From: Planctomycetaceae bacterium | GTDB lineage: Bacteria > Planctomycetota > Planctomycetia > Planctomycetales > Planctomycetaceae | Direction: 5' to 3' | Length of the DNA: 54,179 bases | Assembly: GCA_947476295.1 (NCBI GenBank) | Contig: CANJQC010000018.1 | Location: 1-54,179, forward strand | In this document: positions 1 to 54,179 of the stretch, piece after piece | How the letters are laid out: each line of letters opens with the position of its first letter | Numbering within the stretch: position 1 is the stretch's first letter | Position numbers and translations under genes: made by a program | Notes under the pieces: generated by a model | What the model was told of the DNA's origin: nothing | Database searches by the model: none | Seen by the model: the letters and a program-made list of their open reading frames with translations, nothing else

Positions 1-218
1 GGCTTCTCACGCCGAGTAATCAGCTTTGCAAGCCAGTGATGATCAGCACGGGCAAGCACTTGTCCGGCCTTGTACCAGTGCCGCTTGTTGGCATTAACGC
101 TGCCCACGATCACATTGTTTTTAAGGACCACCGCCGCCGCCACGTCCGCTACAGCCGGGCTGACAGTGGAACCTCCTGCCCCCGACGCCCGTCAGGCAGA
201 CAACACCCCCTGCGCTAA

Positions 219-608
219 TGCCCCGAATGGAATCGTTGTTTACACAAAGGCAAGGTCCACGTTTCGACGTACCTTTGCAGGACGTTTCGCCAGGATGGCA
301 AGGTCAAACATGAGACCGTGGCCAATATCTCCGATCTGCCGGACGATCTGCTCGCCGTCATCAAGAATCGGCTGGCCACGAGACAACCGCTCGTCGGCGA
401 CGGCGGCACGATGACCTTCGAACGCAGCCTGCCGCATGCAAATGTCGCCGCCGTGCTGGGCACGATGCGGAACATCGGACTTGATCAGTTCATTGCAGCA
501 AGGCCGTGTCGTGAGCGGAGCCTCGTGATGGCCATGATTGCTGATCGGATTATTTCGCCAAGGTCGAAACTCAGTTGTTCCGCAGGCATGCTGTCAGTGG
601 ACGCCTAG
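219..608 (+). pseudogene. IS1634-like transposase remnant (N-terminal part)
   Basis: The frame is open from just after a stop at 216-218 to a stop at 606-608. It reads like the N-terminal domain of IS1634/IS4-type transposases: a GKVHVSTYLCRTFRQDGKV-type stretch, then HETVANISDLPDDLLAVIK, then a segment ending in VMAMIADRIISPRSKL. Similarity stops near position 573, where family members continue toward the DDE catalytic core. The rest is unrelated sequence and then a stop. No start codon with a ribosome binding site is visible and no catalytic residues remain, so this is a dead fragment. The family assignment is from memory of motif wording; the truncation is seen directly. Confidence 0.6.
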
Positions 609-650
609 AACCAGCCACCGGTTTGGGAAGCGCCCACCGGGTCTGGCGAT

Positions 651-912
651 GTGCCCACCGGGTTTCAGGATACCGATCAGGTCGTTCAAACTGAGCCCAC
701 TCAAATCGCTGAAAGCGATGTGAAGACATGTTCGCCCAGCATTACTGCCCACTCATCGTCGACTCCTGATGACGGCGATGAAATACCGGCGGGTTCACGC
801 AGCGAGTGTGAGCCGTATCGGGACGAGATTGTGCGCAAGCTGGAGCAGGGTCTGACGGCTCAGCGGATCTGGCAGGATCTGATCGATGAGTTTAGTTTCG
901 CCGCGAAGTATC
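651..912 (+). pseudogene. IS21-family IstA transposase remnant
   Basis: The frame contains SRSECEPYRDEIVRKLEQ followed by GLTAQRIWQDLIDEF, the hallmark N-terminal helix-turn-helix region of IstA transposases of IS21-type elements. After about position 912 the similarity ends and the frame runs on the antisense strand of a different remnant. The usual RNase H-fold core and the IstB ATPase partner are absent. Just upstream the motif cccaccgggt occurs twice (near 638 and 654), suggesting a rearrangement scar. The element is non-functional. Confidence 0.6.
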
Positions 913-984
913 CACACAGCAAAACGAGTGGAGTGTCTCTGGAGTTGATGTTGAGAGCGACTGCACCGCCACGAGATGAGCCAA

Positions 985-1155
985 CAACACATCAGGCTGG
1001 TGCTGATCGTATTCAGCTTGTGCTGTACGAAGAGCGGCGTTGAACTCGTCGTAATCCAGCCTGGGGTTGATGACTTCGTGCCCATGATCCTTTAGACACG
1101 TTGGCTTAACACCACCGGGAACAGAATGCCAGCCGTGGAGGAAGAGGATTTTCAG
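985..1155 (-). pseudogene. Alpha/beta-hydrolase-like gene, 5' fragment
   Basis: Read on the minus strand, the segment encodes KILFLHGWHSVPGGVKP, then a stretch with HGHEVINPRLDYDEF and AQAEYDQHQPDV. This matches the start of a small conserved alpha/beta-hydrolase-like family whose next motif would normally be the nucleophile elbow (GSSRGG type). Here the sequence turns into unrelated residues right after QPDV, so the nucleophile is lost. A CTG stands where the start codon would be, directly after a stop codon. I infer a truncated gene cut by the neighbouring transposase debris. The family is recalled, not searched. Confidence 0.5.
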
Positions 1156-1221
1156 TCAGTCGATGTGCTTTCGCAAATCGCATTGATCACCTTTCTGTCG
1201 ATGAATGCGAGTCAGGAGTAC

Positions 1222-2100
1222 CTATTCAGCGATCATGCGATAGAGTTCCGGTCGACGAAAACGGAAAAGGTATTCCGGTTCGCTGCGGGCCCTCAGCAGA
1301 TCCTCCCGGAGCAGATCATGCACCAGCATGCCGGGTTCGCCGGTGGGCGTATTCCAGGACGCCAGTTGTTCTCCACGAGGTCCGAGAATCATGCCTCCAC
1401 CAGGAAACCGTTGAGTCGTTCCGGCCAGTTCCACAACCCCCGTATAATTGCTGGCAACTCCATAGACGCCGTTCTCCATACAGCGTGCTGCCAGTGCCAT
1501 TCTGGACCAGTTTTCCCATCCGGCCACATCACCGGGGGGTGGATCGGCTGCGAACGGAAACAGGACGATTTCGACATTCTGCACAGCCAGCAGTCGAGTC
1601 GATTCCGGCATGAGCGCATCGAAACAAATGTTGACGCCGATTCTTCCCAGCCGGGTCTCAACAACTGTCGGAGCTTCCCCGCCGTTATAGAACGGCATTT
1701 CAAACATTGGTACATGCATCTTACGAAATCGTCCCAGCAGTCCGTTGCCATCAACCAGGGCCTGCGTGTTGAACATTAGGTTGCCGGCGTCTTCCAGCAA
1801 GCCTACGGCAATCAGAAGTCCGTACCGAGCGGCCGTTTGCCGCAGCTTTTCTGTCGCGGGCCCCGGAATCGTCTGAGCCATCATGCGGCCTTGACGCAGA
1901 GCAGAACGCAGCCAACTGTCGTGATCGCCGGTGGGATGATTCGGAATAAATCCGGACAGGGAGAGTTCCTGAAACGAAACTAGGTCGACGCCAAGTTCCG
2001 CTGCCTGTTGACACCAGTAATCGATCTTTGCCAGATTGTCTTCGATCTGCCCGGGCTTCGTATCGACAGCCACTGCGGCAACTCGTACTCGTTCCTGCAT
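1222..2100 (-). CDS. Carbon-nitrogen hydrolase (nitrilase superfamily)
   Basis: The 292-residue protein belongs to the nitrilase/amidase superfamily, which hydrolyses amide or nitrile C-N bonds through a Glu-Lys-Cys triad. Those residues are visible: E45 in VSFQELSLSG, K127 in RFRKMHVPMFE and C159 in NICFDALMPES. The length matches single-domain cytosolic amidases such as N-carbamoylputrescine amidase or omega-amidase, but substrate specificity cannot be read from sequence. No signal peptide is seen. It lies 100 bp downstream of the GDPD gene on the same strand and may be the last gene of a kinase-GDPD-amidase run, though the gap leaves room for its own promoter. The ATG at 2100 is the first start in frame. 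Confidence 0.85.
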   Translation of the reverse strand: MQERVRVAAVAVDTKPGQIEDNLAKIDYWCQQAAELGVDLVSFQELSLSGFIPNHPTGDHDSWLRSALRQGRMMAQTIPGPATEKLRQTAARYGLLIAVGLLEDAGNLMFNTQALVDGNGLLGRFRKMHVPMFEMPFYNGGEAPTVVETRLGRIGVNICFDALMPESTRLLAVQNVEIVLFPFAADPPPGDVAGWENWSRMALAARCMENGVYGVASNYTGVVELAGTTQRFPGGGMILGPRGEQLASWNTPTGEPGMLVHDLLREDLLRARSEPEYLFRFRRPELYRMIAE

Positions 2101-2200
2101 AATGTTTTCTCAAGTTTTAAGTTCGGGATAAGGCGTTGCACAACAATAAACTACCGAATTCAGTCTTGTTGAAGAATTAGAATCGGCCACGTTGGACAGG

Positions 2201-3748
2201 CTATTCGTGTGCCATTTGTTCGATGGCTCTGAGCACTCTCAGCGGGTGGTCTGTCTGGATGCAGTCGATTCCCAAGGTGATCGCCTTTTGATACTGCTCG
2301 ACCGTCTCGTTTGGTCCGAGTGCATCCGAGAAGACCTGAATCCCTTTTTGATGGCACATCCCAATCATTTCCTCTGACAGAATGGACCAAGATGCATCGA
2401 CGCCCCAAGGCTTGATGGCAGCGACCGATTCCAGTTGATCAAGGCGTTTGAGGGGTGGCAGAGTCCGCACACTGGGGTCAAGTCTGCGAATCTTGTCACT
2501 GTAGTCCACCGATTGGTAGACCACGTGGCGTTCCTCGAGATGAAACGTGTGAATTGCGGCAACGAGTACGTCGGGAGCGATATCTTTTGCGTCGAGGTAG
2601 ACCCCTGTCGTGTCGCCGAGCGCTGTGAGTCCGTCGTCGAGCGACGGCACGCATGTCTCACGGAAAGGATTGCCAAACCAGATTCCAGCGGAGAGTTTCG
2701 TCATTTCCTCGAACGTCTTTTCCCGGACACTCCCATTCTCTTCGGTCGTCCGGTTGAGCGTGCCGTCGTGAAGGAGAATGTATTTTCCGTCCTGTGTGGT
2801 GCGAATATCGATCTCGGCAAAATCAACCCCGAGCCGGGCGGCTTCGCGGATGGCAGGGAGTGTGTTTTCCGGAGCATAGCGATTGGCGCCGCGGTGCGCG
2901 GCGATTTTCACAGGGAATGTGCCGAGCCGTCGGCGAGCGTTGAAGAAGAGGAGGCCCGCCGGGGCGTCGGTTTGTATCCAGTCGATGCCCGCATCGATGA
3001 CCGGACCCCAGACTTCTGGATTGTCCCATTTCTCTCCCAACACTTTAGCCTGAACCTTGATCCCGGCCGCATGGAATCGCTGACACAACTCGGCAGTCAC
3101 CTCGTCGGCATCGATCTCGACGGCCGCAGGTGCGACATTCTCGACGAATGCGTTGAAAGGCATGGTCATCGGGCGATATTTGGTCATTCCGGGAACTGCC
3201 CCGTGCGAAACCATTTTCACTTTTTCCAGAACTTCGGGGCTGTCGTATACGATCACCTGTTGCTCCATGCCGGCAGCGATCACTTCCTCAACTAGGAGCT
3301 TGGCGTCGATGTGCTTGCAGTCTAGGTACAAGTTGATCCTGCCCTTCGCGAGGGCGAGCGCTTCGGACAGCGTCATTAGTCGGTTCCCGGAGAATCGCTG
3401 CGCGAACCATGAGCCCGCGTCGAGTTTTTTCAGCTCGTCCAGTGTGAGATCGGCAATCCGGCCCTTGCCATCCGTCGTCGCATCGACAGTGTCGTTGTGG
3501 ATGACGACGTGGCGACCATCCTTCGTCAGGCGCAAATCAATCTCCGCCCATTCGCAGTAGTCTTGGACGCACATCTCGATCGCCGCCGCAGAGTTTTCCG
3601 GGGCCGCCATCGCCATTCCGCGGTGGACCATTACCTGAATGTTTCGCGGTGGTTCCACCGGCTGAAAGAAGCGAAAGTTCAGCTGGGCGGACGCCTGCGA
3701 CGAGCAGAACAGGATCAAAATCTTCGCAATACCAAGCCAGCGTGCCAT
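2201..3748 (-). CDS. Tandem-domain glycerophosphodiester phosphodiesterase, secreted
   Basis: The 515-residue protein carries two consecutive GDPD TIM-barrel domains, which hydrolyse glycerophosphodiesters to glycerol 3-phosphate and an alcohol. The first begins near residue 40 (MVHRGMAMAAPENS, then EIDLRLTKDG and HND) and the second near residue 284 (AAHRGANRYAPENT, then EIDIRTTQDG and HDG). Both keep the HRG...EN, E.D and H.D metal/catalytic signature. I chose the ATG at 3748 because AGGAG lies 8 bases upstream and the protein then starts with a signal peptide (MARWLGIAKILILFCSSQAS), indicating export. The frame is open 14 codons further upstream. It follows the kinase gene after 38 bp, so the two are probably co-transcribed. 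Duplicated GDPD domains in one chain are unusual. Confidence 0.88.
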   Translation of the reverse strand: MARWLGIAKILILFCSSQASAQLNFRFFQPVEPPRNIQVMVHRGMAMAAPENSAAAIEMCVQDYCEWAEIDLRLTKDGRHVVIHNDTVDATTDGKGRIADLTLDELKKLDAGSWFAQRFSGNRLMTLSEALALAKGRINLYLDCKHIDAKLLVEEVIAAGMEQQVIVYDSPEVLEKVKMVSHGAVPGMTKYRPMTMPFNAFVENVAPAAVEIDADEVTAELCQRFHAAGIKVQAKVLGEKWDNPEVWGPVIDAGIDWIQTDAPAGLLFFNARRRLGTFPVKIAAHRGANRYAPENTLPAIREAARLGVDFAEIDIRTTQDGKYILLHDGTLNRTTEENGSVREKTFEEMTKLSAGIWFGNPFRETCVPSLDDGLTALGDTTGVYLDAKDIAPDVLVAAIHTFHLEERHVVYQSVDYSDKIRRLDPSVRTLPPLKRLDQLESVAAIKPWGVDASWSILSEEMIGMCHQKGIQVFSDALGPNETVEQYQKAITLGIDCIQTDHPLRVLRAIEQMAHE

Positions 3749-3786
3749 CAGTGAGACTCCTAGTATGAATATCGATCCTTGGCAAT

Positions 3787-5082
3787 TCACTGCACACCAA
3801 CCCGCGTGGTGCCGTCGGGGACGACGTACAAGTCCTGCAACTGTTCTTGGCGTGGATTGGCTTCCAGTTCGGCGATCCAGCGACGAAGCTCAAGACCGTA
3901 TTCGTCGGCCATATCGCTTTTTACCAGTTCGCGCAGAAAGCCGGACGCTCCAATTTCCGACAACTCCGCATCTTCGGCTGTCGTAAAACGTTGTCGAGGA
4001 TCAGGGTGCAGCAGGCCACGCAGCAAACGAATGAGTGACTCGCTGAACTGGAACTCTTCCAGCGGCAATAATGCCGGAAGGCGTTCCAGAATGTTCAGCT
4101 TGGCTTGCATTAACTGGTCGAATTCCATTCCGGCAAACGGACGGGATCCCGACAGCATTTCGATGAGCATATAACCCAGACTGGCGAGGTCCGACTGAGG
4201 CGTCGCTCGCTGCCCGGCCAAAATTTCAGGTGCCGCGTATTCCAGCGTACACGGTTGACTCGCAGGCGGACGTCCGACCCAGTAGGCAGAACCGATATCA
4301 ATGATCTTCACTTGCCCCGTGCGTTTCACCATCACATTCGACGGTTTCAGGTCACAGTGGATAATGCCGCCGCGATGCAACGCTGCGATGCCAATCAGGC
4401 ACTCACGCAGGATCGCAATCGCCATGCCTGGCTTGAGTCGGCAATCGACTTCGCCGGTTGTGATCACACGTTCAGTAATACTGGCCCAGCGTGTTTCAGT
4501 GACGGCTTCGTGAACAATCGCCAGAGTCTCACGTCGCAGAATATGCAGCAGATCGAATCCATCGATCCATTCCATTTCAAGGACATAAATTCCGCTGTCA
4601 ATCTGAAACGCATGGACAGAGACCAAGTGGTCCACCTGAATCCGCGCAACGATAGCAGAGACTTCCGCCAAGCGGTGCATTTCCTGCTCGTACTTTGGCT
4701 GCGACTCAAACGCGGCTGGGGAAAAAAACTTGAGTGCAACCGGGATGCTGAAAGACGCCACACCGCGACGTTCGGCCAGCATCACACATCCCTGACCACC
4801 AATCCCCAAACGCTTGATGAACGTCCGTTCCGACGTCCAGTCCAGACCACGGCGTAAAAGCAGCGCCGAATAGAATTGCTGCAGAACGTGGACTTCAGTG
4901 GAGTTTGACGAAGCTTTTGACAGGTGGCTTAGAGAAATCACGGTTTCGGGAACTCGGGACATCAGAAGTTGTAGCCCCGGAGTGTACGACAAATGCCTCC
5001 GTCCGTCCTCAATTTCTTTCCGCCAAACGCACCGATCCGGTAAATCACTCGAGAACGTTGCAGTCATCCCAGAATCGTTCAT
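3787..5082 (-). CDS. Serine/threonine protein kinase with non-canonical HCD and DIG motifs
   Basis: This is a Hanks-type kinase of about 431 residues. The glycine loop is LGIGGQGCVMLAE and the ATP-anchoring lysine is in PVALKFF. The catalytic loop is HCDLKPSN, where Cys replaces the usual Arg of HRD, but Asp, Lys and Asn are kept. The metal motif is DIG instead of DFG, followed by APEILAG and DLASLGYMLIEMLSG. It is therefore a probably active non-RD kinase. The region before the kinase domain (about 90 residues) has no recognised domain. No membrane segment is visible, which is less usual for planctomycete kinases. The frame also has a TTG start at 5112; I prefer the ATG at 5082 but no strong ribosome binding site decides it. 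Confidence 0.82.
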   Translation of the reverse strand: MNDSGMTATFSSDLPDRCVWRKEIEDGRRHLSYTPGLQLLMSRVPETVISLSHLSKASSNSTEVHVLQQFYSALLLRRGLDWTSERTFIKRLGIGGQGCVMLAERRGVASFSIPVALKFFSPAAFESQPKYEQEMHRLAEVSAIVARIQVDHLVSVHAFQIDSGIYVLEMEWIDGFDLLHILRRETLAIVHEAVTETRWASITERVITTGEVDCRLKPGMAIAILRECLIGIAALHRGGIIHCDLKPSNVMVKRTGQVKIIDIGSAYWVGRPPASQPCTLEYAAPEILAGQRATPQSDLASLGYMLIEMLSGSRPFAGMEFDQLMQAKLNILERLPALLPLEEFQFSESLIRLLRGLLHPDPRQRFTTAEDAELSEIGASGFLRELVKSDMADEYGLELRRWIAELEANPRQEQLQDLYVVPDGTTRVGVQ

Positions 5083-5233
5083 GCCGCGCAACTCACGACT
5101 CAGAAGAGTCAAGATGCACTGACTGTGTGTTTGTCGAATTTCGAAGGCGATGGGGATTCCACACTGGCAATGGGCGGTGCAAAACTCCTAAACTTCGCAG
5201 AGCTGGCATTTTGCGGAACGGAAGGCCTCAGCC

Positions 5234-7468
5234 ATGAATTTGCGTACCACATCGATAAAACGTCCCGACTGTCGCACGGATGCTGAACGAATTCGGGGCA
5301 TCCGCAGAGCACGCTGGCTGGTGATATCGGCACTTGTGTTGCTTTTGGCGCCAGTCGCAGCCGATGAGCGCGCGCGGCGATCCGGGGCTGGCGCCGAGGA
5401 AACAGATGACTTTCCGGTGTTCAACCTTGAACCGCTGCTTCCGCGTGGGGACGTTTCAGAATCAGCACTGCCGCCAGTGAATGACCGTGACAGCGGCGTG
5501 ATCCCGGGGCTAAGTCGAGATCCTGCCAAGACCGACTCACGGGACGTCGATCCACGTACTCGACCAGGAACCTCCGGGCGATCGGGAACATCAGGCCGTG
5601 CTGGTACCACAGGGGACTCAGAATCGCCGGGTTATCTTTCACCCTTTCGCGACGATCCCGCTCCTCCGCGACACGATCGAAGTTTTCCGCTTCGCGACCC
5701 GTTCCCACCAGCACCGTCGCGTCGTGATATCGACCGCACGGATCCGACATTGCCTGCCGAAGATGCAATCGTTGCCGAGGGGTTCGACTGGAGCCTGCAG
5801 CCTGTGTCTCTGGCGGATCTGGAAGTCGGGCATCCGTGGGCGTTCGAACATTCGAAGCCGAATTTATCCGAAGCGGAAATTGAAGATTACATCCGGCTGA
5901 TCCGCGCCGTCAAAGACCGTAAGGCTTCGATCGGACTTAATTTGCCGGACGACGTGAATATCGCCAGTGCATGGGAATCGGCCTTTTACCGATTTGCAGA
6001 AGCGAGGCGTCAGGCATGGGTGAACGGCAAATTGTTGTTGCAGCCAGGCCGCAGCGGATTGTTGAATCCGTTTGACGGATCGGTCCTCTCAACTGCCGAT
6101 CGTATCGCTGAACCTGCAAATCTAAAGTCGTATTCATTGACGGCTGACATGCAGTCGCATCCGTCGGATTTTGTAGGGCGCCCCGTCGTGCTGTACGGAC
6201 TGTTCACGCCGTCAGTCATCAATCAACTGCAGGCAAAGCAGACGCTGGAAGGCCAAAAGAGCGTCTACAAGCTGCAGCGCGGTTTTTTGAGGAACCTCTC
6301 CGACACTGCGAATATCGCGCTGGTCGATGCTGAAAGTTACGTCGATTACGATTCGCAGAAAGAAGCGATTGAAGCATGGCCAGTGGAACAGCGCATAAGC
6401 TATCCCGTGCTGATTAAGGGTTGGTTCATTAAAACCATGGGCGAACAGCCGCTGGTGTACTGTGACGTCGTGCGAATTCTCACGCCGCGTCCCTATGACG
6501 AATACATTTGTGACAACGTTCACAATCGACGACGTGTTTCAGACGACGAAAGTTGGCTGTATTATGAAACTTTGCGCCAGTTGCAGATTACCAGTTCGAA
6601 AATTCAGACCGGGATTGCGCTTGCGGATCAGCAGCTGCGAGTCGAAACATTAATGCATGAGGTTCGGGAAAAAGCGACTGCCGATCATACGCTGCTTCAG
6701 AATGCTTTGCGGAATGGAACGCTGGCGGACGTTGACTCACAGGACAGCAAGACGTTTCAGACTCGACTGACACGACTCGAACGGCAGCTCGATCAGCGGC
6801 TCAATCGATATCGAGAATACCAGCAAAAGCCGGACACGTTTCCTATATTTGTGGACCTCTTTCAGCACCCTGAACGATGGCAGGGCCACCTTGTCACGCT
6901 CCGCGGCCATGTGCGTCGAGTCACCTCGCACGAAGGCGATCCCGGTCTGTTCAACGGCCAGCCTTTACACGAGTTGTGGCTGTTTACGGATGATTCACAA
7001 CACAATCCGACTGTGATTGTGACGCCATCGCTGCCCGATGAATTTCCCCGCAATGCAGATGTCGTGGATTCTGTGACGGTGACGGGATGTCTATTCAAGA
7101 TGTACGTCTATAAATCTCAGCATGAAAATCGGCTTGCTCCGCTGCTGCTGGCGGGTCGCATTGAGTGGAATCCGACCAGCGATCAGATCCTGAAATTAGC
7201 GGACGGAGGAAATTTTGCGCAGGGGTCGCGATTACTGGCAAATGCCAAAGCGAACTCCGGCCGCCCCGTGAGCGATACTATGCTGCTGCTGTTTGGTTTT
7301 GTCACGCTGTTGGCCACGATGACAGTTTGGGGGCGAGTCCAGCGGGATCGCCGCGAACACCAGCGACTGATGCGGCTGGTGGACGAGCGACCGGATTTTC
7401 GTCAGACTTCGCAGGATATGTATTCCGGACCTTTCGCTGAATCCAGATTTGAGCCCACTCGCGGATGA
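5234..7468 (+). CDS. Large membrane-anchored protein with two similar beta-rich modules
   Basis: I do not recognise this 744-residue protein. It starts with a hydrophobic segment (about residues 30-45, WLVISALVLLLAPVAA) and ends with a second one near residue 685 (MLLLFGFVTLLATMTVW) followed by a basic cytoplasmic-looking tail. In between comes a long Pro/Arg/Asp-rich, probably disordered stretch (60-175), then a folded part. Two segments resemble each other: HPSDFVGRPVVLYGLF near residue 309 and HPERWQGHLVTLRGHV near residue 544, each followed by alternating hydrophobic strands, suggesting duplicated OB-like modules separated by a helical region (about 450-530). Its stop overlaps the purN start (ATGA), so the two are likely translationally coupled, but no functional link is evident. 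Confidence 0.8.
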   Translation: MNLRTTSIKRPDCRTDAERIRGIRRARWLVISALVLLLAPVAADERARRSGAGAEETDDFPVFNLEPLLPRGDVSESALPPVNDRDSGVIPGLSRDPAKTDSRDVDPRTRPGTSGRSGTSGRAGTTGDSESPGYLSPFRDDPAPPRHDRSFPLRDPFPPAPSRRDIDRTDPTLPAEDAIVAEGFDWSLQPVSLADLEVGHPWAFEHSKPNLSEAEIEDYIRLIRAVKDRKASIGLNLPDDVNIASAWESAFYRFAEARRQAWVNGKLLLQPGRSGLLNPFDGSVLSTADRIAEPANLKSYSLTADMQSHPSDFVGRPVVLYGLFTPSVINQLQAKQTLEGQKSVYKLQRGFLRNLSDTANIALVDAESYVDYDSQKEAIEAWPVEQRISYPVLIKGWFIKTMGEQPLVYCDVVRILTPRPYDEYICDNVHNRRRVSDDESWLYYETLRQLQITSSKIQTGIALADQQLRVETLMHEVREKATADHTLLQNALRNGTLADVDSQDSKTFQTRLTRLERQLDQRLNRYREYQQKPDTFPIFVDLFQHPERWQGHLVTLRGHVRRVTSHEGDPGLFNGQPLHELWLFTDDSQHNPTVIVTPSLPDEFPRNADVVDSVTVTGCLFKMYVYKSQHENRLAPLLLAGRIEWNPTSDQILKLADGGNFAQGSRLLANAKANSGRPVSDTMLLLFGFVTLLATMTVWGRVQRDRREHQRLMRLVDERPDFRQTSQDMYSGPFAESRFEPTRG

Positions 7469-8139
7469 CCTCTTCGGCTGTCGATTCCACCTGCAGTATC
7501 GTGCCATTCTCTGCAATCACCGATCGTCCGATCCGGCTTGGTGTGCTGATCAGCGGAGGCGGCACAACGCTGCTCAATTTTCTGGATCAAATCCGCAACG
7601 GAAATCTTGCAGCTGAAGTACCACTGGTGATCGCCAGTCAGAAAAAATGCAAAGGCATCGATCGGGCTCGCAGCGCCGGTCTGGAATGCGTTGTGCTTCG
7701 CCCTCGCGATTATGCGAACGTACAGGATTTCAGTCAGGCCGTGTTCAGCGAACTTCGCAACGCACGTATCGATCTGGTGACGCTGGCGGGTTTCTTAAGT
7801 CTGTTGCACATTCCGAATGATTTCCTGTGGCGGGTGATCAACATTCACCCGTCGCTCATTCCTGCGTTTTGCGGCCATGGATTCTATGGCCATCATGTGC
7901 ATGAAGCTGCCATACAGCGAGGCGTGAAGATCAGCGGATGCACGGTGCATTTTGCCGACAACGAATACGATCACGGCCCCATCATTCTGCAGCAGCCCGT
8001 GAACGTCCCCGACGGCAGCACTGCCGATGAATTGTCGGCTCTGGTATTTGAACAGGAGAAAATCGCCTACCCGGAAGCCATTCGACAACTGGCCTCCGGA
8101 CATTTGACGATCAGGAATCGGCGAACGTATTTTAGTTGA
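7465..8139 (+). CDS. purN: Phosphoribosylglycinamide formyltransferase (GAR transformylase)
   Basis: PurN transfers a formyl group from 10-formyl-tetrahydrofolate to glycinamide ribonucleotide, the third step of de novo purine synthesis. The 224-residue protein has the N-terminal phosphate-binding loop (RLGVLISGGGTTLLNF), the catalytic Asn and His in INIHPSLIPAF (N126, H128) and the catalytic Asp in the conserved segment before GPIILQQPV (D169). The first 20 residues are an extension compared with the usual enzyme. The start codon overlaps the stop of the upstream membrane protein by four bases. Other purine genes (purH, guaA) are elsewhere in the window, so the pathway is dispersed rather than in one operon. 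Confidence 0.93.
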   Translation: MTSSAVDSTCSIVPFSAITDRPIRLGVLISGGGTTLLNFLDQIRNGNLAAEVPLVIASQKKCKGIDRARSAGLECVVLRPRDYANVQDFSQAVFSELRNARIDLVTLAGFLSLLHIPNDFLWRVINIHPSLIPAFCGHGFYGHHVHEAAIQRGVKISGCTVHFADNEYDHGPIILQQPVNVPDGSTADELSALVFEQEKIAYPEAIRQLASGHLTIRNRRTYFS

Positions 8140-8181
8140 CGTTCCGTCATACCACACTGGATTTTGTAAAGCATTATTTCA

Positions 8182-8742
8182 ATGACAATTTTTGCTGAAC
8201 ACACTTCGCCATGCGTCCTGAAGGGACAATCGTTTCTTTGCTTTGTCGACGAAGACTATGAAGATCTGGAACTCTGGTATCCCAAACATCGTTTGATTGA
8301 AGCCGGGGCCGCGTTTGTGGTCGCCGGTCAGGAATCCGGACGGAAGTATGTTGGCAAGAACGGTTATCCGTGTATCTCCGACACAGCGATCTCGGGAATC
8401 AATGCATCGAAATTCCATGGCCTGATCTGTGCCGGCGGCTGGATGCCTGACAAATTGCGCCGCGATCCGGAAGTGCTGCGGATCACGCAAGAATTTGCCG
8501 CCGCAGGCAAGCTGGTCGCAGCGATTTGTCATGGCGGCTGGATTCCGATTTCAGCCAAAGTTTACGACGGCGTCAAGGTCACCGGATCGCCCGGTATTAA
8601 GGATGATCTCATTAACGCCGGTGCGCTGTTTGAAGATACGTCTGTCGTTGTCGATCGCCATTTTGTCAGCAGTCGAAAACCGGATGACCTGCCGGACTTT
8701 TGCCGAGGCATCATTCACGTCTGCGCGCCCAGGACCTGCTGA
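8182..8742 (+). CDS. DJ-1/PfpI family protein
   Basis: The 186-residue protein has the DJ-1/PfpI class I glutamine-amidotransferase-like fold. The nucleophile elbow is AAICHGGWIPIS, with the reactive Cys followed by His, and an acidic partner sits in the early DEDYEDLELWYP stretch. A glycine-rich LICAGGWMPDKLR loop lies between. Members act as glyoxalases, deglycases, peptidases or stress chaperones; the sequence does not decide among these. It follows purN after 42 bp on the same strand. Its 3' end overlaps the convergent aminotransferase gene by 28 bp. Confidence 0.85.
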   Translation: MTIFAEHTSPCVLKGQSFLCFVDEDYEDLELWYPKHRLIEAGAAFVVAGQESGRKYVGKNGYPCISDTAISGINASKFHGLICAGGWMPDKLRRDPEVLRITQEFAAAGKLVAAICHGGWIPISAKVYDGVKVTGSPGIKDDLINAGALFEDTSVVVDRHFVSSRKPDDLPDFCRGIIHVCAPRTC

Positions 8743-9629
8743 AGGATGTCGATTCCGACAAGTTCGCTCCAACTGGCAGCCATTTGACTGAACACCGGGC
8801 CGGGGATCGCCGTGCCGATCTGTTCACCGTTGATGTGACTCACCGGCAAAAGGGTGGCTGCGCTGGACGTCAGAAATGCTTCACTGGCATAGCGAAATTC
8901 GCCGAGCGGAACAGGGCGTCGTTCAAATGGGAGGCCCAAAGTCCTCGCAAATTCTTCAACAAGCTGACTGCTCAGGCTGTTCAGCACGCAGGAGTCGGGC
9001 GTGATGATGCGGCCGTTGCAGACAAGATGAAAAGCAGATGTACTTGTTTCGGTAATGAACCCTGCGTGATCCGTCAACAGTGCTTTACTTCCGGGTGCCT
9101 GTTTAGCGGCCTCCTGATCAGCCAGCCACCAGTGCAGGCGATTGCGAACTTTCAGTGTGACGTCAAAGCACTCACCCGGAATCTGCCGCACGCTTGAAAT
9201 CCACAGACGCATGCCGTCGCGAAGTTGCGGTTTCCAGGTTTCAAACGGCAACTCAAACGTATGCACGGCGGTTGTCGCCTGAGTCCTTCTGGCGACCTCA
9301 GCACCAAGATATGTCGCGTTCGGGCCGGCGGTGGAGAATATCACAAGTCCAAGTTCACGGTCGGCAGAGATCAGCGGAAGGTTGTGAGCGAGCACGCCAT
9401 CGATGCCGTGCAAAAGTTGCTGTTTGTCGTACTGCTCAGGAAAGCCGATCTTGTGGATTGCATCCAGCAGGCGATCTAGGTGCTGCGAAAGTCGAAAGGG
9501 TCTGTGAGCGAACGTGCGAGTCAGCTCCGAGACAGACGCTCCGGCAACGACGCCTAGGTCCCAGACCGGCACTGCCGCGTGTGAGTACGGAATCAATTCA
9601 CCGTTCATCCATGCGATCGGAGTTGTCAT
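8715..9629 (-). CDS. Class IV aminotransferase (PLP-dependent; BCAT/D-amino-acid transaminase-like)
   Basis: The protein of about 304 residues has the fold-type IV PLP aminotransferase pattern: an N-terminal WMNGELIPYSHAAVPVWDLG segment, a lysine in VTLKVRNRLHWW in the position of the PLP lysine, and the ALLTDHAGFITETSTSAF segment that contacts the cofactor phosphate. The family includes branched-chain aminotransferase, D-amino-acid transaminase and 4-amino-4-deoxychorismate lyase, and I cannot separate them confidently. I chose the ATG at 9629 because the MTTPIAWMNGE start fits the family; the frame extends 32 codons upstream without similarity. The gene converges on the DJ-1 gene with a 28-bp overlap. 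Confidence 0.8.
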   Translation of the reverse strand: MTTPIAWMNGELIPYSHAAVPVWDLGVVAGASVSELTRTFAHRPFRLSQHLDRLLDAIHKIGFPEQYDKQQLLHGIDGVLAHNLPLISADRELGLVIFSTAGPNATYLGAEVARRTQATTAVHTFELPFETWKPQLRDGMRLWISSVRQIPGECFDVTLKVRNRLHWWLADQEAAKQAPGSKALLTDHAGFITETSTSAFHLVCNGRIITPDSCVLNSLSSQLVEEFARTLGLPFERRPVPLGEFRYASEAFLTSSAATLLPVSHINGEQIGTAIPGPVFSQMAASWSELVGIDILQQVLGAQT

Positions 9630-9840
9630 GTGAGTATGTCTCAGCGGGAGGTTAATCGACAAAAGAGCGAACAAATTTTCAGGCGATTTGAGATCCATGC
9701 CGGAAATCGACGTTCGTGTCTTCACGCGGCGAACCCGGTTGGGCTATTCTTCAGGTCTGTATTTCAGCCCGAAAAGCCATCAGATGCAAATCGCTCGCCC
9801 GAATGCCTGCCTCAACACATCCTGCCCGGGAATAATCTCA

Positions 9841-11157
9841 ATGAAAATCACGTCATCCATTTTGATGTGTCTGCTGGCAGCGACCGCGGGCTTCTATGCG
9901 GCCCAGCCAACGCTCAACGCTGTTGAAGACAAATCAGCGATCGACAGGACTCGAGAAGACTTCGAACTCATGCGGCTGTTCGCGGAAGCCTACGAACAGA
10001 TTGATTTGGGTTACGTCAACGACGTCGATCGTCGCGATTTGGTGGAAGCCGCGATCCAGGGAATGGCGACACATCTTGATCCGTATTCCAGCTACATCGC
10101 TCCGCGAAATGTGCGTCAGTTCGATCGGTACATCGATCAGGAATTTGGTGGCATCGGGATTCATGTCAACGGCGGGAGCGGAAAACTGGAAGTCATCAGT
10201 ACGCTTCCGGGCTCACCTGCGTTCCGCGCAGGATTGAAATCTGGTGATGAGATTGTGGAAGTCGATGGCAAGTCCACGAAAGGTTTGACTCAGGCCGCTC
10301 TCACGGAACGGCTGACAGGGCCGTCCGGTCGTCCGGTGGAACTTGGCATTGTGCGGGCAGGTTCGACGACGACAGAACAAGTCACCGTGGTGCGCGAGGT
10401 TATTCAGATTCCGACAGTTCTGGGATATCGCAGAAACGCCGATCACACCTGGAACTATATGCTCGATGAAGCGAACACGTTTGGCTATCTGCGAATCACA
10501 CACTTCACGAAAAACACCCCCGAAGAACTGCAGCGCACCATGGAGGCTCTGGTGGAAGCCGGTGTCAAAGGCATTGTACTGGATCTGCGTTCCAATCCCG
10601 GCGGACTGCTGACCGCAGCGATTGAGATTTCGGACATGTTTCTTGAATCAGGCATGATCGTCAGCGTCAAAGGACGCACGGTTCCTGAGCGGACATGGCA
10701 GGCGAAGCAGGGACTGACGTTTCCCAACATGCCCATTGCAGTGCTTGTGAATCGTGACAGTGCTTCCGCCAGTGAAGTTCTCGGTGCCGCGTTGCAGGAT
10801 AACAAGCGGGCGATCATTGTAGGAGAGCGGACGTTCGGGAAGGGCAGCGTGCAGACTGTGCTGCGACTGGAATCCGGCAAGAGCCTGCTCAAGCTGACCA
10901 CGGCCAGTTACTTTCGGCCCAATGGAGTAAACATCCATCGTACCGCCGACATGAAGCCCGAAGATGACTGGGGTGTAAAGCCGTCGGAAGGCCATGAACA
11001 CCACATGTCAAAGGAACAATGGCAAAGCTGGCTTACAGCACGCGACGCCATCGACTATGAACGCCCGGAACCTGATGTTGCATTCGAAGATCCTCATCTT
11101 ACTGACGCTGCAGCATGGCTCACAAAAGAGATCGCGACAACAGAGACTGTGGAGTGA
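9841..11157 (+). CDS. S41-family C-terminal processing protease
   Basis: This is a tail-specific (Ctp) protease of about 438 residues, which cleaves substrates near their C-termini in the periplasm. The ATG at 9841 gives a signal peptide (MKITSSILMCLLAATAGFYA). It is followed by the cap region (DVDRRDLVEAAIQGM, HLDPYSSYI), a PDZ domain (about 105-175, with GSPAFRAGLKSGDEIVEVDG) and the S41 core. The catalytic Ser lies in NRDSASASEV (about S309) and the Lys in ERTFGKGSVQT (K334). The frame is open for 51 codons upstream, but that stretch looks non-coding. It is divergent from the aminotransferase gene, with a 211-bp intergenic region. Confidence 0.9.
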   Translation: MKITSSILMCLLAATAGFYAAQPTLNAVEDKSAIDRTREDFELMRLFAEAYEQIDLGYVNDVDRRDLVEAAIQGMATHLDPYSSYIAPRNVRQFDRYIDQEFGGIGIHVNGGSGKLEVISTLPGSPAFRAGLKSGDEIVEVDGKSTKGLTQAALTERLTGPSGRPVELGIVRAGSTTTEQVTVVREVIQIPTVLGYRRNADHTWNYMLDEANTFGYLRITHFTKNTPEELQRTMEALVEAGVKGIVLDLRSNPGGLLTAAIEISDMFLESGMIVSVKGRTVPERTWQAKQGLTFPNMPIAVLVNRDSASASEVLGAALQDNKRAIIVGERTFGKGSVQTVLRLESGKSLLKLTTASYFRPNGVNIHRTADMKPEDDWGVKPSEGHEHHMSKEQWQSWLTARDAIDYERPEPDVAFEDPHLTDAAAWLTKEIATTETVE

Positions 11158-11218
11158 ACAAAGATTTCGGGGCGATGACCTTCATTCAATCAATGCGATG
11201 ATCTGCACCTCCGGTAAT

Positions 11219-12352
11219 TTACCTCGCAAAACGGTTGATCGAAAGGAACTCGATATCAAGCGATGTTCGCCCTTTTTGAAGCAGTTCTGCCGCAGCTTCA
11301 CCAAGCACACTTGCAAATTTGAACCCGTGCCCTGAAAATCCCGCTGCCACGACCAGCGGCAGGTCTGTGAGTTGATCGAAGAGAAAGTGACCGTCGGGAC
11401 TCATCGAGTACATGCAGACTGTCGAACGACAGAATGTGGATTCAATATCGACCAGTCGCTTCTCAACAAAACGGCTGACAGGTGCCTCGTCTCCCGCCAG
11501 AATACTCCGCTCGAGCGTTGACGGATCTTTGACCGTCTCTCCGCCCGTGTGCTCGCCGGTTTTAATTGTCCGCCCGTCGATACTCGGCAGCCCGTAGAAT
11601 TGTCCTTCCGGCAGATCCAGAAAAAACATGGGAGCTCGCACCGGATCGGCCCAGACAGAATTTTGGATCGGATACCAGAACAACGTCTTACGACGGACGT
11701 GGATCAGTTTTGCATAGTCCTGAAGCAATTGCCCGGTCCATGCACCGCAGGTCAGAATGCCCGCCCCTGCAGAATAGGTGGCTTGATCTGTCTGGACCGA
11801 CAATTGGCCAGCTGATCCGGAAATTTTTTTCACAGTCTCGCCGCATCGCATTAGAGCCCCGTTGGCTTGTGCGAGATCCAAATGCGCACCTACGCAGCGT
11901 TCAACCCGGAGAAATCCAGCAGTCGACTCCACGGTTACCGTATGATCCGGCGGCATGTTGAACATGGGAAAGCGTTTGAAGGCTTCTTCGTGAGTCAGAT
12001 CTTCCAGCGGAAGATTATGAAGTCGCGCCGACTGTCGCGCCCCCTCAGTCACTTCAGAACCCGGAGGTCCCGACATCAGGAGATCACGGCGTTCGATCAA
12101 CTTGTGATCTGATTTTTCAGCAAGTTCTTCCCAAAGATCCCAGGCTCGATGCAGCAACGGTACATAATCCGGATGCTCAAAATAGGCTTTGCGAATAACG
12201 CGAGTCTCACCGTGCGAACTTCCCTGATCATGCGGCGGATGGAAGCGGTCAATGCCAAGGACCTTTAAGCCGCGTTTGGCCAGATGATACATCGCGGCAG
12301 ACCCGAATCCGCCACAGCCCATCACAATCACATCGCATTTTTCTGAAGACAT
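11219..12352 (-). CDS. FAD-dependent sarcosine oxidase / N-methyl-amino-acid oxidase-like
   Basis: The flavoprotein of about 377 residues resembles monomeric sarcosine oxidase and N-methyltryptophan oxidase, which oxidatively demethylate secondary amines to give formaldehyde, amine and H2O2. The Rossmann loop is VIVMGCGGFGSAAMYHL, followed by GSSHGETRVIRKAYFEHP. The segment STVCMYSMSPDGHFLFD matches the place of the cysteine that binds FAD covalently in the family, and FSGHGFKFA is near the end. I chose ATG 12352, preceded by GGA at a fitting distance; a TTG at 12373 overlapping the upstream stop is the alternative. It is the last gene of a minus-strand set with the ATP-grasp ligase and the cysteine-cluster protein. 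Confidence 0.87.
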   Translation of the reverse strand: MSSEKCDVIVMGCGGFGSAAMYHLAKRGLKVLGIDRFHPPHDQGSSHGETRVIRKAYFEHPDYVPLLHRAWDLWEELAEKSDHKLIERRDLLMSGPPGSEVTEGARQSARLHNLPLEDLTHEEAFKRFPMFNMPPDHTVTVESTAGFLRVERCVGAHLDLAQANGALMRCGETVKKISGSAGQLSVQTDQATYSAGAGILTCGAWTGQLLQDYAKLIHVRRKTLFWYPIQNSVWADPVRAPMFFLDLPEGQFYGLPSIDGRTIKTGEHTGGETVKDPSTLERSILAGDEAPVSRFVEKRLVDIESTFCRSTVCMYSMSPDGHFLFDQLTDLPLVVAAGFSGHGFKFASVLGEAAAELLQKGRTSLDIEFLSINRFAR

Positions 12353-12369
12353 TTCATGTCCGATGATAT

Positions 12370-13350
12370 TCAAACTCGCTTTGCGGCGGATTCCACGATC
12401 TGGCGGATGAGTTCTTGGTAACTCATGCCGACTTTGGTGGCGATCATGGGGAGGTCAGAATGTTCGGGGTGCAGGCCGGCGAGGGGATTGGCTTCGATGA
12501 AGTTGGGACGACCGCTGCCGTCGGACCGCAGATCGATGCGTCCCGCGTCGCGACCGTTCAGTTCACGCCATGAGAGGAGGGCAATGCGTTCCGCTTCTGC
12601 GACTTCGGGATCGTTGTCTGATCGTACCAGATCATAGCGGACCAGTTCTTCGCAGCGTTCTTTGTTGATGTACGAGTAGGCACCGGGTTCGGCATCGGAC
12701 AGGAGTACGATCTCAAGCGTTCCCAAGACTCGTGCGTCGTCGCCTGTTCCAAGAATCCCGACAGTGAATTCTCGACCGCTCAGATAAGTTTCTACCAGCA
12801 CCGGTTGGCGGAAATTCGCAAGAAGCATTTCGCAGACTTGGCTCAGTTCAGCTGCCGATGAAATGCACGATGCAGGCGAAACGCCTTTGCCTGTGCCTTC
12901 GGCAATCGGCTTGGCGAAGAGCGGGAACGGCAGATTGATCTTTGTGAGATCGGCCATGGTTTCGACGACGGCGAACTGCGGAGTCGGCATGCCGCATTTT
13001 TCGACAAGCGTCTTCGTCAGTCCTTTGTGCAGGCAAACGGTCATTGTGACCGGGTCACCAAACGTGCAGGGAATGTCATAGGCTTCCAGCAGCGCGGGAA
13101 CCTGTGCTTCGCGGGCGATTCCACGCAGACCTTCACAGATGTTGAATACCAGATCCCAGCGATCGCCAGCGGCAAGGCGGCTCACGAGTTGCCGCACATG
13201 GCCAATCCGATCGGTCTGATGTCCCAGCGACCAAATGGCATTTTCCAGCGAGTCAATCGTGTCCGCGCGATCAAATTCCGCAGTTTCGAGTTCGTCGTAA
13301 CCTTCGGCAAGATACGCTTCGCGCAGGTCGTAGGTCAGTCCGATTTTCAT
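12370..13350 (-). CDS. D-alanine--D-alanine ligase-like ATP-grasp enzyme
   Basis: The 326-residue protein has the ATP-grasp architecture of D-Ala-D-Ala ligases: an N-terminal lobe with a NICEGLRGIAREAQVPALLE motif, a central nucleotide-binding part (PFPLFAKPIAEGTGKGV) and the C-terminal metal-binding part (GRIDLRSDGSGRPNFIEANPLAGL). That last motif is the typical D..N.P..G end of the active site. It could make D-Ala-D-Ala or another dipeptide-type bond. Its neighbours are not cell-wall genes, so a specialised ligase is possible. The ATG overlaps the stop of the upstream cysteine-cluster gene by four bases, and its own stop overlaps or abuts the oxidase start, so this is a coupled operon. Confidence 0.85.
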   Translation of the reverse strand: MKIGLTYDLREAYLAEGYDELETAEFDRADTIDSLENAIWSLGHQTDRIGHVRQLVSRLAAGDRWDLVFNICEGLRGIAREAQVPALLEAYDIPCTFGDPVTMTVCLHKGLTKTLVEKCGMPTPQFAVVETMADLTKINLPFPLFAKPIAEGTGKGVSPASCISSAAELSQVCEMLLANFRQPVLVETYLSGREFTVGILGTGDDARVLGTLEIVLLSDAEPGAYSYINKERCEELVRYDLVRSDNDPEVAEAERIALLSWRELNGRDAGRIDLRSDGSGRPNFIEANPLAGLHPEHSDLPMIATKVGMSYQELIRQIVESAAKRV

Positions 13351-13862
13351 GCCGCTGCGCTTTCCGTTGCCGCACCCGAGTCTTCTTTCTCCGGCAGTTC
13401 AGCGTACAACTGCGCCCGATATCGTTCCGCTTGGTCGCGATCCATTCCCAGCACCTGCAACAGTTGTTGCTGCGGCCGCAGCAGGTCCACCGGACAACCA
13501 CCGGCCGGTCGCTGTTTGAGTCCCTCGGCATCGTAGTCAAATGGGTAGAGTCGACAAATGAGCGGCCTAACCGTCGCTGCGAGCGTGCATCCCTGCGGGC
13601 CGAGAAAATGGCAGTCGCCATTTGACTGCTGTTTGAGGACTCTGCGTGTTCCGTCCGGCTGAAACACATGATGCTGCCAGAACGGATCTTCAACCGTCTG
13701 ATCATACGACGCATCCTCTGGCGCCCGGTATTCCGTAAAGCGGATGGACGACGAGGCATTCTCGATGCGCCGGACATCTCCCAGCGTCACGTAGATATCC
13801 GTCTTTTGACAACACGTCGAATAGTGTCTTGCACAGCGTGTACAAAGAAACTCGTCGGACAC
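13347..13862 (-). CDS. YkgJ-family cysteine cluster protein
   Basis: This 171-residue protein belongs to the YkgJ type that probably chelates Zn or an Fe-S cluster through conserved cysteines: LCTRCARHYSTCC near the N-terminus and GPQGCTLAATVRPLICRLYPFDYD in the middle. The function of the family is not established. It uses a GTG start at 13862 with AGGAA six bases upstream. Its stop overlaps the ATP-grasp gene start (ATGA), making it the first gene of a three-gene operon. A second protein of this family is encoded at 46669-47151. Confidence 0.83.
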   Translation of the reverse strand: MSDEFLCTRCARHYSTCCQKTDIYVTLGDVRRIENASSSIRFTEYRAPEDASYDQTVEDPFWQHHVFQPDGTRRVLKQQSNGDCHFLGPQGCTLAATVRPLICRLYPFDYDAEGLKQRPAGGCPVDLLRPQQQLLQVLGMDRDQAERYRAQLYAELPEKEDSGAATESAAA

Positions 13863-13938
13863 AACAACTTCCTGGGGGAATTACGGTTTGAATTATGCCC
13901 GAGCTCCGAATTCTGACGAATCCGGCTACACCTCATTT

Positions 13939-13992
13939 CAGCCCGCGCGAGGTATGAACGATACCTGACATAGCCACTGTACCGGCGGGCTG
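13939..13992. repeat. Nested hairpin downstream of the radical SAM gene
   Basis: An 8-bp outer inverted repeat (cagcccgc at 13939 and gcgggctg at 13985) encloses a perfect 6-bp hairpin (aggtat at 13950, atacct at 13961). It lies between the kamA-like gene end and the cysteine-cluster gene start. It has no U-tract on either strand, so it is more likely a repeat element or mRNA-stabilising structure than an intrinsic terminator. Confidence 0.4.
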
Positions 13993-14053
13993 ACGCCACG
14001 CCGCTCGCCGATACATTGTGCGATGCAGTTTAAAGCCTGTACTCCAGCAGTTG

Positions 14054-15502
14054 CTATGTCGCAATCGGGTCCGGATAACGGAACGTCTTGCCCTCGAAGT
14101 TTCGAAGCAGCAAGTCGTCACCGTCCCGGCCAACGACGCTATCCACCTGCAGCGGAATTTTTCCGCCACCGCCAGGAGCATCGATCACGAACGTCGGCAC
14201 CGCGTAGCCTGTTGTGAAACCACGCAGACCCTGGATGATTTCCAGACCCTTTGAAACGGGCGTCCGAAAATGCGACGAACCACTGATTGGATCACACTGA
14301 TACAGGTAATACGGACGAACGCGCATCAGCAGCAGCTTGTGCATAAGCTCCTTCATGATTTCGACTTCGTCGTTGACACCCTTGAGCAGCACGGTCTGTG
14401 AGCCGAGTGGAATACCGACATCGATCAGTCGTTCGCAGGCTTGCTTCGATTCGACTGTGCATTCTTCCGGATGCAGAAAATGGACGCTCATCCAGATCGG
14501 ATGATACTTTCGCAGCATCGCACACAGTTCCGGCGTGATGCGTTGAGGCAGCACAGCGGGCATTTTTGTGCCGATCCGAATGAACTCGATGTGGGGAATC
14601 TGACGCAGGCGTCCGATGATCCAGTCGAGTTTTTCGTCGCTGAGTGCTAGGGGATCACCACCGGAGATCAGCACGTCGCGGACCTGAGTCGCTTCTTCCA
14701 AATAATGGAAGATGGCTTCCAGACGTTCCACGTTGGGTTGGATTTCCCCGTGTCCGACGACTCGTGAACGAGTGCAATAGCGGCAGTAGGTCGAACAGAA
14801 ATCCAGAGGCAGCAGCAGCACGCGATCGGGATAACGATGAACAAGGCCCGGAACCGGACTGTGTCCATCTTCGCCCAGCGGATCATCTGCTTCGCCCGGC
14901 GTGCGCACAAATTCGCGAGTTGTCGGGACAACAGTTTTTCGCAGCGCCTGCAAAGGATTTTCGGGATCCAGCAGACTCATGTAGTACGGCGTTATGGCCG
15001 TCGGAAGCAGCGTGCCGCCGTCGGAAAGAACATCGCGTTCTTCGGTGGACAGTTCAAGAATTCTTTCGAACTGTTCCAGCGTCTTGATGCGATGCCGAGA
15101 TTGCCAGCGCCAGTCGTCCCAGTCTTTATCAGTCGCATCCGGATAGAAGCGTTCACGGAACTGGACGGTGAGGGGATTTTCCTTGCGCGGCGGAGTTCCT
15201 GCATGATGGGCGGCGTCGAGTCGAACACCGTTGCGATCGGGCAGGGCTGAGGGTGCGGCCACTTTTTTAGCGACGGCATTGCCGTTGGCAGGTCTTTGGC
15301 GGGAGGAAGTTGCTGGCAGGGCAGCGTTTCGGACGAGATTCAAAACTGACGATTTGCCAGCGTTATAGGTTTGTGACTTTGATACAGTTCTTTTTTCGAC
15401 TGTCAGGACACCTAGGCGTCCTGAACTTCCCGGAGGGTCATCATGCTCCGGGCCGACGGATGGAGGTTCTGAACACTCCCCGCCGAACGACGATTCGTCC
15501 AT
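14054..15502 (-). CDS. KamA-family radical SAM aminomutase (lysine 2,3-aminomutase type)
   Basis: The 482-residue protein belongs to the lysine 2,3-aminomutase family, PLP- and SAM-dependent enzymes that shift an amino group from C2 to C3. The radical SAM cluster motif is LDFCSTYCRYCTRSR (CX3CX2C), preceded by the family hallmark PGLVHRYPDRVLLLP and followed by DVLISGGDPLALSDEKLDWI. The C-terminus ends in VIDAPGGGGKIPLQ, where the PLP lysine lies, and VVGRDGDDLLLRNFEGK. The first 100 residues are a low-complexity extension. There is no later ATG before the folded domain, and GGAG stands 10 bases before the ATG at 15502, so the extension is probably real. It could be free lysine aminomutase or the EpmB type acting on elongation factor P; the sequence does not decide. 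Confidence 0.87.
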   Translation of the reverse strand: MDESSFGGECSEPPSVGPEHDDPPGSSGRLGVLTVEKRTVSKSQTYNAGKSSVLNLVRNAALPATSSRQRPANGNAVAKKVAAPSALPDRNGVRLDAAHHAGTPPRKENPLTVQFRERFYPDATDKDWDDWRWQSRHRIKTLEQFERILELSTEERDVLSDGGTLLPTAITPYYMSLLDPENPLQALRKTVVPTTREFVRTPGEADDPLGEDGHSPVPGLVHRYPDRVLLLPLDFCSTYCRYCTRSRVVGHGEIQPNVERLEAIFHYLEEATQVRDVLISGGDPLALSDEKLDWIIGRLRQIPHIEFIRIGTKMPAVLPQRITPELCAMLRKYHPIWMSVHFLHPEECTVESKQACERLIDVGIPLGSQTVLLKGVNDEVEIMKELMHKLLLMRVRPYYLYQCDPISGSSHFRTPVSKGLEIIQGLRGFTTGYAVPTFVIDAPGGGGKIPLQVDSVVGRDGDDLLLRNFEGKTFRYPDPIAT

Positions 15503-16070
15503 TGAGTAAAATCTCCGCGAGTAGCGTCTGGTCGCACGTCGTCACCGTGAATCCTCAGGACGGTTTTTCGTAAAATCCGAGGGAAAACGGGCTGCTGAAA
15601 GAAAGTCGCCGGGCTGGAATCCATTTCCTGTTTTGTTTCAGGTCATCTAAAACAAAAGAGAACGGGCTTCGACTGACAAGACATTCTTCCAAACAAGCGA
15701 AGTGCGAGGCCGACGCAATAATTGAGAAGTCGGCAGACTCGAGCCAACACCGGCCGACTCCATCCCGGGTTGACGATCAAACAAATTGATAACGAGTCTC
15801 TTCCCGGATCGATCGCTCTCTCAGCAAAAGTTCCAGGGGCGAGGGAATGATGCCAACAGGCCGAACCCCTCTGCACCTCCATATGTGTTTTTGGGGGGGA
15901 CGCTTTGCCCGTCTGATGTACTCGCAACAAGCAACTCGGGAGTCACTTCGACAGGCCGCATGAGTTTCATTGCACCATGCAAATCAACCTCACTGCGCGG
16001 CGTTATATCTTTCACAGCTTCCAAATCAATAGATCAGTTGCCGTAGTTTTTCGGAATCCTTAGAAATTTA
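15503..16070. other. Intergenic region without recognisable gene
   Basis: This 568-bp stretch lies between mraY and the kamA-like gene, both on the minus strand. It probably holds the kamA-like promoter at its left end. A weak 8-bp A/T palindrome (ttttgttt near 15632, aaacaaaa near 15648) is the only structure I see. Short frames inside it have no protein-like composition. Confidence 0.5.
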
Positions 16071-17102
16071 TCAGAATGCTGCCGATAGCCCAATCAATGC
16101 GGCGAGCATTGCAGCCAGCCAAAAGACAGCGACGATTCTTTGTTCAGGGACACCGCGAAACACAAAGTGGTTGTGTAAAGGACTGCACAAAAGTACTCGT
16201 CGCCGCGTCCGTCGATACCAGCCGACCTGCAGCATGACGCTCATGGTTTCCACGACAAAGACAGCACCGATGATCGCCAGAAACAATTCATTGCCAGTCG
16301 CCAGCGCCGCGATGGCCAACAAGCCGCCGATGGCCAGCGAACCGGCGTCTCCCATGAAGACTTTGGCCGGATGCCGATTCCACCACAAAAATCCCAGTGT
16401 GCTTCCGGCCAGCGCCGCGCAACTGATCGCGGCGACGGAACGGCCAGCATCATTAACGGCTGTCGCTGTGCCGCCACAGATGGCCACTGCCACGGCGATC
16501 GATGCGATCGTCGAGCAGCCGCTGGCCAGTCCATCCAGGCCGTCCGTGAGATTCACCGCATTGGACGAACCGACGATCACAAACGCTGCCCAGGGAATCC
16601 AGAACCAGCTAACCTGAACTGTGCCAGCCATCCACGGAATCCCTATCCGCCCCGCGCTACCGTGTTCGGACTTTAACAGGTAAATGCCCACTGCCGCAGC
16701 AAATGCAATCACGCATTGAAACGACAGCTTCTGACGAGCTGTCAGGCCCTTCCGTGTCGTACGCAGCTTGATCCAGTCGTCGGACGCGCCGAGCAATGTA
16801 AGGGAAAAAATTGTGAGACAGAAAAGCCAGACCAGTGGCGACGACACGTCGGCAAAGCACAGAATTGAAACAACGGCAGTCCCGGTAATCATCACGCCTC
16901 CCATCGTGGGAGTGTTCTGTTTCGCAGCGTGCAATTCGTTCAGAAGTCCTGAATCACTGGCGATACGTTCCGTGAAACGCGAGCCAAGCCAACGAATCAA
17001 CCTCGGCCCGCACGCGAGCGACAGCATCAGAGACAGCATCCCGGCGCAGAATGTGGCTTCAGGAAGCGAAGTCAGAAACAATTTGCCAATGAGCACCGAC
17101 AT
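16071..17102 (-). CDS. mraY: Phospho-N-acetylmuramoyl-pentapeptide transferase
   Basis: MraY transfers phospho-MurNAc-pentapeptide to undecaprenyl phosphate, giving lipid I, the first membrane step of peptidoglycan synthesis. The 343-residue polytopic protein shows the family motifs in order: KQNTPTMGGVMI, LGASDDWIKLRTTRKGLTA, SSNAVNLTDGLDGLASG, HPAKVFMGDAGSLAIGG and SPLHNHFVFRGVPEQRIV. About ten hydrophobic segments are visible. The last motif reads HNH where most bacteria have HHH. The gene stands alone: no mur, fts or mraW gene is adjacent, unlike the usual dcw cluster. It is divergent from the H-protein gene across 271 bp. Its presence argues that the organism makes peptidoglycan precursors. 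Confidence 0.93.
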   Translation of the reverse strand: MSVLIGKLFLTSLPEATFCAGMLSLMLSLACGPRLIRWLGSRFTERIASDSGLLNELHAAKQNTPTMGGVMITGTAVVSILCFADVSSPLVWLFCLTIFSLTLLGASDDWIKLRTTRKGLTARQKLSFQCVIAFAAAVGIYLLKSEHGSAGRIGIPWMAGTVQVSWFWIPWAAFVIVGSSNAVNLTDGLDGLASGCSTIASIAVAVAICGGTATAVNDAGRSVAAISCAALAGSTLGFLWWNRHPAKVFMGDAGSLAIGGLLAIAALATGNELFLAIIGAVFVVETMSVMLQVGWYRRTRRRVLLCSPLHNHFVFRGVPEQRIVAVFWLAAMLAALIGLSAAF

Positions 17103-17373
17103 CTCCCGTGTAACTCAGTCGATCCGCCGACTGAGAGTTCATTGTCCCAAATCAGCATACACAATTCATGAATCGGCAACTATCTCGTGCGTTGATGGAA
17201 ACGCCAATCATTAACGGGTAAACTTGATTGCATAGCGGAATTTTTGTCCCGTGAAAACGCACAAGACGCCACCGATGGTTATCGTCATTCCGCTGACGAA
17301 AAGTGGCGATGTCCCGCTAACTACCGCAGAAATCAACCTCTAACGCTCACCAACCCTGCCTTCAGGCTGACGC

Positions 17374-17832
17374 ATGTCCGATCCGCTCTGTTTTATGATG
17401 GGCCAGTATAAGGCTGTGATTCCTAGCGATCGCCGGTATTCACGACGGCACTTGTGGTTGCAGGAATGTGGTTCGGGGCGCTGTCGTGTGGGCTTTACAT
17501 CATATTCGGTTCGCTTGCTGCAGGACGTTTATTTTCTGGAATGGTCGATTGATCCGGAGACCAACGTTCGCGATCAGCAGGAAATCGGAGAGATTGAAAG
17601 TGCCAAGGCTGTGTCATCGATGTTTCCACCGTGTGCCGGTAAAGTGGTTGGATTTAATCCGCAGTTATTGAACGATCCTTCCGGAATCAATGCCGACAAC
17701 TACGGTTCCGGATGGCTCTACGAATTCGAACCTGCGGCGAATTCACTTTCTGCGGCGGAATACGTTGAGTTTCTGAACTCCGCTTGGGAAGATGCTCAAA
17801 GAACCATCAAAGGGCAGGTCAACGAATCGTGA
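17374..17832 (+). CDS. GcvH-like lipoyl-carrier protein
   Basis: The 152-residue protein has the glycine cleavage H-protein fold: HLWLQ near the start, the [19 protein letters not shown] strand region, and the lipoylation loop [15 protein letters not shown] with the acceptor lysine K78. The C-terminus [10 protein letters not shown] is also family-like. H protein normally carries aminomethyl groups between glycine cleavage P, T and L proteins, but none of these genes is nearby. The next gene, 58 bp downstream, is a ferredoxin-type protein, so this may be a stand-alone lipoyl carrier in a redox pair. The ATG at 17374 is used here; an ATG at 17398 is also possible. Confidence 0.8.
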
Positions 17833-17890
17833 CGCCAGCAATGAAGCGGGCTATTGTTTCCAAAGTCGTTTTTTGAATTTGGTCGTCGTT

Positions 17891-18928
17891 ATGGCAGGCA
17901 GTAAAGTCACCGTCGTTATCAGTCAGGGGCAGGGACGTAATCCTGTGCGCCGACAACTGGAAGAAGACCTCGCGACGGTGTTGCTCACTGAACCGGGCGT
18001 CGATGTGTCTCTGGTGCCGCATTTGTACGACATGTCCCACGATCACACCGGACTGATCTTCCTGCGATCCGTTCCGGGAAACCTGATTGTTCTGAGCTGG
18101 CTCTACGACCGCGCAGCACGCTGGACACTGGATCGCGCAGGCGTACGCGGTCACGAAGGTTTGAGTTTACTCAAGTCGGCAGAAGACGATGTGGAAGAAG
18201 TCGATGACGATGAGTCTGCTTCAAAAAACGGCATCGGCAGTGTCAACGTGCCGAACCGGCGAGTCTACGCGATCGATCTGCGCTGTTCTGACAAGGCCGA
18301 CGATTTTATCCGCGAAGTGCGCAGGGTTGCGGGCGAAAACACAGTCCAGACCGTCGAACTGATGAGCTGGATCGGAGGGACTCCGAAACCCGAGCAACTG
18401 CAGCGTTATCTGCAGCCTGAACGCATGCTCGAAGCCCGCCGCGCCTTCGACAGCGGCAATGCGACCCTAGAAGACAGAGCATCGCTGCCGGAAGACACAG
18501 GTCGCCGCTGGTATCCGGTGATCGATTACAGTCGCTGCACGAACTGCATGGAATGCATCGATTTCTGCCTGTTCGGAGTTTACGGCGTCGATGCGCTGGA
18601 TCGAATTCTGGTGGAGCAACAGGACAGCTGCAAAAAAGGCTGCCCGGCATGCAGTCGTGTGTGCCCGGAAAACGCCATTATCTTCCCGCAACACAAAACG
18701 CCGGCCATTGCCGGAGCCCAAGGCGAAGTCGGTGGACTCAAGATCGACCTGTCAAAATTGTTCGGCGGCGACAGCGGTGAATCCGCGATCGATATGGCGG
18801 TCAGGGAACGCGACCGAGAACTCATTCTTGACGGTCGAGTCGCTGTCGGCATGTCAATCGGCATCAAAGAGAAAGTCCGCGATGAGATTGATCAACTGAT
18901 TGCAGATCTGGATGCTCTGGAATTCTGA
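17891..18928 (+). CDS. Two-cluster 4Fe-4S ferredoxin-domain protein
   Basis: The protein of about 345 residues has a C-terminal dicluster ferredoxin domain. The cysteines are C216, C219, C222, C226 ([20 protein letters not shown]) and C247, C251, C254, C258 ([15 protein letters not shown]), each set able to hold a 4Fe-4S cluster. The N-terminal 130 residues (with [17 protein letters not shown] and a [13 protein letters not shown] stretch) form a domain I do not recognise. An acidic linker lies around 100-115. It follows the GcvH-like gene by 58 bp and is probably co-transcribed. I chose ATG 17891 ([10 protein letters not shown]); the frame is open further upstream into the H-protein gene. An electron-transfer role is inferred from the cysteines only. 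Confidence 0.82.
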
Positions 18929-18930
18929 GA

Positions 18931-20043
18931 CTAGAATGCGGGGCGTTCCAAGAGCTTTTCGACGACTTTGCGACGGCTGCCGGTCGCTTCGTAGATTTCC
19001 ACCTGATGTCGTGCGCCACTGGCGGCGGGGAGCGTCAGGACGGATCTTAATTCAGCGAGACAATTGAGTTCAATGGCCGTTGGTGTCAGTCGTGCAGTCA
19101 ACTCTTCGACAAGTTCCGGCACTGAACGTTGCTGAAAAGTTGTGGAGCTTACGAGCGCGGCATCGGCACCGTACCGAGTTGCCCGCCATTTGTTTTGTTC
19201 GACCATCATCGGATGGTATTCTGACAGAAATGTTCCTTCGTCGATCTCATTTGAAATCGTATGCACAAGGCACTGTACCAGGGCCGTAATCGCGAGAACG
19301 TGATCTAGGCACGGCGGCACGTCGCAGACTCGCAACTCCACCGTTCCGAAATGATGATGAGGACGAATGTCCCACCAGATTTCACGAATGGAATTGATAA
19401 ACCCTGTTTCCCGCAGATGCTTGACCAGCCAGACGTATTCGCTCCAGTTTCGCATTTGATACGGCAGACCGGCGGTGGGCAGACCTTCCATGATCTTCGA
19501 ACGATTCGACTGCAGCCCCGAACTGCGACCTTCCCAGAATGGTGAATTCGCCGACAAGGCCAGCAGCAATGGCACGTAGTGCAGCATACGGTCACAGACC
19601 ATGACGGCCTTGTCGCCGGAATCGACGCCGATATGCACATGCAGGCCAAATGTGACGAGACGCCGTACGACGTCTTCCATTAACGTGACCAGTCTCGCAT
19701 AGCGTTCATGATTGGTGATCTTCTGATGCCGCCATGAAGAAAACGGATGCGTTCCGGACCATAACAGCCGGACGCCCATCGGGTGGATGATGGATTCCAG
19801 TTGAGTCAGCTTGTCCCGCAGGTCTTCGCCCACTTCGCGCACGTTGCGGCAGATGCGAGTGTTGATCTCGATGTAACACTGCATGAGTTCCGGCTTCACG
19901 GAATCTCGCAGATGGCCCGGTAGCGCCGTCAGCACCTGATCGATGGCGCTTGTCAACGCCAGTTCTTTGGCATCGATTAGCTGAAGCTCAATCTCAACGC
20001 CGATCGTGGGACTGGTGTTTGGAGTGAATCGCATTATTGACAT
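18931..20043 (-). CDS. GCS2/YbdK-type carboxylate-amine ligase
   Basis: The 370-residue protein belongs to glutamate-cysteine ligase family 2 (YbdK type), ATP-dependent enzymes that join a carboxylate and an amine, often glutamate with cysteine. Visible motifs are TIGVEIELQLID near the start, ELMQCYIEINTRICRNV, GLHVHIGVDSGDKAV, the ALSANSPFWEGRSSGLQSNR segment and FGTVELRVCDVPP. The start (ATG 20043, or ATG 20034 in a TAATG overlap) is coupled to the upstream M20 amidohydrolase gene. The pair might make and trim an amide-linked small molecule, but that is speculation. Confidence 0.83.
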   Translation of the reverse strand: MSIMRFTPNTSPTIGVEIELQLIDAKELALTSAIDQVLTALPGHLRDSVKPELMQCYIEINTRICRNVREVGEDLRDKLTQLESIIHPMGVRLLWSGTHPFSSWRHQKITNHERYARLVTLMEDVVRRLVTFGLHVHIGVDSGDKAVMVCDRMLHYVPLLLALSANSPFWEGRSSGLQSNRSKIMEGLPTAGLPYQMRNWSEYVWLVKHLRETGFINSIREIWWDIRPHHHFGTVELRVCDVPPCLDHVLAITALVQCLVHTISNEIDEGTFLSEYHPMMVEQNKWRATRYGADAALVSSTTFQQRSVPELVEELTARLTPTAIELNCLAELRSVLTLPAASGARHQVEIYEATGSRRKVVEKLLERPAF

Positions 20044-21323
20044 GGCGATGACTCCGGCCCGATCATCGCAAGCAGAAGTGCCGTGCGAGCCATGATTCTC
20101 GCTCCCAGAGCGATTGCGGATTCGTCCACATCAAAGATCGGAGAATGCAGAAGAGGCCAGTCACTACCCGGCCCGGCACAGCCCAGTCGAAATTGTGCTC
20201 CGCGAACATGATCGATGTAAACGGCAAAGTCCTCACCACCCATGCTCGGGCGATTGATGAGCACAATGTTTTCGCCGCCAAGGACCTGAATTGCTGCAGC
20301 TTCGATCGCCGACATCACTGTTACGTCGTTGATCACAGAACCCAGCGGACTGCGATAGCTCACGTCAATCGTGTTTCCAGTCGCAGCGGCGATTCCCGCG
20401 CAGATCTGACGAATACTGTTCAGCACACTGTCTCGCGTTCTGCGGTCGGTGGATCGCAGTGTGCCAGCGATTTCGACCAGATCCGGAATCACATTCGACG
20501 CCGTGCCGCCGTGAATTGAACCGACAGAAAAAACCATCGGCGTCAATGAGTCCGCTCGTCGCGGCACAGACTGATACAACGCCGACACAAGAATCGCGGC
20601 CGTTCCGATCGGATCGCTGGTATGTTGCGGTCGAGCGGCATGACCACCTTTGCCGCGAATCTCAATCAATACTTCGTCCACCTGAGCCGTCAGCACGCCG
20701 TAGCGAATTCCGACTTTGCCTGCCGGGATCGCAGGATCAACATGCAGTCCCAGAATTGCCGTCACGCCGTGCAGCGCACCGTCTTCGACCATCCAGTTTG
20801 CTCCCTGAGCAGTCTCTTCCGCTGCCTGGAAAATGAATCGCAGATGAGCAGACGGGACATCCGATTCTGGTAGTCGTCTCGCCAGAGTTGTCATGAGTTC
20901 CGCAGCGGCCAGCACAACGGTCATATGAGCGTCGTGGCCGCAGGCATGAGCGACTCCGGGACAACCCGATGCATATTCAATGGACTTGCGATCCTGCATT
21001 CTCAAAGCATCGATGTCCGCCCGGATGGCGACAATCGGAGCATCCGCTGACGGTGATCCGATTTTCAGATCCGCAATAATTCCAACTCCGCGTTCGGGGA
21101 TGTTCGGCACGATGCCAAGCGAGGAGAGTCGATCGGCAATAAACTGCGTGGTCCTGATTTCGTCGCCACTGGGTTCCGGATGCCTGTGCAGGTATCGGCG
21201 GTCTGCAATCCAGTCAGAACTACGTTCATCGGCGATCCGATCCAGCAGCAGTTCAAACGGAATAATCCGTTCGACATCTGCCGGAGAAACTCGCCAACCT
21301 GCATCTGCCCTTCCCGAGTTCAT
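20034..21323 (-). CDS. M20-family amidohydrolase (hippurate hydrolase type)
   Basis: The protein of about 429 residues is a zinc metallohydrolase of the M20/amidohydrolase family, which cleaves N-acyl amino acids and similar amides. Metal and catalytic motifs are visible: RYLHRHPEPSGDE, AHACGHDAHMTVVLAAAEL, the EETAQGANWMVEDGALHG segment with the catalytic Glu, LGLHVDPAIPAGK and the C-terminal RPSMGGEDFAVYIDHV. I chose the ATG at 21323 (MNSGRADAGW); the frame runs on upstream for 58 codons without family-like sequence. It is followed by the carboxylate-amine ligase gene, with stop and start overlapping. Confidence 0.87.
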   Translation of the reverse strand: MNSGRADAGWRVSPADVERIIPFELLLDRIADERSSDWIADRRYLHRHPEPSGDEIRTTQFIADRLSSLGIVPNIPERGVGIIADLKIGSPSADAPIVAIRADIDALRMQDRKSIEYASGCPGVAHACGHDAHMTVVLAAAELMTTLARRLPESDVPSAHLRFIFQAAEETAQGANWMVEDGALHGVTAILGLHVDPAIPAGKVGIRYGVLTAQVDEVLIEIRGKGGHAARPQHTSDPIGTAAILVSALYQSVPRRADSLTPMVFSVGSIHGGTASNVIPDLVEIAGTLRSTDRRTRDSVLNSIRQICAGIAAATGNTIDVSYRSPLGSVINDVTVMSAIEAAAIQVLGGENIVLINRPSMGGEDFAVYIDHVRGAQFRLGCAGPGSDWPLLHSPIFDVDESAIALGARIMARTALLLAMIGPESSPCQ

Positions 21324-21860
21324 TAGATTTCCGAATGAAGATATTTCTGCAGCATTTGTGCCTCGACTCTCCGAGGCGAGTCGAGTCGTCCCGCCACGGA
21401 GTGACGGGCAACTATGGGTTGCGGGCAGAGCCCGCGTTAAGGAAAAACCGGTATGGTCGCAGCATACCCCCCAAAACCGAAGGGCCACCGGAATCATACC
21501 CTCTTGCCAGTGAGTTGAACATTTGTCTGCACGACAAAAGGATGATGACTTCAGCCAGGTCTACGTCAAGCGGCAGTTCGAATTTTCATCTTCGAAACGG
21601 TTGTCTCAGGACTGAGCAGGAGAAATTCAGCGAAAACACGGGTTTGCCACCGAAAGATTCGTGGAATTGAGCAGCGTGACAGGCATCGGATTGAACACCC
21701 GAACTTGGTTGCTAAGCTGTCACGTTTTTCTCAAACTCATCGCGTAACGGCGATGGCTTGAGGCCAAGTCACCAGGCGCTTTCAGTGACCAGTCATCGCA
21801 GTCATGTTTTCAGGCTGCGAAAAGCCACTGTGCCGTTCTTCATGAGATAGACGATCCCTC
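21324..21860. other. Intergenic region with two short hairpins
   Basis: This 537-bp divergent region separates the M20 gene (minus) from guaA (plus) and should hold both promoters. Two hairpins lie near its left end: ctcgact...agtcgag around 21362-21385, and a perfect 6-bp stem (gcgggc-aga-gcccgc) at 21421-21435. They look like small dispersed repeats. I see no gene and no guanine-riboswitch-like core upstream of guaA. Confidence 0.45.
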
Positions 21861-23483
21861 ATGGTTGGTTCTCGTCCTGCAGATTCAGCCTCCGCTGCCA
21901 CTGAAGTCACTTCGAGTTCTGCCACTGCGGCTCACCAGGAGCGAATCCTGGTCATGGACTTCGGCTCGCAGACCTCGCAACTGATCGCTCGCCGCGTACG
22001 TGATCAGAATGTGTTCTGCCAGGTCGTGCGGCATGATCTGACTGCCGACCGAATCAGGGAACTCAATCCCAAAGGAATCATCCTGTCCGGCGGTCCGGCC
22101 AGTGTCTATGGTCCTGGCGCACCGACGATCGATTCCGCAATTTATGATCTGAAGATTCCGATCCTGGGCATCTGTTACGGGATGCAGGTCACCTGTCAGA
22201 CGCTGGGCGGAAAAATCCTGCCTGCCCATGCTCGGGAATTCGGCCGCGCACCGTGTACGCAGTCGGGCAAAGGATCTGCGGCGAATTCCCTGTTTGACGG
22301 TATTCCAAAGACATTCAACGCCTGGATGAGTCACGGGGATCAGGTCGAAGTTCTGGCAGGCGACTTTGAAACGATCGCATCCACATCGACATGTCCCAAC
22401 GCTGCGGTTCGCCACAAATCTCGCGTAATCTATGGACTGCAGTTTCATCCCGAGGTGACTCACACTCAATTCGGTGGTCATCTGCTGGCCAACTTTGTGC
22501 TGAAGATCTGCGGCTGCGAAGGTACATGGCGAATCAGTTCGCTCATCGAACAACAAAAGGCACGAATTCGCAAGACCGTGGGCACCGATCAAGTCATCTG
22601 CGGGTTGTCCGGTGGCGTAGATTCGTCCGTCGTGGCCGCGCTCATTTCTGAAGCGATCGGCGATCAGTTGTCATGCATCTTTGTGGATAATGGAATGCTG
22701 CGAAAGGATGAACGGCAGCAGGTCGAAAAACAGTTTTCTAAGCACTTCAAAACGGATTTACACGTCGTCGATGCCCGTGAGAGATTCCTTGGTGAACTCG
22801 CGGGCGTTTCAGAACCGCAGCAAAAACGCAAGATCATCGGCAAAGTCTTTATCGATGTATTTCGCGATGAGGCCAAGTCGATTCCAAATGCGAAGTATCT
22901 GGCTCAGGGCACATTGTATCCGGACGTGATTGAATCCGGAGCGAATCCAGACGGCCCGGCGGCAACGATCAAGTCGCATCACAATGTTGGTGGACTGCCG
23001 GCGGAACTGGGTTTTGAACTGATCGAACCACTGCGAGACCTGTTTAAGGATGAAGTGCGTCGGATGGGCCTTGAACTTGGACTGCCGGAAGTTATGGTCT
23101 GGCGACATCCATTCCCTGGTCCTGGGCTGGCCGTCCGCTGTCTGGGCGAAGTCACTGAAGAGCGTTTGCGTGTGCTCCGTGAAGCCGATGCGATTCTGAT
23201 TGAAGAACTGCATCTCGCAGGAATCTATCATGACATCCAGCAGGCGTTTGTCGTGTTATTGCCTGTACAATCCGTGGGCGTGATGGGCGACGATCGCACT
23301 TACGAAAATGTGGCGGCGATCCGAGCCGTTCAGTCCGAAGATTTTATGACAGCAGACTGGTATCAGTTCCCATACGAGATCCTGGCAAAGATCTCAACGC
23401 GGATTATTAATTCTGTCCGAGGCATCAATCGCGTGGTTTATGACGTGAGCTCAAAACCACCAGCAACGATCGAATGGGAGTAA
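21861..23483 (+). CDS. guaA: GMP synthase (glutamine-hydrolysing)
   Basis: GuaA converts XMP to GMP using glutamine and ATP. The 540-residue protein has the N-terminal class I glutaminase domain with the Cys in [13 protein letters not shown] and the His/Glu pair in [10 protein letters not shown]. The ATP pyrophosphatase domain follows (P-loop [17 protein letters not shown]) and then the dimerisation domain ending in [17 protein letters not shown], the typical GMP synthase terminus. About 28 residues before [11 protein letters not shown] are an extension. The stop is followed within five bases by the start region of the sixA-type gene, whose ribosome binding site lies inside the last guaA codons. 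Confidence 0.97.
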
Positions 23484-23487
23484 TGCA

Positions 23488-24030
23488 ATTAAGACAATAC
23501 TGCTCATGCGACATGCGAAAGCTGCGGGCGAGAAACCGCACGAATCAGATTTTGAACGTTGTCTGACCGAAGACGGAATCCGCATCGCAGGTGAAACCGC
23601 GGCGACTTTGCTCAGCCGCGGTTTTCGCATCGACCGCATCATCGTGTCCGCCGCCGAGCGAACTCGGCAAACGGCCGATCTGGTGGCCGAAGGAATGCAG
23701 CTCACAGCAGCTCGGCTGGATCTGGATGAATTGTATCTGGCACCGGCAAAGAAGTTTGAAATGGCAATCTGCGACTGTCCGCTTGAAGATGAATCGTCGG
23801 TGCTGATCGTCGGCCACAATCCGGGTATTGCCAAACTCATTTGCGACTGGGCGGACCAAAGTCTGTCGGTTCCCACGGCCACGGTTGCTGTTTTCGAATC
23901 CTCGGCCGATACTTGGCACAACGTACGACGGACCAAAGTGCATATTCCGAAACTGGTCTGTTTGCTGCAGCATGGCAAAGTCGCATGGCCGCGCGATGAA
24001 ACAACCAGTGACCCGGAATTGTCTGAGTAG
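23488..24030 (+). CDS. SixA-type histidine phosphatase, probable ATT start
   Basis: This is a histidine phosphatase (RHG fold) of the SixA type, which removes phosphate from phosphohistidine in phosphotransfer proteins. Motifs are LLMRHAKA (catalytic RH), SAAERTRQTADL, and the second His in VLIVGHNPGIAKL. The first ATG in frame (23506) would delete the first beta strand: the codons before it read IKTILL, exactly the family start MKTLLLMRHAK-type, beginning with ATT at 23488. GGGAG lies 7 bases before that ATT, and there is no ATG, GTG or TTG between the upstream stop (23446-23448) and 23488. I therefore place the start at ATT. It lies between guaA and dprA in a compact plus-strand run. Confidence 0.78.
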   Translation: MKTILLMRHAKAAGEKPHESDFERCLTEDGIRIAGETAATLLSRGFRIDRIIVSAAERTRQTADLVAEGMQLTAARLDLDELYLAPAKKFEMAICDCPLEDESSVLIVGHNPGIAKLICDWADQSLSVPTATVAVFESSADTWHNVRRTKVHIPKLVCLLQHGKVAWPRDETTSDPELSE

Positions 24031-24032
24031 TC

Positions 24033-25169
24033 ATGATTCCAAACACGCCACCCGCTCCAGAATTTCCTGATGAACTCGTGGCACTGGTGGCGTTGTCGCT
24101 CGCATCTGGAATCGGTCCGAAACTGCAGTCCGCGCTTCTGGAACAGTTCGGCACGGCCTGCGATGTACTGTCCCAGCCCAAAGATGTGTTGCTCACAGTG
24201 AACGGCATCGGCCCAAAAATGGCAACCTCGATTGTCAATCCGGGTTTGCTCGACGAAGCAGGTCTGTTACTGCTTGAATGCCACGCATTACAGGTTGACG
24301 TCCTGGATCAGACGCACCGCGATTACCCGCAGAGACTGCGAGAAATCTGTGATTCGCCGACCGTGTTGTATCGTAAAGGCGTGTTGCTTCCACAGGATGA
24401 ACTTGCGATTGGCATCGTTGGTTCGCGGCGCTGCACCGCTTACGGTCGCAGGCAGGCCGAACGCATGGCGGCGGCTTTGTCGCGAGCTGGTTTCACAATC
24501 GTAAGCGGTCTGGCACGCGGCATCGACGCCGCAGCGCATCGTGGTGCCTTGAAATCCGGAGGCCGCACACTGGCAATTCTGGCCAGCGGTGTGAAGACAA
24601 TCTATCCGCCCGAACACAAAGAGCTTGCTGAAGAGATTTCACAACAAGGTGCATTGCTGAGCGAAATGCCGCTTGATCAGCGTCCGCTGCCTGGACTGTT
24701 CCCGCAGCGTAATCGCATCATCAGTGGAATCTGTCTGGGCGTGATTGTGATCGAAGCCACGCGGAGTTCCGGTGCGTTGTACACAGCGCGACATGCTTTG
24801 GAACAGGGTCGGGAAGTCTTCGCACTGCCGGGGCCGGTGGATAGTCTGGCCAGCGCAGGGTGTCATGACCTGATTCGCGATGGCGTGACGCTGGTGCGGA
24901 ATGTTGATGATGTACTGAGCGAACTTGGTCCACTGCCAGTTCCGTCCACGCAGTCATCGAGCGTCACCATTCATTCCCCACGCGAGCTGATACTCACCGG
25001 ACAGGAAACCGAAGTACTGAATCATATCAGTTCGCAGCCAACGGGGGTCGATGAGGTACTGCGTGCCTGCAAAATGGAATCCTCTCGAGTCCTTGCGACA
25101 CTGACCGTGCTGGAAATGCGGCGCCTGATCCGCCGACTACCCGGAAACTCGTACGTTCGTCACGATTGA
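24033..25169 (+). CDS. dprA: DNA-processing protein DprA
   Basis: DprA binds incoming single-stranded DNA during transformation and loads RecA. The 378-residue protein has an N-terminal helix-hairpin-helix-like part (about 1-75, VNGIGPKMATSIV), the Rossmann domain (GIVGSRRCTAYGRRQAERM, IVSGLARGIDAAAH, FPQRNRIISGI) and a C-terminal winged-helix part (DEVLRACKMESSRVLATLTVLEMRRLI). It starts 2 bp after the upstream stop and is surely in the same transcript. Its presence hints at natural competence, though many non-competent bacteria also keep it. Confidence 0.95.
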   Translation: MIPNTPPAPEFPDELVALVALSLASGIGPKLQSALLEQFGTACDVLSQPKDVLLTVNGIGPKMATSIVNPGLLDEAGLLLLECHALQVDVLDQTHRDYPQRLREICDSPTVLYRKGVLLPQDELAIGIVGSRRCTAYGRRQAERMAAALSRAGFTIVSGLARGIDAAAHRGALKSGGRTLAILASGVKTIYPPEHKELAEEISQQGALLSEMPLDQRPLPGLFPQRNRIISGICLGVIVIEATRSSGALYTARHALEQGREVFALPGPVDSLASAGCHDLIRDGVTLVRNVDDVLSELGPLPVPSTQSSSVTIHSPRELILTGQETEVLNHISSQPTGVDEVLRACKMESSRVLATLTVLEMRRLIRRLPGNSYVRHD

Positions 25170-25357
25170 ATACCTAGCAGCGACATCAAACGGACATATC
25201 ACGAAATTGTTCCTGAACCGGCTCTTAACTCGACGTTAAGGAACGCCTTCGGGAGTTTTCGCACATCGGCTTCTTTCGCTTTGCCGCGAGAATGCACCAA
25301 CCTGCTGATCGCTGAATTCCAGAAAGGAAAGAAAAATCCGGAAACAACTGATTGCCA

Positions 25358-25404
25358 TATCGACATATTACGATATATTGATTCGCGAGGCAGATATGTC
25401 GATA
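25358..25404. promoter_or_regulatory. 11-bp inverted repeat upstream of the rhodanese gene (possible operator)
   Basis: tatcgacatat at 25358-25368 is repeated perfectly inverted as atatgtcgata at 25394-25404, 30 bp before the rhodanese start. The A/T-rich palindromic form and its place before a sulfur-transfer operon would suit an ArsR-type (BigR/SqrR-like) repressor, but no regulator gene is in the window. It could also form an RNA hairpin in the leader. Confidence 0.4.
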
Positions 25405-25434
25405 AACATTCACAATGCATGAAGGAGTAGTGTC

Positions 25435-26022
25435 ATGAGCGTTTCTGTGATTTCCCCAAAGCTGCTGCAGGATCGGGTTCAGGCGGGCGAGAAAGTCGAT
25501 CTGATCGATGTGCGAACTCCTGTGGAGTTCCGCGAAGTCCATGTTTCGTTTGCTCAGAACGTGCCGCTGGACCAGCTGGATTGTGCGAAGGTGACCCGTG
25601 AGCGGGCGAATGTTGGTAAACCGCTGTATGTGATCTGTCGGTCGGGCAGCCGGGGCAAGCAGGCGTGTGAAAAAGTCATGGCCGCAGGTTGCACCGATGT
25701 CGTCAATGTCGAAGGTGGAACGATGGCCTGGGATCAGGCCGGGCTTCCGGTCGTTCGAGGCAAGAAGGCTGTTTCTCTGGAGCGACAGGTACGAATTGCT
25801 GCCGGTGCAATGGCGCTCACAGGAGCTGTGCTGAGCGTCCTGGTACATCCGTACTGGATCGTCCTGTCCGGATTCGTCGGTGCGGGTTTGATGTTTGCCG
25901 GAATTACGGACACCTGTGCCATGGGGATGGTTCTCGCCCGGATGCCGTGGAATCAGGTACCGAAGTCGGCAGGTTTGACTTCGAGCTGTGCAACCCCTGA
26001 GAGCAAATCGTGCTGCAACTAA
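25435..26022 (+). CDS. Rhodanese with C-terminal membrane hairpin (YgaP-like)
   Basis: The 195-residue protein has a rhodanese domain (1-105) with the persulfide-carrying Cys in YVICRSGSRGKQA (C68), followed by a DUF2892-type pair of hydrophobic segments (about 125-170, AAGAMALTGAVLSVLV and WIVLSGFVGAGLMFAGIT). This is the layout of E. coli YgaP, an inner-membrane sulfurtransferase. GGAG stands 9 bases before the ATG. It heads a sulfur-handling locus with the rhodanese/TauE chimera, and an inverted repeat upstream may be its operator. Confidence 0.88.
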   Translation: MSVSVISPKLLQDRVQAGEKVDLIDVRTPVEFREVHVSFAQNVPLDQLDCAKVTRERANVGKPLYVICRSGSRGKQACEKVMAAGCTDVVNVEGGTMAWDQAGLPVVRGKKAVSLERQVRIAAGAMALTGAVLSVLVHPYWIVLSGFVGAGLMFAGITDTCAMGMVLARMPWNQVPKSAGLTSSCATPESKSCCN

Positions 26023-26249
26023 GTGATTCCTAGTCGAACTCGGCTCCTGAACGATCCCGTAGAAAACCGAATACTAATCTCAATCAAAAAAGGGAGTTCT
26101 GTCATGAGTGTCGTTTATCACAGAACTGCCTGTCGTACGTTCGGGTAAGTTGCACAATGTGTTGCGTCAGTTGCGCGAATTCCCTGTGGGCTCATCACAG
26201 CGGAGCGTGGTGCCTGCTTTGAATTACACAACGAAAAGGAACCGCTCTC

Positions 26250-26297
26250 ATGTTACTCAAACAATACTATCTCGGCTGTCTGGCGCATGCTGGTTGA
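26250..26297 (+). pseudogene. Start of an MBL-fold/rhodanese hydrolase gene, cut after 15 codons
   Basis: ATG at 26250 opens MLLKQYYLGCLAHAG and stops at 26295-26297. This wording matches the first residues of the metallo-beta-lactamase-fold proteins that carry two C-terminal rhodanese domains (persulfide-dioxygenase-like). The whole metallohydrolase domain that should follow is missing; the reading passes directly, in another frame, into the rhodanese part starting at 26287. AAAGGAACC lies just upstream of the ATG. The short frame overlaps the next start, so it may now act as a leader for coupled translation. Confidence 0.6.
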
Positions 26298-27348
26298 TGT
26301 TCGCGAAGCGGCAGACTTCGAAGGGGCTTACCTGGCTGGAGCGATTAACATCGGCCTGAAGGGCAAGTACGCGACCTGGGCGGGCTCGATGCTGAGTCAC
26401 GACACTCCGGTCGTCGTGATCGGTGATGGTGAAAACGAAGAAGAAGCCGTGATGCGTCTGGGACGAATCGGCTTCGACAACGTCGCTGGGTATCTGCAGG
26501 ACGGCATGCACTCACTGGAGGCTCATCCGGAACACATCCGCAAAGTCGCTCGCATCACCGCAGTTGCTCTGGCAGAACAGACGTCATCGAGTGACAGCCC
26601 GTTTGTGCTGGATGTTCGTGCGGAAAAAGAAGCGGGCATTGTGCGACTGGAAGGCAGTTACAACATCCCTCTGACTCATCTGCGGGAACGCATCAGTGAA
26701 GTGCCACAAGATCGTCCGGTCGTCGTGCATTGCGAAGGCGGCTACCGATCGGCCATTGCGTGCAGTGTACTGGCTCAGGCTGGCCGAACGAACGTGACCG
26801 ATCTGGTCGGCGGGATCAAGGCATGGATTGCGACAAAGCTGCCGACTCAGCCGGAGGACAGTGCTGCTGTCCAATCGCTGGTATGCATTCCCATTGAGAC
26901 GTCGAGCCAGCAGCCAGTGGGCTACGCAAATGACGGCCCGAATTGTCAGCGAGATGCCGCCGGTCAGCTGATTCTCACCAGTCGGTGCGCTCGGTTGCTG
27001 CTGCTTGTCGGAGTGGCCTCGGGGATTTTGTCCGGCATGTTCGGTGTTGGTGGTGGATTTATCATCGTTCCCGCCTTGATTCTCTTCAGCAGCATGTCCA
27101 TGTCTCGAGCGGTCGGCACATCACTGATGGTGATTTCACTGGTCAGTGCGTCTGGTGTCGCATTCCAGCTGTGGGACGGCCAAACGATCGCCAAGGACAT
27201 CGCAGGATTATTTGTTGTCGGCGGACTCTGCGGGCTCTGGCTGGGTCAATCAGTCAGCCATCGACTTTCGCCTTCGGTACTGCAGCAAGTATTCTCCGCA
27301 GCAATTCTTCTGGTAGCTGTGTTTGTCATCCTCAGAAATGTTTCATAG
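26287..27348 (+). CDS. Chimeric double rhodanese fused to half a TauE/SafE exporter
   Basis: The 353-residue frame starts with LVDVREAADFEGAYLAG, a rhodanese repeat without active cysteine (VVVIGDGENEEEA), then a second rhodanese with the Cys in VVVHCEGGYRSAIAC. Both fit the C-terminal part of an MBL-fold/rhodanese protein. After a linker (about 190-235) comes GILSGMFGVGGGFIIVPALI and about four hydrophobic segments ending in AAILLVAVFVILRN. This is the second half of TauE/SafE-type sulfite or sulfonate exporters; the first half is absent. I infer two deletions that fused neighbouring genes. Whether the product is functional is unknown. The frame itself is intact over the fusion. Confidence 0.7.
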   Translation: MLVDVREAADFEGAYLAGAINIGLKGKYATWAGSMLSHDTPVVVIGDGENEEEAVMRLGRIGFDNVAGYLQDGMHSLEAHPEHIRKVARITAVALAEQTSSSDSPFVLDVRAEKEAGIVRLEGSYNIPLTHLRERISEVPQDRPVVVHCEGGYRSAIACSVLAQAGRTNVTDLVGGIKAWIATKLPTQPEDSAAVQSLVCIPIETSSQQPVGYANDGPNCQRDAAGQLILTSRCARLLLLVGVASGILSGMFGVGGGFIIVPALILFSSMSMSRAVGTSLMVISLVSASGVAFQLWDGQTIAKDIAGLFVVGGLCGLWLGQSVSHRLSPSVLQQVFSAAILLVAVFVILRNVS

Positions 27349-27537
27349 ATGCAAAAAACGGAATCGAAGAGAGAAAAGCGGCATCCCTGCCAGGAGGCCA
27401 TCCCTGGTGAGCCAAGGCCCGTCGCATGTCTTGTTGAGTGAGCAAGCGACCTGATGGGAGTGGGTTGCGTGAGTGAAGAGTGCTTTTCTCTGCTTCGATC
27501 CGTTCTGCGTCCAGAGTTGAATGCGGGTTTGAGTGAA

Positions 27538-27607
27538 AAAAGGGGTCAGGAACTAATAGCCAAATGGCCCAAAGGGTGCTTCGCACTATTGGTTCCTGAC
27601 CCCTTTT
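27538..27607. repeat. 22-bp imperfect palindrome (REP/MITE-like), possible bidirectional terminator
   Basis: The left arm (27538-27559, beginning aaaaggggtcaggaac) and the right arm (27586-27607, ending gttcctgacccctttt) are reverse complements with one mismatch and a 26-bp loop. The element lies between the convergent rhodanese/TauE and mraZ genes. Arms flanked by A-runs and T-runs would let it terminate transcription from either side. The core ggggtcaggaac resembles dispersed REP-type repeats. Confidence 0.65.
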
Positions 27608-27612
27608 CCCAA

Positions 27613-28083
27613 CTACTGAGTCAACTGCTTGAACAATTCGCCAAAGTCCGGCATCTCCTCGCGAAGCACGTTATTCCATGCTTCGGGATTCCAGATCTCA
27701 ACACAAATGACCGCACCGACAACAACGACTTCTTTTCCTGCGTCAACACTCAAAAATGATCTGAAACCATCCGGGATCAACAGTCTTGAACGATTCGCCA
27801 GTCGCACAGTTTGATGGCGAGTCGATAAAAGACGGCCAAGCCGCTGTACATCACCCCAGCGTTGTTCCATCCGTCCGGAGTCAATTTTTTGACGGAGCAA
27901 TGTGAGACCACTGTCCAAACGTTGTTGCCATTCGGCCTGCTTCCACAGACTCAGACAACCTGCCCGTTCCTTGGCTATAATCAGGTCGCCGTTCTCGTCG
28001 GACACGGCAGACGCCAGCTCTGCAGGCAACATCAGGCGATTGCGATCATCGATCGTTCGCTGAAATTCCCCCGTGAGAAACAT
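27613..28083 (-). CDS. mraZ: MraZ-family protein
   Basis: The protein of about 156 residues has two SpoVT/AbrB-like MraZ repeats: [23 protein letters not shown] near the start and [19 protein letters not shown] in the second half. MraZ binds DNA upstream of the dcw cluster in most bacteria and controls it. Here it stands alone: rsmH, fts and mur genes are absent around it. I chose the ATG at 28083; the frame runs on for 26 codons without family-like sequence. Divergent to selA over 274 bp. The target of an orphan MraZ is unknown. Confidence 0.8.
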
Positions 28084-28357
28084 GACAAACCCTCGTAGCT
28101 GGCCGAATGGCGACGGGACCAGAACCCACCTGATTTTTGCGGTTCTGGCGTAGAGCCACACAGCCTAACGGGCATAAAACCCACTTTCAACTTGTTTTCA
28201 AAGATCTCTGCGGGCATTTATCCCACAAATCATGGAAATAGCTTAGGACTGCGAGACTGGGCTGGCAAGGCACCACGTATTCGTTTTTTCCGGATTTGAC
28301 GAAAACCCTGAGCACGCGATCCAGGGAAGCTGAACCCGCAAAACTTCCCGCCGCATA

Positions 28358-29857
28358 GTGTTCGCATATCGCGTTGATGCAGGTATTCTGATTTCTCAAG
28401 AACGTTTTCAGCGAAATGGCGCTAGCCACAGACAACGATTCCTCCATTTACGAGCCCCCCTCTTGTCTGAAGACCTCCGCAAATATATCCCTTCGATGAC
28501 TCAGCTTCTGGCTCGCGTGGAAGTCACGTCGCTTATCGAATGGTATGGAACGCAGCTCGTGCGGATGAAACTGGAGCATGCGATCGAACGGCTACGGCAA
28601 CATCTTGCCAACGGTGGATCGATCGCATTAAAGTCGGACGCCGAAAAACTGGTGATCGGGTGGCTGGTCAGCGACATGGATCGCTGCCTGCTGGGCGCTC
28701 CGCGGAAAGTCATCAACGCAACTGGCGTGTTGCTGCACACGGGACTTGGCCGCGCGCCACTGGCCGATGCTGCGCGCCGGGCAGTCATGGATGCGGCGGG
28801 CGCGTGTCTGCTGGAAGTGAATCCCGAATCCGGTGATCGTTCGTATCGTGGGTTTCAGGTCGATGATCTGCTGAAGGCCCTCACTGGTTGCGAAGACAGC
28901 TTGATCGTCAACAACAATGCCGGTGCCACACTGCTGCTGCTTCAGGGACTCTGTCAGGGCCGCGAAGTTCTGATTTCACGCAGTCAGCTTGTTGAGATCG
29001 GTGGATCGTTTCGATTGCCGGAGATTTTTCAGACTGCAGGCGTCGTACTGCGTGAAGTCGGCACAACCAATCGGACTCATCTGCATGACTATGCAACAGC
29101 AATCACTGAACGGACTGCAGCGATTCTGCGAGTTCACGCATCGAACTTCCGAATCGTCGGCTTCACCACCGAACCGTCCAGTTTAGAACTCGCGAGACTG
29201 GCGCACGCCCGCGGTCTGATAATGTTCGACGACATCGGAAGCGGACAACTGTTTCAGAATCCCGTACTAACCGCATTCGGAGAACCCGACTTTCGCACAA
29301 GTATCGAAGACGGTTCGGATCTCGTGCTGGGAAGCGGTGATAAGCTTCTCGGTGGCCCGCAGGCTGGAATCATCCTGGGCCGCTCCCCGTTCATTCAGTC
29401 CCTGCGTCGTCACCCGCTCGCACGCTGTCTCCGGATCGACAAAATCAGCCTCGCCGCACTGCACGCCACATTGCTGATTCATGCGCGAGGCACTGCAACA
29501 GACGAGTTACCGCTCTACCAAATGCTGCATACCGACACGTCCGAGTTAAATCAACGGGCGGAATCCATTGTCGCACAACTGAATTCACCGTTGGATATGA
29601 CTTTGCAAATTGTACCCAGCATCGCCGAAGTTGGCGGCGGTTCTTGTGCCGGACATCCCGTCTCCTCTATCGCGATCCTGCTCCGTTCATCAAACACGCC
29701 TGCTCAATCCCTCGCCCGAAAACTGCGCATGAGCGTCCCTGCAGTCTGGGGCCGAGTCGATACCGACGCAGTCCTGCTGGACCTTCGCTCCATTCAGCCA
29801 TGCGACGATCAGCAGCTGTGTCTGACTCTGAAGTCAGCATTGAGCATCAAAGCCTGA
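28358..29857 (+). CDS. selA: L-seryl-tRNA(Sec) selenium transferase
   Basis: SelA is a PLP enzyme that converts seryl-tRNA(Sec) to selenocysteinyl-tRNA(Sec). Motifs seen: VINATGVLLHTGLGRAPLA, GDRSYRGFQVDDLL, SLIVNNNAGATLLLL, the LVEIGGSFRLPEI region, MFDDIGSGQLF and the PLP lysine in VLGSGDKLLGGPQAG. The 499-codon frame begins with a GTG at 28358, but the first about 35 codons look unlike protein of this family. A TTG at 28463 (LSEDLRKYIPSM) would give a more typical start; neither has a clear ribosome binding site. selB, selC and selD are not in the window. Its presence implies selenoprotein synthesis or a relic of it. Confidence 0.9.
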   Translation: MFAYRVDAGILISQERFQRNGASHRQRFLHLRAPLLSEDLRKYIPSMTQLLARVEVTSLIEWYGTQLVRMKLEHAIERLRQHLANGGSIALKSDAEKLVIGWLVSDMDRCLLGAPRKVINATGVLLHTGLGRAPLADAARRAVMDAAGACLLEVNPESGDRSYRGFQVDDLLKALTGCEDSLIVNNNAGATLLLLQGLCQGREVLISRSQLVEIGGSFRLPEIFQTAGVVLREVGTTNRTHLHDYATAITERTAAILRVHASNFRIVGFTTEPSSLELARLAHARGLIMFDDIGSGQLFQNPVLTAFGEPDFRTSIEDGSDLVLGSGDKLLGGPQAGIILGRSPFIQSLRRHPLARCLRIDKISLAALHATLLIHARGTATDELPLYQMLHTDTSELNQRAESIVAQLNSPLDMTLQIVPSIAEVGGGSCAGHPVSSIAILLRSSNTPAQSLARKLRMSVPAVWGRVDTDAVLLDLRSIQPCDDQQLCLTLKSALSIKA

Positions 29858-29885
29858 ATCGCCCATCGCATGGCAGACACGGAGG

Positions 29886-30032
29886 GCAACGCCGTTAAGT
29901 AATTGACAGGGTCAGAGCCAGCGAATAACCCCCTCATCCGGCCTGTCGGCCACCTTCTCCCCCTTGCCAGGGGTAGAAGGGACTTCGATAAGGCCTTAGA
30001 AAACGCCACGATAAAATGCTTAACGGCGTTGC
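29886..30032. mobile_element. 147-bp MITE-like element with perfect 14-bp terminal inverted repeats
   Basis: gcaacgccgttaag at 29886-29899 and its exact reverse complement cttaacggcgttgc at 30019-30032 bound a 147-bp non-coding unit. The inside holds an acagggtcagagcc stretch and a ccccctcatccggcc...ccttctccccc stretch, both of the kind found in dispersed intergenic repeats. It has no coding capacity. No clear target-site duplication is visible (acggagg on the left, acgcagg on the right). Confidence 0.55.
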
Positions 30033-30146
30033 ACGCAGGGGCGACGCGGTGCGGCGGATCAGCTGTCGTTCAATTTGTCTGTATAACACGCATCCGAGTG
30101 GGTATACTGAGGCTGGTAGAATTCGAATTTCAATTAGGTTTCGGAA

Positions 30147-30233
30147 ATGACTACAGTCTCAATCAACGACGCCCGGGTGGATCTCCCGACCGTGCTGGCA
30201 GGAGTTCCGCGAGGACTCTGTGATGCCGATTGA
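30147..30233 (+). pseudogene. Phd/YefM-type antitoxin remnant
   Basis: This 28-codon frame reads MTTVSINDARVDLPTVLAGV, the typical N-terminus of Phd-type antitoxins (DNA-binding part), and then stops where the family would continue with the E.vvI...kpVA segment. No toxin gene follows. It overlaps the start of the next broken frame. I read it as the truncated leftover of a toxin-antitoxin pair, although a functional 28-residue peptide cannot be excluded. Confidence 0.45.
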
Positions 30234-30619
30234 GAATCGTTTTTATCATCAACAGTATCCCACCAAACCGGTGATTGGTCCTGTTCTGCGAACGCTGAAT
30301 GTGGACGAAGCGGGGGAGACGGATTTTTCCAAACTGCACACGGCACTGAAGATCGGGCGTGTCGTTCTGGTCCACGGAACGTTTATGGGTGACGACCCTT
30401 TTGGAATTGCCGAGACGCTGAAGTCTGTCGCGAAATCCGTGCCCTGGCTGGCTGGGCAACTGAATCAATCTGCTCGTCGATTATGAACTCAGCGGAGACT
30501 TGTCCACGATCGGTCGCCCGATTGAACTGAGTCTGCTCGGCCACGGCGTGGCCACCACCGTACGCTGGCTGCCGACGCATCTGAAGCTGGTGATGGAGGC
30601 GATGATGGCATCACAGTAA
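30223..30619 (+). pseudogene. Frame-disrupted conserved protein
   Basis: The first part (30223-30486) reads MPIENRFYHQQYPTKP and contains VVLVHGTFMGDDPFGIAETL. The frame then ends, while from 30470 a second frame (+1) reads LLVDYELSGDLSTIGRPIEL and ends in LKLVMEAMMASQ at 30619. The continuation suggests one ancestral gene broken by a frameshift or deletion near 30470. The VHGTF motif hints at an alpha/beta-hydrolase-like start, but there is no catalytic set. I do not recognise the family with confidence. Confidence 0.5.
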
Positions 30620-30651
30620 AAATAAAATCAGCGTCTCGATGAGACGCTGAT
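30617..30651 (-). terminator. Rho-independent terminator of the secreted-protein gene
   Basis: A perfect 11-bp stem (atcagcgtctc at 30627, gagacgctgat at 30641) with a 3-base loop is followed, on the minus strand, by ttttattttta (30617-30627). It lies 61 bases after the stop of the minus-strand gene at 30712, as expected for its terminator. Confidence 0.85.
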
Positions 30652-30711
30652 TGGCTGACTCACAAGTTGATTGCAATCCGACCGAACTCGATTTCCAGTC
30701 GGCAGCTCGAA

Positions 30712-31428
30712 CTACTTATCTTTGCGCATCCCAGTGAAATCCAACTCTCCAGAGTTCCCATCGAGGCTGTATTCGAGCGAGCCTTTTATTTTGGCCCCCT
30801 GCGGTCGTCCTGTGAACTCAACATGCACCGGCGCACCCTGGTACTCCGAATCCACTTCGAACGTCAACTGGTTGTCTTTGAGCGTCAACTCCCTGGCATC
30901 GACGGTCTTGTCGTTGATGGCATAAGTTGCCAGTAAATCTTTTCCCTTCTCAGTGATGGTCAGAATAGGTTCCAGCGTCTCACCGTCGGCCGTTTCAATC
31001 TTCAGTTTCCAGGCACCGATGACATCGGCTGCCAGCACGCTCCGCTTCGCTTCCCAGGGAAATTCACGCGAGTCGCCGTCGCCTTTTGCCGTAAAATCGC
31101 CATCGACTTTATCTCCATCGATCTTGCCTTGAAATTGGACAGTGATCGTCTGCTCGAGTTCTACTTCCACCTGGAAGGAAACTTCGTTGCCACTTACCTT
31201 CCCTTGCTGCACGTTCATTTTTATGCCGCGAGCTTCGAGCGTCCCGGTGAGTTTACCATCCTTGTCAATATCCAGCTTCAACACGTTTTCGATCGAGTCT
31301 CCATTGATTTCAAAATTCCACCTCCAGGTTCCGGATGGATCCACCATCGCTTTCTTGTCGTCGGCTTGAACCAGGCTAGCCAGTATGCAGCAAGCCAGGC
31401 AGGCAATTGCAGTCGTAATTTGCTTCAT
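30712..31428 (-). CDS. Secreted protein with two beta-rich repeats
   Basis: The protein of about 238 residues begins with a signal peptide (MKQITTAIACLACCILASLVQA) at the ATG 31428, which has GGAG 9 bases upstream. The mature part consists of two similar modules of about 105 residues: SGTWRWNFEINGDSIENVLKL with TGTLEARGIKMNVQQGKVSG, and GAWKLKIETADGETLEPILTI with TYAINDKTVDARELTLKDNQ. Each has alternating strands typical of lipocalin-like or jelly-roll domains. I recognise no enzyme motif. The gene has its own terminator and no close partners. It is likely periplasmic; its function is unknown. Confidence 0.8.
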   Translation of the reverse strand: MKQITTAIACLACCILASLVQADDKKAMVDPSGTWRWNFEINGDSIENVLKLDIDKDGKLTGTLEARGIKMNVQQGKVSGNEVSFQVEVELEQTITVQFQGKIDGDKVDGDFTAKGDGDSREFPWEAKRSVLAADVIGAWKLKIETADGETLEPILTITEKGKDLLATYAINDKTVDARELTLKDNQLTFEVDSEYQGAPVHVEFTGRPQGAKIKGSLEYSLDGNSGELDFTGMRKDK

Positions 31429-32066
31429 CGAAAAAATCTCCAGTTGGGAACGGAACCGTGGTATCACGCGAACGAACAGTAGATCACACCAAGTCTCCGG
31501 TGGTCGCACCGCAGAGACCATGCAGGACCGCTGAAGTATGCATCGCGTGGAGCGAAGATTCTACAGCGATCCGCCGCGAATTTGTATCAATTTGTAGCGA
31601 TCATCGCTCAGCCTCGCGGAGGAATCCTGTCAGCAGTGGCGATGCTCGCAAACAAAAAGCCTGTCGCGTGAGGGAAAGTTGAGAAGGGTTACTGACAGAA
31701 CCGCTCCACTTTGGCTGGTTGCCCCTGTGCTTCAAACGGGAGTCTTTATTTTCGGAGCTTGCCTGAAGGCCTCAATTCCCGCCTCAGACAGGTTTCGGAG
31801 AAACCGATCCTGTCGATTGCTGCGCGAATGCTCATTACACCGAGTCTTACGCACCTGTGGCGATGTGGGGATTCGTTACGATTCATGCGGCATATTCGAT
31901 TCGAAATCACCAATCGTTACTGCGTTTGTGCTTCGGGCGGGTTGATTTTTACGCATTTGGTCGAACATGACCTAATGTTGCCCTTAGTCATGAGTCGTCG
32001 CGATTCTAGGCATCATCGTGAGCGACAACAGGGACTGCGGACTTCGATCACCCAGGGAATTCACAC
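31429..32066. other. Intergenic region, divergent
   Basis: This 638-bp region lies between the secreted-protein gene (minus) and the FHA-EAL operon (plus). It must contain both promoters. I see no strong palindrome, no tRNA and no convincing small gene; the short frames inside lack protein-like composition. Confidence 0.5.
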
Positions 32067-33212
32067 ATGGCCAAGATACTGGCAGATTCGCGCTTGCACA
32101 TACGCGACTGCGGCATTGACGAAACCTCATCTTCTTCACTTCCGGAAGGCTTGTGGGTTCTGTCGCGGAGTGGCGGAGAAAATGGCACCAACCAGCGAGT
32201 GAACGTGGCGGGGCATTCGTTTACCATCGGTCGCCTTCCTTCCAGCAATCTGTGTCTGTCGGATACAACTGTGTCCGGTCGTCATGCCGAAATTTTGACG
32301 ATCAATTGCGACCTCTTTGTACGCGACCTCAACAGCACCAATGGGACGTTGCTGAACGGTCGCAAGCTGCAGAATCTGACCGGACTTCGGTCTGGTGACG
32401 TGCTGCATTTCGGCAGTGTGATGTATGCACTGCAATCATCCGCAGACGAATGCATGAGTTCTACAGTAACGGCCGATGCATCTGCCGAGGCGTTCGCTCA
32501 GATGCAGTTCGGAAAACTTCTGCGTCGTGCTGCAGTGCGTCCTTACTTCCAGCCGATCATTCGCCTGAGCGATAATGCCCGCGTGGGCTTTGAGGTTCTC
32601 ACGCGCAGTTACCTGCGGGGACTGGAAACGCCCGATAAAATGTTCCGCGTGGCTGCTGAACGAAACGTTGAAGCTCAGCTTAGTCAGATCTGCCGAGCCG
32701 AGGGGCTGCGAATCGCAGAAAGTCTGGGAAACACGCATTTTTATCTGAACACGCATCCAGTTGAGCTAAACGGCACCGGGCTGTTCACATCGCTGGAACA
32801 GCTGCGGGATGATTTTCCTGAAGCCCAGATTGTCCTGGAAGTTCACGAAGGAGCCGTCGCTTCCAGTGCTGCGTTGCGGAATGTGCGTCAGGTTACGCAG
32901 GACCTGAATATGGGACTGGCCTACGACGATTTTGGAGCCGGACAGGCTCGGCTGAAGGAACTATTTGAAGTTCCGCCCGATGTATTGAAATTCGACCTGA
33001 AGTTTGTCCACGGGATTGCATTTAGTCCGCCACAGCATCGTGCCACGATTCAATCACTGATCCGCATCGTACGGGATCTGAACGTTGTGCCACTTGCAGA
33101 AGGTGTCGAGACGACTGAAGAAGCTGTCGTCTGTCAGGAACTGGGCTTCGAACTCGCTCAGGGATACCTGTTCGGTCACGCGGAAACCGCATCCCACTGG
33201 ACCTCTAGGTAA
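32067..33212 (+). CDS. FHA-EAL domain protein
   Basis: The 381-residue protein joins a forkhead-associated domain (about 30-122), which binds phosphothreonine peptides, to an EAL domain (about 150-372), the cyclic-di-GMP phosphodiesterase fold. FHA motifs: HSFTIGRLPSSN, VSGRHAEI, LNSTNGTLLNGR. EAL residues: E176 in FEVLTR (EVL in place of EAL), N228 in YLNTHP, E258 in LEVHE, D287-D288 in YDDFG, K308/K312, E345 in AEGVET and Q365 in LAQGYLFG. The metal-binding set looks kept, so phosphodiesterase activity is possible. No membrane segment is seen. It opens an operon: the next gene starts 12 bp later. FHA binding to products of the kinase encoded in the same operon is an attractive inference. 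Confidence 0.88.
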   Translation: MAKILADSRLHIRDCGIDETSSSSLPEGLWVLSRSGGENGTNQRVNVAGHSFTIGRLPSSNLCLSDTTVSGRHAEILTINCDLFVRDLNSTNGTLLNGRKLQNLTGLRSGDVLHFGSVMYALQSSADECMSSTVTADASAEAFAQMQFGKLLRRAAVRPYFQPIIRLSDNARVGFEVLTRSYLRGLETPDKMFRVAAERNVEAQLSQICRAEGLRIAESLGNTHFYLNTHPVELNGTGLFTSLEQLRDDFPEAQIVLEVHEGAVASSAALRNVRQVTQDLNMGLAYDDFGAGQARLKELFEVPPDVLKFDLKFVHGIAFSPPQHRATIQSLIRIVRDLNVVPLAEGVETTEEAVVCQELGFELAQGYLFGHAETASHWTSR

Positions 33213-33224
33213 GAATACACAACG

Positions 33225-34589
33225 ATGTTAATGGCACGTCCAACACAGGGAAAGAACGGCGATCCCGCACTGCTCGCGGCATTGCTGGCCGGGGAGAACT
33301 TTTGGCCATCAGATCCCGCTTCGTTGCATGAGCTGGGTCTGAATGAACCTTTCGTTGAAGGTCTCATCTGCCGTCTGCTGCGCTCATCGGGAAATCAAAC
33401 CGGGCGAATGATTGCCAGCGAAGTCAGCATCCCCTTCCGCATGATTGAGGGGTTGATGGAGCGGCTGAAATCACGACGCATGGTGCTGCACTGCGGCAGT
33501 GCCAGTTTGAACGACTATATCTTTGGCCTCACTGAAGAAGGCCGTCGCCGCGCAGAAACATCTCACTCCGAATGTGCGTACACAGGCCCGGCACCGGTAC
33601 CGCTCAGCGATTATGTGATCTCCGTCGAAGCGCAGGCGATCTGCGATCAGCCGATCCGCCGCGAAGAACTAGAAGATGCTTTCTTCAACGTATCGATTTC
33701 AGAAGAACTGTTCGATATGATCGGGCCGGCGGTCAACTCCGCCAGCGGCCTTTTTCTGTACGGCGCACCCGGCAACGGAAAATCGACGATCGCTCGCTGC
33801 CTGACTCACTGTTTTGGGCAGGAAATCTGGATTCCGTATGCGATCATCGACGGACGAGAAATCATCACGCTGTTTGATCCGGCGTATCACGAGATCGTCG
33901 ATCAGCCAGACGAAGGACTTCCGTTTGATCGGCGCTGGGTTCGCGTTCGCAGACCCACGGTCATTGTCGGTGGCGAACTGACCCTCGACAGTCTGGAAAT
34001 TCGGCACGATCCCGTGAGCAACACGAGTGAAGCGCCGCTGCAGATGAAAAGCAACTGCGGATGCTTGCTGATCGACGACTTCGGTCGTCAGCGAGTGTCT
34101 CCTGAGCAACTGCTTAACCGCTGGATCGTGCCACTAGAAAACAAGTACGACTATCTCACGCTGCCAACCGGCAAGAAGATTCAGGTTCCATTCCAGCAGC
34201 TGATTATTTTCTCCACAAATCTGGACCCTGCTGATCTGGTGGATGAAGCCTTTCTGCGACGTATTCCCTATAGGATTGAAGTCACAGATCCACACGAAGA
34301 CGAAGTCCATCGACTGTTTCAGATCGCTTCTGAAAAACTTGGCTGCACATACGATCCGGAATCGGTTGAGCACCTGCTGGCCACTTACTATCGCTCCCAT
34401 AAGCGTCCGATACGACGCTGTCATGCGCGAGATTTGTTACTGCAGGTTCGAAATTTCTGCATGTACCACGGTCTTCCATTCGAAATGCAGCCGGAACATT
34501 TCGATCACATTGCAGAATCTTTTTTTACCCGCGTTCCCACTCGTCCCCTGAATGCGGCATTTGAAGAAGCCCTGACAACAGGTCGGTGA
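33225..34589 (+). CDS. Winged-helix / AAA+ ATPase
   Basis: The 454-residue protein has an N-terminal winged-helix-like part (about 25-110, with TGRMIASEVSIPFRMIEGLM and a following YIFGLTEEGRRRAE wing) and a P-loop ATPase domain. Walker A is YGAPGNGKST (about 180-188), Walker B CLLIDDFGRQ (about 280), a sensor-like IIFSTNLDPADLVDEAFLRRIPYR follows, and a C-terminal helical lid ends the domain. It is a cytosolic AAA+ protein of uncharacterised function. It sits 12 bp after the FHA-EAL gene and 13 bp before the kinase-tubulin gene, which indicates one transcript. The start MLMARPT at 33225 is used; an ATG six bases later is also possible. Confidence 0.85.
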   Translation: MLMARPTQGKNGDPALLAALLAGENFWPSDPASLHELGLNEPFVEGLICRLLRSSGNQTGRMIASEVSIPFRMIEGLMERLKSRRMVLHCGSASLNDYIFGLTEEGRRRAETSHSECAYTGPAPVPLSDYVISVEAQAICDQPIRREELEDAFFNVSISEELFDMIGPAVNSASGLFLYGAPGNGKSTIARCLTHCFGQEIWIPYAIIDGREIITLFDPAYHEIVDQPDEGLPFDRRWVRVRRPTVIVGGELTLDSLEIRHDPVSNTSEAPLQMKSNCGCLLIDDFGRQRVSPEQLLNRWIVPLENKYDYLTLPTGKKIQVPFQQLIIFSTNLDPADLVDEAFLRRIPYRIEVTDPHEDEVHRLFQIASEKLGCTYDPESVEHLLATYYRSHKRPIRRCHARDLLLQVRNFCMYHGLPFEMQPEHFDHIAESFFTRVPTRPLNAAFEEALTTGR

Positions 34590-34602
34590 AAGAAGTCCTA
34601 CT

Positions 34603-37600
34603 ATGAGTCACACCGAAGTCAGTTCAACAGCCGTACTTAACGAAGACGAGCCGCGGAATACGTTGTCCGCCGGATTCACTGAAATTGCCGGTTACCGCAT
34701 GCTGGAACGCATCGGTATGGGCGGTTTTGGAGAAGTCTGGCGCGCCGTGGGCCCGGGCGGTTTTCCTAAAGCCGTCAAAGTTTTGTTTGGACTTCTGAAT
34801 GGTTTTCAGGCCGATACAGAACTCAAGTCGCTGAACCGCATTCGTGACCTGCGTCATCCATTTCTGCTGAGCATAGAACGTGTGGAAGTCGTAGACGGGC
34901 GCGTGATCGTCGTGACCGAACTGGCAGACCGCAGTCTGGATCAACGATTCCGCGAGCTGGTGGCTTCCGGACAACGTGGTGTGTCGCGCGACGAACTGTT
35001 GCGTTACCTGCGCGACGCTGCCGATGCTCTGGATTTTATGTCTGAAGAACATGGCCTGCAGCACCTAGACATCAAGCCGGAAAACCTGCTGCTGCAGGGC
35101 GTCCATGCAAAGGTCGGTGACTTCGGTCTGACAAAGGCCGTCGGCCATGCGCGACATTCGCAGATCAACGGATTCACGCCGCTGTACGCGCCCCCGGAAC
35201 TGTTCGAAGGCCGTCCGGATCGGGGCAGTGATCAATACAGTCTGGCCATTGTGTATCAGACAATGCTCACAGGTATTCCGCCGTTCAACGGACGGACAGC
35301 CTCGCAGTTGATGGCTCAGCATTTGAAGAGTTCGCCGGATCTGAGCAGTCTGCTGCCGTCTGATCGAGCTGTCGTTGCCCGAGCCCTCTCGAAGAATCCA
35401 CGCACGCGTTTTGCGGGTTGTCGTCAGTTTATTGACGAACTCACGAAACGCCGTCCGACTAAGTCGCTGAGTACTCGCGTGCCGTCAGAGTCTGTATCAA
35501 CGATGCAGAATTCGCGAACAACCCTTGCCTTCACGGAAAATATCACCAGCAATCATTCAATGGTGCACGGCACGGCCAGTCGACTGGCCCCTGTCAGGAG
35601 TCTGCCGGAGGACACGCAGTTTCGGCCAACGCTGTTCGTCGGGATCGGCGGACTTGGTTGCCAGACGGTCTCGCTGTTGAATCAACGAATCCAGCAGCGT
35701 TTCCCGAACGCGACTTTGCCGGCAATTCAGTTTTTGTGCATCGATACCGACCGCGAGGCGATGTCGGATCTCAAGCAGCGGAGTTCCGGAGATTACCGGG
35801 CGGTCACCACCGTTTCGGCCCCGCTGCGCACGACTCAGGATTATCGCAAGGAGTCGTCTCAGCATCTGACGTGGCTTGCTCGCCGCTGGCTGTTCAACAT
35901 TCCCCGCAGCGGGCGTGTTGAAGGCATGCGACCGCTGGGACGCCTAGCCTTTGTGGATCACGCCGGAGAGATTCGCATCGAACTGAAAAAAAGTCTAATG
36001 ACACTGGTGAGTTCTGCATCAGCCAGCATATCCGGGTCGGAAACCGCATTGCTGTTCGACACAACCGGCATCGACGTATGTCTCGTTGGTTCAACTTCCG
36101 GCGGCACGGCAAGTGGCTGCATGCTGGATCTGGCATGGCTGGTCCGCGAACTTGTGAGCAATGGTCGGATGCCCCCAGTCGGTCTGACGTCTATGCTGCT
36201 GCACGGGACCGCTCAAGGTCGTCAACTGGCGGACATGCAGGACGCCAACACGGTCAGCTTCCTTCAGGAACTTCAGCACTTCTCCATCCCAGGCGCCCAA
36301 CGCCCCGGACTAACGTCTCGCTTCTCTGACTCTGAAATCTCAAAACCGTTCGACGAAACGACGCTGGTGCATTTCGGTGACGACCTGTCGGACCATGACT
36401 TTTTCGAAGGTGCGAATCGCACGGCTGAATACCTTGAACTGCGAACGCTGACATCAGCTCGTCGAGAAATGAATGCGTGGCGTAACCCGGAACGAACACG
36501 AATTCCCGAAAGCCATGAAGTATCGTTGCGTTCATTCGGGCTCTCAAGGATTAATGCAGATTCCTGGGAAGTCGCGAATCGCGAAGCCGGTCAACTGGCA
36601 TCCGCAGCGATCAGTCTTTGGACGCAACCATCGGCAGCGGCGGGTGAACCCAACTCACCCGAATGGAAGGCACTGCTCGATCGGCTGGGGATCAGCAGTG
36701 AAGCCATGACGCAGGTCATTCCAAATCTGCTTGACAACGATCGCACCAGACGGATGGATGAGTACGCAAACAGCGTCGGGCAGCGATTGTCGCGGGATAT
36801 TGCAGTGTCGGTCAGGGAACAGGTTTCCGCCATCGTCAGTCAGGACGCAGCTTCATCGACAGCAGGCGATTCCATGGCTGCTGTGACTGGAGAAATCCAA
36901 ACGGAATTGGCCATTCGATTACCGCTGGATTTGCAGCTGGCTGAATCCTTCCTCAGGCAATTGCTCGACACCCGAATACGATCAGGCCTGATGGACAACG
37001 CGATCACGGCCCTGATGCGCCGCACCGATCAGGCACTTGCGACATGTCGCAGTCAGCAGAGCGACCTGCAGAGTGCATTCAATGGATTGCGTGCATCGCA
37101 TGTAGGCGGAAAACCCGACCAGGCGACGGATGCAGGGCACACAGATCTACGCGGTTTCTGTCGTCAGTATTGTATGCTGTTCACCTGTCAGACGATCTGC
37201 CAGACATTGATCGAACACCTGCAGGCAATACTGGCTGCATTGCGAGGCTTACACGAACAACGATCCACGATCCTCCGCGACAGACTGATCGTACTTGCGT
37301 CGCAGGTGAACGACGATGCCCCGTGCTCGCCGACAATTCCCGAGCAGATGATTGTGGCCTTTGAAGCGTATCTGCAGACGTCCGGTCGATTTCGAGTCAG
37401 TTCGTTTCTTGATCGCGATATCCGCCCGGCTGATGTGGCAACGCTGCGGTCAGAAGCCTCTAACTTCCTGCTGCTGAGTATGTCCCGCGACCCGCAGTTT
37501 GCTGACGACCAACGGCTGTTGAAACGTAGTGAAACGTTTCCGGCAAACGCTAGGCCGAGACTTCAGAATGTCGGTGGTGGAAAGCGAGTGCTGGCGGTGA

Positions 37601-37818
37601 TTCCGGATCCGCAGTCGGCTGAGTTCTGGAAGTCGTTGTTGCAGAATGATTTCGGACCATGTGTCTCTGCCTGTTCAACAACGACAGACGACATTTGTGT
37701 GGTCTGCGAAACTGAGGGCATCTCAATTCCGGCGGCTGTCGATGCGCTGACTCACATGCGACCTCATGTACTGGAACTCGCGGGGCAACTGCATTCTCGC
37801 CACGACGTTCCGTGGTAG
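34603..37818 (+). CDS. Ser/Thr kinase fused to a tubulin/FtsZ-superfamily domain
   Basis: This 1071-residue protein has an N-terminal Hanks kinase (about 30-290): glycine loop IGMGGFGEVW, ATP lysine in KAVKVLFG (K59), catalytic loop HLDIKPEN (Leu for Arg of HRD), metal motif GDFGLTK (173-175) and YAPPELFEG. After a linker of about 50 residues comes a nucleotide-binding domain that resembles the tubulin-like family (Tubulin_2 type): TLFVGIGGLGCQTVSLLNQR near 341, FLCIDTDREAMSDL, and the tubulin signature loop GSTSGGTASGCMLD near 494. Then follow AQGRQLADMQDANTV and a long helical C-terminal part (about 600-1070) of unknown type. No transmembrane segment is evident. It is the third gene of an operon with the FHA-EAL protein and the AAA+ ATPase. 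GTP binding is inferred; a T7-loop catalytic aspartate is not obvious. Confidence 0.85.
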   Translation: MSHTEVSSTAVLNEDEPRNTLSAGFTEIAGYRMLERIGMGGFGEVWRAVGPGGFPKAVKVLFGLLNGFQADTELKSLNRIRDLRHPFLLSIERVEVVDGRVIVVTELADRSLDQRFRELVASGQRGVSRDELLRYLRDAADALDFMSEEHGLQHLDIKPENLLLQGVHAKVGDFGLTKAVGHARHSQINGFTPLYAPPELFEGRPDRGSDQYSLAIVYQTMLTGIPPFNGRTASQLMAQHLKSSPDLSSLLPSDRAVVARALSKNPRTRFAGCRQFIDELTKRRPTKSLSTRVPSESVSTMQNSRTTLAFTENITSNHSMVHGTASRLAPVRSLPEDTQFRPTLFVGIGGLGCQTVSLLNQRIQQRFPNATLPAIQFLCIDTDREAMSDLKQRSSGDYRAVTTVSAPLRTTQDYRKESSQHLTWLARRWLFNIPRSGRVEGMRPLGRLAFVDHAGEIRIELKKSLMTLVSSASASISGSETALLFDTTGIDVCLVGSTSGGTASGCMLDLAWLVRELVSNGRMPPVGLTSMLLHGTAQGRQLADMQDANTVSFLQELQHFSIPGAQRPGLTSRFSDSEISKPFDETTLVHFGDDLSDHDFFEGANRTAEYLELRTLTSARREMNAWRNPERTRIPESHEVSLRSFGLSRINADSWEVANREAGQLASAAISLWTQPSAAAGEPNSPEWKALLDRLGISSEAMTQVIPNLLDNDRTRRMDEYANSVGQRLSRDIAVSVREQVSAIVSQDAASSTAGDSMAAVTGEIQTELAIRLPLDLQLAESFLRQLLDTRIRSGLMDNAITALMRRTDQALATCRSQQSDLQSAFNGLRASHVGGKPDQATDAGHTDLRGFCRQYCMLFTCQTICQTLIEHLQAILAALRGLHEQRSTILRDRLIVLASQVNDDAPCSPTIPEQMIVAFEAYLQTSGRFRVSSFLDRDIRPADVATLRSEASNFLLLSMSRDPQFADDQRLLKRSETFPANARPRLQNVGGGKRVLAVIPDPQSAEFWKSLLQNDFGPCVSACSTTTDDICVVCETEGISIPAAVDALTHMRPHVLELAGQLHSRHDVPW

Positions 37819-37971
37819 GCTGTTGATGACGCTCACCTGCACGGGGCGGAAGAAGCCACGTTTGAGCAACAATTTGCGATTCCAGGCGAGGGGACGAACA
37901 GTTCAGATTTGTGTATGATCTCTGCTGCAAGTTCACGTTCTCAGAGTCCCGCATTAACAGGAGTCGGTCTG

Positions 37972-38781
37972 ATGTTGAAGTTTCTGTCGCCAAAGTCCAT
38001 CGGTGCACTCGCCTTGACAAGTCTGGTGTTGGTCTCGGCCGGATTGTCACGCGCGGATGATATTAAGCCGATCAGATCGCTGCTTGTGCTGGGCGGTTGC
38101 TGCCATGACTACAACACTCAGAAAGATCTGCTGGCGAAGGGGATTGGGGAAAGAGCGCATGTGAAGGTAGTCATTGCCTATGACACTGACAAGACGACCG
38201 GGCATCTGAACCCTGTCTACGAAAAGGCCGACTGGGCTGAAGGCTTTGACGTGATTATTCACGACGAGTGTTCATCGGATGTCAAGGACCTCGCGATTAT
38301 CGAAAGGATTCTGGAACCACATCGGCAGGGACTCCCAGCCGTGCTGCTGCATTGCGGTATGCACAGTTACCGGAGCGAAGGTTATCCCAAAGCCGTAACT
38401 CCGTGGTTTGAATTCACTGGCCTGCAGTCGACAGGGCACGGTCGGCAGGCTCCGATCAGCATCGGTTTCGTGGCACCAGAACATCCAGTCACACACGGGC
38501 TTGCTGACTGGACGACGATTAATGAAGAACTCTACAACAACAGTGAGAACAAACTGCTGGACACTGCGCGTTCCCTGGCCATAGGTCAACAGGAAGGCGC
38601 GAAGGACGCTGCCATTGTCTGGACGAACAGTTACCGTGAAAAGACTAAAGTCTTCGCAACGACTCTCGGGCACAACAACGATACCGTTGGCGATGCGCGT
38701 TATCTGGACCTTGTCACTCGAGGACTGCTGTGGTCGTGTGGCAAGCTGAATGATACTTACCTAAAGCCTGCGAAGCACTGA
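37972..38781 (+). CDS. ThuA-like domain protein, secreted
   Basis: The protein of about 269 residues begins at ATG 37972, with AGGAG upstream, and has a signal peptide (MLKFLSPKSIGALALTSLVLVSAGLSRA). The rest is a ThuA-like (trehalose-utilisation type) glutamine-amidotransferase-like fold: LLVLGGCCHDYNTQKDLL, the FDVIIHDECSSDV strand, LPAVLLHCGMHSYR at the elbow position and APEHPVTHGLADW. These proteins are frequent in planctomycetes next to sugar or sulfatase genes and are thought to act on carbohydrates; the activity is unknown. There are no obvious operon partners. Confidence 0.85.
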   Translation: MLKFLSPKSIGALALTSLVLVSAGLSRADDIKPIRSLLVLGGCCHDYNTQKDLLAKGIGERAHVKVVIAYDTDKTTGHLNPVYEKADWAEGFDVIIHDECSSDVKDLAIIERILEPHRQGLPAVLLHCGMHSYRSEGYPKAVTPWFEFTGLQSTGHGRQAPISIGFVAPEHPVTHGLADWTTINEELYNNSENKLLDTARSLAIGQQEGAKDAAIVWTNSYREKTKVFATTLGHNNDTVGDARYLDLVTRGLLWSCGKLNDTYLKPAKH

Positions 38782-38830
38782 GGCACGGTGAAGCGAGCAC
38801 CCAGCAGCTGGACCTCGTTAACTGCCGGTC

Positions 38831-40126
38831 TCACAAATCGTGACGTGGTTCGGCCATGCGAAAAGTCAGCAGGCCGCCGCAGGCGATTGTGCCGCTGATG
38901 GCGACGAAAGGCACCTGCCAGGGGATGTAGTCGATCACGGCTCCAAGCAGTGGGGAAAGCAGAAACGGAACCGTGTAGCAGATGGTCATGGTACTCAGAT
39001 ACTGCGGGTGTTTTTCTCTGGGAACAAGTTCCAGCGTGTAATTGGCAATGGTCTTCATGGTGACGGGCGTGATACCAAGAAAGACGTACGTGATCCAAAA
39101 CCATTGACGACCAAATGGAAACCACGGCGAGGCCAGCAGCACGGCGATCAGTGGTGTGAGCGCGGCAAGAAAGGCGGCGATGCGAAGAGCTAGGCGGTTG
39201 CCACAGCGATCGGCGATGCTGCCGAAGACGGGACTGAGCACTCCGACGCTGATGTTCTGGGCGATCACCCACCAGACAATGTCCAGATCTGAGGTTCCCA
39301 GCATCACCCGGGCCATCGCTTGGTAATGGGGAAACAGCAGCAGCCCTGTCATAAACAGGGTCGCCATCCATGCGGCTCGGCGAAATCGCTGGTCGTAGCG
39401 GAACGTACGCCAGGCGCGGACAAACGGAGTCCACCACGGCGATCGAGCGGACCGCGCAGCCGGCTGCTCATCGGGCTGCTCGTGACACAGATTCGCCATC
39501 AATCCCGCGATGACGTAGGCTGAACCATTGAACAGAAAGATGTAAACGAAGCCGTCGTGATTTGGCATTTGAACCCAGGGTCGCAGCAGAAAGTAAGCGG
39601 CACACACAGCACCTGCTGAACCGATGACGCCTGCAATTCCCAGCAGACGGCCACGACGTGTCGCGCGAATGAGTTTGCCCTGCAAAGTGCCATCGACCAG
39701 TTGATTCAGACCCGTCGCCGAGAAAAAGATGAAATACAGGACCAGAAACAATCCGATAAGCCAGGGCTGACGACGATCATTCAGCCACCACCACACGCTG
39801 GCCAGTGTTATGAAAGGCATCGCCATCCCCAACGTCGTAAAGATGAGCGCCCTTTTCTTTAGTCGGATGTCCCGAATAAAATCGGCCGCCAGCAGCGGCG
39901 GAAGACTTTGTCCCAATCGACTGAGGACCGGCAGAAATCCTCGAGCCCACGCGGCGTTGCCGGAGATGACATCCAGCACATGCGGAATGATCACGCTCTC
40001 CGTCTTGAAGATCCACCCAATCCGCATGATGATCAATTGCAAGGCCAAGATGCCAATGTTGGTCGATTCGTGTCGCTCAGAAGACAACTCATCCGGTTCC
40101 GCCGGACTGTCGTTCGATGAAGTCAT
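38831..40126 (-). CDS. Major facilitator superfamily transporter
   Basis: The 431-residue protein has about twelve hydrophobic segments in two halves with a basic central loop (about 215-240, EQPDEQPAARSARSPWW), the MFS layout. Motif-like pieces are SIADRCGNRLALRIAAF at the start of the second half (loop between helices 8 and 9 type) and RRGRLLGIAGVIGSAGAV. The substrate cannot be inferred. The start codon overlaps the stop of the upstream HEAT-like gene by four bases, so the two are coupled. Confidence 0.82.
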   Translation of the reverse strand: MTSSNDSPAEPDELSSERHESTNIGILALQLIIMRIGWIFKTESVIIPHVLDVISGNAAWARGFLPVLSRLGQSLPPLLAADFIRDIRLKKRALIFTTLGMAMPFITLASVWWWLNDRRQPWLIGLFLVLYFIFFSATGLNQLVDGTLQGKLIRATRRGRLLGIAGVIGSAGAVCAAYFLLRPWVQMPNHDGFVYIFLFNGSAYVIAGLMANLCHEQPDEQPAARSARSPWWTPFVRAWRTFRYDQRFRRAAWMATLFMTGLLLFPHYQAMARVMLGTSDLDIVWWVIAQNISVGVLSPVFGSIADRCGNRLALRIAAFLAALTPLIAVLLASPWFPFGRQWFWITYVFLGITPVTMKTIANYTLELVPREKHPQYLSTMTICYTVPFLLSPLLGAVIDYIPWQVPFVAISGTIACGGLLTFRMAEPRHDL

Positions 40127-41868
40127 GATGGCACATTAATCCATTGCAGCTCCGGTAGCAGCCGCTGGATATCGGTTTGCAGGTCAGCATTTTGTGCCAC
40201 GATTGAAGCAACGGCGGCCAGTGCGCTGCGGCATTCGGGGGTTCGGAGGGAGCGGACGGCGACGGCAAGGACGGGGATGAGTTCCGCGGCTCGAGCAGGG
40301 CTGTTGAGGATCGCGGTCTGCAGATGCGTGATGGCTTTCAGCTTCGTCCGGCCTCCTCGATCTACGCCCAGAATCACTGCGCACCAGATTGGAGCCAGCA
40401 CATCGGTTTCTGTTCCCGACAGACTGGTGCGGCGGTGCAGGCATTCAACGGCGCGGAGACGGACATCGTCGAATGGCGTTTCAACCAAGCGGGCCCAGAG
40501 AGCAGGATCGTTGTGGCCACGCGAGGCGGGCTGTTCCAGCCAGTCCATGGACGCAGAGCGCGTGGCTTCCGACAGTGCATCGAAGAATTCGATGACATCG
40601 TCGGTTTGGTAAAGATCGCTGTCGAGAACTGTCAGAGCCCATGTCGTAATTTTACCGGCCAGAGCTTCGCAGTGAACGCGACTCAATGACGCAAGTTCCG
40701 CGACTGACAGCGGCCGTTCGTCATGCCGTGTTGTCAGCAAATCGAAGCCGAACTCCGACACCGAAACCGGGCGGACGGACGAGAGTTGCACCAGTTGCAG
40801 CGTGCTGAGTCTTGCGGCAGACACATGTTTCTTCATCGCCGCGCAGATCGCTGGCAACAGAGCATGATCGCACAGATCTAGTAATTCCAGCCATGTCGTC
40901 ACGGGCAGATTCTCCAGACCTCGATACTGTCCGAACGTGTCAGAAGCAAACTGCTGGACGCGAGGATCTGTGTGAGACATCAGCCGCATCAGCAGCAGGA
41001 TGTCCATGCGCTGCGTTGAATCACAGTGGTCGCGCTGCAGCAATTCGATGGCCCAGATGCGGGCGAGCGCACTGTCGGCCGTCGTCACAATCTGAAGCAG
41101 GTGTTCGGCCGCATTCGGCCGCCGCCAGAGTTCTGGCTGGTATGGCGCGGCGGAAAGTTCGGCAAGCGCACAGCCGGATTGCAGATTCGTGTGCGATGCA
41201 CCGAACTTGAGCAGGTCACTGTGAAAGTAACACACATGCATCAGCGACCAGTTGTCGATGATGTTTTCACCCGCTGCAAAGTCGTCATCCCGGTATTGAA
41301 TAATGGCCGTGGTCATTGCCGACAGGTAGGCTTCGGCATCGCGATAACTCAGCCGGCGAAAGTACCGCCAGACTTTGCGCCGCAGATGATTTCGTGTGCG
41401 ATGACTGAACAGACGATTCGTTTTCCTGTTCAGCCGATCCGGCCGCAGGATCGCGCTTCGACCGATTTCATCCTGAATCGATTTGTTTGGTTTTGCAAAT
41501 AACTGTTCTTCGCGAACGATCTCCCGCGTCGTTTGGTTCCACCACGGACGAGTGATCCGGACACGTCGGACGAAGCGGTCGCACGCCACCATGATGTGTG
41601 CCAGCAGTTCGTGATCACCGGCGGCGTGAAAATGTTTGCACAGTCGTTTGACGACAACTTCGTGGCCCGGCAAATTCAGATCAAGTTGAAAATACCGAAT
41701 CACCTGAGCTCTGGCCCACGGTCGCGGATCGGTCAGCCAGCGATCCAGAAATCGTAACAAAAACTCCAGGTTGCCGAAACAGACCCATTCGTCCAGAAAG
41801 CGGTCGTCTGCGGCGGCGAAGCATTCTTCAAGCATCAGACTGGAAGGTCTGGAGTCCTGTGTGCTCAC
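40123..41868 (-). CDS. HEAT-repeat-like helical protein
   Basis: The protein is built almost entirely of amphipathic helices with repeated A..WA...L, ..R..A...L patterns (LARIWAIELLQRDH, DVRLRAVECLHRRT, RVQQFASDTFGQYR), typical of HEAT or armadillo-like scaffolds. I see no enzyme motif and no signal peptide. The frame is open up to 41979. I place the start at a GTG at 41868, preceded by GAGG; an ATG at 41835 (MLEECFAAADD) is equally possible, and the more upstream residues look non-coding. Its stop overlaps the start of the MFS gene, which suggests a role linked to that transporter. Confidence 0.65.
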   Translation of the reverse strand: MSTQDSRPSSLMLEECFAAADDRFLDEWVCFGNLEFLLRFLDRWLTDPRPWARAQVIRYFQLDLNLPGHEVVVKRLCKHFHAAGDHELLAHIMVACDRFVRRVRITRPWWNQTTREIVREEQLFAKPNKSIQDEIGRSAILRPDRLNRKTNRLFSHRTRNHLRRKVWRYFRRLSYRDAEAYLSAMTTAIIQYRDDDFAAGENIIDNWSLMHVCYFHSDLLKFGASHTNLQSGCALAELSAAPYQPELWRRPNAAEHLLQIVTTADSALARIWAIELLQRDHCDSTQRMDILLLMRLMSHTDPRVQQFASDTFGQYRGLENLPVTTWLELLDLCDHALLPAICAAMKKHVSAARLSTLQLVQLSSVRPVSVSEFGFDLLTTRHDERPLSVAELASLSRVHCEALAGKITTWALTVLDSDLYQTDDVIEFFDALSEATRSASMDWLEQPASRGHNDPALWARLVETPFDDVRLRAVECLHRRTSLSGTETDVLAPIWCAVILGVDRGGRTKLKAITHLQTAILNSPARAAELIPVLAVAVRSLRTPECRSALAAVASIVAQNADLQTDIQRLLPELQWINVPS

Positions 41869-42087
41869 GGAATAAGCCTCAACGGCAACGAAAAGGGGGT
41901 TCAATGCGGTTCCTGCGGTCACGACAGGGGGAATTACAAAGAGGACAGGGCAACAATTCAAGGCTGGCTGGCAATTCAAATTGGTCCTGATGCTTTTCAG
42001 AGTTGTGTTGCGTCGTAATACTTCGGGATCAGCCAGTGGAAATCACCGGCGATTTCTGAGCAGCACTTCAGCAGAGGATATCGAAAA

Positions 42088-43449
42088 ATGAGTCAGGGGA
42101 AACCCACTGACGTAACGGTCAAAGAGGTTAAAGTCACCTTTGAACCGGTGCAATACCGAACGCCGTTAAAGTTTGGAGGTCGCGTTGTCAGTTCATCATT
42201 TCTTATCAACGCGGACGTCACCGTCGAGTCGCGAAACGGCAAACATGCGACCGGTCACGGCAGTATGCCGCTGGGCAATGCTTGGGCGTGGCCTTCTTCG
42301 ACTCTGGAACCCGATCAGACGGAAAAGCTGATGAAGGCGTTTGCGGAGGAAGTTGTTGACCTCTTCAATTCGTATCCTGGTTATGGCCATCCGCTGGAGA
42401 TCGAATTCGAAGTTTCCTCGGAGTACGACCATCAGGCGCACAGAGTTCCGGAGGCGATGGGCATTCACGAAACAGTGCCGCCGCTGGCACAGTTGGTTGC
42501 TGCCAGTCCCGTCGATGCCGCACTGCATGATGCGTATGGTCGCATGTTGAAGTTGAATAGTTTCAATACGCTGTCGAAGGAATTCTGCAGCACGGACTTG
42601 AGCGAGTTTCTGGACGAACAGTTTGCCGGTGAATATCTCGATCAATATACGCTGCGTGAACCTGTGGCTTCGCTGCCGTTGTATCACCTGATTGGTGCAT
42701 TGGATCCACTGACGGACGCAGAAGTCAAAGATCGTCCCAACGACAAGTTGCCGGTAACGCTGGGCGAATGGATTCAAGCCGATTCATTGACACACCTGAA
42801 GATCAAACTGGCCGGTGACCAGCTGGATTGGGACGTCGATCGTGTACTGGCGATCGAAAAAGTGACGGCGACCGTTCAGGCCGCAAGAGGCTGTGCGAAG
42901 TGGTACTATTCGTGTGACTTCAATGAAAAGTGTGCGTCCGCAGACTATGTGATTGAATTCCTAAATCGGGTCAAGAAGGCGTCCCGAGCTGCGTTCGAAA
43001 GAATTCAGTACATCGAACAGCCGACGAGCCGTTATCTGGATGCTGCGAACGCTCCTCTCATGCACGAAGTCTCTTCAATCAAGCCGGTGGTGATTGATGA
43101 GGCATTGATTTCGTACGAGTCACTCTTGCTTGCGCAGGAACAAGGGTATTCAGGTATCGCGTTGAAGGCTTGCAAGGGCCAGTCGGAATCGTTACTGATG
43201 GCGGCTGCAGCACAGAAGTTCGGCATGTTTCTGTGTGTTCAGGATCTGACGTGCCCCGGCGCATCATTCCTGCATTCCTGCAGTCTGGCCGCGCGGATTC
43301 CCGGTGTGGCGGCGATTGAAGGCAATGCACGACAATACTGCCCAGCGGCGAATGCAAAGTGGGCCCGGAAGATACCGACGGTTTTTACCGTCAAGAACGG
43401 TACAATTGACACAAGCCGGCTGGCTGGACCGGGACTGGGGTTTCAATAG
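42088..43449 (+). CDS. Enolase-superfamily enzyme (mandelate racemase/MLE type)
   Basis: The 453-residue protein has the two-domain enolase fold. The capping domain is N-terminal; the barrel then carries the acid/base KxK motif HLKIKLAGD, the three metal ligands (Asp in YSCDFNEKC, Glu in YIEQPTS, Asp/Glu in VVIDEALIS) and a second lysine in IALKACKGQSES. This set fits the muconate-lactonising and dipeptide-epimerase type, which abstract a proton alpha to a carboxylate. The chain is about 80 residues longer than the usual member, mostly in the capping domain. The substrate is unknown. The gene stands alone, divergent from the HEAT-like gene. Confidence 0.85.
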   Translation: MSQGKPTDVTVKEVKVTFEPVQYRTPLKFGGRVVSSSFLINADVTVESRNGKHATGHGSMPLGNAWAWPSSTLEPDQTEKLMKAFAEEVVDLFNSYPGYGHPLEIEFEVSSEYDHQAHRVPEAMGIHETVPPLAQLVAASPVDAALHDAYGRMLKLNSFNTLSKEFCSTDLSEFLDEQFAGEYLDQYTLREPVASLPLYHLIGALDPLTDAEVKDRPNDKLPVTLGEWIQADSLTHLKIKLAGDQLDWDVDRVLAIEKVTATVQAARGCAKWYYSCDFNEKCASADYVIEFLNRVKKASRAAFERIQYIEQPTSRYLDAANAPLMHEVSSIKPVVIDEALISYESLLLAQEQGYSGIALKACKGQSESLLMAAAAQKFGMFLCVQDLTCPGASFLHSCSLAARIPGVAAIEGNARQYCPAANAKWARKIPTVFTVKNGTIDTSRLAGPGLGFQ

Positions 43450-43700
43450 AACGAAATTGCGGTTGGCACTGTAAAACAGCAGGCTCGATTCGTGAGGTCG
43501 AAGGGTGGGAGACTTTAGGTCTGTAGCGGACCTGTCACCCAATCCGAATGATTTTGCGAACCAGCAACTTTCGGGCATTTGCCGTCTGGAGTTCACTTTT
43601 CCTCGACGGCTAGAGTGGTCGATGTGACGACAATCCCTGCTGAAGCTGCTCCGCAGACGATGCGGGAAATAACTGATGGGGTGAGTTTTTCTGATTTGCG

Positions 43701-45002
43701 ATGGCCCGCATGATTCTGGCGGATGGGACGATGATGACTACGCTGCAACGCATTCTCACACTACTTGCGATTCTCATTTCGGGCACGGCTGGCATCGCTG
43801 ATGATGAGCCTGCTCCTGACCAGTCTGTTGCCGATGAGGTCTCCGTACCGCCGCTCGTCAAGCTCTGGGAAGCTCAGGCCGTCCTGAATGTCGGGCGGGA
43901 CAAAGTGGCTCATATCGTCAACGACGAAGACGTCGTTTTTGTGCAGTCCACAGCCGGAATTGTCACGGCGCTTAACGCCGAGAGCGGTCGTGAAATGTGG
44001 ACGGCGCAGGTCGGCCGAACCGATGAAGTTGCGATGCCAGCAACCTCGAACGCCAGCATCGTAATGATTGTCGCAGGTCCAACGTTATACGCACTGAATA
44101 AGTTTTCCGGCAAGGAATTGTTTTCCTATCGACTTCCCAATCAGCCGTCTGCCGGGCCTCTGATCACAGAAAGTAGCTTCTTTGTTCCATTGTCAGACGG
44201 ATCTATCGTTGCGTGTTCGCTAAAGACTCTGCAGTATCTGGAACGCTACCACAAACTTCCGCCCGGCATCGGCCATGCGATTGCCTGGCATTTTTCCACT
44301 GGCGAAGTCATCAAGTTCGCGCCTGTGGCTGGATCAAGTCGTGTCGGTTTTGTGACGGATCAGGGGAACATCCATGTCCTAGACATCAGCGGGGTGCAGG
44401 CCGGAAGATCAAAGTTTCAGTTCCTGATGCAGAGTCCGGCCACAGCACCCCTTGCGCTGGTCACTCGCGATCAGGAATATATCCTCGCCGCTGCCGCTAA
44501 CCACCGACTATTCTGCATCGGCATGAATACCAGCGGCAGAATGGAGTGGCAGTTCCCGCTGGGGCATCAAATTTCCGAACCAATCACCGTCATTGGCCAA
44601 GATGTGTACATCGTCGGTGACGAAGGCGAACTCATGGGACTGGGACTGAAGTCCGGCCTTCCGCTGCAGACGACCGATGAACAGCAATTCGCCCTGGCCG
44701 ACGTGAAGGTACTTGTGAGCGTGACCGAAAAGGCCGTTTACGTCATCGATTCCGCCGCACGACTGGTCACGGCGAATCGAAAGACCGGCAAAATCATGAC
44801 GAAGGAACACTTTCCTGATTTGACCGTGCCGATCCGAAACTCCGTGACCGACCGCGTGTACCTGAGCAGCACGTCCGGGCGCGTTGTGTGCATGAAGGAA
44901 TCGGGCATTGACTTCCCGATTTACCACCAGAACCCCCAACGCAGCCCGATTATGCCCGAAGTCGCCAACCCCGCCCCTGCGGCCGTTGAGGCAGCAAAGT
45001 GA
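43701..45002 (+). CDS. Secreted PQQ-type beta-propeller protein
   Basis: The 433-residue protein starts with a signal peptide (hydrophobic LQRILTLLAILISGTAGIAD) and continues as repeated beta-propeller blades of the PQQ/BamB kind: VTALNAESGREMWTAQVG, LYALNKFSGKELFSYRL, LVTANRKTGKIMTKEHF. No PQQ-binding or dehydrogenase residues stand out, so it is probably a structural or binding propeller in the periplasm. The C-terminal 20 residues are Pro/Ala rich. Several in-frame ATGs (43701, 43731, 43734) exist; the later ones would give a tighter signal peptide. It precedes purH by 79 bp. Confidence 0.8.
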   Translation: MARMILADGTMMTTLQRILTLLAILISGTAGIADDEPAPDQSVADEVSVPPLVKLWEAQAVLNVGRDKVAHIVNDEDVVFVQSTAGIVTALNAESGREMWTAQVGRTDEVAMPATSNASIVMIVAGPTLYALNKFSGKELFSYRLPNQPSAGPLITESSFFVPLSDGSIVACSLKTLQYLERYHKLPPGIGHAIAWHFSTGEVIKFAPVAGSSRVGFVTDQGNIHVLDISGVQAGRSKFQFLMQSPATAPLALVTRDQEYILAAAANHRLFCIGMNTSGRMEWQFPLGHQISEPITVIGQDVYIVGDEGELMGLGLKSGLPLQTTDEQQFALADVKVLVSVTEKAVYVIDSAARLVTANRKTGKIMTKEHFPDLTVPIRNSVTDRVYLSSTSGRVVCMKESGIDFPIYHQNPQRSPIMPEVANPAPAAVEAAK

Positions 45003-45081
45003 ACAACTAGCGGCGCGGTACTTCCGTCATGCAACCGACGGAATTTTCTGATTTCCTTCAGCAACATTTTCTGATTTCACA

Positions 45082-46662
45082 ATGAGTAACTCTCGTCATC
45101 AGCGTGCCCTCGTCAGTGTCAGTGATAAAACGGGCTTGGAATTCTTTGTTCGCGGCCTCACAGAACTGGGATTTGAAATTCTCTCCACCGGAGGCACGCG
45201 CAAGTTTCTGGAACAGGCTGGCATTCCGGTGATCGACGTGACCAGTTACACGGGATTTCCTGAAATCATGGATGGTCGCGTCAAGACATTACATCCCAAA
45301 GTTCACGGCGCAATTCTGGGACGTCCGACACTGGCATCAGATGCCGCAGCCATTGAAGCCCACGGCATTGTTCCGTTCCAATTGGTTGTTGTGAATCTGT
45401 ATCCGTTTCAGCAGACGGTCGCAAAAACTGACGTGACGTTTGACGAGGCGATTGAAAACATTGATATCGGTGGGCCATCGATGGTGCGTTCGGCGGCCAA
45501 GAATCACGCTCATGTGACGATCGTCACACAACCATCACAATACGACGATGTGCTGAATCGTCTCAAACAGAATTCGCTTGATGAAGCCTTTCGACGTGGC
45601 TTGGCAGCAGCGGCGTTTGAAATGACAGCGACGTACGATCGAGCCATCAGCAATTATATGGATCAAGTGATAGCAAAAGACGCTGGCGAAGACAGCAGCT
45701 TTGGGCCTCGACTATCACTGTCATTCCGTTTGCAGCAGGAACTTCGTTACGGCGAGAATCCACATCAGCGGGCAGCATTTTATGTGGAAGATGCTCCATC
45801 ACCGACTTCCGTTGCCAGCGCACGACAGCTCAACGGAAAAGAATTGTCGTACAACAATCTTCTGGATCTCGATGCGGCGAAGGCGATTGTGTCCGAGTTC
45901 GATCAACCGGCGGCTTGCGTGATCAAGCACAATAATCCCTGCGGTTGTGCCGTTAGCAATTCCCTGGCGATCGCTTTCGACAAGGCGTATGAGGGCGATC
46001 CCATCAGTGCATTTGGGGCGATCATCGGACTCAATAAAACTGTGGATGCCGCAACGGCTGAAGCGATGTGTACGCCCGGCCGATTCATTGAAGCGATTAT
46101 TGCTCCAGCTTATGACGATGCGGCGATTCAAATTCTGACCACTAAGCCGAAATGGAAGAACAATGTGCGACTGATGCAGGTGGCGTTTTCCGACGCCGAT
46201 CGTGGTGCCCCGGAGTACCGTCGCGTCAGCGGAGGCCTGCTGGTTCAGGACCGTGATGACTTGCCACAGTCTGATGCCGCATGGAAAGTCGTGACATCGC
46301 GAAAACCGACGACACGGGAACTTTTCGATCTGCAATTTGCCTGGGCCGTGTGTCGTCACGTTAAGTCAAACGCGATTGTGTTTGCGAAGGACGGTATGTT
46401 ACTGGGGGCCGGTGCGGGGCAGATGAGTCGTCTCGATTCGGCCATGATCGCAGCGTACAAAGCAGGCGACCGCAGTCAGGGCGGCGTTGTGGCTTCAGAC
46501 GCTTTTTTCCCGTTCCGCGACGGCATCGATGCAGTAGCCAAAGCCGGCATCAAAGCCGCCATTCAGCCCGGCGGTTCAAAGAACGACGAAGAAGTCATCG
46601 CCGCCTGCAATGAACACGGCATTGCGATGGTCTTCACCGGAATGCGGCATTTTCGGCATTGA
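45082..46662 (+). CDS. purH: Bifunctional AICAR transformylase / IMP cyclohydrolase
   Basis: PurH carries out the last two steps of IMP synthesis. The 526-residue protein has the N-terminal MGS-like cyclohydrolase domain ([42 protein letters not shown]) and the C-terminal transformylase domain with [13 protein letters not shown], the Lys-His pair in [26 protein letters not shown] and the terminal [13 protein letters not shown]. All landmarks are intact and the length is normal. It converges on the second cysteine-cluster gene with only 6 bp between the stops. purN lies 37 kb away, so the pathway is dispersed. Confidence 0.97.
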
Positions 46663-46668
46663 TGGCAT

Positions 46669-47151
46669 TCACATATCAATTCGTTTCGCCCGTTCTTCGA
46701 TCTGCTCAAGACTAAAGAACGTGCCTTCGCCAGCACCGGGGCAGACTTCGCAGACTTTCTTCCAGGCAGTTTCGCTGGCAAGATGCGAGTTCCAAAACGG
46801 CCATGTGCGGCACTGGACCGGGCGCGCGGGATAGACGGTACACTTGCGACTTATTGAATCAAAAAATGTGCAGTCGCCGTTCGCAAACTCCGTCAGCGAA
46901 ACTCGGCCACGGATTATTCTTGTATGGAACAGCCGAATTTCGCCAATGGGTTTTCCGAGATATTCCGCAATTTCAAGGAGCTCGTCTTCGCTGGCCCACA
47001 CCACTCCCGGCGGCCCTGTGCAGCAATCGCCACACTGCGAACAGGTGAACGGGAGGCCGTCGCGATACCATGGACCGGTTTGGTTTGGTGGAGTCGGTTC
47101 TGGAACTGTTCGTTCCGAACCAGTCAGTTGAGGCGATTGTTCTTCAGACAC
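46669..47151 (-). CDS. YkgJ-family cysteine cluster protein (second copy)
   Basis: This 160-residue protein has the YkgJ cysteine set: [15 protein letters not shown] at the N-terminus and a [17 protein letters not shown] segment later, with [10 protein letters not shown] before it and [13 protein letters not shown] near the end. The family probably holds a zinc or iron-sulfur centre; its function is not established. It differs clearly from the other copy at 13347-13862 outside the cysteines. It is a single gene, divergent from mobA over 78 bp. Confidence 0.85.
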
Positions 47152-47229
47152 GATACGATCCTTGCCTTGTGGATTGACTGCACACTACGCTGAGCGATTC
47201 CGCAGCCGCATCACTGGAAGTATTTTCGG

Positions 47230-47850
47230 ATGATTAAAATCGAGCAACTGGCCGGGATTGTACTGTGCGGCGGCAAGAGTCGTCGAATGGGGCAGGAAAA
47301 ATACCGACTCTCGTTTCTCGGCGAAACTCTGCTTCAGCGAATCTGCCGAATTGTGCAGCCGGAAGTATCACGGATTCTCATTGTAGCGGCCCTGGATCAG
47401 GAAATTCCCCAATCAGGGAGCAACATCGACGTGTTGCGGGACGAGATCCCTGACGGCGGACCACTGGCCGGAATCTCAAAGGCGTTGACATTTCTGCAGA
47501 CTATGGAAGAAAAACATGTCGCCGCGTTCGTCACATCGTGCGATGTCCCGTTGCTAAAGCCTGAGTTGATCAGCCTGCTGCGAAATCAACTCACCGAAGA
47601 ATTTGATGCCGTTGCAGTGCAGGATTCCAATTATGCGTATTCCCTGTGTGCCATCTACCGCGCGACGGTGGCCGACACTGCCGCTCGATTGATCGCATCC
47701 GGCGAGCGTCGCGCCGCCGCATTGCCGGAAAACATTCGAACATGCTGGGTGCCGCTGGATGCGATTCGAGCCGTCGATCCGGATCTGGAGAGTTTCTGGA
47801 ATTGCAACACACCACAAGACTACGAAAAGGCAATCCGGCGACTCTTGTAG
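47230..47850 (+). CDS. mobA: Molybdenum cofactor guanylyltransferase
   Basis: MobA transfers GMP from GTP to molybdopterin. The 206-residue protein shows the nucleotidyltransferase start AGIVLCGGKSRRMGQEKYRL, then VLRDEIPDGGPLAGI and the metal-binding TSCDVPLLKPELI. The C-terminus FWNCNTPQDYEKAI is typical. The length is normal. The TAG stop codon is the first part of a dispersed palindromic repeat (47848-47971), so the original 3' end may have been altered by its insertion. No other molybdenum cofactor gene is in the window. Confidence 0.9.
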   Translation: MIKIEQLAGIVLCGGKSRRMGQEKYRLSFLGETLLQRICRIVQPEVSRILIVAALDQEIPQSGSNIDVLRDEIPDGGPLAGISKALTFLQTMEEKHVAAFVTSCDVPLLKPELISLLRNQLTEEFDAVAVQDSNYAYSLCAIYRATVADTAARLIASGERRAAALPENIRTCWVPLDAIRAVDPDLESFWNCNTPQDYEKAIRRLL

Positions 47851-47971
47851 ACATTCATGTCCGTCGCCTGGCCAGGAAACGCTGTCGTTACAGATTTTTG
47901 CTCTGCCACACGGATCCTACCAGAAATGGCACGCTTTTTGGTGACATCTCGGACATGAATGTCCAAGCTAC
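47848..47971. mobile_element. MITE-like palindromic repeat, copy 1
   Basis: The 124-bp unit begins gtagacattcatgtccg and ends cggacatgaatgtccaagctac; the ends are inverted with respect to each other around the core acattcatgtccg. A second copy with the same ends lies at 49774-49905. The first bases provide the mobA stop. It is non-coding and probably moved in trans by a transposase not present here. Confidence 0.7.
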
Positions 47972-47995
47972 TGGAATTGCAGATTACGGCATCAG

Positions 47996-49510
47996 TCAGC
48001 CGGTTTGGGACACCGACGACCCATCGCGCCGTTTCGCCGTTCCGCTTTCTTCGATCAGCCGCGACGTGATCGATGACCCCTCGTGAATGCTCAACACGAT
48101 ATCGTTAACTTTTGACGTCTGAGGAACGGCAATATGAATTTCCTGAACCGCGCGATTCGAATGCGCTGGATGAACGTAGCTGCGTGCCGATCGAAGCATC
48201 CATCCGGAGACTGCTCCGCGCGTTGTATGCACAGCCGCCTGTCGGTCGGGCATTGCCAGCAGAGCAAAGAATCTCATACAGCCTGACACGACGAAAAGCG
48301 TCAGGTACGCATCCATCCCGCGTCCGAGTGCATTCAACATAACCCCACCGATGACCGTTCCTAGGACCATCGCAGCGGAATTACCGAGGTTGTAGAGCGT
48401 CAGCACGGCAACACGTCGTTCACCGGGAATCTGTCGGAAAAATTGCAACAGCATGGCAAGTTCATAACAGCCCCAAAACAGGCCGCTCAGAATCTGAATC
48501 CCCGCCAGCCACCAGACGTTCTGCGAAAAGAACCATAAGGCGCTCACAGGAACGATACCAATGCTGCCCACCCACAACAGGCGGTCCGGACCAAAACGAT
48601 TTGCAAACCGCCCGGCCCACGGGAGCGAAATCATTTTTCCGATAAAGCCGAGTGACAGCAGACTCATGTATTCAACCCACGACAGGTTCAGAATTCTGAG
48701 CATAAACGGAGTGAAGTACGGGCCGGACACATGCACAGCGGTTTGAACGGCCATCAGAAACAGTACTAGCCGACCAGCCGATCCCGGCTGTTTCAGAGCC
48801 TGCAGCACGGCAGAAAATCGTTCCTTCGCCGACACAATTCCTCGCATGTCCGCAGCATACGCAACCCGCGTGCGATCCTCCAACGTTGGCTGTTCCGTTT
48901 GCCGAGCCAGCATGCCTGCCGACACAAATCGGCCGATCGCCCCGATTCCAAACAGCACAGCAAATACGGCGACGGTCAGCTCCTGTGCGACCGACCACCG
49001 CAGGAATAGTCCTCCGGAGATCAATCCCAGCAGCACACCGATATGGCACATACGACTTCGACGAGCGAAGAAGCCGCTACGGATTTTTCGCGGAACAAGA
49101 TGTTCCGCCCATGTATTCCATGCAGGGCCGATGGAAAGTCCAGCCGCCCAGTACAACGTCGCAGGTACAAATACAGCCCATGCCGGAACGTGTCGCATCA
49201 GCGCCATGCCCATCAGCACCAGCATGCTGCATGCCTGAATGGAAGCGGCCATCACGACAAACCGCCGATACGACTTCAGCCTCTGCAAAGCCATCGGTGC
49301 CAGCAGTTGCAGAATACTGCCAAGCAGAACCGGAACGGTAGCGATCAGCGCGGCATTGAATTCTCCCAGACCGCGCGCGAGGACGAAGGCGGGCAGATAA
49401 GTTTCTGCAATGCCGACCATCACGCTGAAGGAAAAGCCGTCCGCGTTCATTGCCTTCAGATTGCGCCGCAGCGTTTTTCGGCGAGGAACAGTTTGCACCT
49501 GCATGATCAT
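47996..49510 (-). CDS. Major facilitator superfamily transporter
   Basis: This protein of about 504 residues has about twelve hydrophobic segments in MFS arrangement, a central loop around residues 220-260 (ARQTEQPTLEDRTRVAYA) and an MFS-like GRFANRFGPDRLLWVG loop in the second half. The C-terminal 70 residues are hydrophilic and unusual. I chose the ATG at 49510 (MIMQVQTVPRRKTLRRNLK); the frame extends 39 codons upstream without family-like sequence. The substrate is unknown. The gene is bracketed by the two copies of the same palindromic repeat, which hints that repeat-mediated rearrangement could mobilise it. Confidence 0.78.
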   Translation of the reverse strand: MIMQVQTVPRRKTLRRNLKAMNADGFSFSVMVGIAETYLPAFVLARGLGEFNAALIATVPVLLGSILQLLAPMALQRLKSYRRFVVMAASIQACSMLVLMGMALMRHVPAWAVFVPATLYWAAGLSIGPAWNTWAEHLVPRKIRSGFFARRSRMCHIGVLLGLISGGLFLRWSVAQELTVAVFAVLFGIGAIGRFVSAGMLARQTEQPTLEDRTRVAYAADMRGIVSAKERFSAVLQALKQPGSAGRLVLFLMAVQTAVHVSGPYFTPFMLRILNLSWVEYMSLLSLGFIGKMISLPWAGRFANRFGPDRLLWVGSIGIVPVSALWFFSQNVWWLAGIQILSGLFWGCYELAMLLQFFRQIPGERRVAVLTLYNLGNSAAMVLGTVIGGVMLNALGRGMDAYLTLFVVSGCMRFFALLAMPDRQAAVHTTRGAVSGWMLRSARSYVHPAHSNRAVQEIHIAVPQTSKVNDIVLSIHEGSSITSRLIEESGTAKRRDGSSVSQTG

Positions 49511-49773
49511 CGGAGCACGACGCTCCGGTTTTCCGGAGCTGCCATAATTCAACGCGAAAACACGCGTCCTGTGACTTTGGAAAAGTCGGCCAAGCGCATT
49601 CGTATCCGAAAAGCCGTATATGAGCAATCACTTTTTTATGACTTTCCGAACTCGCGCCCAACGCCGCACTGTTTTCCTCAAATCGACAATTTGTCACTGC
49701 CGGTGAACCTCGTACAGCAGCAGAAATTGCAGATTTGCCACTATAATTTGACCCGCGAGTCGAGCGACTTCAA

Positions 49774-49905
49774 GTAGACAGGATGGACATTCATGTCCGT
49801 CGTGTGGCCAAGCATGGCCGCTGAGATTAAGATTGGCGCCGGGTGACGACGTTTGCCAGTGGAACGTTGCTCGGTGAACGTCTCGGACATGAATGTCCAA
49901 GCTAC
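49774..49905. mobile_element. MITE-like palindromic repeat, copy 2
   Basis: The 132-bp unit begins gtagacaggatggacattc and ends ggacatgaatgtccaagctac, matching copy 1 (47848-47971) at both ends while the inside differs. Its right end lies 12 bp before the GTG start of the tRNA-dihydrouridine synthase gene and directly abuts that gene's ribosome binding site (aaaagga). Confidence 0.7.
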
Positions 49906-49917
49906 AAAAGGACCATA

Positions 49918-51054
49918 GTGATTCGCAGCGCCATTCCGGACGTCTTTCGCAACGCCCCCGACAGTTCCGTCGTTCGCACCGACGTGGAGCGTGTGCCGTT
50001 TCGCGATGCGCTGAAGTACGGACAACTGCCGCTTGCCACCCGGTATCTATTATCGCCACTGGCGGGATTTACGACATTGCCGTTTCGCAGGATCGTGCGA
50101 CGAGTCGGCGGAGTAGGACTGGCGACTACAGATCTCGTGAATTCACGAGCCTTACTCAGTCGCAGCGAACGCACGATGGAGATGGTGGAAACGCATCCGG
50201 AAGATCGTCCGTTCGCCGTCCAGATTTTTGGCAGCGAACCGAAAATTATGGCCGATGCCGCTCGACTGCTCGTCGAACTGGGCGTCGATACGATCGATAT
50301 CAATATGGGTTGCCCCGTCAATCGCATTGCAGGAGCTGGTTCCGGTGCCGGTATGATGTGCAACGTCGACGGTACGCTCAAGCTGGTGCAAACCGTTGTC
50401 GAAGCGGTGTCGATTCCGATCAGCGTCAAGATGCGACTGGGCTGGGACAGCGACAACATTTCCGCGCCTTTCTTTGCAAGTGAGTTTGAACAAGTGGGCG
50501 TGGCGGCTGTGGTCATCCATGGTCGCACGCGCGAGCAGGGTTTCAGCGGCACGGTTTCATTGCCCGGCATTCGAGCGGTGGTCGAAGCAGTCGAGAGAAT
50601 CCCGATCATCGGCAACGGTGATATTCGCAACGTGGCTGATGCAGCTCGCATGCTGTCAGAAACCGGCTGCCACGGAGTTTCCATCGGCCGCGCCGCCCTC
50701 GCAAATCCGTGGATCTTTCGGCAACTGGCAGAATGGGAACAGACCGGAAGTTACGCTCCGGCGGGAACTTTCGACGAACGATTGCAGCTCATGCTGCAGC
50801 AGTTTGCGTGTCTGGAAGAACGGCACGGCAGCGAACGTGCGATCATCCGGTTTCGTAAAATGGCTCACTGGTACTTGAAGGGCATGCGAATTCTGAAACG
50901 CCTGCGCGGCGACTTTCAAAAGGTCAGCACCAAAGAAGAAATGAATGCCGCTATTGCCGAAATCCAGCAATCCGGCCCCATCGACGGCAACCGCACCGGT
51001 ATCCTCACCGACATAGAAATCCCCGTCCCCAGCGGCCCGGTGGATAAGTGGTGA
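49918..51054 (+). CDS. dusB: tRNA-dihydrouridine synthase
   Basis: Dus enzymes reduce uridines in the tRNA D-loop with FMN and NADPH. The protein of about 378 residues shows YLLSPLAGFTTLPFRRIVRR, the catalytic Cys in INMGCPVNRIAGAGSGAGMM (C132), VKMRLGWD, VIHGRTREQGFSG, IIGNGDI and GVSIGRAALANPWIF. The usual GCPVKK reads GCPVNR here. I place the start at GTG 49918 with AAGGA 7 bases upstream; the longer open frame would read into the adjacent repeat. The dusB-like subtype is assumed from the overall pattern. No fis gene follows. Confidence 0.88.
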   Translation: MIRSAIPDVFRNAPDSSVVRTDVERVPFRDALKYGQLPLATRYLLSPLAGFTTLPFRRIVRRVGGVGLATTDLVNSRALLSRSERTMEMVETHPEDRPFAVQIFGSEPKIMADAARLLVELGVDTIDINMGCPVNRIAGAGSGAGMMCNVDGTLKLVQTVVEAVSIPISVKMRLGWDSDNISAPFFASEFEQVGVAAVVIHGRTREQGFSGTVSLPGIRAVVEAVERIPIIGNGDIRNVADAARMLSETGCHGVSIGRAALANPWIFRQLAEWEQTGSYAPAGTFDERLQLMLQQFACLEERHGSERAIIRFRKMAHWYLKGMRILKRLRGDFQKVSTKEEMNAAIAEIQQSGPIDGNRTGILTDIEIPVPSGPVDKW

Positions 51055-51119
51055 ACGAAGAATGTTTCAACCATCGAGTTCCTGTCGCGGTTGGGGGTAA
51101 TTCCTGGAGATGCACACAT

Positions 51120-51199
51120 TGTAGGGTGTGACAAGCAACGCGCAGGCACACCGAATTACAGACATGGTGTGCCCGCTCTGCCGCTGGTCACACCCTACA
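51120..51199. repeat. Nested double palindrome downstream of dusB
   Basis: tgtagggtgtgac (51120-51132) and gtcacaccctaca (51187-51199) are a perfect 13-bp inverted repeat. Inside, ggcacacc (51145-51152) and ggtgtgcc (51166-51173) form a second 8-bp hairpin. It lies between the convergent dusB and glucosidase genes. The gcgcaggcacacc part recurs in altered form near 54094-54131. Confidence 0.7.
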
Positions 51200-51225
51200 G
51201 ATGTCAGACTCCCAACCGTCCGCCT

Positions 51226-53913
51226 TCAGCCATTCCGACTGATCACGGACCTGCCCAGCAGTCGGGTCACCAGTGCCGTCCATCCGGTCTGGTGACTGGC
51301 ACCAACTCCACGCCCTGTATCTCCATGAAAATATTCATGGAACAGAGCGAGGTCACGCCAATGAGGATCCTCAGCAAATCGGGTCTCATCTCCGTGACAC
51401 GGACGACGTCCTGATGAGTCCGGCAGGAACAAGGACGCAAGACGTCGGCTGAGTTCATCAGCGACCTGCTGCAGATTCATTATCTGTCCGGACCCGACTG
51501 GACATTCGACTTCGAACGAATCACCGTAAAAATAGTGATACCGTTCGAGAGCTTCAATCAGCAGATAATTGACGGGAAACCAGATCGGTCCGCGCCAGTT
51601 TGAGTTTCCTCCGAACAAACTGCTTGTGGACTCACCTGGCACGTATTCCACACGATGCGCTTCGCCCCCGACCCAGAATGAGTAGGGCGCCGATTCATGG
51701 ATTTTCGACAGCGCCCGAACACCGTAAGGTGAGAGGAACTCAGATTCATCCAGCACGTACTTCAATACCTGTTTCAGCCGTTCCCGGGACGGAATCGCCA
51801 GCAGCCGATGATTGTGCTGTAAACCGTCGTGCGATTTACGTTCCAGATATGAAATCTGCCCCGACAGATCTTGCCGATGCGTCAGGAACCATTCCATTCT
51901 CTTGCGAAAGCCAGGTAACTGCTGAAGCAGTTCTTCTTCCAGCACTTCCACCGCAAACAGAGGAATGATGCCCACGATCGAACGGATTCTCAGCCGATGC
52001 GAATCGCCATCGACCTTTAACTGGTCGTAGTAGAACCCGTCCTGATCGTCCCACAGTCCGGTGCCGCCGAGGCAGTTCATGGCATCGGTGATCGCGACAA
52101 AGTGTTCAAAGAACTTCGAGGCAATGTCCTCATACGCCGAATCATCACGAGCAAGTTCCAACGCGATTGCAAGCATTGTCGCGCAATAAAAGGCCATCCA
52201 TGCTGTGCCGTCTGCCTGTTCCAGATGGCCGCCGGTCGGCAGAGGTTTCGATCGATCAAAGACCCCGATATTGTCCAGTCCGAGGAATCCACCGGAAAAC
52301 AAGTGCCGACCATTCACGTCCTTGCGATTCACCCACCAGGTGAAATTGATCAACAGCTTCTGAAAAGTTCGCACCAGAAAGCTGCGGTCACGCCTCCCTC
52401 GATGGCCCGTCATTTTATAAACACGCCAACACGCCCACGCATGAACCGGCGGATTGACATCAGAAAATTCGAACTCATAAGCCGGTATCTGTCCGTTCGG
52501 ATGCATGTACCATTCACGAAGCAGCAGCAGCAATTGTGATTTTGCAAAATCCGGATCGACGGTAGCCATCGGAATCATATGGAATGCCAGATCCCAGGCC
52601 GCGTACCACGGATACTCCCATTTGTCCGGCATGGAGATGATGTCACGGTTGAACAAATGCGTCCATTCACTGTTGCGGCCGTTCCGACGTGACTCCGGTG
52701 GCAGCGGCTGGTCCGGATCACCATTGATCCAGTGCTGAATGGCGTAATGATAAAACTGTTTGCTGAACAACAGACCGGCGAGCGCCTGTCGAGCGACGTT
52801 GGCTTCTTCGGCTGTCGCCTGCGGTGGCAGAGTTTTCGCGTAGAAGGCATCGGCCTCGATCATTCGGCTTTGAAAAACCTGCTCAAATGCCGGCCCCAGC
52901 GGATCTGGCGTGTTCGAATCAGCTTTCATCAATCGCAGTTTCAGGACTGTCTGACCGCCAGGTGGTATCGTCACAACGAAATGCCTGGCAGCCTTCGTTC
53001 CCCGTCTCAGATCCAGCACGGCACGATTTTCACCGGAAATTACATAGTCATGAAACGCATCCTTGGCCATTGCCCCGGACGCTGGTGCGGCAAAGAGATG
53101 TACGCTGTTCGTCTCATTCTCGGTCAGCAATGTCACAGGTTCTGCCATGTTCGTAATCGACCCACTGAAACTCCGATCGATATGCAGTCGAAATTGTCCC
53201 AACGTCGGGTGATCAGACAACAACGACCCATCCGACTGATGAGTGATCGACGGCTTCACTTCGCAGCCTTCATGAGTACATCCCCATGACCATGTATTGC
53301 GAAACCACAACGTCGGCAGCACATGAATTGTGGACGCAAGGTCACCGCGGTTTACGATCTTGATTCGGATGAGGATGTCGTCGGCAGATGCTTTTGCGTA
53401 TTCCGTAAACACATCGAAGTATCGGCTGTGATCGAAGACTCCTGTGTCGGCAAGTTCGTACTCGGGATCCAGCTTTCCACGTCGCCGATTTTCTTCTACC
53501 AGCAGCCCATATGGATATTCTGCCTGCGGGTATTTGTAGAGTGACTTCATGTAAGAATGCGTCGGCGTGGAATCCAGATAAAAATAGCTTTCCTTCACAT
53601 CCTCGCCATGGTTTCCTTCCGGCCCGCTCAGGCCGAAGAGTCGTTCCTTCAGGATGCTGTCTTTGCCATTCCAAAGTGCCAGCGCAAAGCACAGGCGGCA
53701 TTCTCGATCGCAGATTCCCAGCAGCCCGTCTTCACCCCACCGGTAGGCGCGGCTGCGGGCATGATCATGGGGAAAGTAATTCCAGCAGTCACCAAAGTCC
53801 GAGTAATCTTCGCGCACAGTACCCCATTGCCGTTCCGACAAATAAGGCCCCCAACGCTGCCAGTTGGAACTGCGCTCACGCGATTGTCTCAGTCGAAGTT
53901 CTTCAGCCAGCAT
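51226..53913 (-). CDS. GH63/MGH1-type glucosidase
   Basis: The protein of about 895 residues resembles bacterial members of glycoside hydrolase family 63 (mannosyl-oligosaccharide glucosidase-like): an N-terminal beta-sandwich (with WGPYLSERQWGTVREDYS, GLLGICDRECRLCFALALWNG, PTHSYMKSLYKYPQAEYPYG), then an (alpha/alpha)6 barrel with EWTHLFNRDIISMPDKWEYP, AAWDLAFHMIPMA, WDDQDGFYYDQL and SSLFGGNSNWRGPIWFPVNY. No signal peptide is visible, so it is probably cytosolic and acts on alpha-glucosides. I chose the ATG at 53913 (MLAEELRLRQSRER); the frame extends 65 codons upstream (ATG 54048 possible), but that part is basic and unlike the family. Confidence 0.85.
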   Translation of the reverse strand: MLAEELRLRQSRERSSNWQRWGPYLSERQWGTVREDYSDFGDCWNYFPHDHARSRAYRWGEDGLLGICDRECRLCFALALWNGKDSILKERLFGLSGPEGNHGEDVKESYFYLDSTPTHSYMKSLYKYPQAEYPYGLLVEENRRRGKLDPEYELADTGVFDHSRYFDVFTEYAKASADDILIRIKIVNRGDLASTIHVLPTLWFRNTWSWGCTHEGCEVKPSITHQSDGSLLSDHPTLGQFRLHIDRSFSGSITNMAEPVTLLTENETNSVHLFAAPASGAMAKDAFHDYVISGENRAVLDLRRGTKAARHFVVTIPPGGQTVLKLRLMKADSNTPDPLGPAFEQVFQSRMIEADAFYAKTLPPQATAEEANVARQALAGLLFSKQFYHYAIQHWINGDPDQPLPPESRRNGRNSEWTHLFNRDIISMPDKWEYPWYAAWDLAFHMIPMATVDPDFAKSQLLLLLREWYMHPNGQIPAYEFEFSDVNPPVHAWACWRVYKMTGHRGRRDRSFLVRTFQKLLINFTWWVNRKDVNGRHLFSGGFLGLDNIGVFDRSKPLPTGGHLEQADGTAWMAFYCATMLAIALELARDDSAYEDIASKFFEHFVAITDAMNCLGGTGLWDDQDGFYYDQLKVDGDSHRLRIRSIVGIIPLFAVEVLEEELLQQLPGFRKRMEWFLTHRQDLSGQISYLERKSHDGLQHNHRLLAIPSRERLKQVLKYVLDESEFLSPYGVRALSKIHESAPYSFWVGGEAHRVEYVPGESTSSLFGGNSNWRGPIWFPVNYLLIEALERYHYFYGDSFEVECPVGSGQIMNLQQVADELSRRLASLFLPDSSGRRPCHGDETRFAEDPHWRDLALFHEYFHGDTGRGVGASHQTGWTALVTRLLGRSVISRNG

Positions 53914-54093
53914 TGGAATGTCCCCAAAGTCCGCGACGATGAGATGTTTAGCCTCCAGGCGGGGCACCGTCCGCCAGGCTGGTCTGTGATCGCCGCGAGT
54001 GGTGCGCCCAGGCCGTTGATGCCGGGGTTTAACGTACAGGTGTCTCATCGATAACCACACGCAGTATAGTGATCGCTGATAAAAATACCCGGA

Positions 54094-54131
54094 GCGCAAG
54101 CACACCATGACCGTGTTTCGGTGTGCCTGCC
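54094..54131. repeat. Imperfect hairpin related to the 51120 repeat
   Basis: gcaagcacacc near 54096 and ggtgtgcctgc near 54120 form an 11-bp inverted repeat with one mismatch. The gcgcaagcacacc wording is close to gcgcaggcacacc inside the 51120-51199 element, so both probably belong to one repeat family. It lies upstream of the glucosidase gene. Confidence 0.45.
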
Positions 54132-54179
54132 CATGGCTAATAACTGGCCAACCGTGGACACTTGCGTCGGTCGGTTCAC

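Follow-up and report, generated by a model that had tools for sequence, protein, structure and literature searches.

The closest described relatives of the locus reported here belong to the FtsZl1 family of Makarova and Koonin (2010; PMC2875224). In the passages of that paper drawn on here, four planctomycete members carry an N-terminal protein kinase, typical FtsZl1 operons contain vWA, GTPase, kinase and OmpA genes, and the C-terminal tubulin part could not be found; a reviewer is also recorded there as pointing to a c-di-GMP phosphodiesterase, Psta_0487, adjoining the FtsZ-like gene of Pirellula staleyi. The cited sections of Kaur et al. (2020; PMC7159879) describe tubulin conflict systems in firmicutes and actinobacteria, where the partners are vWA, FNIII and GTPase proteins.

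Protein 3 of our locus falls within the same domain family (FtsZl1/Tubulin_2, PF13809), and the kinase-tubulin fusion has been in print since 2010. What is new is the trio as a conserved module, in which an FHA-EAL protein and an AAA+ ATPase accompany the fusion, together with a model of the complete fold and the recurring c-di-GMP partners. Since many relatives keep the trio together, we read it as one signalling machine, a phosphothreonine-docked, c-di-GMP-linked assembly on the kinase-tubulin protein, and place the probability of this reading at roughly 45%.

Organization of the locus

The window, meaning the whole stretch of 54,179 nucleotides that was analysed, is contig CANJQC010000018.1 of the Planctomycetaceae bacterium assembly GCA_947476295.1. 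ORF coordinates and reading of the junctions agree with the initial annotation in placing three plus-strand genes at spacings of 12 and 13 bp; its FHA, EAL, kinase and Tubulin_2 domain calls are borne out by Pfam, and its P-loop ATPase, protein 2, is AAA+ by structure (Table 1). Promoter-like and terminator-like sites were rarer in the window than in shuffled sequence, and searches of the window returned no Rfam match and no tRNA. The genome has a single Tubulin_2 match and six GGDEF genes, all on contigs other than that of the window, and no GGDEF gene neighbours the trio in the window.

Table 1. Coordinates of the three genes and their parts (positions in the window; residues numbered within each protein)
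Feature	Position	Strand	Basis
Gene 1, FHA-EAL protein, 381 aa	32067..33212	+	ORF call; Pfam
FHA domain, residues 53-116; R56, S70, H73, S90, T91, N92 present	32223..32414	+	Pfam; conservation rows
EAL domain, residues 152-371; ten key residues present	32520..33179	+	Pfam; conservation rows
Gene 2, AAA+ ATPase, 454 aa	33225..34589	+	ORF call; predicted model; fold searches
Winged-helix-like N-terminal part, residues about 34-102	33324..33530	+	model secondary structure
AAA+ core, residues about 125-440; GAPGNGKS (Walker A), LLIDDF (Walker B), N332, R345/R346	33597..34544	+	alignment, model, fold
Gene 3, kinase-tubulin fusion, 1071 aa	34603..37818	+	ORF call; Pfam
Ser/Thr kinase domain, residues 31-290; non-RD (HLD)	34693..35472	+	Pfam; alignment
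Ser/Thr-rich linker, residues 291-334, 34% S/T	35473..35604	+	composition
Tubulin GTPase part, residues about 340-674; GIGG (T1), SGGTASG (T4)	35620..36624	+	Pfam, model, fold, columns
Helical insert, residues about 679-989 (~310 residues)	36637..37569	+	model secondary structure
C-terminal tubulin part, residues about 993-1062, then conserved R-x-D-x-x-W end	37579..37788	+	model, fold, columns

The kinase-tubulin protein

The kinase domain of protein 3 (Pfam Pkinase, 1.1e-25) has K59, E73, D156, K158, N161 and D173 in place, unchanged in all aligned relatives, and HLD replaces HRD in 78 of 78 kinase rows; we presume that the usual motif names (catalytic Lys, C-helix Glu, HxD Asp, DFG Asp, non-RD) apply. 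PknA and PknB are among its best PDB sequence matches. In the PknB type, a kinase with a Thr-rich linker has an FHA protein encoded alongside. The linkers of the kinase-tubulin proteins are likewise Ser/Thr-rich (74/79), and are also Pro-rich, like disordered linkers.

For the tubulin half, Pfam returned Tubulin_2 at residues 344-669 (1.3e-31), scoring 110.6 bits where 27 is the cut-off, and the predicted model of residues 335-1071 (pLDDT 90.6) matched whole CetZ, tubulin and FtsZ chains in VIA comparisons at Z 22-26, supporting the tubulin-superfamily assignment of the middle domain. The matches comprised CetZ 3zid_A (Z 25.6, 299 aligned, rmsd 3.8), bacterial and eukaryotic tubulin (Z about 23) and FtsZ 2r6r (Z 22.3, 284 aligned, rmsd 4.4), with aligned ranges in the predicted model running from residues 1-7 to 706-737; Foldseek matched the fold at E 1.3e-7. 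The model indicates a complete tubulin fold, with GTPase and C-terminal domains split by the insert. The domain had been placed at residues 330-600, of which the start, near 340, stands, whereas the fold extends to the C terminus with the helical insert between. The model also indicates that the kinase-tubulin branch of FtsZl1 retains the whole tubulin fold, a point left unsettled in the 2010 passages.

Within the model, G15, D47, D49, G166, G167, G171 and D175 are kept in 73-76 of 76 rows, with G15, G166 and G171 invariant; GIGG and SGGTASG are presumably the T1 and T4 loops. Acidic residues of the T7 loop complete the GTP site of the neighbouring subunit. No NxDxxD/E (T7) motif was seen between the presumed H7 and H8, helices assigned by element order only, and the candidate position is D/E in 72% of the family and Asn in the window protein. 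It is rather unlikely, in our view, that the tubulin part never forms filaments and acts instead as a static scaffold or a GTP-binding switch, the module then being a kinase-FHA signalling node. Such a role would fit the unseen T7 acidic motif and an insert that may obstruct the usual contacts, and Makarova and Koonin and their reviewer voiced the same doubt in the cited passages (PMC2875224), which also carry the general remark that all characterized members of the superfamily form filaments. The latter remark argues against a static role, as do the tubulin fold, C-terminal part included, and the seven retained Gly and Asp residues.

The tubulin half had no match in 50,697 phage records, and the best BFVD match, a phage tubulin, reached E 8.4e-5; a phage origin was rejected.

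The AAA+ ATPase

Protein 2 gave only sub-cut-off matches in Pfam, and its predicted model (pLDDT 87.4) gave 907 PDB matches at E<=0.001 in Foldseek and a best VIA match to 8p49_F (Z 18.3, rmsd 3.1, 252 aligned), the best folds listed being 8p49, Lon, ComM and MCM. Residues 41-102 of the protein 2 model follow a helix-helix-helix-strand-strand order, that of a winged helix, and the columns that we take to be Walker A, Walker B, the sensor 1 Asn and the arginine finger are invariant in 54 rows. Module copies (n = 53) are 51-80% identical to the window ATPase. Spastin was the top phmmer match (4.8e-6), and an analogy to microtubule severing by spastin or katanin was set aside because this match is limited to residues 134-200 and the folds that rank best among those listed are others. 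Paralogues of both the FHA-EAL protein and the ATPase are frequent outside the module, and among 13 paralogous planctomycete ATPase loci compared no neighbour family was common to more than two.

A surface-attachment or pilus regulator, in which the ATPase acts on a Tad/Flp-type pilus or secretion machine gated by the kinase-tubulin protein and c-di-GMP, seems unlikely. Proteobacterial homologues, 32.5-37.5% identical over 83-92% of the ATPase among the rows listed, lie beside or inside Tad/Flp clusters in all five records opened of 75 matching plasmid records, and the window's own genome has TadE genes (five matches). However, a tblastn search with Rhizobium Tad proteins (E<=1e-6), a weak test at this distance, placed no Tad gene at the trio or paralogue regions, and TadE occurs in 145 of the 150 family genomes, which makes its co-occurrence uninformative. 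By analogy, the Tad/Flp setting of the homologues is a lead towards surface attachment.

The FHA-EAL protein

Both domains of protein 1 were recovered by Pfam (FHA, 3.1e-17; EAL, 2.9e-36), and its copies adjoining the tubulin gene are 38-76% identical within the family. The EAL residue set is complete in the window (E176, N228, E258, E261, D287, D288, K308, E345, E348 and Q365), with catalytic and metal-binding roles that we assume from EAL domains in general, so that phosphodiesterase activity is predicted. In conservation rows drawn from two overlapping collections with duplicates kept, the intact-class EAL residues are unchanged in 72 of 72 rows except for one change at E345, and the FHA contact residues are intact in 97 of 97, T91 being Thr in 94 and Ser in three. 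R56, S70 and N92 presumably form the Arg/Ser/Asn contacts to phosphothreonine. Because these residues are kept even in copies whose EAL site is ruined, and because the linkers are Ser/Thr-rich, the suggestion that the FHA domain reads the kinase's own phosphorylation is strengthened and, as predicted binding, plausible.

Conservation and linkage of the trio

Matches to the tubulin half were found in 32 of 150 genomes of the same family, an incomplete count since the search missed at least one divergent Tubulin_2 protein (genome G534). The module-type ATPase occurred in 28 of 150 genomes, sharing a contig with the tubulin gene in all 28, and in none of the 118 without a tubulin-half match, the two sets of 150 genomes being assumed identical. 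The FHA-EAL protein was excluded from this co-occurrence analysis because its query had matches, mostly paralogues, in all 150 genomes. Within the genus, Tubulin_2 was present in 6 of 12 genomes, and across the class in 183 of 397.

Linkage was also assessed at the best 80 of 154 loci found (hereafter named loci), of which 59 had at least 5 kb upstream. Within 6 kb the FHA gene was present in 53 of these, the ATPase in 44, both in 42 and neither in four, fractions that lean towards the trio because the named loci were ranked by alignment from picked, mostly trio-bearing loci; ORF picking also missed some genes, such as the ATPase of genome G638, recovered by another search. Gene order within the trio varied among the named loci, and the flanks of 12 loci had little in common apart from a GGDEF gene. 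The cultured planctomycete Adhaeretor mobilis HG15A2 is among the carriers of the module. Across 22 picked kinase-tubulin loci from other families of the class, ten had both partners nearby, four the FHA gene only and eight neither; one family (f94) had one or two kinase-tubulin genes and neither partner at any of its five loci. Distant partners may escape detection in other families since the window's proteins served as the first seed. The neighbourhood survey suggested initially thus finds the three genes linked in relatives, and the trio is a conserved, accessory module whose linkage exceeds chance without being universal.

c-di-GMP partners of the module

Nine distinct loci have an intact GGDEF gene within -51 to +60 bp of the FHA-EAL gene. 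Of the 61 named loci compared, 18 have a ruined EAL site, and 14 of these 18 are paired with a ruined GGDEF gene and none with an intact one; conversely, GGDEF neighbours of intact EAL genes were intact in five cases and broken in none, so that no mixed pair was seen within 700 bp across the 61 loci. Hydrolysis of c-di-GMP is therefore dispensable for the module in places. Well-supported branches of the tubulin tree require at least four changes of the ruined-EAL label, whereas all 18 ruined copies fall on one side of a branch in the FHA-EAL tree (SH-aLRT 99.9). One decay with later exchange is therefore as tenable as several decays, a history made unsure by the long branches. That GGDEF and EAL sites are ruined together next to the same kinase-tubulin offers a natural experiment on the role of c-di-GMP, and the reviewer's remark of 2010, dismissed as anecdotal, becomes a recurring system with named parts.

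The neighbours also bear on a role in conflict, anti-phage or self/non-self, which we regard as improbable; Kaur et al. (2020; PMC7159879) describe such a role for GTPase-tubulin and MoxR-vWA systems. Presence is patchy even inside the genus, flanks vary, and tubulin-family proteins occur in such systems, as the cited sections report. Matches of the PADLOC models of the anti-phage kinases PD-T4-6 and mad6 (best 7.7e-36), like those of other PADLOC kinase models, are, however, confined to the kinase domain, as for any Ser/Thr kinase. The ATPase has a weak PADLOC IetA match (4.7e-8), and its NCBIfam IetA-family score is 26.9 bits where 510 is the cut-off; neither these nor a weak TRIP13 match on the ATPase was taken as specific. 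The recurring genes in the neighbour clusters read are c-di-GMP proteins rather than effectors, no effector gene being recognized among the 14 largest clusters (80 loci). By reading of the same clusters, neither GAP1 GTPase, vWA nor FNIII was recognized, nor were the GTPase and OmpA of FtsZl1 operons, a Pfam scan having covered part of the neighbours.

A substitute for FtsZ in division, as the initial annotation had hinted, is highly improbable and was ruled out as the main reading because of the patchy presence given above for family, genus and class, even though the model has a complete tubulin fold and the genome lacks FtsZ as expected (no PF00091 match at E<=1, with the control matched in 13 of 14 genomes; absence is stated for all Planctomycetota in the cited part of PMC11032199).

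A proposed mechanism

The signalling assembly that we favour is built from what was observed, namely the domains, predicted fold, linkage, intact kinase and EAL catalytic residues and recurring GGDEF partners. The kinase-tubulin protein would act as a GTP-binding tubulin-family scaffold, possibly assembling into filaments, and its kinase would phosphorylate Thr/Ser of the linker and of partners. By its FHA domain, the protein of gene 1 would dock on the resulting phosphothreonine of linker or partner, bringing the EAL phosphodiesterase, and in some relatives a GGDEF cyclase too, to the assembly, where c-di-GMP would be locally turned over or sensed. Remodelling of the assembly or its target may fall to the AAA+ ATPase. 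The output would most likely be a surface process governed by c-di-GMP (attachment, pili) and not cell division.

A bolder version, possible yet on the doubtful side, envisages a tubulin-fold polymer with its own kinase, whose assembly state would be recorded in phosphothreonine of the linker. FHA proteins would read this mark and bring phosphodiesterase and cyclase to the filament, which a dedicated AAA+ motor would dismantle; in one branch the dead EAL/GGDEF pair would serve as sensors. If true, GTP state, Ser/Thr phosphorylation and c-di-GMP would be tied to one filament, and polymerization would in itself mean that a bacterium lacking FtsZ has a filament into which a kinase is built.

Comparison with known systems

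Protein 3 shares the fold of CetZ, FtsZ and tubulin at 8-16% identity among the rows listed, and differs in some 310 helical residues ahead of the C-terminal part, an N-terminal kinase and a T7 acidic motif that is not visible. With PknB-type kinases the module has in common the kinase, the Thr-rich linker and the adjoining FHA gene; unlike them, its kinase is non-RD and tubulin-fused, and the FHA domain sits on a phosphodiesterase. The ATPases at Tad/Flp loci in Rhizobium and Burkholderia, which bear the annotation AAA family ATPase or ATP-binding protein, are near full-length homologues of gene 2 with CpaF, TadB/C-type, TadE/G or pilin neighbours, whereas gene 2 neighbours a kinase-tubulin and an FHA-EAL gene. 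GAP1-N2 GTPase-tubulin systems likewise place tubulin-domain proteins in multi-gene NTPase systems, and the recurring neighbours here are instead c-di-GMP proteins. Compared with the FtsZl1 operons as described in the cited passages of PMC2875224, an FHA-EAL protein and an AAA+ ATPase recur here over many loci, and in the model the C-terminal tubulin part is visible behind the insert.

The gene trio in its window and genome

The three plus-strand open reading frames described in the initial annotation were recovered at its coordinates, with gaps of 12 and 13 bp at the two inspected junctions, and a Pfam scan confirmed its FHA, EAL and kinase calls and gave Tubulin_2 for its tubulin-superfamily signature. 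Protein 2 gave no Pfam match above a cut-off; its predicted model (pLDDT 87.4) has an AAA+ fold, which bears out the P-loop ATPase call, and its best match, at Z 18.3, is 8p49_F, an uncharacterised protein from Pyrococcus.

Features of the gene trio and of other window genes mentioned in the text
Feature	Location	Strand	Source
Gene 1 ORF (FHA-EAL)	32067-33212	+	sequence reading
Gene 2 ORF (AAA+ ATPase)	33225-34589	+	sequence reading
Gene 3 ORF (kinase-tubulin fusion)	34603-37818	+	sequence reading
FHA domain	protein 1 residues 53-116		Pfam
EAL domain	protein 1 residues 152-371		Pfam
Kinase domain	protein 3 residues 31-290		Pfam
Tubulin_2	protein 3 residues 344-669		Pfam, E 1.3e-31
Calycin-like gene, weak sub-threshold match, upstream of trio	30712-31521	-	Pfam
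ThuA-like gene, downstream of trio	37909-38781		Pfam
MraZ-like gene	27613-28161	-	Pfam
SelA, selenocysteine synthase	28358-29857	+	Pfam
744-aa protein, BBP1_C match	5234-7468	+	

Apart from the MraZ-like gene, which lies close to SelA, no division gene was recognised in a Pfam scan of 19 further window genes, and a tRNA scan of the window found no tRNA. The match of the 744-aa protein to BBP1_C, a family of the yeast spindle pole (26.7 bits against a cut-off of 23.4), is probably a chance coiled-coil match. The window forms contig 18 of a genome assembly of 5.99 Mb (252 contigs, completeness 98.97%) in which a profile search detected one Tubulin_2 match. FtsZ/tubulin (PF00091) had no match there at E ≤ 1, with a control that was detected in 13 of 14 genomes, so the absence of FtsZ expected of the lineage holds for this genome. 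Six GGDEF genes were also detected, none on the window's contig. In a tree of the tubulin half, the closest named relatives were mostly in records named Planctomycetaceae.

Conservation of linkage

A query with the tubulin half matched 32 of 150 genomes from the window's own family, a count that should be read as at least 32 because a Tubulin_2 profile match in another genome (G534) escaped this search. The ATPase query matched 144 of the 150, with scores in two groups: 28 genomes carried a strong copy (E ≤ 1e-149, identity 53-100%) and the remainder weaker matches only (about 52% identity or less among the matches listed). All 28 fall within the 32 tubulin-matching genomes, each strong copy sharing a contig with the tubulin match, and the 118 genomes that the tubulin query did not match contained no such copy. 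Linkage is therefore conserved in the family, and the trio is almost certainly one functional unit in the window's branch. Among the other four tubulin-matching genomes, G194 encodes a tubulin protein without a visible kinase (locus L115), and G611, G614 and G652, all of genus g211 in the same family, gave fragmented or partial matches, a pattern that could reflect either decay of the module within part of one genus or defective assemblies. In G605, of the same genus, a GGDEF gene, an FHA-EAL gene and the start of the ATPase gene lie at the end of a contig that stops within the latter (L116).

Among the best 80 of 154 named loci found, the kinase was fused to tubulin in 79, the exception (L209) being truncated by a contig end. 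For the 59 of these 80 with at least 5 kb upstream, the FHA gene lay within 6 kb in 53, the ATPase in 44, both in 42 and neither in four. Relative to the tubulin gene, the partners varied in order and strand, lying upstream on the same strand, in divergent orientation, or downstream, and the flanks of 12 own-family loci had little in common except a GGDEF gene. Within a hand-picked sample of 22 kinase-tubulin loci from other families of the same class (L117, L118, L120, L121, L123, L124, L126-L140 and L145), ten had both partners within 6 kb, four the FHA gene only and eight neither; linkage thus weakens with distance from the window's family. Two of these loci, L123 and L124, carry a tandem pair of kinase-tubulin genes without the other two partners. 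A 3,260-base contig titled Candidatus Nealsonbacteria (L161) holds a kinase-tubulin gene that clusters with a Pirellulales copy, and is most likely a planctomycete contig in the wrong bin.

FHA-EAL proteins, GGDEF partners and the ATPase

Across 97 aligned FHA-EAL rows (two collections pooled, duplicates kept), FHA contact residues were kept in all 97, whilst the catalytic and metal-binding EAL site was intact in 72 (single change, E345) and ruined in 25. Retention of FHA during EAL decay suggests that phospho-reading may be the constant of the module and c-di-GMP chemistry its variable. An intact GGDEF protein (329-386 aa, motif RYGGDEF or RFGGDEF) adjoins the FHA-EAL gene at -51 to +60 bp in nine distinct loci (L093, L094, L095 (= L153), L096 (= L155), L098 (= L157), L099, L100 (= L165), L156 and L116), confirmed by Pfam in eight, L099 lying outside the scan. 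In a tenth (L198), the GGDEF gene follows the kinase-tubulin gene by 19 bp. Near FHA genes with a ruined EAL, we found a REC-GGDEF-CBS type protein with a broken GGDEF motif (architecture from Pfam in L158 and L175, by similarity elsewhere).

Of 61 named loci with a full FHA-EAL gene, the 43 with intact EAL had an intact GGDEF neighbour within 700 bp in five cases, a broken one in none and no such neighbour in 38; the 18 with ruined EAL had zero, 14 and four, respectively, one of the last (L168) having a broken GGDEF at 1.9 kb. Fisher p for this pairing is 9e-5, a value that takes no account of kinship, the ruined FHA-EAL copies forming one clade. Loss of both c-di-GMP sites in the same loci suggests that EAL and GGDEF may once have served a single purpose. 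Of the 43 EAL-intact loci, 42 have the ATPase no more than 6 kb from the FHA gene, against 5 of the 18 EAL-ruined loci; the window's branch is EAL-intact without a GGDEF neighbour. In L180 (= L133), where EAL is ruined, consecutive REC-GGDEF-like genes (L133 10850-14200, L180 3806-7156) comprise one broken and one intact GGEEF copy, the second, intact one being 2.2 kb from the FHA gene. GGDEF-type genes with intact GGEEF also occur 4.3 kb (L129, 13719-14807) and 3.4 kb (L145, 1869-2972) from kinase-tubulin genes lacking FHA-EAL and ATPase neighbours.

The ATPase is the better conserved of the two, with 51-80% identity to the window's protein in 53 relatives, against 21-43% in 75 relatives for the tubulin half. 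Paralogues of the ATPase, at roughly 37-52% identity, occur widely in the class, and no neighbour family was common to more than two of the 13 paralogue loci opened. Outside the phylum, homologues matched 75 of 72,556 plasmid records, and all five plasmid regions opened (L239, L240, L241, L242 and L243) were proteobacterial Tad/Flp pilus clusters, from Rhizobium (two), Paraburkholderia, Burkholderia and Salipiger. These clusters offer a lead, short of proof, that ATPases of this class serve surface appendages.

Kinase, linker and proposed working

Kinase residues Lys59, Glu73, Asp156, Lys158, Asn161 and Asp173 were invariant among aligned relatives, and the HRD arginine was replaced by leucine in 78 of 78, making these non-RD kinases. 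The kinase-tubulin linker (49-122 residues, median 65) exceeded the rest of the protein in Ser/Thr in 74 of 79 proteins (averages 18.7% versus 12.1%), reaching 34% in the window (residues 291-334). Proline was also raised (10.9% versus 4.6%), so part of the Ser/Thr excess is an ordinary trait of disordered linkers. The predicted fold, the catalytic residues, the linkage and the recurring partners are what the analysis shows; going beyond these, we propose that the kinase would phosphorylate its own linker or partners, that FHA would dock at this mark, that c-di-GMP would be made, cut or sensed at the docking place, and that the ATPase would remodel the assembly. As a whole, this reading is tentative, at a probability of roughly 0.45.

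Tubulin fold and comparison with known families

Residues 335-1071 of protein 3, modelled from 76 sequences (mean pLDDT 90.6, pTM 0.85), gave CetZ2 as the top Foldseek match (4b45_A, E 1.3e-7), followed by FtsZ chains and gamma-tubulin. VIA-align returned Z 25.6 against CetZ 3zid_A (299 aligned, rmsd 3.8, model 6-728), Z 23.0 against BtubABC 5o09 and Z 22.3 against FtsZ 2r6r (284 aligned, rmsd 4.4, model 7-719, chain 8-323), in agreement with the tubulin-like fold originally proposed from sequence. Although VIA-align gives the first and last aligned residues without a residue-level alignment, these ranges reach the ends of model and chains, so the predicted strands and helices of model 659-728 (residues 993-1062) occupy the place of the end of the tubulin C-terminal domain. 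An all-helical stretch (model about 345-655) separates them from the GTPase part. Positions in the loops that we take to be T1 and T4 were conserved, whilst the motif NxDxxD/E of the presumed T7 was not visible in the family alignment, with H7 assigned by order of elements; the closest acidic column, model 290, was D/E in 72% and Asn in the window.

The kinase-tubulin fusion was reported in 2010 (PMC2875224) and again in 2023 (PMC9871819), FtsZl1 was listed for Gemmata massiliana (PMC4672568), and a 2024 paper ranked the tubulin-like domain first in frequency among the associated domains exclusive to cytoplasmic kinases in Planctomycetota (PMC11032199). Our literature search, which covered mainly open-access papers, found no paper on the trio, its GGDEF partners or the fold, and a single mention of a c-di-GMP phosphodiesterase association, in a reviewer's remark in the 2010 paper (PMC2875224). 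In the accessible text of that paper, the authors were unable to identify either T6-H7 or a related C-terminal domain in the FtsZl1/Tubulin_2 family (PMC2875224). Our predicted model places such a C-terminal part behind the helical stretch.
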